Shown one piece after another: positions 1 through 64,000 of a DNA stretch of 64,000 nucleotides; position 1 is the first letter of the stretch; every line of letters begins with the position of its first letter. This stretch comes from Alternaria dauci. Lineage: Eukaryota > Ascomycota > Dothideomycetes > Pleosporales > Pleosporaceae. The DNA lies in NCBI RefSeq assembly GCF_042100115.1, contig NC_091275.1, forward strand, positions 2,480,001 through 2,544,000, read 5' to 3'. The position numbers were made by a program, and so were the translations under genes. Under the pieces are notes generated by a model that ran no database searches, was not told the DNA's origin, and saw only the letters and a program-made list of their open reading frames with translations.

Positions 1-1
1 G

Positions 2-403
2 CTCACGCCTAGACACTACGTCTGTATGCTGGAGAAGAGCCTGATAGCGACTTGCGCAAGATACGGAATCAAGGCCATGACTACAGAAAACACGGGTGTC
101 TGGACGAGTCCAGATGACAAGATTGCGGCGATTGGCGTTCATATGAGACGCAATATCACGAGTCATGGAGTCGGGCTAAATGTCAATACAGATTTGTGGT
201 GGTTTGATAGGATCGTTGCGTGTGGGTTGGAAGGGAAGAGGACGACTAGTTTTGCCAAAGAGGGCGTGGTAGGGAAGAGCGTTGAGGAGGTTGGGAGAAG
301 CTATGTGGAAGAGGTGGGGGAGAGGTTGCTCGGCGTAGAGGGTGTGGAGAGGGTCGAGGAAGAGACAGTTGCTGAGTTGTTGGAGATTTCAAGAGGCGGG
401 TGA
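2..403 (+). CDS. LIP2: Lipoate-protein octanoyltransferase (LipB/Lip2), C-terminal part, cut by window edge
   Basis: Only the last 133 codons are present, and the frame is already open at base 2. LipB enzymes move octanoyl from acyl carrier protein to the lipoyl domains of mitochondrial 2-oxoacid dehydrogenases and glycine cleavage H protein. Seen here: TPRHYVCMLEKSLI, the TGVW block, KIAAIGVHMRRNITSHG (contains the active-site Lys of the family) and the IVACGLEGK block with the conserved catalytic Cys. It ends at a TGA at 401-403 after a Glu-rich tail. The N-terminal half, including any mitochondrial targeting peptide, lies outside the window. The family call is strong; the start cannot be judged. 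Confidence 0.93.
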   Translation, partial: LTPRHYVCMLEKSLIATCARYGIKAMTTENTGVWTSPDDKIAAIGVHMRRNITSHGVGLNVNTDLWWFDRIVACGLEGKRTTSFAKEGVVGKSVEEVGRSYVEEVGERLLGVEGVERVEEETVAELLEISRGG

Positions 404-950
404 AGGTCCTTGATGCTATACTAACTCAAAGATATGACAGCAGACGCACGCCAGCCAACATATTGCCTTGAGGCCGCTAGCTGAATGGCGCATGTCGAGG
501 ACGAGGAGAAATCAGCAAGTTAAACGGTCCCTCATACACATATTTGGACTGGACATCCAAGTTGTAGTCGTGCCGCTCGGATGGGCAATACTGCCGTGCA
601 TGCCTCCAGAACATAAGTTTGAGCTGTGCCGCCATCGCGGTAGTTGAGATGAGTGTAATATGGCTCTCAGTGAGAAAAGAAGTAATGACATGGCCAGAAC
701 GACCAACACCGACGTTAACAGTACACGGAGTAGAGAGGAAGAGGTAGAGCGGAACCACAATGCATATCAAACAAATCTACGTCAGCTGGCTGAAGGGTAT
801 AGAGCGAATAAGGACAGACGGACAGATTATCGTACACAGAAAAGGAAAACAGTATGAAACTACAAGCTCCATCCATCCAGCCAGCGTGATTCATAAACGC
901 TTCCCCTCCAAGTCGAGAAAAAAAAAGGAAAAACTGGCCTTGCCAAATGC
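404..950. other. Intergenic, convergent 3' ends
   Basis: This stretch lies between the stops of the octanoyltransferase gene (+) and the phosphate transporter gene (-). It should hold both 3' UTRs. An A-rich run sits near 918-935. Short open frames on both strands overlap each other and resemble nothing. No gene or RNA is supported. Confidence 0.6.
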
Positions 951-3028
951 TCAGACAGCATGAGAGTGCATATCCGATTGTCTGTACCGCCACCACTTCT
1001 TCTCAAAATCTCCTTCTCTCAACCCTCCCTCACTTCCTCGATCAACACTTCTCGTACCTGTACTTCCACTTCCCCTTGCAACGACCACTGATGTGTTTCC
1101 CAAGGTCCCTTCTACGTCGGCGTTGCCTCCACTTGCCATCCCAGCAACGCCACCGCGATTCCGCCACTGACTAGCCTGCAACTCATACACGTCGTCTTTC
1201 TCACCCGCCAGTTCCTCCAGCCTCGCTCGTTTCGATTCCGGAACGAGGAAGCTGGTCAGCATACCCAGGAACATGAACAATGCAAAAATTTGCATCACAC
1301 CATGGATCCAAGGCGTAGGGTTATCGTGCGTAGCCCCCTTCTTGATCATGGGCGCAAAGAAGATTTGGGCAAACACCGCGCCCAGCTTGCCCATGCCAGC
1401 ACTGAAGCCGTGGCCTGTACATCGCACTCTTGTTGGGAAGATCTCCGCTGGCGTGATAAAGGTCGTAGCATTGGGTCCAAAGTTGAAGAAGAACTGTGCC
1501 AGTACGTAAAGCGCTAGTAGGTGAGTTTTCGTGAGGCCTTGCCAGGCGAAGCCAAGGACGCAGAAGATGATGGTCAGGATGCCGAAGCCAGCTATCTGAA
1601 TGGGTCTACGGCCAATGGTATCGACAGTAAAGACAGTGAGCCAGTAGCCAGGCAGGGCGCCGGCGCAGATAAGAACGATCTGGCCCGTAGCTGTGTTGCG
1701 CAGATAGAGGTAGAGATTGTCGCGTTGGTCGAAGCCCATTGTTGATATTAGAGAAGGGGAGGAGAATCCAAGGCCGTAGAATGCTAGGTCTAGGAAGCTA
1801 TGTGGTTGTCAGCTAATCCTGCAGCTATGTCGCGGAACTACATGTACTTACAACCAGGACATGGATGTGCCGAACAGGCGGATAGCTTGTTTCTTTTGCG
1901 AATAGAAGCGCAGCACTTCTATCAATGTAGGTCGTGGCGTCTTGAACTTGGCCATCTCACTGCGCGTCTTCGCTTGCATGACTGGATTGACCACATTTCC
2001 TTGCTTTCCGTAGCGGTATTTTCGCGCATCAACCGAGGCCTTCTCGACATCGTACAACACGTCGAACGTGTATCGTGGCGTTTCCGGTACGGTAAGCCGG
2101 TAATAAAGTGCGAACCATCCGGGAATGCCCCCAAAAGCAATGATAATCCGCCACATTTTGTCAACACGCATAGCACAAAGCCCTACGCATTCTCCCACGT
2201 TGGCCACCCCGATCAAATCGTCTTTGAAGATGATGACTACGATGAGGGCTACCAAGGCGGCTGCGAGTTGACCAAGGCCTTGCATAGCGAAGACAGCTGC
2301 AACGATACCGCCTCGGTATTTGGTGCTGGCGAACTCTGCTGTGATGACCGCACTGAGGGGATCTTAAGGACTGATCAGTAGAGTAGAGGATTGGTTCTAT
2401 GATGAGTTTGTACTCACAGTCGCCACCCACGCCAATTCCCATTACAACTCTGTAGAAGATGAGCACACCCACGATTGATACAGTGGCCGATTCTCCACAG
2501 AGCGACTGTGCAAGTGTTGTGCAGATGATGATCATCAGCTCCACTCCATACATCTTCTTTCTTCCTAGCAGATCGCCCAAGTATCCGAAGATACACTGGC
2601 CGAAGATGGCACCAGCGGATGTTGCGACCTTGATCGCTGTATCGGCATCGTGAGGCATGACTCCTTTGTGTTTGTCATCTTGCCAGTATACGATCCCTAA
2701 CAGAATGACAGCAAGGTTGATGGCAAATAGCTGGATATGATGTTAGTCGTCCTTCAGCCTCGCGCATAGTCTTGACCACCAAACTTACACTGTAGGCGTC
2801 GGTAAAGAATCCGATTCCAGTCACAACTGCCAGGCGTATGTGGTACCATCCAAACGGTGCTTTGTCGACCTCAGCGAGGGCCATGCGCCGGCGCTCATTA
2901 GGATCCGCGATATGGGTCTAGTAGCCTTGTTAGTTGCGAAGTAAGATGTCAAGGCCGGGATCATCATGTACATAAACTCCAGGTACATCTCGGTAAGCCG
3001 AATTTCCCACGCGTCCAAACGAAAACAT
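951..3028 (-). CDS. Inorganic phosphate transporter, PHO84/PHS family (MFS)
   Basis: Five exons join in frame: 3028-2987, 2917-2789, 2730-2418, 2362-1852 and 1797-951, giving 613 aa, close to fungal H+/phosphate symporters (about 570-610). The small first exon (MFSFGRVGNSAYRD) was chosen because exon 2 then gives the family's DPNERRR...EVDKAPFGWYH start. The first transmembrane segment follows with GIGFFTDAYSLFAINLA. The PHS signature GIGVGGDYPLSAVITAE is rebuilt exactly across the exon 3/4 junction, which supports the splice. Also seen are the PETPRYTFDV block after the sixth segment and FPTRVRCTGHGFSAGMGKLG in the second half. All four introns are 54-69 nt, GT-AG. It is expected to import phosphate at the plasma membrane and to be phosphate-starvation induced, but no exact CACGTG site was noticed upstream. 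The C-terminal tail is long, hydrophilic and Gly/Ser/Arg-rich. Confidence 0.92.
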
Positions 3029-5439
<2,411 letters not shown>

Positions 5440-6117
5440 ACGAAGCAAGCAAAAGGTCGATGACGAGGAGGAGTAGAGGCGCGATGAAGGCCATTCGGAC
5501 GGGTGCATGATCGGAAAGCGGGTTCTTATAGGCAAATGGTATTGCTCGGCATGGGGCGTTCTGTCATCCCTCTCCCGGTTGCTGTCCATCCCACATGACG
5601 AATGAGGATGGCATCACCGTTTGAGCGCATAGCTCTGGAGGCATAACTACGGAAAATTCATCATGTTCTGTCACGAAATGAAAGCATGAATCAAGCCACA
5701 GAACGTGCCAATTGATGCGGATGAGCGAAGACGTACTGATGAGCTGCAGGATATCGAGGCTTCTTGACGATCGTTCCATCAACACCCCAGCGAAGGACGC
5801 AATCATTCACTCTCTACACCCTCGGACTATAGCATTTACGCGGATGCGTGGCTGGTGCCTGCACGAGTGCAAGACAACTATACCAAATACAGCTCTAGGC
5901 ATAACTCGATCGTATCAACATTCCACGAAGGACTCATCCTACTTGTGTTGCTGTTTTGCTCAACTCGATAATTTCTTGGAACCAAACAGCTTCCCTCTAA
6001 CATGCTGAGCTGATCGCCTATACAAATCGTATACATCGTTAACATCTCATAATCCATACATCCAGTTGCCGAGAACAAAAAATCCAATACACCATCAATC
6101 GCCTCGTTACTCCCCAC
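5440..6117. other. Intergenic, convergent 3' ends
   Basis: The 678 bp between the L37 stop and the F-box gene stop should contain both 3' UTRs. Open frames here are short and without recognisable content. Confidence 0.6.
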
Positions 6118-8720
6118 TCAGAACCATCTTCTCTCCTCAATCTTAGTCCACCATCTCCCCGTCTCGCCTTCCTCTCTCGGACCCACGAATTCCAACACCT
6201 GGTTGCCTTTCCCAATCCTGATATCCAAATCAAATATGTCACTCGCACTTCTTCTCTCATCCTTTGCGCCCAAGCAAAAGCTCGCCCTCACGCGGATGCC
6301 ACCCTTCCTTTCTTTGGCTACCTCGCTCAAAAAAGGTCCAATATCCCTCGCGACACGATACGCGAGCGCTGAAGGAGTGAATTTGGTCTTGAGTTCCACC
6401 GCCCAGCGGTTAAAGTGCTGTGCCCGTGGCACAACGCGTGGGTTGCCAAAGTTGGGAAACTGACCTGGATCGACTGGCTGGTCGTGCGTCGGCGATGCGG
6501 GAGGCGTCACAATGGTGAGCGCTGTCGAGGAAGGGGAACGCGTGTCGAGCCAAGATTGGATGATTTCCGTGTCTCGGTAGGAGTCCTCGTACCAGGTCAT
6601 TAACCAGAATGAGATTACGAGTTGTTTGAGGTTGTCGAAGGAGCGGAGACCAGTTAGTAGAGGATTGGTGATGGGTGTTGTGTATGACAGAATCGGGCAA
6701 CCGTTGTAGCCACATATCTTGAGCTCTTCGACAGTGGATGCATGGTGTAGGGCGATGGTTTGGAGGAGTGGTGCTTGAGGCGGCCAGCCGTAGTTTGGCT
6801 CAAAGTGAAAGTCTACGGGCATAGGGAAGCCACGGCGGTAGGCGGCTAGGATGCCTGCGAGGTCCTCATCTTCAAGGTTGTAGATGAATTCGGAACCAGA
6901 TTGGCCGGGGTCGATGGCTGCCAGTTGTTGCCCTCCCGCACCCCAAGTGTTTCCTGCGGGAAAAGAAACGCCAATCATGACAATTTTCTTGATCGGACAC
7001 CAATGTAATGCGCGTAATAACTCTCGCTTTTCGTCACGTGGGATACCGCCTTCAAGCTTGATCTGCTCGACTCTCCGCATGTGAGGTGCAAACTCGTCAA
7101 TGAATTTCCGTCGGCGTGTACGTTCTTGTATGTCTTCCACGGTACTACATTTAGCTGTAAGTGGCTCGCCAGGTCCTGCATATTGCGTGTCAATGCGTAA
7201 GTCTGTCAATGTGCATGCCAAATGTGCAACCAAAGCCCGGCATCGGTTCTGAATATCAACGGACGGCTTATTGTGGCTGTATATTCTGTCCATTGGCCAG
7301 CCCAGACACTGTATCTTGGGGTGTGCTTCGAGAAACTCCAAAAACGGGCCTTCCAGCAGGTAGACATCTTGGGGTAGTACGGTAAGCTCCAACACCGCAT
7401 TGCGAATCTGAAAGGCACGCAGGTGTGGGAAGCGCAGCTTGCTGAGTGCAGACAGGAACACCTCAGCATCAGTAACTGAACCAGAAGGCTCGACATTCCT
7501 CCGACGCCAATGTATCCAGTCTAGATTGAGACTGGCGATGGTGGAAGCGGAGTTTGCAATTAACCACTCCATTGGGGGTCTGAGATCAGGCACGGACTGT
7601 CCAATAGATGTAGGTTCGGCATGTACCGGGTTTGCATCAACGTAGTCTCTAATCTCCGAAAGTTCCTCCCACATGATCGCATCATATGCCCTTGCCTTGT
7701 CTCGCAACTCTTGTGTTGAGGAGCGCGGCCATCGTTCCGGCAAACCCTCATGGGATATTTGGATAGTGGTACCAACGAAACCTCCTGCTCCATTATGCAT
7801 CTGATAGTACTGCCCGCCACGAGAAAGTGAAAACTCCATGAACTGTAGCTGCTGAGTTTCCGTTCGATCCGTCATGTCCTTTCCAAGCCTACGCAGGCGG
7901 ATGCTTTCAAGTCTGGTTGGGTTGTTTTGCAAACGCGAGAACAGCTCGGCTTTGTCGAAGCAACAGCTCTCTAGCCACAGTTTGCGCACGGGCATGCGTT
8001 GTGGTCGACCTGGATCGAGGAAGCCAGCAACGAGTGCGTTTGTGAGCCTCCAATGCCCGTATACAATCCGCAGTGTGTGGACATTGATCAAGTTCGGTAT
8101 CGCGAGCTTGACGAGGGTATGGAGTCGTTCGTCTTGGGAGAGATTATCGGCGTCGAAGCGCATTCGTGGGAGTTCATTGAAGATGTTGGGCGCTGGGAGG
8201 TGGCATCGATGGGAGAGTGTCTGAACTTTGGACGCAATTTCAGGGTTACTGCAACATTAGAGTGATTTGCATAGCAGACTTGGTGTACCTACGTCGCAAG
8301 TATGTGCAGTTTTTGAACAATAGGTGTATCGTCGTGCTCATCAGGCTCTCCGCGGCCTCGCTCCCCCCATAACAGATCCGTCTCTTCGTTGAGGTGCAAC
8401 TTCCATTGGTCGACTAGGCAGACGTTCTGCCACAGTATATCCGTCGCATGTTGGTTGAGTGTGTGGGAGACTAAGGCAACGTGCTTGAGAGTACGAGTGT
8501 CGAGGTAGGCGACGATGAGTTGAAGCAGCTCGCTAGGGAGAGACTGTAGCTTGGGGAGGGGTTAGCATTTTTCGTCTAACCAGGGGATTGAATCAGAGAC
8601 GCCGCATAGTCGCACAAGGGGGGCATGGTGCGTCCGAAGAGCGAGCCAGGCTCGTGTCAGAGTACATACAGAGAGTGGGTGGTTTTCGGCCCGCGGATTT
8701 GGCGGCGAGGGGGAGGCCAT
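6118..8720 (-). CDS. F-box domain protein with long LRR-like C-terminal region
   Basis: Three exons, 8720-8670, 8543-8293 and 8248-6118, join in frame to 810 aa. The short first exon (MASPSPPNPRAENHPLS) leads directly into an F-box at about residues 19-60: LPSELLQLIVAYLDTRTLKH, then ALVSHTLNQHATDILW. F-boxes bind Skp1, so the protein is probably a substrate receptor of an SCF ubiquitin ligase. The remaining roughly 700 residues show irregular Leu-rich spacing (for example HLRAFQIRNAVLELTVL), as in fungal F-box proteins that lack regular repeats. The substrate is unknown. The first and third exons are supported only by splice consensus and frame; the F-box itself is clear. Confidence 0.82.
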
Positions 8721-9042
8721 GGCGTCTAATACATCAGTACATGGAGAAAGCAGACGTGATTACAGATGCGCATCCTGTACAAAGAGTGATGGTCTTAATT
8801 GCGCATGTTGAAGAGTAATGAACACTCCAAGTGTGGATTCGTGAAGCCTAGGCAGTGATGTGCATCGACGCCATCGGTGGGGTCCCTGCCTCCCCCACAG
8901 CCACCCCTGTCTACCTATATATGTGAATGCCACGCCATCGACAAACGCAACCCCCATTTTGTTCGATCGGGGCCAAACAGTGATGCATTGCTTGCGGGAT
9001 GCTTGATTCGCGACGTAGAGAGGCCGCTTATGTCGAGCGGCC
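8721..9042. other. Intergenic
   Basis: This contains the promoter of the F-box gene and the 3' flank of the GNAT gene. Nothing else was recognised. Confidence 0.6.
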
Positions 9043-9540
9043 TTAAGCTTCCTTCTCTGTGTTCGTTGTCATGTCCTGTTGATCCTTCGGACCCCGAATC
9101 ATCCTGTACATGCCGATACTAGGCGACACGTCTTTGAATCCATACAGCGGATATAGTTTTTGTGCTGGACCGTCAGCTACAAGGCTCACATACGCCAGAG
9201 GCGCGTGCTCGTCTACATAGTCCAAAAGCTTCTGCACGATGCGCTTTCCCAGTCCTCTGCGCTGGTGATCTGGGTGCACCGCAATGTCCACCATGATTAG
9301 GAAAAGCGATCCATCACCGACTAATCGGCCCATTGCGACGACATCCTGTGCAGAGCCAGGGGTTGTGTCGTCAAGCATGTGTCTTCGTTCGTATGCGACG
9401 ATGCAGCAGAAGGAGTTTGCGAGCGATTTGGGCACAGCTTCCATTGGTGGGGGTGTCATGCCAGCGAGCTTGCGAATATCGTGGTACCTTTGCGGCGTCG
9501 GGAGGCCTTCGAAAACGACATATTCTGATGCGGTCATCAT
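9043..9540 (-). CDS. GNAT-family N-acetyltransferase
   Basis: A single exon of 165 aa, the usual size for a one-domain GNAT. The acetyl-CoA binding motif A is clear at about residues 88-108: VDIAVHPDHQRRGLGKRIVQ, with the Q/R-x-x-G-x-G loop. A motif B-like end (AQKLYPLYGF) follows. The substrate cannot be told from sequence; similar fungal proteins are predicted to acetylate small amines or polyamines. The start at 9540 (MMTASEYVVFEGLP) is the first Met; the second Met is adjacent. No intron is needed. Confidence 0.85.
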   Translation of the reverse strand: MMTASEYVVFEGLPTPQRYHDIRKLAGMTPPPMEAVPKSLANSFCCIVAYERRHMLDDTTPGSAQDVVAMGRLVGDGSLFLIMVDIAVHPDHQRRGLGKRIVQKLLDYVDEHAPLAYVSLVADGPAQKLYPLYGFKDVSPSIGMYRMIRGPKDQQDMTTNTEKEA

Positions 9541-12487
9541 GTAAAGAGAGGGTGTGCTTGAACTGACAACACGCTAAATCTCTAGGTGTTGGTATTAAAT
9601 AGCTAGCACCTCGGAGTGGATGCGGAATAAAACCATGGCACGCCCTACGCCGGATTTCTCGTGTCGACTCAATACATGCGGGCTGTCCAGTATTTCCATA
9701 TTCCGGAATACTCTCGACACGTCTACAATTTACTGGTCTTAGCCGCACATATGGCTCGTCATGGTCGCGGTACAATTCCAACATCATGCATAGTCGTCAC
9801 GCGAAGAAGCAACTGCCTGCCGGTTTGGTCGTGCACCCTGGTACCGTGTCCTGATCTGCGCTGTCATCACGATAATGTCAAGTATGAAAACGAAACCAAT
9901 GCTGGACGGCCAACCAGAGATACACAAGACAGCCAACACGACGATGGAAATTGGTGGTCAAGACCGAATGACGAGAATAGCACCACGTCTGGATGTAGTG
10001 CAGGTGCAGAGAGACAGTGAACGACAATTCTCATCTGGCTCATTCTGGGAACCATAGTGCGCTGTTGTTACTCGTCAAACGTTCAAGAATATGTGCTTGC
10101 GTGTCGCGCACAATCGCCAAGGTCTGATAATGAAGCAAGCCATGGAGAAGCCGGCCTGTATGCTCCACGGCGCCCTGTTGAGTAATATCTAAGTGCCGTG
10201 TCCGCGTAAATGCGATGTCAACGCAAACTGAGAGTTTGGTGGGATGTGTCGCACTGCAGCTGTAAAGATTACCCTACATGGGAACGAATCTTGGACGACC
10301 CAAGAGCGTTCTCGAAGCTGCAAGCTGATGCGACTACGAGATGCTGCAATGTATATGATCGTGTGGACTACAATAAGCTCAGTCGCATGATGTTGTGTTA
10401 CTTCCTAACTTTGGACGCGGAATTCGCGGGTGCTGAGAACTAGGTTAGTGGGTAGATGACCCACAGGATTGGAAACAAACCTGCAGCTATTCAACAGGTA
10501 GTTTTCTTCACGTCAGCAATGTGTGATGATATTCGTCACCCGTGCGCCATACCAAGCGGATTGGCAACCTGTCGTTAATCTGAGCCTATGAGGCAGAATT
10601 CAACAGGCAGACATCGGGTAGCCTGTGCTTGGCTGCGCAGCCACTCGACTGGACTCTTCTTTGGAGTCTGGTGCTTCCATTCTCGAATTGGCAGAACCAT
10701 ACGGCTGACGTTGATGACTTCCATGAGATTGTTGGCTAGACGCACCTCTACATCATCATGAAGATAGTTGAACGAGAGTGAAACTGAGGCCAACCCAGAC
10801 GAAACGCATCGAGTGTGCATGTCGGCCAAGCACATGCGTATCCAGATGCGGTGCTTTCGGCAAGGCCGTGGTGCGCCAGTGACTTGGCGCAGAGATAAAT
10901 TGGCCTTATTTGCTAAATAAAAGCATACTGAGGCTGGATTCACAAGTGAGTGAGCGTATCAGTCATCGGGTATATGACAGATTGATGTCTGGGAAGACAC
11001 CGGTATAGAGAGCGAAGACGGCTGTAAGAAATTTGTACCTGGCTGGCGGATAGGCCTAAGCCGGGAACCGCGAGACGCGAGGCGGGTGAGTTACTTGCGT
11101 AATCCTTGGTGGAAACAGATGGACTATAGTACACCGGGTCTATTGTTTCAAGGCGTGACGTCGCAAACATCTTGACTCGACACTGTTTCTGGAGACCGCG
11201 GAACGGAAGCAAGCATCCTGACTCTCTTGACCGGTGTTTCTGCCCTAGGAATCGCCGTCTGAAGAGGCTGACCTCGGCATGAAGGAGGTTGTAGTCGCCG
11301 ATGGAGGCTCTTGGCCTGTTGTGGGTGAGCCGATGGACACAGGGTCTAATGCAGGATAATATGACGCTGTGCGCTGATGGCGAAAGCATTCTAGACGAAA
11401 GCTGAGAGAAGACAAGAAATTGGGCGGAAGCATGAGCGTCGGACTTGCGACGTCGGCTCTCCTCATTTAGATAACCTGATGTTCGTGGCGAGGGAGCAGG
11501 GGCTTTAGGCTGAAAATGGCAGATGGCGCGATCCGCACGCGACTGCCGGGCGATCATTGGATTCTTGGGCCGTCTCAAAATAGATTAGCCCCATATGCGG
11601 CACAACAAAGGACACCATCAGCACCGATCTTCCCTCTGACACGCGACAACCACCCGTCACCACGCTCATGTTTCCAAGACGGCCGCGCCTCTCGCATGCA
11701 TGAGCAAAGTCGTCGATTCAGCTTAATCGGTCAACATCAGCTGTGTCTCTCATTGTCAAGGGATGATCCCAGGTTCTTTGTGCAGCTTGCGTAAAGTGTC
11801 ACATATGCACGCAATCTGTATTTGATCACTCCATTCTGGTAGGATACTCAGAAACATACGCTTATCAAGCTTGACCGTCAAGTCTCTTACGAAATCTTTA
11901 GCGAGTCAGGTCTTTACCAGCAACCAAGTAAACAGACTTGTGCTACCCAGGTGTGGACTGCATCGTCGATGATTACTCGTCAAGACTGCGGTATGCAGCG
12001 ATCGCCCTCGTACATTTCTCAAGGTCTCCCTTATCAGCTTGGTCTACAGCACGCTAAACAAAAACGGTTGCGAGCGATGTTCAACCTATGCCTGGCTTGG
12101 CAGTGATGTTGCAGACTCAGCACAGCCAGAAAACTCTTGGTCCTTGCAGGCCACTGAGGTCGTCAAACAAGCGAGGTTACTATTTACAATCATAGCCGTC
12201 AAGCTCGTTAGAGGCCATGATCCACTCTCACGGCTCTGACACACAGCGTCCCGCGGCTGCGCACAGAATAGCCGTACTCGAAACTCCTTTCCCTGTTAGA
12301 GAATGTCGACACGAGCAGGCTTACATTTTCAGGCAGTGAATATCCGAGAGTGAGTCCCGCAGGGTCTATATGTAGTGCTTCATGCACCCGCATTTCTCAT
12401 TTGAACGCTGGACATCTTTTGAGACCCGGTATTCTGGTTATCGTCACGCTGGTAGTGAATCTTTCTGTTGTTACAGCGCTCGCCAAT
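9541..12487. other. Gene-poor stretch of about 3 kb
   Basis: No gene can be supported. Open frames on the minus strand at 10940-11578 and plus strand at 10210-10443 are the longest and look like chance frames: composition is unlike the neighbouring proteins, there is no motif, and no splice-joined extension was found. The right end should hold the P450 promoter. No tRNA-like B box and no repeat were recognised. Confidence 0.5.
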
Positions 12488-14546
12488 ATGGCTCTTCCTT
12501 CAATATTATTAGCGGTAGCTGTGCTGGGCGCATATGCACTATACAAGTACTGGAATTCTTCTCGTCGGCAAAGAATACCAACAGGTCTCAAGCCTCTACC
12601 AGGACCTAAAGGTATGACAATCTCTTCATCCCTAGATTGAATAGACAGATTCTACAGCCGGACCCTGAAGATCACGCAAGTGTCTCGGTTGACATATTTG
12701 CGCTAGGCTACCCTATACTTGGCTCCGTGCCCGAGGTTCCCGAGAAGAATGGGTTCATCAAATTTGCAGATTGGGGCAAGCAATACGGGCCTATCTATCA
12801 ATGCAACTTGGCTGGCCACAACCATGTCTGGGTATCTAGTGACAAGATTGCCAAAGATCTGCTATCGAAGAAAGCAGCGATCTACTCGGACCGACCACAT
12901 ATTCCGTCTTTGATAGACGACAACCGCTCAAGCGCCCAATATCTTCCGCTCCTCAGCCGAAATGGTAAGAACCATTCACATGGGGTTGTACTACTGTTTT
13001 TGCTGACGTTTAGCAGAGGGTCATACTCGTCAAAGGAAATTCGCCAACATCATCATGCGCGAATCGGAGAAGGCTACGTTCCATCGCTACCCTGAAATCG
13101 AGTCAACACGTATGTTGACTGAACTGCTGGATGCACCGGACCAATACAACCACATCCTTGAGTCCTTCATCTCACGTGTCACTTGCCGGCTTGCTTGGGG
13201 CCATAGCGAAGGTAGCGATGAGCTGAAGCAACGCGCACGCGAGCTTCTCATCGGTGTCTCACCCACGGGATCTCTAAGCAACAAGCTTCCCTTCCTCATG
13301 TCTCTCCCTGATTGGCTGTCCCCACCCAAAGCTTGGGAGAGGCGACGTGCGATCACTGAGCGTACGTGGTTTCAGACGATGCAAGAACAAGTTGTCGACG
13401 ATATGCGGTCAGGACAAGCCGCTCCATCGTGGATGAAAACGTTCTTGGATGGCCGCAGCAAATGGGGCTTCAAATCCGACACCGAAGGCGCATATGCCGT
13501 AGGCATGCATGGCATCGCTGGAGCTCTCACTATCGCTGCTCCTATGCAGACCTTCTGTCTAGCCATGACATATTATCCACAGTTCCTGCCTATGTTACAC
13601 GAAGAGCTTGACCGCGTCTGTGGAGACCGGATGCCACGTTCAGAAGACCGACCAAACCTTCCTTTCCTACGCGCCATCATTCGAGAATGCATTCGATGGC
13701 GCCCACCAGTTCCCACTGGCATTCCTCATTACCTGATTCAGGATGACGAGTACAATGGCTATCATATTCCCAAGGGTAGCACCATACATCCCTTGGAGTG
13801 GTAAGTCAGGTCAATCTGTTGGACGCATTGGAAAGCTAACTGAATTTCATAGGGCCATATCTCGTGATCCTGATCTGTACCCCGACCCGGAAGCCTTCAA
13901 CCCTTTACGATGGATCAAACCAGAGTACCCCACCTACCAAGAGCCTCTTTCTCAGTACCCAACTATTATCAACTCAACACAATTTGGTTATGGCCGAAGG
14001 ACATGCACTGGGCAGGGTGTGGCCGACGAAGATCTGCTCATTGGCATTGGTGCGATTGCCTGGCTGTTTGACATTAAGAAATTACCAGCAGAACCCACTA
14101 CCCCACCCGTCATGAAGCCAACAAGGACAGAATACAAGATTGGCATGAACGAGAAGGCTTCAATTTCCAACGAAGAGCTCAACGCGGGCCTACACACGAC
14201 AGAACCAACCATGGAAGAGAAGATTCTTGCGAAATTCTCATACCCTGGATGCGGCTCAACGGACGACACGCCAAAGAAGTCGAAGGCCGCCGAGCCAGCG
14301 TATAAGCCGCTGGAATGGGGCGACATCACCAAAAAGCCCGAAGATCCAACACTTGACTACTCCATTCTACTCATCGCGAAACCGATACCCTTCAAGTTCG
14401 ATTTGACGCCTCGTGACACTGTGCGAATGAACACGGTCCGCGATCTCTTCAACCAGGGCGTCGAGAACGGCGATTATCCGGAGTCACGGAACTACTGGGG
14501 CCCAAACCAGGGACGGGACTTACCTGTGGGCTGGAGTAAAGTATAG
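12488..14546 (+). CDS. Cytochrome P450 monooxygenase (OrdA-like, fungal microsomal type)
   Basis: Four exons, 12488-12611, 12707-12964, 13017-13800 and 13853-14546, join in frame to 619 aa. The N-terminus is a membrane anchor (MALPSILLAVAVLGAYALY) followed by a Pro-rich hinge (PLPGPKGYPILGSVPE). The ExxR helix is IIRECIRWRPP, and the heme loop is FGYGRRTCTGQG at about residues 432-443, with the ligand Cys. Each junction restores a conserved block, for example the Trp-Ala-Ile-Ser-Arg-Asp join before the heme loop. About 180 residues follow the heme loop, roughly 100 more than usual. They are rich in Lys, Glu and Pro and include a DYSILLIAKPIPFKFDL segment that resembles the normal P450 end. 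The substrate is unknown. An MFS gene lies downstream, but a metabolic cluster is not evident. Confidence 0.9.
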
Positions 14547-15284
14547 GATGTGTTACTTGTGATTTGTGAGCCCTGCATATGCAGGCTTGCTCAACCCAGC
14601 ACGCAAGCTGCGGGCGGGGACCCGGTGCTGACGCTGCAGCGCTGATCATTGATGTATAAAGTAAACGATAGTAATTTATTTGGACACAGTGTTGGGGATG
14701 CTGAGGGCAGTTGAGGGCGTCATGTTGCTCCTGCATGGTTTTGGCGTTAGTGGTGCTGCGGCGATTTGATAAGGGTATTATGATGTAGACATTCTTCAGC
14801 GCTTTTCCTTTGTATATTCATCTTCTCCAGTGTATTGATCAATGCCTATCTTGCACTGCAATCAATGTTGACACTGCTTGCATGTGATGGCCATGGCATA
14901 GACCCGAAAGCGATTAGGGAAGCGGAGATCGGAATGATAGCATGCTTTGGATGAACAAATCGCAGCACGCTACGGCTTGCTTTTATCGTAGTTCATCGTG
15001 TGCTGACCACCATCACGAACAATCCTTCAGCTCGCACGGCACTAGCGCAGAACGGTGCCCCTAGCACAAACACTGCCTAGTTTACGCGCTCGTGGTGAAG
15101 GTATACACGTGAGGCTAGCACACTCCAGCCACACTTGGGCATCATCTAGCCACGCCTCTGACATCACGTATCCTCGGACCGAACGGCCGCAACGCGACAT
15201 CGCCTTCCCGCAAAGCACCAAACACGACATCTCAATGCGCCTAAGATAACTAAGCTCAGCCCACCCGGAGCTGAAATCGCTAAA
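14547..15284. other. Intergenic
   Basis: The 738 bp between two plus-strand genes hold the P450 3' flank and the MFS promoter. Nothing else was recognised. Confidence 0.6.
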
Positions 15285-17107
15285 ATGATGCTCGGCCTTG
15301 CATTTACCGCGACGCGTACACAGATCGCATCCTATCTCTTTGGCGTCGCGCTCTTCAGCATTAGCTTCCTCGTCTTCCTCAATAGCTCGATATCCTTCGT
15401 CATTACACAGCGCATTGGCCAATCACGAAATGTAGGCGATGCTGTCGGCACCCTGGGCTTCGTGGATGAGTTGGTAGCGCTCATTGCGTGTCCCGCATGG
15501 GGCTTACTGAGCGACAGGGTGGGCGTGAGGAGTGTTGCTGTCATGGGGTACAGTATTGTAGGTGTTGCGCTGTGGGTTCTCGTGCAGGCGAAGAATGTCT
15601 ATCCGCAGTTGCTGCTTGCGAGGGTGCTGTTTAGTCTGGGTGGAAGTGCGACGTGAGTTCCGAGAAATTGGGATACTGAGGCATGAGAGGCTGACATCCA
15701 ACCAGTGCGACTATGGTCACGGCAATTCTGCCCTCGATGACTATTGTCAAAGAAATCAAACCTGACCCGCGATCACCGACACAAAGCCGTGGTAGATCGC
15801 ATGCGCCGGCTGCTTCGATATCGTCCGAACTCACTATCACGCCCGCGCGCTTCCGCTCCAACTCCCCGGAAGACCATACACAGGAGACACCCTTGAAGAA
15901 GGACTCGGGCGCATCCACGTCGCAACTTGCCGGGCTGGTGGGTATGTTCACAGGGTGCGGCGCCTTGGTCGCGCTGTTCGTCTTCTTACCTTTGCCAACA
16001 CAATTCCAAAATGCTGGCGAGCGTCCCGCAACAGCCGTGGCAGATGCTTTCTACGTCGTAGGAGCCATTGCTCTTCTTGTAGCGCTGGGCTGTTTCTTTG
16101 GCCTGCGCCAGCTACCCGGCGAAGAAGCAAAAGGCTGGAAACGCCTTGCTAGCAAAGGAGACTACAAAGATGTAGACAGTCATCTGACACGCGACGTTGT
16201 GTTGTCCTACCCACGTCTCTTTCTGGAAAGTGTTCGTCTTGGTTTCACATCGCCAAACATCGGACTCGGCTACGTTGGAGGGTTTGTCGCACGCGCATCC
16301 TCGGTCGCTATATCGCTCTTCATACCCCTGTTCACAAATCACTATTTCCTGCAGACTGGCCGCTGTAAAGTGGATTCCAACATTCCCTCCGATATCAAAG
16401 TCGCCTGTCCCGAAGCCTACAAGCTCGCAGCCATGTTAACGGGCATCAGCCAACTCATCGCACTCATGTCTGCACCCCTCTTTGGCTACCTTTCCGGTCG
16501 TTTCCCTCGCTACAACATCCCTTTGCTGGTAGCAGCTATGTCTGGAATCGCAGGCTACTCTGCATTCGGATCACTCACGAGCCCGGACTACAAGAGCGAA
16601 GACGGCACAGGCGCAATCTTCTTCATCGTGGCGTTACTAGGCATCAGTCAAATCGGCGCTATCGTTTGTTCCCTCGCCTTACTCGGCCGTGGCATCAATA
16701 ATGACGAGCACGCCTCAACAGCAACCTCGGCATCTGTTTCTGTAAACGGAACAACGTCACATCCATCTGCAGGCGCTACACCGCCACACAGCGCACCCAT
16801 CACTCCAGTGGACGAAAATGCTCCTTTGCTTCCAGAGCACATGCACTCTTTGCGCTCTGCTTCCACCTCGAGACGAGTGACATCGCATAATCACATCAAA
16901 GGCTCTATAGCGGGAACGTATAGTCTGCTGGGTGGCTTTGGTATCTTGCTACTGACTAAAGCCGGTGGTGCGTTGTTTGATAGCACGGGGCCTGGCGCGC
17001 CGTTTTACATGATGGCAGGATTTAATGCGCTGCTTTTTGTGGTTACGGTTGGTGTTAGCGGGCTGCAGGGCGCGAGGAGGTGGAGGATGGGCGTGGGAGG
17101 GTCTTAG
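15285..17107 (+). CDS. Major facilitator superfamily transporter with long central loop
   Basis: Two exons, 15285-15652 and 15706-17107, give 589 aa. The first half carries several hydrophobic segments and the MFS loop motif GLLSDRVGVRSV after the second one (the family pattern is GxLaDrxGrr). A central hydrophilic Ser/Pro-rich stretch of about 60 residues separates the first group of segments, and a second Ser/Thr/Pro-rich loop precedes the last ones. The second half repeats a related loop (LFGYLSGRFPRYNIPLL). The overall pattern resembles fungal vesicular-amine-transporter-like MFS proteins. Substrate and membrane are not predictable. The acceptor at 15705 was chosen because it gives the Ala-Thr-Met-Val-Thr continuation in frame. 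Confidence 0.85.
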
Positions 17108-17605
17108 AACGTGGTGTGCCTTGTGAGCATGTGTAAAGAATATGTATTGATGGGCTGGGATGAGACATTTGTTAAGTCTTTCCCAAGGAAGGAAGTAAAT
17201 ACCCTCTTACGATGATATTGGTATCTCACCTCTGTCGTCTATGGTTCTTTTTGATCAAACATCGCAAGTGAGTTCACTCTTGAACATGTTCAATCACTTA
17301 ATATTTGGAAATGAACAAAGCACTATTCCTAGCATCCGTACGATTTCAAAATGATGTAGCAATATCATATGTCCAAATGCTATCCAAAACACATCTCAGA
17401 CACATAATAAACAGTCCTGAGTATCCTATGCTACAAGTCAAACAAATTCGAGTCCACTTCACTTTCCACTCTAGCCAATCTTCCCCAGAACCTCACCCCA
17501 AACCAGCACATCGACCTTCTTCCTTGGCGGCAACACATCCGCAACAGTCGGTCTGACAGCCACATTCTGTGGCCATTGCTTGCCTCTATCGACCTATGCA
17601 TTACC
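17108..17605. other. Intergenic, convergent 3' ends
   Basis: AT-richer sequence between the MFS gene (+) and the TPP1-like gene (-). It probably holds their 3' UTRs. Nothing else was recognised. Confidence 0.6.
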
Positions 17606-20600
17606 TTAGCCCGATTTTCCTCCAGATGGATTGTTTGGAGCATCATAACTCCTTGTAGGCTTAGAACTCACTGCCGTGCTGCCAGTCAGGGACGTGAGAC
17701 GCTGGTAACCGTTGTAGAAGTCCCTGTACTTATCGCCAGAACTGCCTCGATCGTCGAGCTTAGGATTTGACAAGCGTGGCTGGGGTCGTGATGAGGACGC
17801 AGATGAAGTAGTTTGGTCGCGGCCTCTAGGACGGACCTGTGAGTTCGTGGGGAGAGAGTGGCGTGGGCGAGACAAGGTGTCATTGACACGATCATGTGTA
17901 GGTCTCCTGGGCTGTTCGGAAGCAACTGGTAGCGATCTCCTTGCCGGCTTTGGTGTCGGGAAAGGCTGTGGTTGTTGCCTAGGTGTGCTGGGCTCTGTAC
18001 GTGCTATAGCAAGCTCCTCGAGTGCTCTTTGCAGTGTTTTCGTGTTCTGAATAATGCCTCTCGTAAACAGAGTATTGCGTATGTTGTCTTTGTAGAAGCG
18101 ATAGTACGGCTCAGGGGTTTCTGCTCGATCGATACAGTCATTAGCGTACTGGCGATAATCTGTCCTGTTACGAATGATGAAATCGTCCCATTGCCATTTT
18201 GGTACCATCTTATCTGCTTGTTCAAGCTGGTACATTTGATTACATTGATTCGCAAAGTGCGTCTCATTTCCGTCGTACTCCGGATACGCCTCTTTAAAGG
18301 ACTGGAAGAGCGTCTTATTGCCAGATTCATCTACATTCTCGGATGATGTCGACGAGGGTCGGGCATGTATCGGAACTGGACCGCGTGTAGGAGTACCGCC
18401 CGAACGAGCTTTCGAAGGGGTGCGCGGTTTAGATGACCGAGGCGTTGGGCTTGCAATGGGCTGTGCTCTTACAGGGCTAGGTTCATCGTAGAGCCCTTGA
18501 TGTCGAGGCGATAGGCTAGGCGATGGCTCCTTTTTCGTTCCCACACCAAAGCCATCAGTTTCCATGATGTCGCAGTCATCTTCAACAGCCAATTTGCTTG
18601 TAGGCTCGGGTGCGTTCTCAGAGCTCGTTGTACTTGAGTTGCGTTGCTCCCGAAATCTGCGCATAGACTCCTCCCGATCCTTACGTACCGTATCTGTTAG
18701 GTCAAAACCAGGCGCAGCGGCATCTCCAAAGTCGACACGCTTGAGTTCACGCCTTTTAGATTGCCGTCGGTTGCTTTTGGTCGGCGAAGCAATAGACTTA
18801 CGTTTGGCAGGTTGTGAGGGGTGATGGGGTACCATCGGTGGTGCCTCGGAGCCACCGTTGTTCAGAGATGATGGCGCTGCGTATGGGGTTGCATGCGACG
18901 TAGATTTAGGTACAATCTCGCCATATTGATCGTTCGGTGGTTTTTGTGTAGTTACAGTAACACGAGCAGTTTGCTTGTTGGGATCCTTTGCGTTTGAAAG
19001 ACTGTCGGGCATCTCCACGTCTCCAACATTATCGGTATCTGCAACCTTGACCTTGTCATGGTGTACTTCAACTTCCTTGTCCTCAGTGCTTGTATCTTTC
19101 CCTTGTGTATGCGACGAATGTTCTTTAGTGGCTTCAATGATTCCAAGGTCAGCGAGGTCAGATATACTAGGCGTATCATATGTACTGTGGACTATTGAGG
19201 TAGATGATGTGGGTTTCGACTGGCTGCTCGAGGTTTGTGGGTTTTTAGGTACCGAGGCATGCTTGCCTTTGCCGTATGGGGTTTCTTTTACATGAACTAT
19301 TGGACAGCGCAGAGGGACCGCATCTGGAAGCTTGTTGCTCGCTAATGGTGGCTGTGTTCGTTGTACAAGATCTTCGCCCAAGGCTTGTGGGACAGACTCT
19401 TCCATCTCCATCTCCACATCGGAGTCGGCAGGAGCAGCAGGAGCAGGCGGCGAAGATGTAAGATTGGCTGGATTGTCCTCATCCGAATGCGATTCTTGCT
19501 TCCCCATGCTCGAGTCTGGAGGAAGTCCCTCTTGAGGCCTTGTCGGATGTTCTGGCGGCTCTGGAGTGGCTGGCCAGGACACCTGGCCAGCTGTATCGTC
19601 ATCTTCCTGCGTAGGTACAGGCTCATCGTCTTGCGTCTTTGAGGCCAGAGACTCGGGTGATGGATCCAGGCTTTCTGGCGACGGATCTATGTCTGATTCT
19701 TCATCGCTATTGGCATCTGCTATCTCATCAGCTATCAGATGGATATCCTTGAGTCTCAAATGGGGCATGTTTCCATGTTGGAAAGGCTGTGTCCCAGGTG
19801 GAGGTTTTAGCCAACTAGTTTCTTTGCTCAGACATTGCGCCTGATCGTTTGGTACCTGTAGCGTCTTGCTATTGAACACAAAGCCTTTCATCCAAGAGGG
19901 TAACGTATCAGTACTTTTTTCGGTAAGATTTTGTTGGATGTCGTGCTCTTCGACTTGAGTGTGTTTGGCAGCTGCTGTAACCTCAGGCACGACATGCCCT
20001 GCTTTGTGGACCCTGTTCTCCTCATGGTTCGGCGTAGACGACGCAGCTTTTCCCTTTTCAGCGTCTGTCCCGAGCTGTGTTGGTGATCGATGCGATGAAT
20101 CTGACGGGGGCCTAGGGGGGTCATCTGTGGGTGGAGCGGGGTCATTTTGCGGCTTTCTAAAAGCCCACTGGACAAAACCTGGCTCAGAATTCGTGGCGCT
20201 TGTGCTAGTACTGGGCTTCTTGCCCTGGTTTATGAGGCTCAACAATCTAATCGGTCTCTCATAGTCGGCGTTGGCAGTTCCTGGTCGTATTTCGACTCGT
20301 TTGGTGTTCCCAGCCATTACTGGCTCCAGCCTGTTCACTCCTATAATCTGAGGCTCATCATCTTTGCTCGGACGCGGACGCAGGGGTTGTGGAATTTGTG
20401 TCCCAAAGGGTAGTTGAGTGTCCTGCATCTGGGAGTGAAGGTCATTGCCATCTGACATATTGCCGTTCTGATGCGTAGCCTCCGCCGCGGCGTCGTCTTT
20501 TGCCTCTATGTCCGTCTTATCAGGACCCGATGCTAAGCACCGACGGTCTTCGAGCGCTTGGATGCGACGCAGCTGCTCTAGCAGATTTCCAATCTGCTTG

Positions 20601-21132
20601 CAAGCGTACAGCGATGTTAGACTTGGGCTGCCCCGAGGTTGGAATTGTTGGTAGCTCTCGCCTAGCCAATCAATCTGATTGAGTACCAAGCGCAGCCTTT
20701 CGGGAGGCGGCCCGTATGAGGTGAATCGGACGGTATATTTTCGGACGGCTATGGTCGTGCCTGTGGCCAGGTGTGGGACAGCGGGGTGTCGTCGGAAGAA
20801 GTCCAGAGCGCAATCGGGTGTGAAATGGGAAATTATGTGATTCCGGCCGTCGGTGAGCGTAAGTGGAGAGACCTGAGGTTTTGAAAGTTAGGTGGGATAG
20901 CCCGAGGCGGTGCGTGATCACATGCCTTGAGAACCTGCAATGCGCAGTCGCGTTTGGGGTAATGGATGACATCCACGGACGAGCCGTTATCGTGGTACAC
21001 GCTCCGCTGTCTACCAAGCTCCGCCCTGGCACGGGATTTTTTCTTCTCGTGTCGGTCCTGGAGCCATCGGCAGCCTAGCAGCAGCTCTGACTCGAACGTG
21101 TCCTCAAGCCAAGCGGTGAGACGAATGGCCAT
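17606..21132 (-). CDS. Large protein with N-terminal TPP1/Tpz1-like (shelterin) domain, candidate telomere protein
   Basis: Two exons, 21132-20926 and 20872-17606, give 1157 aa. The junction uses a GC donor (AAG|gcatgt) and a normal CAG acceptor, 53 nt, phase 0; no GT donor nearby keeps the frame. The joined N-terminus (MAIRLTAWLEDTFESELL ... CALQVLKVSPLTLTDGRNHIISHF ... TTIAVRKYTVRFTSYGPP) looks like the OB-fold of TPP1/Tpz1/Est3-type shelterin subunits, which bridge telomeric ssDNA-binding proteins and recruit telomerase. A disordered Ser/Pro/Glu-rich middle follows (about residues 160-920). A folded C-terminal block at about 925-1020 contains FKEAYPEYDG and WQWDDFIIRN. The gene itself is convincing. 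The shelterin assignment rests on pattern memory only and needs a profile search. Confidence 0.6.
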
Positions 21133-21778
21133 AAAACGTGAGCTGCAGGCGCGAGCGGAAGACGCGACGCGTCTGGTCCCGGCGAGATGCGTGTAGATGG
21201 GGAGGAACGACAAGCCGTGTGCGGGGTAGAGGAGAGAGACCGCATGGTACAAAGTCCAGGCAAAGAGGACCAGCAGCTGGTGTCTCACTTGACCCCAGCG
21301 CCTTCACGTCTTGTGCGACTCTTCACGGCGGCTGCATGGCGGCATCTCGTAGCCAAAACGCGCCCATGCCGAGCAACGTGGGGCGGCGGAGGTGCAAGAG
21401 GCCTGAGGCGGAATCTCTTGGCGGCTGCGCGTCATTGCCCGCCGCGTATCTTGCATTCCTAGCTTGGTATATATGCACCTCGTGATGCTTCAGCTACCCG
21501 AGCTGTCGCCCTCGAAGCCTACCGTCGATGCCTGCAGTCTTGGGTGCAGGTTCCATGAAGCCACTCATCTGGCCCCCCTCGCCGCCGGCCGAACAAGCAA
21601 TATACGTGTAACGAGCTTGCAGACATACATTGTCGATTCCACCTCGCCCGCTACCTGACCGTGATTCCCCGTGAAGCCTGATGCTGTCCTTCACTGACCA
21701 CTGTCGGACGCCGCTCGGCCTTCACATACCCGACACTATTCACCTCACTCGCAGACGCCCAATCCTCTAGACGCAGCC
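21133..21778. promoter_or_regulatory. Divergent promoter region between TPP1-like gene and FAB1
   Basis: 646 bp between two head-to-head start codons. A TATATA-like stretch lies near 21469. No recognised binding site is claimed. Open frames inside are short and overlapping. Confidence 0.5.
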
Positions 21779-24700
21779 ATGTCTCGAGACTCACGGCGGG
21801 GGTCGTTGCAACCGCCCTCGCTCTACCAAATGCATGCCACAGCATCACGATCCGACACGCTTACCACCTTTGACGACTTCACCGTCCCTCCAGCCCCGAG
21901 CTCGGTTGGCGAACCAAAAGGCATAGACCTCGTACAAGGCGGCTTCAGCGGGCTGTACAGTCGCCTCAGAGCGTCAGTGGGCGGCGTCAGGGAACAGTCT
22001 CAAGATGGCCGGAGTGCATCTTCATCTGTATCCAAATCTGCAGCAGTCCACCGTAGCCCAGGGGGAACTTCCATGTCTTCGCCCGTAGCCACGTCCAGGC
22101 CGTCGTCGAGCATGCAGTCACCAGCAACAGCCACCTTCCCTGACGCCCTGCCTCCTTCTCGCGACTCCAACATGTCCAGTACCACTCTGTCAAGTAAAGC
22201 TTCGCTAAACGCATCCAAGGCTTCCCTGGGTACCACGCGCTCCCGACCCTCAATATCCACGAGTGTGGACACGGCGCACACAGCCAAACACGACGACTCG
22301 TCCATCTTGAGCCCTGTGAGCATCCACTCCAGGCACCAGAGCATCTCCAACGTAGACCTGCCGAGGAGCAACACGCCACGAGATCCCGCGCTAGGAAGCC
22401 AACGGCTGAACTCTCCCCACTTCCCTCCGAGCCGAGACAGCACCTCACGAAAACGGAAGGGCGACGTCGACCTCGTTGGCCAGGAAAGTGACGATACGGA
22501 CCAAGACGACATGGTACTTGTCAAAGGCGAAAGTCAGGCAGGCGAGAGCGCCAACTTCAAGGCTGTCTCAGATACACCACGTGAAAGTCTGAGCAGGGTC
22601 AGTTCCCGAGCCGATAGCCAGTACCAACCTGCCCGTTCTGCGCCGAACAAGGCCAGGGAGCAGTCTGAAAAGTCTCCGGAAAGAATTTCACTCACTCGCG
22701 CCGCTGATTCTCAGGCGACTATACATGCACCTGAGCCACAACGGCCGCCGATGCTCCACGTTGGCCCTTCACACCTGCCAGGCTACCGGCCTTCGAGAGC
22801 CTCCTCTTCCGACGGTCTCAGTTCCGTCGTCACAACTTCCACTATACGCACTCCTGCTGTGGCTCCTATAGATGAGATACAACGGCAAGCCCAAGCTGCA
22901 CCTGCTGCACACAACATGTCGCGCAGCACTTTCACTCAAATGCGACGAAAGATCCTAGATCGCGAATTCTGGATGCGCGATGAGAATGCTAAAGCATGTT
23001 TTAGCTGTGGTGATGCTTTTACCACCTTCAGACGTAAGCATCACTGTCGTACGTGTGGGCAGATCTTCGACTCCAAGTGCACGTCCATCGTCTCAGGCAA
23101 AATCTTTGGACAGCAGAGCAACCTCAAGGTCTGCAAACCGTGTGAGAGTATCATATATGGCCATGACGATGATTCTTCCGACTACACAGACGATGGTGAT
23201 CAGACTTCCATATACGACAATGGTGACAGAGCCGAGTACTCGGACAATGACGAAGCTGATCACGTCGAAAGTGATCATACCAAGATCGGAACACCTACCA
23301 TCAGCATACCCATGTCGCGGAAGGTAGGCAGTGAGAAGAAACGCCGGTCGCACGTCATAGAAGTCGGCCCCCAGACTTTAGCCCGCCCGAGTTCTTCACG
23401 GTCTTTGCGGTCGTTGGGCGGTAGACCCCGGTCGTCGAGCCACAAACGCCACCCGTCTAAACACCAACACATGCGCCATGTTAAGCATGACGATCGTGCC
23501 CCCTTCCATCAGTATCACGACAATTCGCGTAGCCAACCGAGTCTGTCAGCTTTTCACCACGATAACATAATTGACCCTGACCTTGCGCCGTTCATGTCAG
23601 ACGAGGGCTCGAGCGAAGAAGATCATGCCAGCATCTTCGCAACTTTGAGAGAAGACCCTGCTGCCAGCGCAAATCTGGATAACGAGAGAAGTGGCTTGGG
23701 CGGCCTGTTGGCTGCGATGAGAAAGGGCAAGTCCAGAGCTGGTGACAGAAGTGTCATCGGCGGCGGTCATGCTCGAGATGCAGACAACATTAGCATCACA
23801 AGTCGCAACGGGAATCGCCCGTCGCGACGAAGGAATCTCAGCGTAAGCAGTATAACTCATCGAGCCTCCCCGAGGCGGTCTAAGAGCAACACTCTGTTGA
23901 GACCATACGCTGGCTTCGGTGCTAGCGGGCCAGGAACGCCGCAACTCCAGCCGTCTCCTTCGCCAACACCCCCAGGGGGGAGGATTACTCGCAGCGCGTC
24001 GATGCAAGGAATGACGCCCAAAGTCGAGCTTAACAAAGCCAGCCTGGATCATGCGCGAAAGCTGTTGATACAGATGCTCAATGATGCCGGTGTTCCACGC
24101 GCGTCGAGTTGGGAGAAGGCCTTGATCCCAATCTTACGTCAGTGTACCGATGATGTCAACCCTGACGTCGACAGAGGCGACGACATCGATGTGAGGAACT
24201 ACATCAAACTCAAGAAAATTCCAGGTGGCAAGCCAAAGGATACGGCATACGTCTCTGGGGTTGTTTTCACCAAGAATGTCGCCCTGCGAAGCATGCCTCG
24301 CAACATACCTAATCCGAGAATTGCGATCATTACTTTTGCCATCGAGTACGCGCGACACCAAGCACACTTCATGAGTCTCGAGCCTGTCATTGCGCAAGAG
24401 CGGGAGTACCTCCGCAATCTTGTCAGTCGTATCGCGGCCCTTGAACCTCATGTCTTGCTCGTACAGCGCAATGTGTCTGGTCTGGCACTCGAATTCTTGG
24501 AAAAGGAAGGAATTGCTGTGGTCCATAACGTGAAGCCTACAGTTCTCAATGCCGTAGCGCGATGTACCAACTCGAAAATGATCTCCTCAGTGGATAAGTT
24601 GGCGATTGACCCGTCTCACCTTGGATCCTGTGGCAGCTTTGACGTCAAAACCTATATGCACAAGAATGCGAGAAAGACTTACATCTTTCTTTCTGGATGC

Positions 24701-27700
24701 CAGAAAGAGCTTGGCTGCACGATTGTTCTGCGAGGTGCTGAGAGCCATGATTTGGTTAGGCTCAAACGTGTCACTGAGTTTATGACATACGTGGTGTACA
24801 ACCTCAGGCTCGAGACTTGCCTAATGCGCGACGAGTTTATCGATACACCGACAGCTTCTATCACTGGTACTATTGCCCCGAACAGTCATGATCAGGACAG
24901 CTTGCAACCCCAAACCGGTACAAGTGATTCCGCTTCCCAACATACCAGCGCATTATCCGACGGCGGCGATCCACAGTCTAACGATGCTGCACCATCATAC
25001 TACAGCGACATGGTCGAAAACCACCGCACTAAGATCCTTTCGTCTTCGCCTTTTGTCAAGTTCATGCAACCTTACCTGCTCGAACAGGCTCGTCAGTATG
25101 AAGCAAAGCTTGGTCATCTAAAGAAGCTCAAGAACCAATATACTGCTGATGAAAACGACGAGAAGCCAGGAGAGATTGGCCGAAAGTTCGAACTCGTGCA
25201 ACCTGAGATGGTTCACACTGTGGTGGAAAAGGCTTCGAAGCAAGTGCGCGAGTTCCTATCTGCAGTGCACGCGTCAGAGTACGACAAAGCAATGCATCAG
25301 TACCTGACTCAAAAGCGACAATGGGAGCAGTATCTCTCAGGTAACACTGATCTTTACGACCCTTTCAACCACCAGAAGATTGCTGTTCTATATAGTGTGG
25401 TCAATACCACAACGTCAACTCCGTGCATTGGTCCGGAGATTATCGCGCTTGGCTTCTATCAAGAGCACGACTATGACGATGGCTTCACACCAGACTGCAC
25501 TCTGGGTCAATATGTGGAAGATCTATGCACTTCTGCTGGCGTTGCTTGCGAAGTGGGCAACTGCGACCGAAGGATGCTCGATCATTCCAGGCAATACGTC
25601 CATGGAGAAGGTCAGATGACGGTCATCGTCCAGAAGCATCCGCCAAAAATAAAGGGCATGTACCAGACCATTCTCATGTGGAGCTGTTGCAGGATATGTG
25701 GCCAGGAGACCCAAGCGTTCCCAATGTCTGAGTGGAGCTGGAGATATTCTTTTGCGAAGTACCTCGAATTGACTTTCTGGAGTATCAAGCTGCATCCGCG
25801 AGCAGGCATATGTCCACACGACATCCACAAGGATCACGTCCGCTACTTTGGCTACAACAATGTTGCTCTTCGTATCCAGTACGATCCCGTCCCAATGTAC
25901 GAGGTCATTGCGCCTAAACCAAACGTGACCTGGAAGGTGGATAGCGACCTCAGATTAAAGAACAGCCAGTACTTGATGATCGAGGAGAAATTGGACTGCT
26001 TCATGGACTCACTTCGCGCCCGCATCCAAGGAATACACGTCGAAGATGTTATTCCTGAGAAGGTAGATTTGTGTCGAAAGGAAGTTGAGATACTCCTGAA
26101 GCGCGCAAATGAAGAGCACGAATGGTTGAAGGCTAAGCTTCAAGACAAGTACATGAATTCAAAGTACTACGAGATCATCCCCATGAACCGCGCAATCCGC
26201 GCGATCCAGGAGAAGGCTATTGCCTGGGATGTGACGTTCTTGGAATTCGAGCAGCAGTTCTTCCCATCTGAGCGGGACATTAGGAGGTACGCGAACATGC
26301 AGCTGAAGAGATTTCTAGAGCGCGACGAGTCCACGAGCTCGTTGGCATCTGTCGATGAAGGCACAGAATCGGGTGCAGATGATTCGTACATCGATGAGAA
26401 AGATGAGTCGATTGCTCTATCGCCTAGGCCTTCCAACATGTCGCCCGAGATGGCTCGCGATATGTTGAGCTCTGTCGTCAAAGAAGAGAGTGCAGCTAGC
26501 GATCAACCTGCAAACGATGAAGAGCAGGCATCTGAGCCCAAGACGCCTACGCCTCCCAAACTTAATTTAGACTTGCCAATCCAAACTCCACGCGAGGCCC
26601 TCGAGCGAGAGGATGTCCGTCATCTAGATCTGGCGGTGCCTTCCAACTACCCCGATACTTCTACCATCACCAACGAAGAACTGACCCAGACTCCAACTGT
26701 TGCCTCCGATCCAAGCAGGTTTGACGAGGGGTCACCTACACCTACTAGTCTTCCCAAAGTAAATCCGATCGACAAATCTCTCGCAGAAGCTATCGAAAAC
26801 ATGCCTAGTAGTCCATCTCCGGTGCCATCAGCTTCCACTCCAACAGCTGAGAGTAAGATACCGCGACTGGTTGAAACTTGTCGACGTGAGACAGCAGCCA
26901 GACCAACTTCACTCGTTAGGACACAATCCCAACCAGGAAATATCGCCAAGCACCTAGGCCCTTTTCCAGGCTCGACCACTGTCAACAACGGGCCCACTAG
27001 TCCAAAGTCGAGCGCAAATGATTCTTCGAAAGCTTTTGAGCGTATGACAGAGCGACTTGGGCTAGGATTGACAACCCCAAAACAATCCAAGTCCTCATCC
27101 CGGATACCTCGTTCAATTCCTTACAAGAGTCAGAACAAGGTATCGAAGATTGCACAACATTTTGAACAGCTATCACGAGAGTTCCAGAACCAGCGCATGC
27201 GTGAGCGACGTAACGATCGGGCTAGACAAGTGCGCGCGTTCCCACTTGCTTCTTCTAAACCAGTTGTTGAGGTATACAAGAACGTACATGATGCAGTTCA
27301 AGAAAACGAAGATTCTGACGAAGATATACGTACTCCAACCCCTCCTCGCGCAAGTCTAGACAATAGCACACTTGGTGATAGTACCCTCACTGAACGTACG
27401 GACGACGGAACAACGGCGCTACACTCACCAGTCGAAGAACGAAATTCCCAGGACGCTATGGCTCAACTTCCAGGCAGTGACGCATCATCCAAGTCTCCAA
27501 GTCACTTTCCGTCAGATATAGAGAACGACATCAGTGATACAGAGATTACACCCGAAGACATACCTTTACCTGAAAGCCTTTCGGGCTCCAAGCTTCTAGA
27601 CCTGAGTGACTCGCAGCTAGAGAACTCTCTTGAGCTGCCCAAACACGAGAAAAACACTCTTCTCAAGATCCTTACCAGCTTCTGGTCCGAACGCTCAGCA

Positions 27701-28945
27701 AGCGGATGGACACCACTCGAATATCCTTTCTCTCAGATTGAACACGTTTGGGAGAACTCCGATATCATTATTCGAGAAGACGAGCCAAGTTCCATCATCG
27801 CATTGGCCCTGTCTTGTCCCGATTACGTTGCTAAGCGGCAGAATTTCCGCGATGACCATTCAGCCGGCGATGGTGTTATGGAGACTTTTGAAGAGTCAGT
27901 TGAACGCAATCTCTTGCATGAGGAAAACCACAATATCCGCTATAGTTTCACGAATCGTGGGGTCAAAGCGCATTGCAAGATTTTCTATGCCCAGTCCTTT
28001 GACGCCCTCCGCCGTAAATGCGGTGTGGCAGAACGTTTTGTTGAATCCCTATCCCGCTGTTCGAAGTGGGACTCCAAGGGCGGGAAATCCAAGTCTATCT
28101 TTCTGAAGACGCTCGACGACCGCTTCGTCCTCAAATCGCTCTCTCCAGTTGAGGTGCAAGCCTTCTTCAAGTTCGGCCCCAATTACTTTGCCTTTACGCA
28201 CCAGAATCTCTTCAAGTCACTGCCTAGTGTTATCGCCAAAATGTTTGGTCTTTTCCAAGTCCAGATCAAGACACCCACGGGCCGAGACTTTGATTGGTAC
28301 ATGCTGGTCATGGAGAACCTGTTTTACGATCGCGAGCCCAATCGCCGTTATGATTTGAAGGGTAGCATGCGCAACCGCAAAATCCAAGCCACTGGCGAAC
28401 GCGACGAAGTTCTTCTCGATGAGAACCTTGTCGACATCATCTATTCCGAGACGCCTATCTTTGTCCGTGAGCACACCAAGAAGCTACTCAAAGCCAGTGT
28501 CTTCAACGATACGCTCTTTCTATCGCAAAACAATGTCATGGATTACTCCCTCATGGCGGGCTTCGACGACACTCAACGCGAGATTATCGTGGGTATTATC
28601 GATTGCATCCGTACGTATACTTGGGACAAGAAGCTGGAGAGTTGGATCAAGGACCGCGGCAAGAACAAGCCTACCATCACGTCACCGCGTGATTATCGTA
28701 ATAGGTTCAGGATTGCTATGGAGAAGTACATTCTTCAGGCGCCTAATTGCTGGCATCAGTTCAGTGGCAGACTTGTTGGGCAGGGTGTTGATGGACGGAG
28801 AGCATTGGTTGAGGGAAGGAGCAGCATGGAGGGTGGGCATAAGAGGGGTGTCAGTGGTAGTAGCGCGGGAGGAGCGAGCACTGTGAGGGATATGGGACGC
28901 ACACTGGCTTTTGGTGGGGAGGGTCGTAATGCTCGGAGAGCTTGA
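21779..28945 (+). CDS. FAB1: 1-phosphatidylinositol-3-phosphate 5-kinase (Fab1/PIKfyve)
   Basis: One uninterrupted 2388-codon frame, the usual size for Fab1. Domains in order: a disordered Ser-rich N-terminus; a FYVE zinc finger at about residues 397-460 (FWMRDENAKACFSCGDAF, then RRKHHCRTCG with the PtdIns3P-binding basic motif); a CCT/TCP1-like chaperonin domain at about 815-1050; a long linker; and a C-terminal PIP-kinase domain at about 1960-2330. Kinase hallmarks are the ATP-site Lys in DDRFVLKSL, RRYDLKGS, MDYSLMAGFD and GIIDCIRTYTWDK. It makes PtdIns(3,5)P2 on endosome and vacuole membranes, controlling vacuole size and retrograde traffic. No DEP domain is seen, as in other fungal forms. 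Absence of introns over 7 kb is unusual for this window, though every domain is intact. Start: the first in-frame Met. Confidence 0.97.
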   Translation: MSRDSRRGSLQPPSLYQMHATASRSDTLTTFDDFTVPPAPSSVGEPKGIDLVQGGFSGLYSRLRASVGGVREQSQDGRSASSSVSKSAAVHRSPGGTSMSSPVATSRPSSSMQSPATATFPDALPPSRDSNMSSTTLSSKASLNASKASLGTTRSRPSISTSVDTAHTAKHDDSSILSPVSIHSRHQSISNVDLPRSNTPRDPALGSQRLNSPHFPPSRDSTSRKRKGDVDLVGQESDDTDQDDMVLVKGESQAGESANFKAVSDTPRESLSRVSSRADSQYQPARSAPNKAREQSEKSPERISLTRAADSQATIHAPEPQRPPMLHVGPSHLPGYRPSRASSSDGLSSVVTTSTIRTPAVAPIDEIQRQAQAAPAAHNMSRSTFTQMRRKILDREFWMRDENAKACFSCGDAFTTFRRKHHCRTCGQIFDSKCTSIVSGKIFGQQSNLKVCKPCESIIYGHDDDSSDYTDDGDQTSIYDNGDRAEYSDNDEADHVESDHTKIGTPTISIPMSRKVGSEKKRRSHVIEVGPQTLARPSSSRSLRSLGGRPRSSSHKRHPSKHQHMRHVKHDDRAPFHQYHDNSRSQPSLSAFHHDNIIDPDLAPFMSDEGSSEEDHASIFATLREDPAASANLDNERSGLGGLLAAMRKGKSRAGDRSVIGGGHARDADNISITSRNGNRPSRRRNLSVSSITHRASPRRSKSNTLLRPYAGFGASGPGTPQLQPSPSPTPPGGRITRSASMQGMTPKVELNKASLDHARKLLIQMLNDAGVPRASSWEKALIPILRQCTDDVNPDVDRGDDIDVRNYIKLKKIPGGKPKDTAYVSGVVFTKNVALRSMPRNIPNPRIAIITFAIEYARHQAHFMSLEPVIAQEREYLRNLVSRIAALEPHVLLVQRNVSGLALEFLEKEGIAVVHNVKPTVLNAVARCTNSKMISSVDKLAIDPSHLGSCGSFDVKTYMHKNARKTYIFLSGCQKELGCTIVLRGAESHDLVRLKRVTEFMTYVVYNLRLETCLMRDEFIDTPTASITGTIAPNSHDQDSLQPQTGTSDSASQHTSALSDGGDPQSNDAAPSYYSDMVENHRTKILSSSPFVKFMQPYLLEQARQYEAKLGHLKKLKNQYTADENDEKPGEIGRKFELVQPEMVHTVVEKASKQVREFLSAVHASEYDKAMHQYLTQKRQWEQYLSGNTDLYDPFNHQKIAVLYSVVNTTTSTPCIGPEIIALGFYQEHDYDDGFTPDCTLGQYVEDLCTSAGVACEVGNCDRRMLDHSRQYVHGEGQMTVIVQKHPPKIKGMYQTILMWSCCRICGQETQAFPMSEWSWRYSFAKYLELTFWSIKLHPRAGICPHDIHKDHVRYFGYNNVALRIQYDPVPMYEVIAPKPNVTWKVDSDLRLKNSQYLMIEEKLDCFMDSLRARIQGIHVEDVIPEKVDLCRKEVEILLKRANEEHEWLKAKLQDKYMNSKYYEIIPMNRAIRAIQEKAIAWDVTFLEFEQQFFPSERDIRRYANMQLKRFLERDESTSSLASVDEGTESGADDSYIDEKDESIALSPRPSNMSPEMARDMLSSVVKEESAASDQPANDEEQASEPKTPTPPKLNLDLPIQTPREALEREDVRHLDLAVPSNYPDTSTITNEELTQTPTVASDPSRFDEGSPTPTSLPKVNPIDKSLAEAIENMPSSPSPVPSASTPTAESKIPRLVETCRRETAARPTSLVRTQSQPGNIAKHLGPFPGSTTVNNGPTSPKSSANDSSKAFERMTERLGLGLTTPKQSKSSSRIPRSIPYKSQNKVSKIAQHFEQLSREFQNQRMRERRNDRARQVRAFPLASSKPVVEVYKNVHDAVQENEDSDEDIRTPTPPRASLDNSTLGDSTLTERTDDGTTALHSPVEERNSQDAMAQLPGSDASSKSPSHFPSDIENDISDTEITPEDIPLPESLSGSKLLDLSDSQLENSLELPKHEKNTLLKILTSFWSERSASGWTPLEYPFSQIEHVWENSDIIIREDEPSSIIALALSCPDYVAKRQNFRDDHSAGDGVMETFEESVERNLLHEENHNIRYSFTNRGVKAHCKIFYAQSFDALRRKCGVAERFVESLSRCSKWDSKGGKSKSIFLKTLDDRFVLKSLSPVEVQAFFKFGPNYFAFTHQNLFKSLPSVIAKMFGLFQVQIKTPTGRDFDWYMLVMENLFYDREPNRRYDLKGSMRNRKIQATGERDEVLLDENLVDIIYSETPIFVREHTKKLLKASVFNDTLFLSQNNVMDYSLMAGFDDTQREIIVGIIDCIRTYTWDKKLESWIKDRGKNKPTITSPRDYRNRFRIAMEKYILQAPNCWHQFSGRLVGQGVDGRRALVEGRSSMEGGHKRGVSGSSAGGASTVRDMGRTLAFGGEGRNARRA

Positions 28946-29088
28946 TGAGATCAGACTGATATGGCTATGGGGCTCTTGGCTAGTGCAGCGCTGGGACGGG
29001 AGCTTTAATTTCGATAATACCTTGTGTTACAAGCTTAGATGGATAGCACGGACATACACAAGAGTAGTACAATTGCATATTGCTACTT

Positions 29089-30015
29089 CTATGTTCGGTC
29101 TTTCCTCAAACCTTCACCTAACATGCTGACAACACCATCCACATCTCCCATATTATCTTTCCCTTCCCTTTCTACAACATCAGCCAGCCCCTGAAACACA
29201 CTTGCAATCTCCCTGAAAACCTGCGCATCACCCTTCCAGCCACCCTCTTCTTCAAAACACGCTCCAATCTGGTTCATCTCTTCCACCCAACGATACGCTT
29301 TCCCTGTGCATCCCACAACACTTTTCTCCGCCTTCTGCCTCGGACCAACGTTATACACATCCATATACTCGAGTAGCGGGTTCAGTACCCCAAGCGACGA
29401 CGCAGTAGTAAAGGATTGCAAAGCCAACGCCGTGAAACCTTTCGACAGCGCCGCGAAACAGCATTTCAGGCCAGACGCTGTACCAATTTCCGGACCAAGA
29501 TACCGTGTATTCAGCACTTCTGCCAAACGGGCACCGGAAGCTGGTGCTAAGTGAAGAGGGTGCGGACCTGATAAAGGGATATCAGGTTTTTTCCACACAT
29601 TTACTTCTGTCTCTGATGGCGATGGTGGTGCGCCGATGATGCCGCCATCAACGAACCGCAAGCCTGGCGCATTCTGCTTGAACGACCTCGCTATGGTTTT
29701 CGCTGTGGACGGGCTGATGGCGTTCAAATCCAGGTAATACAGTGGTTTCTGCCCTCCGTTTGCTAGTGCGACTTCCACGCGTTTTGCTGTGGCGATGGCG
29801 TCGCGGGGTGGCACGATACTCAGGATATAGTCTGCAGTTGCTACTAATTCTTCGTCTGTGTCAAACAGCTCGATTCCAGCGGACTCTGCGCGAGACTTTG
29901 TGGCGTTGCTTCGAGCGCTGATGTTTGTTATTATGCGGTAGTCCTGTGCTTTGAGGAGTTGGGCGATGCCTAGGCCCATTTGGCCGATAGAGAGAATGGC
30001 TATTATTGCAGACAT
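29089..30015 (-). CDS. NAD(P)-binding 6-phosphogluconate-dehydrogenase-like protein (DUF1932 type)
   Basis: A single exon of 308 aa. The N-terminal Rossmann domain starts at once with the dinucleotide loop (AILSIGQMGLGIAQLL) and continues with the beta-hydroxyacid dehydrogenase-type LDLNAISPSTAKTIA block and FVDGGIIGAPPSP. A helical C-terminal domain of DUF1932 type contains GLKCCFAALSKGFTALALQ, with the Lys normally used for catalysis in this superfamily. Fungal relatives are annotated as 6-phosphogluconate dehydrogenase NAD-binding domain proteins; the substrate is unknown. True 6PGDH is longer (about 490 aa), so this is not the pentose phosphate enzyme. It is convergent with FAB1, about 140 bp apart. 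Confidence 0.85.
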   Translation of the reverse strand: MSAIIAILSIGQMGLGIAQLLKAQDYRIITNISARSNATKSRAESAGIELFDTDEELVATADYILSIVPPRDAIATAKRVEVALANGGQKPLYYLDLNAISPSTAKTIARSFKQNAPGLRFVDGGIIGAPPSPSETEVNVWKKPDIPLSGPHPLHLAPASGARLAEVLNTRYLGPEIGTASGLKCCFAALSKGFTALALQSFTTASSLGVLNPLLEYMDVYNVGPRQKAEKSVVGCTGKAYRWVEEMNQIGACFEEEGGWKGDAQVFREIASVFQGLADVVEREGKDNMGDVDGVVSMLGEGLRKDRT

Positions 30016-30221
30016 TTTGGAGGATTTAGCTGGCAGTTGTGAGGTTGGAGAGATGAGGTGTTGAATTGCGTTCTAGGTACTGTAAGGGTGATGGCAAAGT
30101 GGGGTCGTATGGTGGGGTGAACGTCGATAGGAGCGATTACGCTTCCAGGTAATCACGGCAGTTCGAGGCTCATGGATTGCGCATAATCATATAATATTTT
30201 AGCAAGCAAAATTTTTATCAA

Positions 30222-30292
30222 GCATTCTTGGTCCAACGGTAGGATAATTGCCTTCCAAGCAATTGGCTCGGGTTCGACTCCCGGAGGATGCA
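30222..30292 (+). tRNA. tRNA-Gly (anticodon TCC)
   Basis: A 71-nt cloverleaf without intron. The acceptor stem GCATTCT pairs with AGGATGC (one G-T pair). The D arm holds the A-box core TTGGTCCAACGG. The anticodon stem ATTGC/GCAAT carries the loop CTTCCAA with anticodon TCC, reading GGA. The T arm CGGG-TTCGACT-CCCG contains the B box. The discriminator base is A at 30292. A run of five T follows at 30300-30304. This is a complete and normal Pol III gene. Confidence 0.97.
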
Positions 30293-30299
30293 ACATCTC

Positions 30300-30304
30300 T
30301 TTTT
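30300..30304 (+). terminator. Pol III terminator of tRNA-Gly
   Basis: A five-T run starting eight bases after the mature 3' end of tRNA-Gly(TCC). Confidence 0.8.
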
Positions 30305-30771
30305 GGCTCTATAATGGTGAGAATCTTCCTTTTTGCCAAATGGCGCATTCAGCCCTCTAGGTAACTTGAAAAAAACAGACTGCGGTCTTACTCTCTTGTA
30401 GAGCGCTACCTTGCATTCCTTCTCTGTACACCTTTTTTATTTGTCATATTTAAAACTAATATATCTCATTCACACTGGAAGCTATGGCGTTACAGTCGCT
30501 GTCAACGCCTTTACAATTTGAACTATGAAGCTACAAAAGCTCATCCGCTCCCAGCCAACATGAGATCTGGAATGCATCTACACAAACTCAGCAAACTCGT
30601 TTGGATTACTGTTATACGTATACGCGTACCACCGCTCGTGTGCAGAAATGTGACCACCAGTATACGTGGCTGAAGCTACGCAAAAGTTTGTGAAAATGAA
30701 CCATTTTCACCAAGAACTGAAGACTCTTTCTCAATTTTCAAGCTGCTGCCTTATCGTAACATCCACACAAC
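30305..30771. other. Intergenic
   Basis: Sequence between tRNA-Gly and the stop of the LysM gene. Nothing was recognised. Confidence 0.6.
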
Positions 30772-31384
30772 CTACTTGTTCGGACAGTATTCATCGACCG
30801 CCCTATTCGCACAGTCACTGCCACCATGCTGCCAACACTGACTGTCCCAGCTATTGATAACCATAAACGTACTGTAGAAACACTGGTCCATGTATTTCGT
30901 TTCGTTCTCACAGCGGAACAAACAGCGGGAGCAATATCTCTTGTAGCCACCAGCTTCAGCCTCACAAACTTCAAGAGGTGTCGCTGGAGTTGGAGCTGTA
31001 GTGGGAGTTGAAGTAGGTGTTTGGATAGCGCTCGTTACGGAGCTGCTGGTTGCAGAAGGCGTTGGCGGTATACCCCAGTTCTGTTCGATACAGTAAGAAT
31101 TTCCGAGAGTGAGATTGCAGCCATCTGCGAGAATTGGATTCTGCTCGACACGTTAGTATCAGGGGAATGCGTCTTGCTGTGTTTAGCCGTACGTATGTCT
31201 TCAATTGCGCCTCTGTAATGCCCCAGTATTCACTTATAGTGGCACATGTGTCAGTCTCCGTAGCGACGTGCCACCATGTGCAGTCCGAGATGGTATCTGG
31301 GGATGCGGTAGTTGGAGCCTCGGTTTCATAAGCCCTAACAAGCAGCGGTATTAGGGCGAGGTGAAAGGTGAATGCGGCTAACAT
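30772..31384 (-). CDS. Secreted LysM-domain protein, candidate effector
   Basis: Two exons, 31384-31193 and 31140-30772, give 186 aa. The 52-nt intron (GTACGG...ACTAAC...CAG) lies inside the LysM domain, and removing it restores the motif. A signal peptide covers about residues 1-18 (MLAAFTFHLALIPLLVRA). One LysM spans about 33-85: TWWHVATETDTCATIS, then TEAQLKTYNPIL and LGNSYCI, the usual Thr/Cys-start and Asn-Pro core. A Thr/Pro/Ser linker follows. The last 65 residues are Cys-rich (YCSRCLFRCENE, then further Cys up to EYCPNK). Secreted LysM proteins of fungi bind chitin or peptidoglycan, and several suppress plant chitin signalling; whether this one does is inference. The reading frame without splicing breaks the domain. 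Confidence 0.83.
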
Positions 31385-32036
31385 GATGTAGATATAAGGG
31401 CTGTGAGATTTGCTTTTACTTTACGAAAGGATGAGTAGGAGGCAACTGGAAGTGCGAAACACGGAATCGCTTTATACAAATGAGCAACCTGTACTCGGAG
31501 TGGGTAGCCTTGCGCATAGACCACGAGCTGCCTGTGCGGTACATTAGCCGCACAACACGTTCTAGGCTGCCATCGAGGCTAATGAACAAGCACCTGGAAA
31601 ATGGCATGAAAGATCTCGCTTCCCAGGAGAAAAGAAGAGATTCTGTAAGATGGGGCAATTGGCTGCCTGGCAGGAGCAGGAAGCCCACATGCCCAGGTGG
31701 TCACGGCCCCTTGAACGCCTGATGGCCAGGAATACACATGTTCTAGGCAGGAGCGATGGAGAATGGCTCAAAAGCCTTAGCTCATATGGCAACGGAAACT
31801 TCACAAAGCATCCATGAATAACGCGACAAAAGCTGGTGATGACCCTTGTTCCAATAAGCCTAGTGTATAATAAGGGGGCCGCTTCCCGTGTCAGCCTTGA
31901 CTTTGAGCCGTCCGAAGATGCATCACCAAATCATGGTGTGTCAAATTTTTGCTGCAGCAGCAACCGCATAATACCTAGTAGCCCGAATGATAGAGTTTAT
32001 CAGCATATTGCAAGACGGCCGTCGATCTTCCCTTTA
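31385..32036. other. Intergenic
   Basis: The LysM gene promoter side and the 3' flank of the MARVEL-like gene. No further gene was recognised. Confidence 0.55.
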
Positions 32037-32504
32037 TCAAGCCTTACCACGCTGTGCAATACCAGCCTTGCTCCGAATCAACAGCCCCAAACCAAAACTC
32101 GTAAACCAAAACATTGCACTCAGAAGACCAAATGCCTGCGCAGCATTCCATTTGCTGCATAATCCGTTTCGCAAACTCATCTCATTCCAAGCCCAGGCAC
32201 TACCACAAGACATGGCGTTGGTGTATGAATCTTGCAGCAGCCCAAACACAGCGCACCATGCGCCGCAGAAGAGAAAATCGCTCAAGATATTCAGCATGTG
32301 TGACGTAGTGGGAAGCAGCCAGGCCAGCGATGCGATCATTGATACAGCGGCTATGATGACGCTGTAGATAAGGTGGCCGTACGAGCCGAAGTGGTCCTTG
32401 TGCTGTTGGTGGTGCAGGAGGTAAGATGCCAGGGCTAGTACAACGGCTGCGCAGACAAATTGCGCAAAGCGCAAGGCCGAAGAGACGAAGCGGGAGATGA
32501 TCAT
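32037..32504 (-). CDS. Four-helix membrane protein, MARVEL-like
   Basis: A single exon of 155 aa. There are four hydrophobic segments at about residues 11-30 (FAQFVCAAVVLALASYLL), 44-66, 70-90 and 122-145. Short loops and a basic C-terminal end (RSKAGIAQRGKA) complete the layout of small fungal MARVEL-domain proteins, which sit in plasma membrane or vesicle membranes. The second loop has the Cys-containing stretch common there. No catalytic motif is present, and the specific role is unknown. Confidence 0.72.
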   Translation of the reverse strand: MIISRFVSSALRFAQFVCAAVVLALASYLLHHQQHKDHFGSYGHLIYSVIIAAVSMIASLAWLLPTTSHMLNILSDFLFCGAWCAVFGLLQDSYTNAMSCGSAWAWNEMSLRNGLCSKWNAAQAFGLLSAMFWFTSFGLGLLIRSKAGIAQRGKA

Positions 32505-32854
32505 TGTGATCTTTTCGAGAATGGTGGCCTGAAGTTACTGTCTTGTAAGTGATGTTGAAGGTTGAGGTGACCAGTAGCTAAAGAGGTTGGTTGAGGTCGT
32601 GGGTGTTATTGTTCTGTTCTTGCAAAAGAGGTAGGATATATATACTTGCCCGCAAGCGGTGGACCGTTCAATCGTGGAGCCAAATGCGCCCACTGAAATT
32701 TAGTTGGTGAATATAAGTGAATGTAGGATGGAGCTAGAGTTTAGTGCTGTTGCTTCCATTCATATAGCCACGGACCAATGGCCTCTGTTTGACATTGGTG
32801 ATGTTTGACGTGCCATCAAACTACCGGTACAGCATTCATTCTCCAGGTGAATCA
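32505..32854. other. Intergenic
   Basis: Promoter side of the MARVEL-like gene, with an AT-rich TATATATA-like run near 32637-32645. Also the 3' flank of the hydrolase gene. Nothing else was seen. Confidence 0.55.
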
Positions 32855-34078
32855 TTATTCTAAAGCGTCATAAATACCCTTCTCCGCCATGAACCACGCA
32901 GGAATGACCTTGGGATCTCCATTGGGCAATACCTGCGATGCAAGGATTCCCGCAACCCCCTTCTCTCTATCCACCCACCAGAAACAATTACACAAGCCCA
33001 TCCACCACAGCGTGTTTGCCCCACGGCCAGACGGACCAGGCTCGATAGTGATGAATCCGCCAAAGCCCCAACCCTGAGGAGGGTTTCCAGGCTGAGGATA
33101 CATATCCGCGGATTGGTTGACCAGCAAAGGATCTGCGGGCGGCACGTTGCCGCGTGCGAAATCGGGTTGAGAGGGAATTTGGTTCTCCCACAGGAGATCC
33201 ACTGACTCTTTGTTGAGGATGCGCTTTTGTGTTTGTGGGTTCGTTCCATCGTTCAGTAGAACAGCAAGAATCTTTACGTACTCGCTCGGCTTTGACCAAA
33301 GTCCTGCGCCACCAGATTGAAAAAAGTCTTTTTGGTCTTCTTTGGCGCAGGAAAGCGGACCTTTGTAGAAATGTTCACGCTCCCTAAGCGTGCCGTCGGT
33401 GTCACGCTGGTGCATATGCGCTAAATTTTTCTGAGCTTCCTTGGAAGGAAACATGGATGTGCCTTCTGCGGCGATGCCCACAGGCGTGAAGATGTGCTCT
33501 TGGAAATATTCGCCTAGCGTCTGGCCAGTGACGCGTTCGATAATGAAGCCTACCCAGTCCATATTAATGCCATATTCCCACATGCTACCTGGCTGGTTCA
33601 CCATCTTCGCGTCAAGGATCTCGCGCTTGTCGCCGCTTCCGCCTTCGATGCCGTCCGCTTGGAGCCTCGGATCAGCGAATGCATATCCAAACCCCGCTGT
33701 ATGGCTCAACAGCATGCGCATCGTAACACTCTTCTCTTGCTCGACGCCGTTAACACCATCGGCATACACCTTCTTCTCAGATATTTCCGGCACAGTTTTC
33801 TTGACGAATTCAGCATCGTCCAAAGAGACCTTGCCTTGCTCAACAAGCTGCAGCAGAGCTATGGCAGTGACGAGTTTTGTACATGAGGCAACCCAGAAGA
33901 TCGTACTCTTGGTGTCTATGGGCTCACTGGAGTCCACACCCAGCGTACCTGAAGCATGTTCGACAAGTGTTTCGCCTGATTTGTCGATGGCGTGGAAGGC
34001 GAGACCAGGTGAACCGTCCTTGACGAAGTGGTCTAATGTACCCTTGATACCTTCGACAGCCTTGGCGGAAAGAGGCAT
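32855..34078 (-). CDS. Class C beta-lactamase-fold serine hydrolase / esterase
   Basis: A single exon of 407 aa. The active-site Ser-x-x-Lys is in FWVASCTKLVTAIALLQ at about residue 66. The second catalytic motif is the Tyr of YGINMDWVG (family Tyr-x-Asn) near 168. A Gly/Trp-rich region WWMGLCNCFWWVD lies close to the usual third motif. Fungal relatives include esterases, LovD-like acyltransferases and D-aminopeptidases; the real substrate cannot be told. No signal peptide is visible (MPLSAKAVEGIKG), so it is probably cytosolic. The length fits the family (380-420 aa). Confidence 0.88.
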   Translation of the reverse strand: MPLSAKAVEGIKGTLDHFVKDGSPGLAFHAIDKSGETLVEHASGTLGVDSSEPIDTKSTIFWVASCTKLVTAIALLQLVEQGKVSLDDAEFVKKTVPEISEKKVYADGVNGVEQEKSVTMRMLLSHTAGFGYAFADPRLQADGIEGGSGDKREILDAKMVNQPGSMWEYGINMDWVGFIIERVTGQTLGEYFQEHIFTPVGIAAEGTSMFPSKEAQKNLAHMHQRDTDGTLREREHFYKGPLSCAKEDQKDFFQSGGAGLWSKPSEYVKILAVLLNDGTNPQTQKRILNKESVDLLWENQIPSQPDFARGNVPPADPLLVNQSADMYPQPGNPPQGWGFGGFITIEPGPSGRGANTLWWMGLCNCFWWVDREKGVAGILASQVLPNGDPKVIPAWFMAEKGIYDALE

Positions 34079-34695
34079 GATAAGATAATGTTGCGTTCAA
34101 ACGATGATGTGGAAAGTCGAATATAGTAAAGCATAAACATGATTCGTGTTTCTCTTATAGGAGATTTTGCTATATACCGAGGGTATTAACGTACCATTTC
34201 CCATACTAGGCATGCTACGCTACATCCATACAAAAGTGGATGAAGTGCGCAACTGATTGTGCGAGAAGAATGCTAAGGGTCATGCAAGAGACCAATAAGA
34301 GATAATGGGCACGGATGGCCGAGAAGATCGAAGACTTGGAACGTTGTGTTATTGATATTGGACCTATCAATCGTCCATGCAGTCATGGTGGAAGACCCTC
34401 GCTTGCCAGCCTTACCCCGCAGCGGGGTATCGAGTGGATTGTTCGTACAGTAGTGCGAATGCGAAGCTGAGAATAGTGCGCCACAAACACGCGTCTATTG
34501 TATTCTCGCATGAGAAGACTTCTGAGCTAGCTCTTGTCTTGCACCTTGTGGATAGTATCGGCTAGCAGCTCATACACTCTCCAGTCCATGTGTTCATCGT
34601 TCGCGAGTGGTTCGGTATAGTCACAATCCGGAGAGGTAGACGAATGTCTGTTTGAACACCAAAGCACATTGCAACTTGGCAATCTGACGAGGCAT
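34079..34695. other. Intergenic
   Basis: Promoter side of the hydrolase gene and 3' flank of the PIG-S gene. No gene was recognised. Confidence 0.6.
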
Positions 34696-36494
34696 TCAAC
34701 CTCGCTTTAGTGCTGATTTCAGCTCTTTCAAAGCAGCCATGACCAGAGGGACGGCAACAGGACCTAGTAAGGGTAGGTACACAGCGACCTTGTGCTCATC
34801 GGGAAAGTAGACTTGACCGACCATGGAGCGTTCGAAAAAAGCTTTCTCGGCCTCGACCTCTGCAGCGCGGGCGTGTTCTAGAGCGCTCGGGAAGCGACCA
34901 TCTCGAAGGTAGTCGCAAGCTTGTTGCAAGTGTACAATGGTCTCCTGCGTGGAACGGGCAACGTTATCCGGGACTGGGATGGAAGGAAGCTTTTGGTACA
35001 CCTGAGCTAAAGCGCCTAGAGTAGAAGAGGCGGAGAAGATGAGTGATGCGGCTCGGACACGTTCCAGTGTCGAAATGCGGAGAGGCAACGAAGCAGGGCT
35101 CTGTGGCAAGCCAAACAACGACATCAGTTGATTCGAGAACGTGTGCATTGCTGGAGCAAGCATCTCGGCAGTCAAAGCAGGCGGCGTGTTTGCTTCGCCC
35201 TCCAAGTTCAGAATATGTACGCCACCCCATTGCGGGATCAACCAGCTGTTCCCAGCATTTTCCTTGACCAGGAGTGGCGACTGTGAGTGATCCGGTACAT
35301 ACAAAATGAAATTGACCGTCGGTCCCTCGCCGATGCTGGGACTGAGGGGCCACTCGGCAGCATTGACGAACCCACTAAGATCCTCCTTGCGGAGCGTCCA
35401 TGCCTTTGTGCTTTCATCATACTCTGGCTGGCGAACAGAAGGAGCAAAAGTCGCGTAGAGTTGTACTTGCGTGTCAACGGTGAAGTTGCTGATGGCCGAG
35501 AAGGCGTCAAGAAGAGGGCTCATGTACGTCTGGAGTGCAGTCTCGATGTCCCACTGAGAAGGGGCGTAAGAAGGGCTGAACAGAGAGAAAGTCAGGTGGT
35601 ATGTTGGAGCATACTTCAAGGCGCGAGTGGACTGGCGTTGGAGCTCTGCCGACGTTTCTGGAGAGAGCGCCTTGACCTTGGCAGCATGTGCGCCGGAGGT
35701 AGCCGATAAGACATGGGCCAACTGTGCCTGCTCCTCCGCAAATATGTTGTGTAGTTCCTGGGCGAGGAACGTGGCCAGACTGGAGCCAGTAGACGACTGC
35801 GAGGGAATCTGGTTGGGCGAATAGTATACGTCGAGTGTTGGCGAATAAGGCTGAAGGTGTGACCGAGGCGTCGTGCCTGTTTCGACCGGTATCAGTCGTA
35901 TGACCAAAGCGACGTCCTTGTCATGGCTTTGGATGCTTGTTCCGTCACTAATGACTTGTTGCGAGGCGTTTGGCTGTAGTGGAGAGTCGGCGAGCATCAG
36001 TCGGAGATGGTGCGCGGAAAAGTCGTTGACGTCGTCGAGGGCGTGCTGTGTGGTGCGAAGCAGATGTTGCGCGTCCGTCAAGGGCATCGGGGCCTCCACT
36101 GCTATCCGCAGAGGGAAGACTGGCTTACAGACCTGCCATCATGTTAGCCATATTTTTGTCAAGGTGCCCAACTTGTGGCATTGCTTACCTTGCCCTCGGC
36201 CCAGTCCGTCATGTCCTGTAGCGGCAGTTCCGCCCTGTAAATGGCCGTTGTTTTCAGCCATATTGGAAGGCCCAGAAACACGACTACAGCCCAAAAGGAG
36301 AAGATGGATAGGCGCCGCAGCCACAAGCTCTCCTTCGTCTCTGGAGGAGGCCGCTTCGGCGATTCGGCGGCAGCTGTTGGCATTGAAGAAGACAGAGAGG
36401 GTGCCTGCTTCAGTTTGTCCGCCAGCGGCGCGTCATTATCAATCGGTGCCGCCATGATGCGGTAGACGTGTTCGTTGCTCCCACCTCGGGCCAT
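34696..36494 (-). CDS. GPI17: GPI transamidase subunit PIG-S / Gpi17
   Basis: Two exons, 36494-36189 and 36132-34696, give 580 aa. The 56-nt intron has GTAAGC...GCTAAC...CAG. Residues 57-95 show the PIG-S start: WLRRLSIFSFWAVVVFLGLP is the first membrane segment, followed by WLKTTAIYRAELP. After the junction comes VCKPVFPLRI. The lumenal part holds YSPNQIPSQ and the NFILYVPD and PQWGGVHILN blocks. A hydrophobic C-terminal segment (YLPLLGPVAVPLVMAAL) is the second membrane helix. The complex in the ER membrane cuts the C-terminal signal and attaches the GPI anchor. A second Met 13 codons downstream (36455) is an equally possible start, giving 567 aa. Confidence 0.93.
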
Positions 36495-37450
36495 GTCGCG
36501 CTACCACGCGTGCTCCGTGCGCATTACCGATCTAGCCTCTCTACGTAACCACGCCGTTCACAACCTGGAAACTCGATCATCACGGCTCCATGGAATTCTC
36601 TGCCTCTCAACCACTGAATTCGTGTAACTAAGCTGGCCTTCTTCAGCGCAATTGTTGCCTTGGAATTATTTCACCCCTAACAACCCAGCCATAGCACAAA
36701 CTTTCATCTATGAAATGATCACCAGCTTGGTCCCCCATCTCTATCGATTCAAGAAGACGTATGCAGACAAAGCCGATTAAGCGACCAAAAGAAAGCAGTG
36801 GTCAAGTGGGCCCAAGATGCAGCGTAATTGAGTTCCAGCTTATGTCATGTGCTTTCTAGCGTACAGCCTCTTGACGCCAGTGGAAAGTCAGAAGGTACGT
36901 TCAAGATGCGTCAAACTTCATGCTTGTAACTTTCAGTCTAGTGCCTGCTGAAAGCAACGTGACCTTTGGTCGTTCACCTCTCTACGTTCACCTCTGATGG
37001 TTGACGCGCGAACGATTGGTCCGTGCACGTCAATCAGGAAATACAGATACCATCGAGTCTTCAAGTTGTCAAAACCCTTTCATTTGGTCACAAACTGAGT
37101 GCTTATATAGAGCGGTACCTTAGATCGATTCTTTACAGTTTACAATCGGTGTTTCAGGGACGCATGCGATCGAGGTGGTCCAGCAAGGGCCAGGACACCG
37201 AGAGGTTGGATCGACGCTCTGCCCCGCCAGCTAGTCTACTTGCAGCCACCAACGGTCCGTGCTATGCGGGGTTGCATGTCTGGGGGAAGCAGGAAGGAGC
37301 TCGCGGGTGCTCACGAGATCTATAGAAGCTACCCCTCCCAGCTGAACAAACTTCGCTGCTTCCCTTTGCTTTCTCACACGACAACTTCATGCTCACTCCC
37401 ACACCCTACTCGATTCATTCCAACCCACATTCTACATCAAATCATTCACA
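36495..37450. promoter_or_regulatory. Divergent intergenic / promoter region (PIG-S and DJ-1-like genes)
   Basis: 956 bp between two head-to-head starts. A pyrimidine-rich stretch lies directly before the DJ-1-like start (about 37340-37430), typical of fungal core promoters. No other feature is supported. Confidence 0.5.
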
Positions 37451-38508
37451 ATGAGTGCAATCGCTGACAGCACCGATGGCCCTGTCGAGCAGGTCAAGGT
37501 GCTGTTTGCCCTGTTCCCGGGCTACAACACGCTCGACGTGGCAGGTCCCCTCGAGGTTCTGAGTCGCTCCCTCCAGGACCTCAAGGACAAGTGTCAGTCA
37601 AACTCTCGCCCAATTCGTTCTTTGTTGACATGAAGTAGCCAGCAAGGCCTTCAACTGCCAATTCGTCGGTACCGCAGCTGCCATGACATCCGTCCAGGGC
37701 CTCACCATCAAGGCAGACATGGACTACGAGGTGAGCCTACATGTACGGAGTCTCACAGCTTAATCTGACATTCGCCCTAGGACGCCAACAACGAGCTTGA
37801 GGACTTTGACGTCCTCATCGTTCCCGGTGGTGAGGGTGTCTTTGAGGTCCTCAAGAACAAATCTGAGCCTCTCGGACTCCTCACCAAGTACGTCGAGCTT
37901 CAGGAGAAGAACCCTAGCAAGGAGCGCACTATCCTTGCCATCGACGTCGGTGCCCTGCTTCTTGCTCAGCAAGGTATGCTCGAAGGCCTCGCTGCTACAA
38001 CCCACCCAGACTACTACGTCCGTCTCGAGACAATCTGTCAAGACGCGGCTAGGCGAGACATGTCCGAGCGCACGGATGTCATGGAGGAGCGTTATGTAGT
38101 CAACAACGCCCGCTTCGACTTGGGCGAGAACCCTGACGACAACCCGTAAGTAGACTCTGGATCGCACTGGCGTGCATCGCTGACTATCCCAGGTACATCA
38201 TCAAGAAGTCGCGTGAGCCACCAAGCGCTCCCGAAGGCACCAACACCGGACATGCCCGTAGGAAATCTATCGCTCGCAAGGGCAGCAACGCCTGGCGTGA
38301 CTCTCGCCGCCGCGAGTCTATCGCTAGGCGTGCTTCCATGCCTCTGGGCGGTATGCGTGTCATCACCACCGGTGGTGTGACTGCTGGGCTCGATGCCAGC
38401 CTTTACTTGGTGGGTTCTTTGGCTTCCCACGACTCGGCCCTGGAGGTCGCTCGTGCTATGCAGTATACTTGGGTCAAGGGCGTTACGGTCGATGCGATCG
38501 ATGTTTGA
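37451..38508 (+). CDS. DJ-1/PfpI (class I glutamine-amidotransferase-like) family protein, catalytic Cys replaced
   Basis: Four exons, 37451-37592, 37639-37730, 37781-38145 and 38193-38508, give 304 aa. The fold start is VKVLFALFPGYNTLDVAGP, followed by FNCQFVGTAAA, DVLIVPGGEGVFE and the nucleophile-elbow region LAIDVGALLLAQQGMLEG, then ATTHPDYY. In active relatives the elbow reads V-C-T-G; here it is I-D-V-G, so Asp (about residue 133, codon 37943-37945) stands where the Cys nucleophile should be. The last exon adds a basic Ser/Arg-rich insert (about residues 203-250) with three Arg-Arg-x-Ser-type sites, before the normal GGVTAGLDASLYLV end. Role unknown; it is probably not a classic hydrolase or hydratase. 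Confidence 0.88.
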
Positions 38509-40089
38509 GCTACGGCTCCCGCGCGACGAGCGAAGGCGTGTACGATGAAAGGGTTGAACAGTGATCGGATTGGTCATCTGAAACATGTCGGGAATCTTCA
38601 AGATTTACCACGACGAATCATGTGAGGATTCATTGAGGAGTATGTAAAGAATCAAGAAATTCTGAAAGTCGTCCCTGATGGGGTAATGCGTGGTGAGAGA
38701 TGTCGACAGGGAGTTGTGCCGACGCGAAGCTCAGGCGTCTCCACAGCTCCACTGCAGGCGGGTAACCGTGCCTTTGCTGTTAGCGCGCGCAGGCCGAACC
38801 TCCTGCATTACGGCATATAAATTATGCAGCGGTCACGTATTCTGCATCAGCTCGCCCGCAGCATTCGGAGCATCATCGCCGATCACCTCAGATAAAGTGT
38901 TGCATCACGACATTGGCCCCTTTGGGCCCACTTACATATGTCAAGACTGGAAGGAGACGGTCTGCACTACTAACCGGCGGGTCTGCCACTCGTGTACATT
39001 ATTTGGTCGCGGGTTACTGAGATCGGATCCATCTCATATAGTCGTAGATGCAGAAAAGCTGACACAGAACCAGTTACATTCGTCTCATGGGAAAGCCTAC
39101 GTGCCACTGAATGCCGATATACGGTCTTGTCCTAGTAGTCTACAAAGAACTCGCACACGGACGCCACTTGTTGACTCCATTACCTCCCACTCCAAAGCTT
39201 CCGTAGGCATAACGACCAACTCTCCTCTTTTTCGAATCACCGTGCCGCCATACGAACCCGAAGTACTGGCGCGACTCTGCAGCCGTCCAAGGCGTATTAC
39301 TTGCCACGTTAATACGAAGCCTTTGGCATCCTGCGAACAACCATCATCGCTGTTCTCTTGGTACCCCATGTAGGTGCCACACTCATGCCTGCCAGACCAA
39401 CCGTGACGAAGTGCTCGATGCTCGATGCTCGATGATTCCCCCATCAACACCTTCTTGCTACCAAGGGCAATTTCGACATTGAGTGGGTAAATAATCGGGG
39501 TGAAAGTCGCTTGCCGCCCTCGATATGTGAAGGAATCAAGGAAGACCGCTCTTTCAACCGACGAGGACGATAGTCAGAACGATTCACTTTCCGAAACCAC
39601 TGCAACATCCGGCGAGAAAGTATACCTATATTCGCTACTGCTCTTCTTCTCCCAGCTTCTTCGGTTGTCAGAGCCTGGAAGTCAGAAGGTCCTTGGAGAA
39701 GCAGAGTATACAAACCAATGAATCTAAGCAATATGCAATGAACTACAAGAAATCAAGCTGTTGCGCTGGGTACTCGACCCGGCATTCCTGACCAATGACA
39801 GCCATCCAGTGACGTCCTCGCTTAGACCTGCCTCCATGTCCATGCACCTTCCCTAATGCAACCGTCATGTCTTGGCGAAGACGAACCTAGGCAAGCCACA
39901 AATGTCGCAACACATGGGCACGATGATTGGAAGATGTGTATCCATTATGTCTTGTTCGCGACTCGAGTGTCTTGGCCTTTATAAGCGTGCCCAGGAATAT
40001 TGTCTTGGGATATATAACCCTTGGGCTATTGCAACCTCAATCTAGCTTCCCAATGCCACAACAACGCGTATGAGTAACGCGTATCGCCA
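38509..40089. other. Intergenic, 1.6 kb
   Basis: A plus-strand open frame at 38690-39373 shows no recognisable content and was not called. A 7-bp unit is repeated three times at 39412-39432. The right end holds the chromate transporter promoter. No RNA gene was recognised. Confidence 0.5.
39412..39432. repeat. Short tandem repeat, 7-bp unit TGCTCGA x3
   Basis: Three perfect back-to-back copies of a 7-bp unit, followed by a partial copy. It lies in noncoding sequence and is probably a small slippage-derived array. Confidence 0.85.
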
Positions 40090-41875
40090 ATGCCGCTCCA
40101 GTCTCTCATAAGCTCGCTCCGGCGGCGTAGCCGTCGCGCTTCGCCTCCTCCAGCTCATCTGCAAGCCAATACTCAAAAGCTCGAATGGCGTCTTTTGGAC
40201 ATCTTCACGCGCATGTGGGATTTGGGCTTCACTGCTTTCGGGGGCCCACCTGTGCACTTTCAGATCTTGCATCGGAGATTTGTCGAGGGTTTGGGATTCC
40301 AGGGTGGGAGTAAATGGTTGGATGAACAGACTGTAAGTGTAAAAAAAGCAGCATATCTGATGTCGTTCGCAAAGAGACATTGTTCTCTCCCGTATCCATC
40401 CCACCTATCAGAGTGTCCGCACAACTGATCCCCTCACCTGTAGTATCAAGAACTCTTCGCAATATGCCAAGCTCTCCCCGGCCCAGCCTCAACCAAGATG
40501 TGTTTCTGCATTGCCCTCCTACACGCAGGCATCGTCTCCGCCGTCTTCGCCTTCCTCCTCTGGAGCCTCCCTGGCGCAATTGGCATGTATGGACTTTCCC
40601 TCGGCGTACAGAAGATGCCGGAACGTCTCCCTCCCATCGTTTACGCTTTGCTTTCCGGATTGAACGCCAGTACCGTTGGAATCATCGCACTAGCAGCTGT
40701 TCAGTTGTCCGAAAAAGCCATCAAAGACCGTGTCACACGCATTCTGGTGATATTTGGTGCATGTGCGGGTCTGTGTTATAATGCGCTATGGTACTTTCCC
40801 GTGCTAATTGTTATCGGCGGCTTTACGACCGTGATGTGGGATATTTGGTTGAGACAGCGTGTGGATAAGATGAAGGCTGCATATCATGCTAAAAGGAGGA
40901 GAGCGAGAGATGAGCAAGGTGACGCAGAGGAGGTTCAAGCTACAACACAGAGCATTCCTCTTGAGCTTACGCGTCCGGAAGCTGTAAAGAGGAGACAGTG
41001 GGCGGGCAGCGTGACAGATCGCATTGTGCCTGAGCGGGAAGAGGCGAGAAGGAGTCATGCTGGGGAACGGCCGGTTGTTGATGATGTGGCTGCGAAGAAT
41101 GATGCCGAGACCGTTGCACCTGTGGCGGATGTCAATACGCACAACATTTCTGTCAAGGTTGGTGTGTCACTCATCGTGGGCTTCCTGCTCTCCTTCATCA
41201 TCGTTATGGTTATCCGCGGTACGGTATCTAGCGGTCGGCTATTCAATCTCTTCTCCAACATGTAAGTTTCTCATCAAGCTACCTACCCTGCGCTTCCTAC
41301 TAATCGCACCACGCAGGTATCTTGCCGGCACCATCATATTCGGCGGCGGTCCCGTAGTAATCCCTCTACTGCGCTCCTATGTCGTAGACCCAGGATGGGT
41401 TTCACCTCGGGATTTTCTCCTCGGCCTGGCTATCATCCAAGCCTTCCCTGGCCCCAACTTCAACTTTGCAGTATACCTCGGTGCTCTGACCATCGCTTCG
41501 GCACCCGGTTCTACGCCAACCATAGTAGGCGCCCTTCTCGGTTTCATCGGCATCTTCTTCCCCGGTATTGTGTTGGCAGTCGGCGTGCAGTCTATCTGGC
41601 AGGTCATGCGCACCAAAGCATGGGTGCTCAGTCTACTAAAAGGCATCAATGCGACGGCTGTGGGACTTGTCTTTACGGCTGTCTACAGGCTTTGGGAGAT
41701 TGGTTATTTGACGCCAGAAAGTACTGATGGAAAGAGTTTGGCAGATGAGCCCTGGTGGGTAGTTGTTGCTGCGTTGGCCTACGCAGAGACGGCTTGGTTT
41801 GGGGTTCCACCTGCTGTGGCAATCATCATTGGTGCCATCCTAGGCCTGGGGTGGTATGGAGCTGTTGGGCAGTGA
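40090..41875 (+). CDS. Chromate transporter, two-domain CHR (ChrA-like) protein
   Basis: Three exons, 40090-40332, 40444-41261 and 41317-41875, give 539 aa. The protein has two related halves. Half one has LGFTAFGGPPVHFQILHRRF and QALPGPASTKM; half two has IIFGGGPVVIPLLRSYV and IQAFPGPNFNFAVYLG. These are the paired FGG-P-H/V and PGP signatures of the long-chain CHR family. About six hydrophobic segments per half are separated by a charged loop of roughly 110 residues. Bacterial members export chromate; fungal members are less studied and could move chromate or sulfate. The exon 1/2 and 2/3 joins fall between a signature and its continuation and restore them in frame. The end is the TGA at 41873-41875. 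tRNA-Pro lies only 55 bp downstream on the same strand. Confidence 0.92.
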
Positions 41876-41940
41876 AAACTTTTACAATATAGATCGATAT
41901 CAGGAGGAAAAACGCCAAGAAAAGCAATTCGGTCTTATGG

Positions 41941-41991
41941 GTAATTGGTCACCCGATCCATTTGGTTCTTACACCAGCTAACAAAAACCAG
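41941..41991 (+). other. Non-canonical tRNA intron A, spliceosome-like
   Basis: 51 nt between tRNA positions 10 and 11. The 5' end is GTAATT, the branch-like site is AGCTAACA near 41976-41983, and the 3' end is CCAG. Length, branch sequence and branch-to-acceptor distance match mRNA introns in this window. The border is ambiguous by one base because G occurs at both ends; the GT-AG choice is given. Confidence 0.82.
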
Positions 41992-42001
41992 TCTAGTGGT
42001 A

Positions 42002-42055
42002 GTACGTTCTCCTGTGAATTGATCCGATTAACAAATTTCTAACATTCGTTCTCAG
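42002..42055 (+). other. Non-canonical tRNA intron B, spliceosome-like
   Basis: 54 nt between tRNA positions 21 and 22. The 5' end is GTACGT, the branch-like site is TTCTAACA near 42037-42044, and the 3' end is TCTCAG. It is separated from intron A by a 10-nt exon (TCTAGTGGTA). Confidence 0.82.
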
Positions 42056-42071
42056 TGATTCTCGCTTAGGG

Positions 42072-42104
42072 ACGTTCTATCAGAACACAAACCCAAGCAC
42101 AGCT
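42072..42104 (+). other. Canonical anticodon-loop tRNA intron
   Basis: 33 nt directly 3' of position 37, the standard site for the tRNA splicing endonuclease. It contains a 5-bp hairpin (GTTCT-ATC-AGAAC, 42074-42086) and a CCC at 42092-42094 able to pair with the GGG of the anticodon loop, as expected for the anticodon-intron helix. Confidence 0.85.
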
Positions 42105-42147
42105 TGCGAGAGGCCCCGCGTTCGAGTCGCGGTAAGACCCGTCTTTC

Positions 42148-42152
42148 TTTTT
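42148..42152 (+). terminator. Pol III terminator of tRNA-Pro
   Basis: A five-T run eight bases after the discriminator base. It supports Pol III transcription of the whole interrupted gene. Confidence 0.8.
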
Positions 42153-42816
42153 GCTGCAAACGATATCAGAGCGTCGCTCTAGTCACCTCAATATGCTAGG
42201 TTCTTGCATATGTATAATGATGATTATTTGTACTGCAAATCGCTATCATTCTGTGCACCCAGAAGTCTTATCCTGGTAGTAGTTTTTGCTATATGCTCGT
42301 TCTTATTCTGTAACATCTCCTGCCGGCTTTAACATCTTCGATATTGGAGCGTACCCTTTCCCATAGACCATGCTGTGTTGCTCTCCCGCGTTGTGGGACC
42401 TACTCCATGCATAGATAGCAGTTTACGTTTTCGAATAAAGCTTGAAACCAATCTTGTTGTGGTCAAAGTAGATGAGTCAATGAATAAAATGCAATTGTGC
42501 ACCGTCGTGACTACCTGTTGTACAAACGCTAGCTACAGCTCATTCCGAAGAAGATGAGCAGGGGAGATGCAACCCGATAAAAGGACCTCGACCAGCCAGC
42601 AAAAAGAAAATACTAACAATGCTCAAACAGAGCTGAGCCCATGACCCCAAATAGTATGTTATCAACTCCAGGCACCGAAGCTAAAAAGAGAGAAACCCCA
42701 GCAAAACGCCATGACCTGCCAATAACCCCGAAGGAAAGTTGTAACCACCACGACCACAGAATAACATCATGATGTCCATAAAAACATGAGTCACAACCAA
42801 ACGATCGGCGTTTGGC
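42153..42816. other. Intergenic
   Basis: Sequence between tRNA-Pro and the stop of the small Ser/Tyr-rich gene on the minus strand. No further gene was recognised. Confidence 0.55.
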
Positions 42817-43110
42817 CTACTTGTAGTATCCTCCATTCGGCGCGGAAGTCGACGTGTTCGGGTCGTAGATCTGACCACCGCCGTTGTGGATGATTGGTGG
42901 CTTGCTGTACGCTTTGCTGCGTGACGAGCTACCCGAGTTTGTGTATAGGCTCGAGGATGCGGCAGAGTAGGCTGCAGGGATGTTAGACTCATCATTGAGA
43001 CATGCCCTGATAGGAGCAGGCAACGTACATGTGGATGAAGTCGAGGGACGGGATGCATAGGCACCCTTGTTCTGACTGTAGGAGCCGTAAGACGAGCTCG
43101 ACGACGACAT
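42817..43110 (-). CDS. Small Ser/Tyr-rich protein of unknown function
   Basis: Two exons, 43110-43029 and 42971-42817, give 78 aa: MSSSSSSYGSYSQNKGAYAS at the start and SAPNGGYYK at the end. The putative intron (57 nt, GTACGT...GTCTAAC...GCAG) has good consensus but is a multiple of three and contains no stop, so the unspliced frame also reads through with 19 more residues. The composition is low-complexity and hydrophilic, with no signal peptide or domain. A long leader up to about 43480 may be the 5' UTR. The gene is plausible because start, branch site and ending are clean; no function is suggested. Confidence 0.55.
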   Translation of the reverse strand: MSSSSSSYGSYSQNKGAYASRPSTSSTCTLPAPIRACLNDESNIPAAYSAASSSLYTNSGSSSRSKAYSKPPIIHNGGGQIYDPNTSTSAPNGGYYK

Positions 43111-44645
43111 GGTTGGTTGGTGTTGAGAGTGTTGGAGGCGTTCAATGGCCAGTGGTGATTCGAAGGATGAGATGAGTGATCGTCGTGTAAAGTGCGGTTG
43201 ACGGCGATGAAGCTGGGGTTGGGTGTATACGAGACAGTAAGGGCGTATGGCGGGTGTGATGAACCTATACTGTTGACTGAAGACCACACGAGAACAACTC
43301 TGACTCTTTTGAAGATGCTTGATATAGCTGTAGACTGAACAATTCTTTGATCGATTGACTGATAAAGAGAGGAAAGAAAGCAATCACCCACCTTACTCAC
43401 AACTATTTATTCCAGGCAGACAGAACCTGAGGCCGCCAATCTACAAGACTCACCTTTCGCACCGTTGACTGTTCCTCCGTTGCCATCGGAGCTCTCCTAC
43501 GCTCCATGTAACGCCGTTGCCTGGATAGCTGGGCCAGGCGCGTGAACGACGTGGATGACTGCGCGATTGCGATGATTCACACGCGTGGCTATGTTGCCTC
43601 GGGACAGGTCCTGAGGCAGGACACGCGTAAGGGAGCGAATCAGCGATTAGGCAGCCCTTTTTGGCACCTGCTCGATCTGCCAAGAAGAAGAGTCATCGCC
43701 GGTGGGTGTGAGTTCACCGAAGTAATCAGTTCATCCGGGGTGGGCTAGATCTGCGGTATGTCTAGAAAGGGCTGAGTTGGTGAATTGGGTGGTGTGTAGA
43801 GTGGATGTGTTTCGCCGTCTTCTCCTGCATGGCACATCAAACAACACGAACGTATTGGAAGGCAGCAGGGAATCTGTCGGAGACGCGCTATCAAGTGACG
43901 TGCACGACACCCCAGGCGACAGCGATGCCAGAAATGGATAATGACAAAGCGGACAAACTGGTGAACAGAAAAGTCACCGGTACCGAAAGAAGAATAAGGT
44001 GTGGGGGCTAAGGGAAAGATGGATGCCTGAAACCATTAGCAGCATTGCGAAGTGTTCACCGCAACACAACGTCATGGAAGTACATCGGCGGCGTCCGAAG
44101 ATGGAAGCAATGCGCATATGATTGAGGAAAGAGAAGAAATGAAGAGGCAAAGGGTGGTGTTGTGAGAGATGGGGGGAGGCGCAGTAGAGGGTCGCTGATG
44201 CATGGCGGGGTCGCTGCGGTGCGAACGGCAATCAACATAGCCAAGGCTGTTGCGAGGCTGAACGCCATTCACGTGGCAAGATATTGTTGCTAACTCGAAG
44301 CGGTATCCATGAAGGTGGCAATTGCGCGGCTGTGAATTGCGCAAGCGCGCATGTTGTCCTGCGGTTTGCCAGCGCATAGCCGGTGAACCGCTGGAGGAGT
44401 TCTGAACGGGAGGCGCAAGCCCGAACGTCTCGCCAACTATGCGGCACATGAACAGGAGGATGGGTGGCGTAGACTGCGCATCTCAGTCTGCCGGTGTATG
44501 GTCGGCGAGAAAGTGGAGGCATAGCATTCTACACTTGTAGTCCGGACTGCTTGTGAAACCAGGAGCGTGTCACGGAATTGATATGACCATCAACTGGTAT
44601 CAAATGCATTGGGTATCGCTATATCCGCTCCTTCAATCTTCTCGT
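43111..44645. other. Intergenic, 1.5 kb
   Basis: This contains the promoter and probable 5' UTR of the small Ser/Tyr-rich gene and the 3' flank of PRP17. Overlapping open frames on the minus strand (44056-44522) show no recognisable protein. Confidence 0.5.
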
Positions 44646-46013
44646 CTAATCGTACAGTCTCAAGACACCGTTCAAATCACCCGCAATCACTTTACTCGTC
44701 TCCCTAGGGTGCCACTGTACTGATAGCACAGGCGCATCGCTGGCCGCAATCTTGTGATACATCTTGCACGTCTTCCAGTCCCAGAAGCACAGATAGCCTC
44801 CACTGTCACCAGAGCTGATGAACTGCCCATCAGGACTAATTGCCACATCTGGCGCATATCCAGCCACATTGTGTCCTCGGTAGCTCTTCTTTCGATTTTG
44901 TCGGAAGCGGTCCGTAGAGCTGTATACGGTGATTTGGTTATCGGACGATTGGAAGGCCACGTATTTGCCTGACGGATGGGGCGAGGAGCGGACCATGGAG
45001 AACATGTAAGGTTCGGCGATGAACTTGATGGGTACAGGAATACCGTATTCCCAAGCGCGCAGTGACTTGTCGTCTGATGTGGTAATGAAACGGCGGTTCT
45101 CGTCGCAGAAGGTGATTGTGTTGACAGGTCCGAGATGGTGGTCGTATTCTTGCACCATCTCTCCGCTTCTTGTGTCGTATTGTAGGATCTTCTTGTCGCT
45201 CATACCGGCCAAGAACTCGTGTGGTGTACTAGGGTTGATGCGCACAACATGCGGTGTTTTTCCAGTTGTAAACCTGTTCAAGCACTTTCCAGTCTCTGTA
45301 TCCCATAGCTTCATGTAACGATCGTAACTAGCGGACACGAATTGTGTGCCGCTAGGATTGAAGTCAATGTCAACCACCGACTTCGTATGCCCCGAGTAGG
45401 TTCGCAGGAGCTCGCGTTGGTGGTAGACGTCCCATAGCGCAATCTTCGAATCGGCCGAGGCGGAGAGTAAGAGGTGACCACTGTCGGGAATGAAGCGCAC
45501 TTGGGTAATCGACTTCGTGTGGTATTTGTAGGTGTGAATGAGCTTCTTCGGTATGAAGCTCTTGGGCTCGTAATCGCCGGTGAGTTTGATATCGAGGTCT
45601 GTGGGGACATGCATGTACGTCCGTCCCTGGTAATCGTACTGCTGGCTACCGACAAACTCGCTCGTCTCGCCTTCGGCTTCGGTATCGCGGTAGTCTGTGC
45701 CAGCGAGCTTCTTTTGCGCGGGTGCAGCGTTGTCGACGATCTCATCTTCCTCGTAGACTATCTCCACTTCGACATCCGATCCAAACTCGTCATCTGAGGC
45801 AGCGTCTGGCCTCTCTTCCTCGTACTTTGCCCAGGGCCCCTTGTATGCGCCAGCACCGGTCACAACACTCGAGTCGCCCTTGCCCTCTCGCTTCCTCTTC
45901 TTCGATCCCGCGCCTGACTCGATTGCACGCTGTCCTTGACGGAAAGTGTGGTCGCTGATGTACGTCTCTGCAGCGAATCCGGTTGGCACCCTGCCCGAGC
46001 CGCCGGCGGCCAT
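44646..46013 (-). CDS. PRP17: Pre-mRNA splicing factor Prp17/CDC40 (WD40), short N-terminus
   Basis: A single exon of 455 aa. After a charged N-terminus comes the Prp17-specific region TGFAAETYISDHTFRQGQR, then YQGRTYMHVPTDLD and IPKKLIHTYKYHTKSITQVRF. Seven WD40 blades fill about residues 165-455 (for example LSASADSKIALWDVY, VSASYDRYMKLWDTE, ITTSDDKSLRAWEYG). The last is VIAGDLNGVLRLYD at the stop, as in the family. Prp17 acts in the second step of splicing. Orthologues have about 80-120 residues before the TGFAAET region. Here only 10 precede it, and an in-frame TAA lies 48 bp upstream of the ATG. A missing 5' exon is possible but was not found. Confidence 0.93.
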   Translation of the reverse strand: MAAGGSGRVPTGFAAETYISDHTFRQGQRAIESGAGSKKRKREGKGDSSVVTGAGAYKGPWAKYEEERPDAASDDEFGSDVEVEIVYEEDEIVDNAAPAQKKLAGTDYRDTEAEGETSEFVGSQQYDYQGRTYMHVPTDLDIKLTGDYEPKSFIPKKLIHTYKYHTKSITQVRFIPDSGHLLLSASADSKIALWDVYHQRELLRTYSGHTKSVVDIDFNPSGTQFVSASYDRYMKLWDTETGKCLNRFTTGKTPHVVRINPSTPHEFLAGMSDKKILQYDTRSGEMVQEYDHHLGPVNTITFCDENRRFITTSDDKSLRAWEYGIPVPIKFIAEPYMFSMVRSSPHPSGKYVAFQSSDNQITVYSSTDRFRQNRKKSYRGHNVAGYAPDVAISPDGQFISSGDSGGYLCFWDWKTCKMYHKIAASDAPVLSVQWHPRETSKVIAGDLNGVLRLYD

Positions 46014-46550
46014 CGTAAATGTTTTTGCTTCTTCGGGGGTTGAAGCAGAGTCGCAGCAGGTTTAAACGTTGGCGACAACTTTGGTAGTGTCGGTTGAAAA
46101 GACCAAGAAGTGAGAGGTGAGGACTGATGGGTTTGGTGTTGGAGTTGGAAGCTCCCAGCGCGCTGGAAAATGTGGGTGACTAAGCACGGACCATGTTGAA
46201 CCATGTATTGCGCATCATGCGCGGTATTACATGTGAAAACTGGGTTTCGTTCACGGGAGCTAACATAACGCTATCATACCCTATCATGACATAAAGTCGT
46301 CCAATCGCTTCCTGTATACGCTTCCTGCCGCCAAACCCATCGCTTTGGGTATTCCACATTATCTCAAATCAACAACCATTCATGTCCTCCCACTAGCAAT
46401 ATGCGTACGCGTGGCCCGTCTACCTGAGCCGGATATCAAGTGCACTTATCCGCCAATCTTTAACTGCTGTTGAATTCCTGTCTCGCGGTTCACTGCAACC
46501 ACTACAACCACAAAGGTCCCCACGATCAAGACGAAGGCCGAGGTCCCCAC
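46014..46550. other. Intergenic
   Basis: PRP17 promoter side and ERV14 3' flank. It was searched for a Prp17 N-terminal exon without success. Confidence 0.5.
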
Positions 46551-47165
46551 CTAGTGAGACTCGTCACGGATGAGGGCGACAATCATGCTGTAGAGGTAGA
46601 AGAAGAACATGAGCAGGTGGAAACCCAGTTTGATGAAGGACTCCTGCGTGTGTGTTAGCCTAACTCCCTGGACTATAGCATACTCTCTTATCGTACCTTC
46701 TTGTGCACGTTGAGCTTCCTGAAAATCTCTGTCGCGTCCAAAAGATGCTGGTTCTCAAAGATTCTGTTGCTGTCAGCATCATCCTAGTTCCATGTTATAA
46801 CCCTGGCCTGTGACGTACTTCTTTCCATTCCAGGCCAACAGAGGCAGGTTCAGAATCAGCGCAATCCAGTATCCGTTGATGAGAAACAGGAAGGTCAGGA
46901 AGGCGTGGACGGCGGCCTCGGGGATGATGTAGGTGTTCAAGCGGTTACAGAGATCAATGGGGTTGATGTAGTCGCTGGCGCAAAATTAGCATGTGCTGAT
47001 CAAGGTACAGGCTGTATCGCAAAGGACGCTCTGCCATGGGATGATGTGTTTGGGGGCCGCTTACCATTCCAGATCGCTGTACATGATAGTGAAGAAGACT
47101 TGTAGGAACAGGTTGACGGCATTTATCAGCACCGCCAACAGGTACAACCATGCTTCGCCCGTCAT
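46551..47165 (-). CDS. ERV14: ER cargo receptor cornichon / Erv14
   Basis: Four exons, 47165-47065, 46974-46819, 46763-46697 and 46643-46551, give 138 aa, exactly the family size. Residues 1-37 read [20 protein letters not shown], then [20 protein letters not shown], the conserved cornichon N-terminus. After that come [40 protein letters not shown] and the last helix [16 protein letters not shown]. All introns are GT-AG (53-90 nt), and each join restores a conserved block. It sits in COPII vesicles and selects transmembrane cargo for ER exit. The match is very strong over the full length. Confidence 0.96.
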
Positions 47166-47872
47166 TGTGAAAGAGTCGTCGTGTGCTGCGTAGCACGGCT
47201 ATGGCGTGTGAAAAAGGTGGAAGGTAGACTAGCTGTACCGCCAGTAGGCTCCTGTGTACGAATGAACAGATAGACGATAGATGTTCAGGACTCGGATGCG
47301 GTCGTGTGTTTGCAGGCTGCCGAGCTAGAACGCGGGAAGCTAGCTTGTGCGCGGGGCCTAGCTAGAAGTTGCGATGACGTGGGTGGGTTGTGGATCGACA
47401 AGACTGTATAGCGATAGTCGAATCCCGAGGAGCAACGGCGGCTGGCAAGGTCCTTGAGATTCTGGTCGGAGTTAGGCAAAGATGTCTGGATGACGTTGAG
47501 GCGGAGACTCGATTGATTCCCTGGACAGCGGGCGGGCAGGCACCGTTAGCGTCATCCGCCTCGCTTGCAGGTGTGCGATGAGCGGGCCAACATCGTCCGA
47601 CCGAAGCTTAACGGAAGATGAGTGATTTCACAGAGGTCAAGACTGTTCGCCGACACGAAAAACGAAACAAAACGTCATGTGCAGAGACACAAATGCCAGC
47701 CATGTGTATAGCTACAACGTCCATCACGATCATACGCTGACAGAAACAGCCCACCACTTCTGTCAAGTGCCAAGTAGAGCAATGCCCCGTTTTGCTGACC
47801 CACGCCACGCAATGCATTAATGATGGTGGTATCGTGAAGCAATATGCGACCCTAAATGTCCTCACTTTTCTC
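47166..47872. other. Intergenic
   Basis: ERV14 promoter and MAP1 3' flank. No further gene was recognised. Confidence 0.6.
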
Positions 47873-49252
47873 CTAAGCAGCTGCTTTCGCTTCGCCGTTC
47901 GTCTCCCCATTTGTGGTTCCCGGCATCTGCACCGGACCTCCGGGCGAGTCTGGTAGTCGCGCGGTCAGGACCTCTACGCCATCCTCTGTCACGAGTAGGG
48001 TGTGTTCTGTGCCATGTTAGTTTTGAAAAGGGTACATGGGCCAATGGAGACGGGGACTAACCGAACTGCGCCGTCAAAGAGCCATCCTGGGTCACACTGG
48101 TCCATTCGTCGGGCCACGTCTTGTCCCTGTACGAACCAATACTGATCATGGGCTCGATGGTGAAGCACATGCCAGGCTTTGCCGTGCCAACTGCCTTGTT
48201 CTTGGCGTAATGGGGAATGTTGGGCGCACAATGGAATAGCTGGTTGACACCGTGCCCGCAGTACGTCCTGATCACGCTGCAGTTCTTGCTCTTTGCGTGC
48301 TTCTCAATGACGTTTCCATATTCACGGAACAATGTACCCGGCTTGACAATCTCGATAGCCTTGTCCAAGCACTCTCGCGCCGTCTCCGTTACCCGCACCG
48401 CATCTGGATTGGCCAAAGCCTTGTCTCCGATGTAGAATGTTTCGTTCAGATCCGCATGGAAACCGCCGTGGTAGACAGATATGTCAACGTTCAAGATGTC
48501 GCCGTCTTTGAGCACACGCTGGTCGGGGATGCCGTGGCAGATGACCTCGTTTAGCGATGTGCATACAGACTTCGGGAAGTGGCAGTAGTTGAGGGGTGAC
48601 GGGTAAGACTGTTGCTGTTAGCACATCTCTCTGTCTTGTTACGACTGTCGCTCCTCTTACGTCGCGCTCAATGGTAGCCTTGTGAACGATCTCATCGATG
48701 TAATCGGTAGTAACTCCAGGCTTTGCCGCCCTTCCTGCAATGTCCAAGATCTCTCGGCCGAAGCGGCACACCTTGCGCATCGCGTCTTGCTCCTCTTTGT
48801 TCAGGATCGTGATCTTGTTCCGGTTGACAAAGACCTGCTCTGAACGCGGTATGCCATCCTTGGCGTAGTCTGGGTGTCTAATGTGCTTGGGGACTTCGCG
48901 GCGCGGCGAGAGCGGGTATACGGGTCTAAGAGGGCCGGTGTACGAGTACGTGGGGAATGGGTTGTAGTGACCCGTAGCTGGATCCGGGTGAGAAACTACT
49001 TTTGGCGTAAAGATGTTTTGGAGAATACTACTTTGTGACTTGTGGACCTTCTTGTGCTCACTCTACGGGGCCGTTAGACTGTTTTGTCTGCAATGTAAGA
49101 GCAATCTCACTATATACCCAGTTGCGCTTGAAGCAGTCCTGCGAGCAGAAGTAGCTTTCTTTTCCTATCTTCTGGCAGTTTGGACATTGCAGAGAGCCGG
49201 CATCGTTTTCGCAGTCATCGCCTGAGCATTTGCGCGGGGCGTCCGTGGCCAT
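47873..49252 (-). CDS. MAP1: Methionine aminopeptidase 1
   Basis: Four exons, 49252-49118, 49062-48661, 48608-48062 and 48006-47873, give 405 aa. The N-terminal zinc finger of type 1 eukaryotic enzymes is present at about residues 9-50 ([31 protein letters not shown]); it docks on the ribosome. The catalytic domain has [20 protein letters not shown], then metal ligands in [21 protein letters not shown] (two Asp), the His of YCGHGVNQ, the Glu of FTIEPM and the Glu of [12 protein letters not shown]. That last Glu codon is completed across the final junction, which supports the splice. Introns are 52-55 nt. The protein removes initiator Met cotranslationally in the cytosol. Its C-terminal Gly/Thr/Ala tail is short. 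Confidence 0.96.
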
Positions 49253-49748
49253 CGCGTGTGGTGGTGTAAGAGTAACAAAAAGTGTGGCTAAGGCGGGGAG
49301 TGGCCTATATTTTCTCAGGCTTTGCAGTTTATAGCGCGCTGTAAAACTGTCCGTGTCGAGTAGCGGGTTGCGCACAAAAGGCCTGGTGGAGCGCTCCTCT
49401 CGTTCGACCGCCGCATCGTCAAGTTGGAAATCGCCGCAAGGGTCCAGGCCGCCGACCGCCGATCAATGATTACTAAGTATCGGCTAGCCATAGGCTGCGC
49501 TTACCTTTTTCGGTCTTGACGTCCTCCATGAGCCCTACTTTGCCATCCTTACTGAGTTTTTGACTTTCTGGTAATGGTTTGATAATTTTTACCCGTGGCT
49601 CACCTTTCTCTTCCCTGTAGAGAATGGGGTTTCGCCTCTCTTTTCTCTCACCCCTCTCCTACTCTCCACCTCACACCACCCCGCCTCAGAACACGCACTA
49701 GTGGTTCCACCATCTTTTGGCCCATCGTCGCTTCCAGTCCCTCGCACC
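49253..49748. promoter_or_regulatory. Divergent promoter region between MAP1 and KMO
   Basis: 496 bp between head-to-head starts. A pyrimidine-rich tract (about 49590-49700) lies before the KMO start, typical of fungal core promoters. Nothing else was recognised. Confidence 0.55.
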
Positions 49749-51301
49749 ATGACGCAGAAGGTAGTCGTAGTCGGGGCCGGGCCAGTTGGCTCGCTGGCGG
49801 CGCTCTATGCGGCTGTGCGCGATTATGAGGTAGAAGTCTACGAACTAAGAGCAGGTAAGACATGACCTGTGAACCATCTCGGTTCTAGCGAATACCCTAA
49901 CGTCAGCCAGATCTACGAGACCCTAGAACTGTACCACTAAACTTTTCAAAGTCCATCAACCTTGCTCTCTCCGAGCGAGGCATAAACTCCCTTCGCAAGA
50001 CCGGACTATCCGACCTTGCCGATGCAGTACTGGCAGAAACATTTCCCATGCATGGTCGCATGATCCATTTAAGAAAGAATGGAGAGTATGTTCGACAACC
50101 GCAGATTTATGATGCCCGAGGAAGAGTGAGCATGATTCTATTGTTTAACCTGATTTTGTGCTGACTCGAGTAGAGCTTGTTGGCTATGGATCGAACGGGT
50201 CTGAATAAAACTTTGCTCGACCATTTAGAGGCCATGCCGAATGTAAAGCTTATGTTCAACCATAAGTTGGTCGGCGCAGATTTTCGAAAGAAGACCGCAT
50301 GGTTCGAGCATCGGACTAAATCCCCCGAAGAGCAGGGCGACGAGTTCGAGATCAACTTCGATCTTATGATCGGTGCGGACGGTGCACACTCCGCGGTTCG
50401 GTATCACTTGATGAAGTTTGTTCCCATGTCGTTCCAGCAAGAGTACATTGACAAGCTCTGGTGCCAATTTCACGTTCCACCCGCACCTAATGGCGATTTC
50501 CGCATACCTCCAAATTACCTACACATCTGGCCTCAAGATGATTCCATGTTCATCGCACTTCCAAACCTTGACAAGACCTTCACATCTACGCTGTTCTTGA
50601 CTAGAGAAGGATTTGAGCAGCTGGACGCATCTGGAAAAGTCGTTGAGTACTTCGATGAGAAGTTCCCGGGTGTTGTGCCAGACCTCATTACGGAAGACGA
50701 CCTCCGCAAGCAGTACACATCTAACCAGCACCTGCCTTTGATCTCAGTCAAATGCACCCCATACCACTACGAAGATTCTGGAGTCATTGTAGGAGATGCT
50801 GCGCATGCTATGGTGCCATTTTACGGTCAAGGGATGAACGCTGGGCTGGAAGATGTTCGCGTTCTCTTTGACTTCATTGACAAATATCCCAACGAACGGT
50901 CCAAGGCACTAAGTGAATATACCAAAGAGCGAACTCCTGACGCACACGCCATCAACGATCTTGCCATGGGCAATTATCGCGAGATGGCAAGTGATGTCAA
51001 GAAACCGCTATATCTTTTGCGAAAGTGGGTGGAAGAGCAGCTCTACCTCTATATTCCAAGCGCTGGCTGGGCTACCCAGTACTCGCGAGTCACGTTCAGT
51101 AACTTGCGATACTCCAAAGTCATCCAGGCGTCACAAAGACAGGCCAAAATACTGCACAGCGTGGTTGGATTGGCGCTTGCTTCTGTCGCCGTCACTGGGT
51201 TCTGGTTTGCGAGATCCGGCGGTGCACAGCAGGCGAAGCTGGGTATCATGAGGTCAATTTGTGTAGTTGCGCAGAAGATGCAAAAGCTCACACAAGGTTG
51301 A
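49749..51301 (+). CDS. BNA4: Kynurenine 3-monooxygenase (FAD-dependent)
   Basis: Three exons, 49749-49854, 49911-50125 and 50174-51301, give 482 aa. The FAD-binding start is [18 protein letters not shown]. Exon 2 gives [20 protein letters not shown] and [13 protein letters not shown], the KMO-specific block. Later come [25 protein letters not shown] and [21 protein letters not shown]. Near the C-terminus is a membrane-anchor segment ([17 protein letters not shown]) for the outer mitochondrial membrane. It hydroxylates kynurenine in NAD synthesis from tryptophan. The exon 2 acceptor has two AGs four bases apart (cgtcagccag). Only the second keeps the frame open; the first would give an early stop. 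Confidence 0.95.
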
Positions 51302-52521
51302 GTTTTGATGTTAAAAGCATGAGCGACGGCTTGCACACGGTCTGTAAAATTATGTCACTTTTAGGCGTCAGTTCCCGTTTGCGCTAACGCAACCTGATAC
51401 CATATACGATTTCGTTACACCAGCGGTCTATATTGCCAATTTCCGCAGAAGTTGTTCATCACATTGAAGACATACCCTGCTTCTTGGTCTCCATGTCGGC
51501 TGCTCAAAGTTCTTTCCGCGGACCGGCAACCGCTGCCTTAGGGAAACTACATGGGGCAGGTGGTAATATCAACATTCTGTCCTCGATTACCAGACCACAT
51601 CTTGTCGCAACATTGTGACGATAAGCTTCCCAGCGCCACAAGCGGCAAGCCACGTGAGCTCCGCGTGGGTGTATTACTGCCCCACAAGCGAAATGTGGGG
51701 AAGCGATTCGGAGCGAGTGCATGTTTTGGCGCTCGCTTGCGGTGGCATCAACACTCGGTGTACTGCATCTGGGGTACACACAGTCGATGTGGTTCACGGT
51801 CACGATCATCTCGCTTACGCGCTTTCATGAGCAGTACATTTTCGTTACAGCCTTCTTGTTGCAATCTGGCATCAACCCCTTTCACATTTGCTGCATGTTG
51901 AGTCGGAATACTGCTATCTTCATAGTCGCGATGATGTCTCCTAGGTCCGTGGCAACGCATCTCCACTTCTTCGATACACAAACCTATCTATCCTTCACTT
52001 AACACACTATGCGGATAAATTCACCAACCTCTCACAGTCCACGCAACGCGCATCACACTATCACTCACGACCTTCCAGAATCAGGATTTTCACCGGACCC
52101 GGAAGGTCACATTCAGCAAGGAGGTTTCGACACTGCTTGGGTGGTAATCATAGACTTTTCTATGGATGGAGGCCCGCACTCCAGAAGCCTCAGAACCTTA
52201 CACCCGGGTCACAGTGAAGTCAGTCACGCGTGGCAGTAAGGTCTTAACCTGGATAAGCTGGTTGCTATTCTAGTTTATCTTGCACGCGTGCTTGTATATC
52301 GCCCCTTTGTACTTTATGCTGTGTTTGTCGAGTGGATGGATCTCCAGTGCGCCAGCTTGGCGAGTCTCGATTCGCTTTTATTAAGGCATCTTGTCGCTCC
52401 AAATCTTACTTGTGACACGCACAATATTTTCCACTCCTTTGAAAGCCTCAAATTATTCTCGTGCTGCTGTTTCTCTATCTGTAGACTGGACAAAATATTG
52501 TAGATTGGCAAAACGGTTGAG
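51302..52521. other. Intergenic, 1.2 kb
   Basis: KMO 3' flank and promoter of the CDH-cytochrome gene. Small open frames on both strands overlap each other. No gene or RNA is supported. Confidence 0.55.
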
Positions 52522-53329
52522 ATGCATTTCACCTACGGTCTTGCGGCTTTGGCTGGCCTTGGTGAGTAACTTTGACTTACACAAAGTGCGATCCCAACTA
52601 ACGATGTGTAGCTCAAGGATGGCCAACTTCAGGATCACAACGTCTAGCGCCTCGCGCTGTGAGCTACAATGACCCGGAAACAGGCTTCACATTCTCCGAG
52701 ACGAAAGCAGCTGCAACGCTCAGCTCCAATATCATCTACCGCATAGCACAACCTGCCAACGTCCTAGCGGGTCAGCCCTACGACGTGGTCCTCCAAGTTA
52801 TTGCGCCCAACTCTCTCGGTTGGGTCGGTCTCGCCTGGGGCGGCAGTATGGTCCGGAACCCCCTCACAGTGTCATACCCCAACGGCCAAAAACCCACTGT
52901 ATCTTCGCGATGGGCTACGTAAGTCACTTTTGTCCAGCGGTAGGCAAATTGCTTTCTGATATGTGCGATAGCGGCCACTCCACGCCTCAGCAATACCCCT
53001 CTGCAACCTACACGCCCTTGACAACTGGCAACAAGTCAAACAGTACACACTGGCAATACACCGTCAAATGCACCGGCTGCACTACATACACCGGTTCATC
53101 CGGTACGGTACGCATCGACCCCAATGGTAGCAAACGTCTTGGTTTTGCTTGCGCGCAGGGCAAAGTGTCGAACCCGTCTTCGACCAGCGCAACGATACCG
53201 GTGCATGATGTGTATAACTACATCACGCATGACTTCTCTGCGGGCGCGAATCAGGATTTCCAAGCACTGTTGAGCAAGAATGGGGTTGCGAGTACTGGAG
53301 AGACTGGAAACCTCACGGGGAGGATTTAG
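52522..53329 (+). CDS. Secreted CDH-type cytochrome (heme) domain protein
   Basis: Three exons, 52522-52561, 52612-52918 and 52972-53329, give 234 aa. The signal peptide is MHFTYGLAALAGLAQG, cleaved near Gly16, with the first intron just after it. The rest resembles the b-type cytochrome domain of cellobiose dehydrogenase: YNDPETGFTFSETKA at the start, WVGLAWGGSMVRNPLTV (the Met is the likely axial ligand), and a late segment with a His (VHDVYNYITHDFSAG). No flavin dehydrogenase domain and no carbohydrate-binding module follow; the frame stops after GNLTGRI. Such stand-alone cytochromes are thought to pass electrons to extracellular oxidases, possibly lytic polysaccharide monooxygenases; this is inference. 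The two GT-AG introns (50 and 53 nt) restore the domain. Confidence 0.8.
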
Positions 53330-53957
53330 ATCTGCCTATAGTGTTTGGCTTATGTTGTAAGGTGTAGACTCTGGAGGAGTGGTTGATCGGAGTTTTGTAG
53401 ATACTGTTTGCGCTTTCTATGAACATATCAGGCATAGCAGAAGTCTGTGTTTTCCTTGGAAAACCCTTGATGGTGCGATGGGGATTTTGGGCTGCTTTGT
53501 GCTAGAGCTCTAGGAGAGAGGTTTATAAGCGTGTTCAGTTTGACTTGCTTAGAATGATCGAACCACTCTCGGTGCATCATCACCAAATCATGTGAGATAT
53601 CTATGCTTGTGGAGTTCGCAGTATTGCTCTTGAATAGCTAAGACTTTTCGAGAAATACATGGGCCGACACTCCTTGCACAACAAGGCTAGGCGTGGTGAT
53701 AAGGAAGGAACAGGACGCGACTGCAGCTGACAGTTTGTGAGCAACAGCATCACGAACATGTTACATGGCAAAAAGCACAGATATAGCAGCAGCGACGTGC
53801 ATTCGTATTGTCCTCCGCAATCTACAGAATTATACAAGATGATGCCAAACGAGTGCTAAGCAGAAAGAACCACATGAACCCCTTCCAGCATTAGGTGACC
53901 GAGCGTGTAGCAAGTGATTCGCCGTAGCCATAAGATAGGTGCAAGGACCGATCGCAT
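53330..53957. other. Intergenic, convergent 3' ends
   Basis: Sequence between the CDH-cytochrome gene (+) and the DUF1996 gene (-). Nothing was recognised. Confidence 0.6.
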
Positions 53958-55267
53958 CTAAGCCTTGATGGCCATGTCACCAAGCGGCATCTCCTTGAGC
54001 CCTGTAATGCATGTGTTAGCTTCGCCCTGTAGTCAAACAGATTGGAAATGGGGTACTTACAGCCGTCGACATCTTCGGGAGCCTGCTGCTTCTTCTTGCA
54101 AGCGTTGTATTGCGCAGGCTGCTGGACGGTAAGACCAGCCTTGGGGCAAGCGGTGTTGAGGTTGCAGTTGTTGTCCATAGCCTTCTGGAGAGAGTCGCCT
54201 TCCCAACCGAAAACGTAGTCGCCGTGTGCAGCAGCACCGCTAGAGGTTCATTGTTAGCTGTGTTCGATCTTGCTGGAGACAAGCGCTCCTAGGTGAGAGT
54301 TGAAAAGGCGGATAGACTTACCCGATGTTCATGCTGTAAACGAAAGGATCGGAACCATCAGTGGGCCACAAGCTCTTGTCGGCAAACTTGTTGACATCCC
54401 ACATCAGCTCGTACATGACCTGAGGAAGCTTGACTGGGTGGGAGGATGGACAGGCGCCGCCTCCGTTCGCACCTGAGCCTTGACCGTAAGCAACGTGACT
54501 CTGATGGTCCGGCGAGTCAAGGTTCTTGCCGTCCCAGCAAGTGGGAAAGATGATGGTCTGGCGGATGAGCTTGCACTTGGGGTCTTTGGGGATGGCGACG
54601 GTATCACTGCCGGAGCAAGGTGCACCACCGACGAAGGTGCTTTCAGAGGGGGAAGTCCAGCAACGATGGCAGATATTGGAGAGCTTGACTTTGCTGGGGT
54701 CGGTATTGGTGGCTGAGCCGGCAAGCATACGGAATCCCTTCTTGAAGGCTGTGACTTTGCCACTTGGGATGTAGTAAACGTCAAGACCGCCGTCGTTGAT
54801 GAGCTTTCCTTGCGGTCCACCATTTCCGATCTGAGTCATCTGTCAGTGATGTGTCCTGTCGTTCTCTTCCTCAACATCATGTCACATACCTGGGGCACAC
54901 GGATGTACGTTCCTAAAGGATGGAGGTACGAAGTCAGTGTATGTCTCACATGCGTTGTGCGCTATCAAAACTTACCGTTCTTTGCCTTGAAAAACATGAC
55001 GGCGGTCCAGTAGTTCGACTTATCCTGGACGAAGCTGCAGGATGTACACTTTGAAAGCTGCGCGGGATCGTTTGCAGGATCCATCGTGATGTTGAAAGCG
55101 TCACCTCCGACGATCTGATGAAGATGAGGCGTATACTTCACACCGGGGTTGACAAGGGGATCTGTTCGTTCGACGACAAGCTGCGAGCAAGCAAATCGCA
55201 ACATGTTTTGCGCCGCAACATTTCCGGCAAGGGCCGTGGCCGCAGCAAGTAAGGTAGCCCACTGCAT
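53958..55267 (-). CDS. Secreted DUF1996 protein
   Basis: Five exons, 55267-54976, 54912-54890, about 54839-54322, 54239-54061 and 54001-53958, give 351 aa. The signal peptide is MQWATLLAAATALAGNVAA. The DUF1996 start is clear: LRFACSQLVVERTDPLVNPG, then PHLHQIVGGDAFN. Further blocks are VYYIPSGKVTAFKKGFRM, FPTCWDGKNLDSPDHQSH and PVKLPQVMYEL. The family is common among secreted fungal proteins; no biochemical role is agreed. Exon 2 is only 23 nt and is needed to give GTYIRVPQ in frame. The exon 3 acceptor is uncertain: 54839 or 54830 both keep frame and differ by three residues. The end reads DGWLKEMP and then a stop. Confidence 0.86.
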
Positions 55268-57214
55268 CGTGACTGGCGATTATAACGTGGTTTTCGACTC
55301 GTGAAGATGTGAGTGATACTCGACGAAATGAACGATGATAAGTGAAGAGACGCAGAGCTCACAGCCTTATTCCGTAGTAACTTCTCTTATAAACAGAACG
55401 TGGAAGTAATCACCGATTTGGTGTTGTCCACGAGGACAACTGCCGGACCACGGGGAGATTCTGATCGATCAATCCTGCAAATTATGGGTCTAATATAAGG
55501 TGGTATAATGATTGGGCTGGGGAAGCTCGCGACGCATATTGTTCGCCCACTTCGTAAGATGAACCAAAGAACAACAAATTCTAGAGGGTGCACTGGGAAG
55601 AAGTTGCAGCTTATCACTTTCGCTATCAAATCACACAGCTGATTTGAGCACCGACAAGCCCGGATGCCCGGGTGCAGGCTTTAGATTTGCCGCTCATGAT
55701 ATTACGCCTGTGACACTGGTGGCAAAGCACCCTTATGATGTATTTTCCAAGGCTCTTGGCTTCCATCCGTCGAACAGATAGGATTCGGTGTAGTGTAGGC
55801 CAAAGATTCCTAAGAAGAGAGTTTGCAAAGAACAAACGATTGATAGTCCGTCTGCTGAGGAGCTGGTAGGGCGCTGCAGCGAATCTGGAGACATCTCAAG
55901 CGCAGAAAGTCTTAAGTGTGAGTGCCATCAACCGTGTGCAGACCATCAGTGCGCAGAACTTCGTCAGTCGCATCTACTTACAGCGTGGGGTGGGGATCAG
56001 CATTACAATCCAAATTAACGTGGGTCATCGACCGCTCGAACATGCTGCCGAGGGGGTCTGCATACTTGGATGCTCTGGAGCTTCCATATCTTTTGGGAAG
56101 GAACTCATGGGTGTAATTTTGAGGCTGATTGAGATGCGAAAATAGTTTGGCTCTCACGTCGGCGATATTACGTCGTGCGAGCGGTGCCTTCGAACCTCCG
56201 GGCTGACTTTGGTGTCAGATTGATATGATCGCGCAGTGAACGTGCGTGGGAATAAAGTGTTGGAAAACAGAGGCACCAAGCATGATCCACTTTCCAGATC
56301 TTGGGGCTATATGTGGTGGTTAACTCAAAGCACTTACGAACTTTCGGCTTTGTTGGAAGCACTACTGCGCGCCACCAGATGGCCAGGACAAACTGTGCGT
56401 TTATGAAGACACGCCGTAGACCGTCAAGATGTCATGCATTGGAACCACACACTTGTCTCGAAAGTCGTACGGCGATGGGGAATTCTAGTGGCGCGTCGTC
56501 GCTGGCATGTGGAACGATGAAGTCGGAGCAAGGTTTGATGAAGTCTGCGGGGCGTCGTTGCTTGGCTCTTCACTCCGGAGCAGGCGCTAACACCCATGTA
56601 GTAACGCTCTCCTCACTGCATGGAAAATCATCCGTGGAGACCAAGCTTTGCTTCTGTTCCATGACCAAATTCATCTATCGTTCCACATGCAGAACGCCGA
56701 TCGTGGTACGGTCGCCTTTAGCCGCGACCAGTATAATCAGGCCGACGTCCTGAGTTGTCCTTTGCAACAGCCGACATATTACAAGGTATTTAGATTGGCA
56801 CCAGCTGACGAAGGCCCCTTGCACTCACTCGCCGGCACTTCAGCCACGCGACTCCCCGTCGTGCAAGGCAGTTCGTGTGGGGTATCGCATGGAAAATTGC
56901 CGAGGGTAAGGGTTGCACATCTCTGGATATTGCGGCTGAAGTAAGAAATACCATAGTGCATTGTGGGACGATTGCACATGTGGAGGAGAGGCACAGTCCT
57001 TGGTAAAAAGGAACACTGGTGAATACAAAGAAGAGGGTTGGCTCTGTTTATTTAAAGGACGTGATACACGTGTGCCAAATCGCACAAAGTGGCGGACGTA
57101 AGTATGGTCTGCCCAAAATTGCCACTGATGCGGACTGTCTGGTAAGCCAATCTCTACGACGATACAATGCCGAGTGAGCCAAGCAACTGTCATCTTTAAA
57201 GAAGAATAAGAGAA
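55268..57214. other. Gene-poor stretch, 1.9 kb
   Basis: This lies between the promoter of the DUF1996 gene and the 3' end of the P-type ATPase gene. Frames at 56301-56753 (+) and 56840-57193 (-) overlap and show no motif. No transposase-like sequence was recognised. Confidence 0.5.
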
Positions 57215-60200
57215 TCACCAAGCAATCTTTGCAAGCAGGCCGTTGGGCCATCGGCGCACGCAAAACTTTCTTGCCTCATCGATCATGAGCAATCCCATGC
57301 CAAAAGCAGCCGGAAGGAACCAGTGCTCGACGGATATCGTCCTCGTGTCGATAGTGTCCTGAAGAGATGGAATATAGCAGAAAATGAAGACAACAACAAT
57401 GGCGAAGACCATTGCAGGGAAGAGTGACCAGTTCTGAGTCGCTTTGTTAAAGATCGGCGGCTGCTGGAAGATGCTGAGCCTACGGGTGCGAGTAGCAAGT
57501 AGGTTGAATATTTGCCTGCCAGTTATGTCAGCCGGTTCTAAACATCACTTGCTCGTTCAAACCTACATGATTACCAGTGTAACGAAGTAGACACTGGAGG
57601 CCTGGTTCGCGATTTCCGTGACATAGTCCGGATCGTACTGTTCGTCATACACACCAAACTTCAGCCACATTGCCGTGAATGGAACTCCTTTGCGCTCCAT
57701 ATACCAAAAACTCATGGTAAAGGCTAGAAAGCACTCCAGCAGACCGACGACGAAGTAGGCATGAAAAATGAGTCGGGCGTTGACCAGTCGGTCTTTCTTG
57801 GGGTTGCGGGGAGGCCGAAGCATCAAATCGGCCTCTGGCTTTTCATAGGCAAGAGTGATAGCGGCGGCACAGTCGGTGAGACAGCAAATAATGATCTGAA
57901 TAGCGTTAGCTTACCAGCATTCGTCATCAAAAGGAGAAGTGCTTACCATGAGAAAAGACGACAGGATTTGCGGAATTCCGAATGCGACATTGGTAACGAC
58001 CGGCCACAGCTCACTGAAGCTACCTGCGGGAAGCAAGTAAACAATGGTCTTCTTGAGATTGTCGTAGACGAGTCTGCCGTATTGAACAGCCTCAATGATG
58101 GCGGCGAATGAGTCGAGAAGAACCATGTCAGCAGCTTCAATGGCGATGTCCGAACCACTACCCATGGCGATACCAATGTCTGCGGCTTTCAGCGATGGAG
58201 CATCGTTGACACCATCACCCGTCATACCGACAATGTTATCACGGGCCTGGAATTCCTTGACGATACGAAGCTTCTGTTCAGGAGTCGTCCTCGCGAACAC
58301 AATCTCCTGATACAGGCAGAGTTGATCCCACTGCGCCTCGTTCAGGGTAATGAGTTCTGGCCCACTCAAGACAATCGACTGTTTCGTAGTGCCAATCTTT
58401 CCACCTCGATCAAGAGCGCTGATGTCGTCTACCAATGCAGAGTTCGAAATGATGCCGCACTCTTCGGCGATCGCCTGGGCCGTGAGTTTGAAATCACCAG
58501 TCACCATGAAGATTCGGATGGAAGCTCCTCGAAGAACACGCACTACCTCTGGGATCTCGTTGCGGGGGGGATCAACGATACCAACGATGCCGACAAACGT
58601 AAGACCCTCCCGGGCCGCGACCATCACTTCTTTCTCAGGATGGCTGGAAAATGGCACAATGGTCGGCTTACGAGCGAGGAGTATGACGCGCTTGCCCTGG
58701 CGGGACCAACTGTCTTTGACGGTTTCGATACGAAGGCGTTGGGCGTCGGTAAGCTCCACTTCTTCTCCTTTGTCGTTGAGGAGAAGGTCGCATCGAGGCA
58801 GGAGGATATCAGGAGCTCCCTTGACCATGAGAGTGGCATTGTTGCTCGTTGATGTCTGGCTGGCAGGTGTCATAATTCGGACCATGAACTTGTTCTTGCT
58901 GTTGAACGCGATCTCGAAAACCTTTTTCCAGTCGCGACGTAACTCAGCCACTGAGCCGAGGGTTTCAGAAAGTCGAAGTATCGCTTGGTCTGTGGCATCG
59001 CCGTTGATCTTGCGTTCCGCGATAGGCAAATGTGACGTAGCAGCGTCAAATTCACCAGAATTGCAGAGGCCACCGAGGATACGGACGTGGTCCATGATGC
59101 TTTGCTTAGGTTTAGAAAGCACCGCGAGGTTCTTCTCAGACCGAAACACCGCCATCATGTCGCGCGCGGCATCCGTGGTATACTCTTCGCCCGCTGCATA
59201 GATGTCCGTGGCCACCATCTTGTTCTTGGTCAACGTTCCAGTCTTGTCAGAACAGATCACTGAAACGGAGCCCAGTGTTTCGACAGTCTTGAGCGATTTG
59301 CAGAGAATCTTGTTTTTGCGCATGATGTTGGCAACAATGGTCAGGCTCGTCGTAAGTGCAATCGGTAAGCCTTCGGGAATGACTAGAAAGAAGCAGTGAA
59401 GTCAGCACACGTATGATGGATGTACGGATTGGTAGTGTGTTACATGCAACAGCGCAAGACACACAACTGACGATGAGAAGAGGCACGTCGATCCAAGTGG
59501 GATGAGATTTCCTCAACCATGCTGCCCTGAAACGCGTAAGTACAGATTCTTCAATTCGTAAAGAGCTAAGCATAGACATGTCGCTCTAGACCAACCACAA
59601 ACATACCAGAGAACAACGATGAGAATCACGACTGTGGTGATGAAGAGTGAGATGATGAGCACAAAACGCAGGATCTCCTTTTGCAATGGTGTCATGCCTG
59701 TCTTTGGGTCCGAGGTAAGCTTTGCGATGCGACCGAAGATGGTGTTGTCGCCAGTGGCAACGCACACACCCAAGCAGGAGCCTGAAATGCAGTGTGTTCC
59801 TTGCAAACCGATGTTGTTGGTCTCGAGATAGTTGTCTTCAGTTGCTTCGACGGTACCTATGACAGGCTCGGATTCACCTGATGTATGTTAGGCTTTGTAC
59901 CTAGGTTTTACACGTAATACTGACCAGTAAGGATTGCGCGGTCGAACATGGCATCACTGGAGATGTCGACGAAACGAACATCTGCAGGCAGCTTGTTGCC
60001 CTGCTTGATAACAATGACATCGCCAGGTACCAGGTCCAATGCTGAAATGCTGGCATGTGATCCGTTGCGCATAACGATGCACTGATCAGGCAGCATGGTT
60101 CCGATGGATGCCATCACCCTACTTGTCGACCAATCTTGCCATGCATTGAAGGCAGCTTGTATAAGCCAGACAGCAAGCAACACACATGCAAGTGCCAAGT

Positions 60201-60860
60201 TGGCAACCGCTGGCGGGTGACCAAGAGGCTTCCACGCGATGAACACCAGTATACCGGCAATCACGAGGATGCTACCAAAGCCACCGAAGAAATAACCTAT
60301 GAGCTTCCAAAGCAGACCCGAGGGTGGAGGTGTCATTTTGTTCTGGCCATGTTCGTTGAGGCGACGCTTTGTCTGATCTTCGGAAAGTCCCTGCTCGATA
60401 TCGACAGAGAGGCGACGACACAGCTCGTGGACGGCGAGTGTATGCCATTCGAGGTCAGCTAGATCTACAACGACATGTTTAGTACTAATAGGTGTGCTAT
60501 GCATGAGTGAACTTACCAACGGCAGCCTTCTCTTTGGCTTTTTTCACTTCGAACTGTTTCTTATGCTGACCCTCATCGATCTCAATGGAAAGCGTGCGGT
60601 CTGGGTATCAATTGGGAAGGTCAGAACTTGTCTCACAGGCGGTCCATCTGGAGGCATCTCTTACAAGTGATAGGCAGCGCAGTCTCGGGCTGGACAGTAC
60701 GAGCTCCTCCAGCACTGCGGATGGAGAGACTGCCCACACTGGACCGTCGTGACAGGTTACGCTCATGATGACGTTCGTGCGTCACATATCCGTCTTCTTC
60801 CTCAGGAAGGCGGAGCTCTCCGAAACGGACGCGAGGTGCCGCCTTCTCTTCCTGATCCAT
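57215..60860 (-). CDS. P-type ATPase, type IIC-like (Na+/K+-ATPase alpha-like)
   Basis: Eight exons, 60860-60665, 60600-60517, 60464-59925, 59877-59607, 59526-59444, 59382-57947, 57895-57567 and 57515-57215, join to 1079 aa. P-type hallmarks are TGES (rebuilt across exons 3/4), IPEGLP in M4, the phosphorylation site CSDKTGTLT, the KGAP nucleotide motif, and TGDGVNDAPSLKAADIG. The IIC-type features are VETLGS before the phosphorylation site, ISLAYE-like ITLAYE after M6, the ATRTRRLSIFQQ block and the C-terminus WFLPAAFGMGLLMIDEARKF. The Arg-rich N-terminus contains RRSS-type sites. It is probably a cation pump of plasma or internal membranes, but its ion selectivity is uncertain: several M5/M6 ion-binding positions differ from animal Na,K-ATPase. 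No separate beta subunit gene is in the window. Confidence 0.9.
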
Positions 60861-62715
60861 GGACAGACGTGTCGCTGTCGTGGGCTAGACACCAAATGAA
60901 GCACCACAAGGAATGTGCGGAAAAGAGGTAGAAAGCGAGAAGAGAGGTAGCACAAGACTCATGGATGCATGAACGGCGACTTATACTTTGACGAGTGGGA
61001 AGATCATTTGCCGTCATGACAGGCAGCGCGGCTCTGGCAGCTCTGGCAACGCGTCAAACACGTGCTCGTTCGCTCTGGGAGGCGTTTCTAGCACGTAAGA
61101 GATCCTCGGAAAGCTGAGCTACATGAAATTACACCAAAAATGTGGTACTAGAGCTTTCACCTCTTTGTCATAATTGAGTTGAAGCGATTCGACGCACAAA
61201 TACCTCATACAATCCAAGACAAGACCAGGGTGCTGCAACAGGTAAATCGCGGCCGTCAGAGGTATCCCGCCGAAGCTTTTCCCACGTGAGCATGATAATC
61301 CGTTGGCGGTGGTGTTGTTCGGGACCGTTGATGGTTAGCCGTGAGCGATTTTCGAACACGTACACAGCCACGCTGCGATGCAAGAAATCAGGCTTCTGCC
61401 GGTTCAGCCTATGACCATGCGCGATTTTCGACCTCACCCTCCCTTGAATGTAGTCATCTCGTTTCAAAAGAAAGGGGCATGGCTTTCCTGGCGCTTTAGT
61501 GAAGTTTTGCAGTGGTGAGCGACTGCCTGTTGAAGCAACCCGGGTTTGTGGGCCCTCTGAAGTCCCACCGGCATGTTCATGTTCCAATAACAGCGTCGTA
61601 TCGGGGGTCGCGCGAACGAGCATTGCAGGCGTGTTTCGAGTGAACTTGACGGCAATGTGGGGGACGATGGAATTTGTTTTCGCATTCGCTTAGGCCGTCT
61701 ACGTGTGTCTACATGCTGAGTTTCGAGCCCCAGAAAATCACCGTGAGTGCACGTGGATGGCCGTTCATGCAGGCAAGGTTCGTCGCGAAAATATGTGCAA
61801 AGCCATCAAGTTCATTGAGAGGTGGCACCTCAGGCAGAGTTGTGGGTGGTAACAGAGGATGCCCGCTCATGGAAAGGGGCGGCTTCTCCAAGCTTCCAAG
61901 GTTGTCTGTGCGCAACGAAGTTCCCCCGAGCCAAGAGACGCCGACCTGGAGCACGCGAAGCTTACCACCACGTATGAAATCCCCCTCGCAATGAACACCC
62001 ACCACACAAATGTACAGTCACAGACCACGAGCATGTCAGACTGGCTTTCGGAGCTGTTGGATTGGTGTATGGCTATGGTTTTGTTTCGCTGGAGCCTGTC
62101 ATCTGGGTCACCGCTGTACCGTGGTGCTCGGCGTGGTATTGTGGGTGTCGTGAAACCGACGAGTCGAGGTATTCGTGCGCAAGTATATGAAGCTGCCTGG
62201 TGTTGCTGGTGTATTGCTTTTTCAAGCACAATATCACAATGGCAGCTCTACAGCTAATGGGACAGTCACAGCCCAATGCAGATGCTCAGTCCGCCACCTC
62301 GGAACGGCATAGATATGTTCATTGTGATTGTAGGTGTATTCTTTGGGAGCGACTCTCAGGTGCTGCAGTGAGGACATACACATCTAGATGAGCCCTACAT
62401 CTTTATAAATTCGTTGGAACTAGATCCGGCTCTTTGCTTTCAGTTCACCTGATTGTAGGGTCTTGTTATGGGCAGAGGACCTTTTGGTGTGTGTGATACG
62501 CGTTCAACATTCAATGAAAGTGCATATCCGCGATACACGCATGGACTTGTACTATTCCACCCTTGCGACTTCCATATGGTTACTACCAACTACAACACTC
62601 ATACTGTGTAGACTCTGTGAGAACACACGGTCCAAAGTATTCCAACCTCATTAGCCGCCGTAGCTGGCCGTCGGAGTCCACAAGCAGCAATACCTTGATC
62701 GTTCCAACTCCACTC
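60861..62715. other. Gene-poor stretch, 1.9 kb
   Basis: Promoter side of the ATPase gene and upstream of the last gene fragment. Overlapping frames on both strands (61168-62257) show no conserved content. No gene is supported. Confidence 0.5.
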
Positions 62716-63330
62716 ATGGTATGTATACGACAGACCTCACGGTTCTAGTTATAATCTGAATGATTGCAGTAGCCCTATCCATCTTCATTGTCTCCAGTAG
62801 CTGCCGACGAGCTCAAAAACCCCAACGTCGCCGCTGCGGATGTCCCTCTACCGACGCCCGCAGGCACAAACCACCCTCGTCCTACATTCGTCGATCTGCC
62901 CGAGATACACATGGAGATACTCAAACATATACTCGTCGAGGAGGTAGAGCTTCTCCCGCATAACACAAAGTATGTGGGCGGTGAGCCCAAGCTGGAGAGA
63001 CCGACACGAGGCTACTACAAGTCTGCCGCAAGGTACGAGTCCAAGTTTCTCAAGCCACTGGCTGAGGCTCTGAGGATAAGCTTGGTGGCGAAGCTGCTGC
63101 CGCCAGTCGTGCGAGAAGTATTCTTTGGACAAAACTGTTTCGACTTGGGGACGTACCAGAAGTGGACAAGAGGCGTTCATCCAAATCTCCAGGTTCTCAT
63201 CCGCGACATTAAGATCAGTCTTGCGGCATTCTCGCCAATTGTTCCTTCGTGCAGGAATGTGAAAGACGTCTTCTACGCCAAATTGTACCTAGGTAGATCA
63301 GAAGGCTATATGCAGCAGTCCACGATTTAG
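62716..63330 (+). CDS. Short F-box-family-like protein, gene model uncertain
   Basis: A frame of about 186 aa with PTFVDLPEIHMEILKHILVE near residue 40, resembling the F-box-like start of small fungal proteins of this kind. It continues YYKSAARYESKFLKPLAEAL and FDLGTYQKWTRGV. The frame at 62788 begins with TTG, not ATG. The best model uses an exon holding just ATG (62716-62718), a 54-nt GT-AG intron and exon 62773-63330, giving MPYPSSLSPVAADELKN. The intron acceptor is a tandem CAGTAG; only the second keeps the frame, because the first makes a stop directly after Met. The protein stops at GYMQQSTI; relatives are longer, so a 3' intron or truncation is possible. Confidence 0.5.
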
Positions 63331-64000
63331 AGTTCGACAGCTGCTACCTTAGGTAATCTGCAGGAGCAATTGAGGGCCGAAACACCTCCTCGGGAACAAA
63401 TATTCCGCAGTGCTCCTGAAGTTCGTGCTCTAAGTCGAAGGCGCGTCACTGGGGAAGCAACTGTCAGACTCATGCATATCGATCAGCACTTTGCTCTGAG
63501 TTAGCTCTTGGCGAAAGTAGCCTGGCTTAAACATGCCATCAAGCAGACCTCGGGAACTATGGGTATGAAGTCGCCGGAAATGGATCGTGACATTTCATCG
63601 ACTACGGTTAGACAACATCTCCTCTTCCTCTAGAATACCTTCAAGTGCCGACTTTACCCCAATAAGATGCCACATGTTGACCAGAGACCTTTGTCGTAAT
63701 GCCATGGTCCAAAATGTCACTGTCGATCTCTTCTTGTATGGTACATCTCGCGAAAACCTCGACACCGGCGTGTTTATGCCTCAGCGCTTCCTCTGACTGG
63801 TAGATTTTCGATGTTCCTCCCCTCTCACCATCACTCCCTTAATCCTCTTCGAGCATCGCCTAGGTGACCGTTCGCTAAGGACGCTAGCCCGCTCGCAGTC
63901 TTGGCGGGAAGGTCAAAATGCACAACAACTCTGTCTCACTTCCCCTCTCTTAAGCAAGCCAGAGCCACATAGACACCAGTATGCAGTTTACTACCCCCCA
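63331..64000. other. Intergenic / window end
   Basis: No gene is supported. It could hold a further exon of the F-box-like gene; none was convincing. Confidence 0.4.

Follow-up and report, generated by a model that had tools for sequence, protein, structure and literature searches.

Background

Is the segment at positions 41931-42140 of the window a nuclear tRNA-Pro(AGG) gene that is interrupted by two spliceosome-type introns in addition to the normal tRNA intron, as an earlier note on this DNA had proposed, and if so, which machineries would remove these inserts and in which order? The window is a 64,000-nt stretch of the Alternaria dauci genome (C4:2480001-2544000; the genome comprises 34.9 Mb in 10 contigs). 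Eukaryotic tRNA genes are said in one source to be limited to a single intron (PMC8450103), and tRNA splicing is said in another to proceed without the spliceosome (PMC13149111). The open-licence literature, a scope outside which preprints and most subscription papers lie, yielded no report of spliceosomal introns in nuclear tRNA genes.

The interrupted tRNA-Pro(AGG) gene and its three relatives

The gene contains two mRNA-type introns of 51 and 54 nt, along with an ordinary intron after nt 37, and is laid out together with its flanks as follows:

41888..41893, + strand: TATA-like stretch ATATAG, about 40 nt 5' of the tRNA, of a kind often seen ahead of tRNA genes in this genome, with a putative function
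41931..41940, + strand: exon 1 (nt 1-10), as delimited by ARAGORN after virtual splicing
41941..41991, + strand: mRNA-type intron 1, 51 nt, GTAATT..CTAAC..CAG, at the same site or one base earlier in the three other copies
41981, + strand: candidate branch A of intron 1, within CTAAC
41992..42001, + strand: exon 2, 10 nt, D arm; most of the A box is restored together with the CAG of intron 1
42002..42055, + strand: mRNA-type intron 2, 54 nt, GTACGT..CTAAC..CAG, at the same site in the three other copies
42042, + strand: candidate branch A of intron 2, within CTAAC
42056..42071, + strand: exon 3 with the anticodon AGG, 16 nt
42072..42104, + strand: ordinary tRNA intron, 33 nt, located after nt 37; its length is 17 nt in each of the three other copies
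42105..42139, + strand: exon 4, 35 nt, with the T arm, the B box (CGTTCGAGTCG) and the 3' acceptor strand
42140, + strand: discriminator base C, placed by tRNA convention
42148..42152, + strand: T5 run, candidate Pol III terminator

The exons of 10, 10, 16 and 35 nt add up to 71 nt, or 72 nt with the discriminator, which agrees with the 72 nt that the earlier note had counted after removal of three insertions. Its further statements on the structure hold as well: all seven acceptor and all five T-stem pairs at the locus are Watson-Crick, the 51-nt insert follows position 10, and the 54-nt insert comes after standard position 21, which is occupied by base 20 of the mature sequence. The GT starts, CTAAC elements and CAG ends, which had been likened to those of mRNA introns, indeed resemble the introns inferred in this genome. 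A CATCNA motif is absent upstream of this copy. The unspliced gene receives no ARAGORN call and no Rfam match at the gathering threshold, and a lenient Rfam scan of 41800-42300 gave three weak matches, none of them to tRNA; once the two inserts are removed, ARAGORN calls a tRNA-Pro(AGG) with a 33-nt intron. In the unspliced sequence of the whole window the sole tRNA found by ARAGORN and Rfam is a tRNA-Gly at 30222.

A genome search with the joined 71-nt sequence as query recovered four places and no uninterrupted match, and a search with the exact anticodon-arm pattern recovered the same four. One layout is common to all four copies found (on C4, C5, C6 and C10), which supports the proposed combination of two spliceosome-type introns with a normal one in a nuclear tRNA-Pro(AGG) gene. 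Intron 1 lies after nt 10 in the C4 and C6 copies and after nt 9 in those on C5 and C10, with GT..AG ends in each case. The acceptor strands read GGTCTTA/TAAGACC in the former pair and GGTCCTG/CAGGACC in the latter, such that two pairs have changed on both sides in a compensatory manner. The mature sequences of the four copies are 94-100% alike and their introns 50-88% alike, while their flanks are near the level of shuffled sequence. Two frequent matches of the anticodon-arm pattern, GTCTCTCGCTTTGGG and GATTCTCGCTTTGGT, were rejected as tRNAs, since visual inspection showed a coding sequence resembling a retroelement in one case and a subtelomeric repeat in the other.

A census of interrupted tRNA genes

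Candidates elsewhere in the genome were collected in two ways, namely as B boxes with a T run after them, of which the matches listed are a lower bound, and as B boxes preceded by a branch motif and AG, of which there were 24 as against 50 in a reversed control; a selection of these was then read. Compared with the one gene of the earlier note, this incomplete census currently stands at no fewer than 19 interrupted genes with 24 mRNA-type introns in nine isoacceptors:

Pro(AGG), 4 genes: introns after nt 9 or 10, and after standard position 21
Pro(CGG), 1 gene: intron between nt 34 and 35
Arg(ACG), 5 genes: intron 55/56
Arg(TCG), 2 genes: intron 53/54
Arg(CCT), 1 gene: intron 53/54
Ser(CGA), 1 gene: intron 53/54
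Ile(AAT), 1 gene: intron 52/53
Ser(GCT), 3 genes: intron 13/14, two with GC starts
Gln(CTG), 1 gene: introns 11/12 and 57/58

In 18 of these genes the introns disrupt the D or T arm, and in the remaining one the anticodon. Every copy found of Pro(AGG) (4/4), Arg(ACG) (5/5) and Ser(GCT) (3/3) is interrupted at the same site or one base off, where "every" refers to the copies found by a genome search that scores the best candidates only. The joined Arg(ACG) query matched five places, each match ending at nt 54, and all five were read; with joined Ser(GCT) as the query, matches beginning at nt 13 were obtained at three places, and three Ser(AGA) genes matched in addition. The joined Gln(CTG) query returned no match, not even its known copy, and is therefore uninformative on further copies. 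Uninterrupted copies exist for Ile(AAT) (four) and Arg(CCT) (one), and these constitute natural empty sites. For comparison, ARAGORN made 69 other nuclear-type calls in the sequence fetched, some of them doubtful, of which 45 have an insert near the ordinary place. Pro(TGG), His and Phe were absent from the nuclear genes read; one narrow genome pattern for Pro(TGG) had no matches. A pattern for the D loop and intron matched 44 stretches in a collection of viral contigs and 70 in one of genome contigs, collections from which near relatives were possibly left out; nothing resembling tRNA-Pro occurred among the 114 matches inspected.

Two further tRNA-like genes, at C1:988670-988990 (minus strand) and C1:347320-347630, have good acceptor, D and T arms and an anticodon loop enlarged by an insert of about 100 nt. 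These inserts could form a long hairpin; no uridine fits position 33, and the anticodon is unreadable. The cluster of mitochondrial-type tRNAs that is densely packed in C3:3342000-3400000, near the contig end, represents mitochondrial DNA that was inserted or joined there. Sequence from about 14 kb off many contig ends recurs every 25 kb or so (e.g. C1:14442; C1:6963573, 6988227, 7013502, 7038774; C4:15113-144464), and the ends seem to carry long tandem arrays of a unit of about 25 kb. A HET-domain protein encoded in this genome suggests, by the usual distribution of that domain, a filamentous ascomycete.

The inserts as probable spliceosomal introns

All 24 introns are 50-57 nt long, end in AG and have a CTRAY element 10-14 nt before the end; 22 start with GT and two with GC. 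By their starts and ends, branch motif and size they are best interpreted as U2-type spliceosomal introns, which would be spliced as such. As a standard of comparison we used mRNA introns inferred by joining reading frames, namely 28 in the window by a loose rule and 19, with a median of 54 nt, from 57 sources by a strict rule, both sets being unverified and including some doubtful cases. TTTT occurs within none of the 24 tRNA introns as against three of the 19 inferred mRNA introns, a difference that is not significant (p 0.08). Counting against a spliceosomal origin, exons 1 and 2 of the Pro(AGG) genes are just 9-11 nt long, which is very short for spliceosomal exons.

In a virtual splicing procedure, GT/GC..CTRAY..AG stretches were removed and an ARAGORN tRNA spanning the junction was required. 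This rescued a tRNA in 19 of the 58 regions read (729 variants), which are the 19 interrupted genes; since the regions had been chosen as candidates, this proportion is not a frequency. The same procedure rescued none of the 58 regions when reverse-complemented (399 variants) and none of 402 chunks of the window (2411 variants). Two runs with a more restrictive choice of donors rescued 12 and 11 regions out of 53, the second run being accompanied by controls. The anticodon given by ARAGORN differs from our reading in three of the 19 joined genes, the joined Arg(TCG) genes being named Leu(TAA) and one Ser(GCT) being named Ser(GGA), because the ordinary intron is placed otherwise. The program also calls wrong alternative joins in six true loci, and the anticodons given here are those of the manual reading. 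That the whole set reflects a chance likeness or an assembly artefact is a notion to which the original find, made by eye, might lend some color; nevertheless, with no rescue among the 402 chunks or the reverse complements, and with one layout recurring on four contigs amid unrelated flanks, it has a negligible probability.

Another explanation for the inserts is that they are ectopic tRNA introns of the sort known from archaea and the red alga Cyanidioschyzon, where the tRNA endonuclease cuts at bulge-helix-bulge (BHB) folds. Introns in the D and T arms, including position 53/54 and up to three per gene, are indeed known elsewhere (PMC4090602), and one reading of Pro(CGG) has all four central pairs of such a fold. 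However, a strict BHB test that included alternative boundaries was passed by none of the 24 junctions as against 30 of 3800 random pairs, i.e. the junctions are no more BHB-like than chance where the strict fold is concerned, which is in line with the earlier note's view that the inserts are unlike tRNA introns. Moreover, cleavage at such folds would leave the GT/GC, CTRAY and AG signals, present in 24 of 24 inserts, unexplained. We accordingly regard endonuclease excision of the inserts as very unlikely and retain the spliceosomal interpretation.

Conservation of the mature tRNAs

The interrupted genes might instead be pseudogenes whose inserts are never removed, with the tRNAs being supplied by other genes. 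Across the 19 genes all 228 pairs of the acceptor and T stems are standard (204 Watson-Crick and 24 G-U). One Arg(ACG) copy has both-sided changes at pairs 7-66 and 49-65, the latter of which flanks its intron. Among paralogs across the set the mature sequences are 92-100% alike and the introns 50-88%. Minimum free energy folds of two joined tRNAs were uninformative: they gave no cloverleaf and were no better than those of shuffled sequences. Single synonymous eukaryotic genes with insertions in the D or T arm are, according to one source, usually deemed pseudogenes (PMC4090602), and the pseudogene reading gains from the uninterrupted copies of Ile(AAT) and Arg(CCT), as well as from a census that is incomplete and a genome search in which only the best candidates are scored. 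Against it speak the conservation of exons beside diverged introns, the both-sided stem changes, the intact splice signals in all 24 introns, and the fact that among the copies found of Pro(AGG), Arg(ACG) and Ser(GCT) none is uninterrupted. Taken together, these observations make a set of pseudogenes exceedingly improbable and are better accommodated by genes whose introns would be removed. Thanks to their uninterrupted copies, Ile(AAT) and Arg(CCT) could be supplied without splicing, and not every interrupted gene is needed.

Promoters, terminators and the polymerase

A TATA-like element together with CATCNA lies upstream of six of the 19 interrupted genes, as compared to 31 of the 69 other tRNA genes and nine of 4000 random 80-mers; the remaining 13 interrupted genes are devoid of this motif pair as we defined it. 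A run of at least four T residues follows within 45 nt in 16 of the 19 (304 of 3000 random 45-mers). Of the three genes with no near T run, one has a T4 slightly further away and two precede another tRNA gene.

The B box scores at the level of tRNA genes in 14 of the 19 unspliced genes. It is untouched in eight of them, and in five the end of the intron re-creates it (AG|TTCGA or AG|GTTCGA; 13.6-15.7 bits). In Gln(CTG) the B box is split and the intron itself carries CGTTCAATTCC, at 12.4 bits. The five Arg(ACG) genes also have a split B box, and each of their introns has a TTCGAA motif whose B-box score does not exceed 8.1 bits and thereby falls short of both the weakest training box (10.5) and the 95th percentile of the background (9.2). 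The motif [AG]TTC[AG]A[AT], which was chosen after the introns had been seen, occurs in all six B-splitting introns, in none of the 18 other tRNA introns and in none of the 19 inferred mRNA introns. As to the A box, intron 1 of Pro(AGG) partly restores it with its end (8.2-9.7 bits versus 15.2 in the mature form), Gln(CTG) and Ser(GCT) have lost it or have a weak one, and overall it is weak or lost in at least seven of the 19 genes.

The motifs upstream, the T-run terminators and the B boxes, whether kept, re-made or borne by the intron, indicate RNA polymerase III as the probable enzyme. Transcription by RNA polymerase II, with mRNA-like splicing followed by trimming to tRNAs, would fit the usual occurrence of spliceosomal introns in Pol II transcripts and the splitting of the A box in Pro(AGG), Gln(CTG) and Ser(GCT). 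Though none of them is a direct test, the T-run terminators in 16 of 19 genes, the upstream motifs like those of tRNA genes and the kept or re-made B boxes run counter to this idea, which we hold to be unlikely in comparison with transcription by RNA polymerase III. For U6 there are at least two full-length genome matches that have no insert, so that not all Pol III genes of this genome carry such introns.

Some arrangements around these genes deserve mention in their own right. At C7:1600900-1601300 an interrupted Ser(GCT) directly precedes Ser(AGA), and at C5:646560-646860 an interrupted Arg(ACG) directly precedes Gly(GCC); neither pair has a T run in between and both may be co-transcribed. 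Approximately 80 nt downstream of Gln(CTG), in C8:593430-594300 (minus strand), lies a second fragment, CGTTCGATTCCGGGCAAGATC, whose B box is unsplit and which has a T run of its own. A dispersed family ending in GTTCGAAYCGCGTTRTTACTTYATCTTTTT, a B-box-like sequence plus a T run, was seen at more than ten places among the matches listed (including C1:1710305, C2:964267, C3:404205, C6:2202949 and C8:151864); it is not a recognizable tRNA and is possibly a Pol III repeat.

A proposed order of processing

Reading the polymerase, the splicing and the order of steps from the observed sequences, positions, splice signals and stems, we consider it very probable that at least 19 nuclear tRNA genes of this genome have U2-type spliceosomal introns, whose Pol III transcripts would be processed by the spliceosome first and by the tRNA endonuclease afterwards. 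Under this proposal the U2-type introns sit in the D arm, anticodon or T arm, mostly beside an ordinary tRNA intron. RNA polymerase III would rely on signals upstream and on a B box, either kept, re-made or borne by the intron, to make the precursor, and would stop at the T run. The spliceosome would then take out the 50-57-nt introns, upon which the D and T arms could fold, and the tRNA endonuclease and ligase would remove the ordinary intron, with the ends being trimmed last. The fungal tRNA endonuclease requires a folded mature domain to find its sites, and because the introns break the D or T arm or the anticodon, the spliceosome should act first. This narrows the order of the two systems, which the earlier note had left open.

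A part of the tRNA supply, to which all genes found for Pro(AGG), Arg(ACG) and Ser(GCT) belong, probably depends on the spliceosome before the endonuclease can act, and the introns are likely to have been selected to keep, re-make or carry the Pol III promoter. If the genes are spliced as their sequence suggests, short Pol III RNAs whose exons measure some 10 nt would be routine substrates of the spliceosome. Spliceosome activity would then be a direct requirement for translation, and the genes would offer a system for studying how introns settle in genes with internal promoters. As ordinary tRNA finders miss such genes, other genomes may hide more of them.

Comparison with known systems

Non-canonical tRNA introns have been described in archaea, a red alga and nucleomorphs (PMC4090602; PMC3978253). 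The genes studied here resemble those of archaea, Cyanidioschyzon merolae and nucleomorphs in having introns outside 37/38 and several per gene (PMC4090602). However, the archaeal and Cyanidioschyzon introns are cut by the endonuclease at BHB-type folds and the short nucleomorph introns are removed by an unknown route, whereas the introns described above show no BHB as tested and have full spliceosomal signals. An intron in 18S rDNA has reportedly been the subject of a paper, going by its title, and mRNA-type introns occur in the nuclear rRNA genes of lichen fungi. Like these ascomycete rRNA introns, the present ones are of the spliceosomal type and reside in a stable RNA made by a polymerase other than Pol II, but in this case the RNA is tRNA and the polymerase presumably Pol III, rather than rRNA and Pol I.

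A further close parallel is the U6 snRNA gene of Schizosaccharomyces pombe, which contains an mRNA-type intron and, as the earlier note had correctly pointed out, is a precedent for such an intron in a Pol III transcript (PMC10484740). That intron is thought to have been reverse-spliced in near the catalytic bases of U6, and the title of a 1990 paper cited in the same source states that Schizosaccharomyces U6 introns contain a match to the B box (PMC10484740), a feature shared by the Gln(CTG) intron of the present genome. The genes described here have signals of both kinds, spliceosomal and Pol III, and would thus probably be a second case of a spliceosomal-type intron in a short Pol III transcript. 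Unlike U6, which is one gene, they are many tRNA genes, interrupted in the D arm, the anticodon or the T arm and often by an ordinary intron as well.
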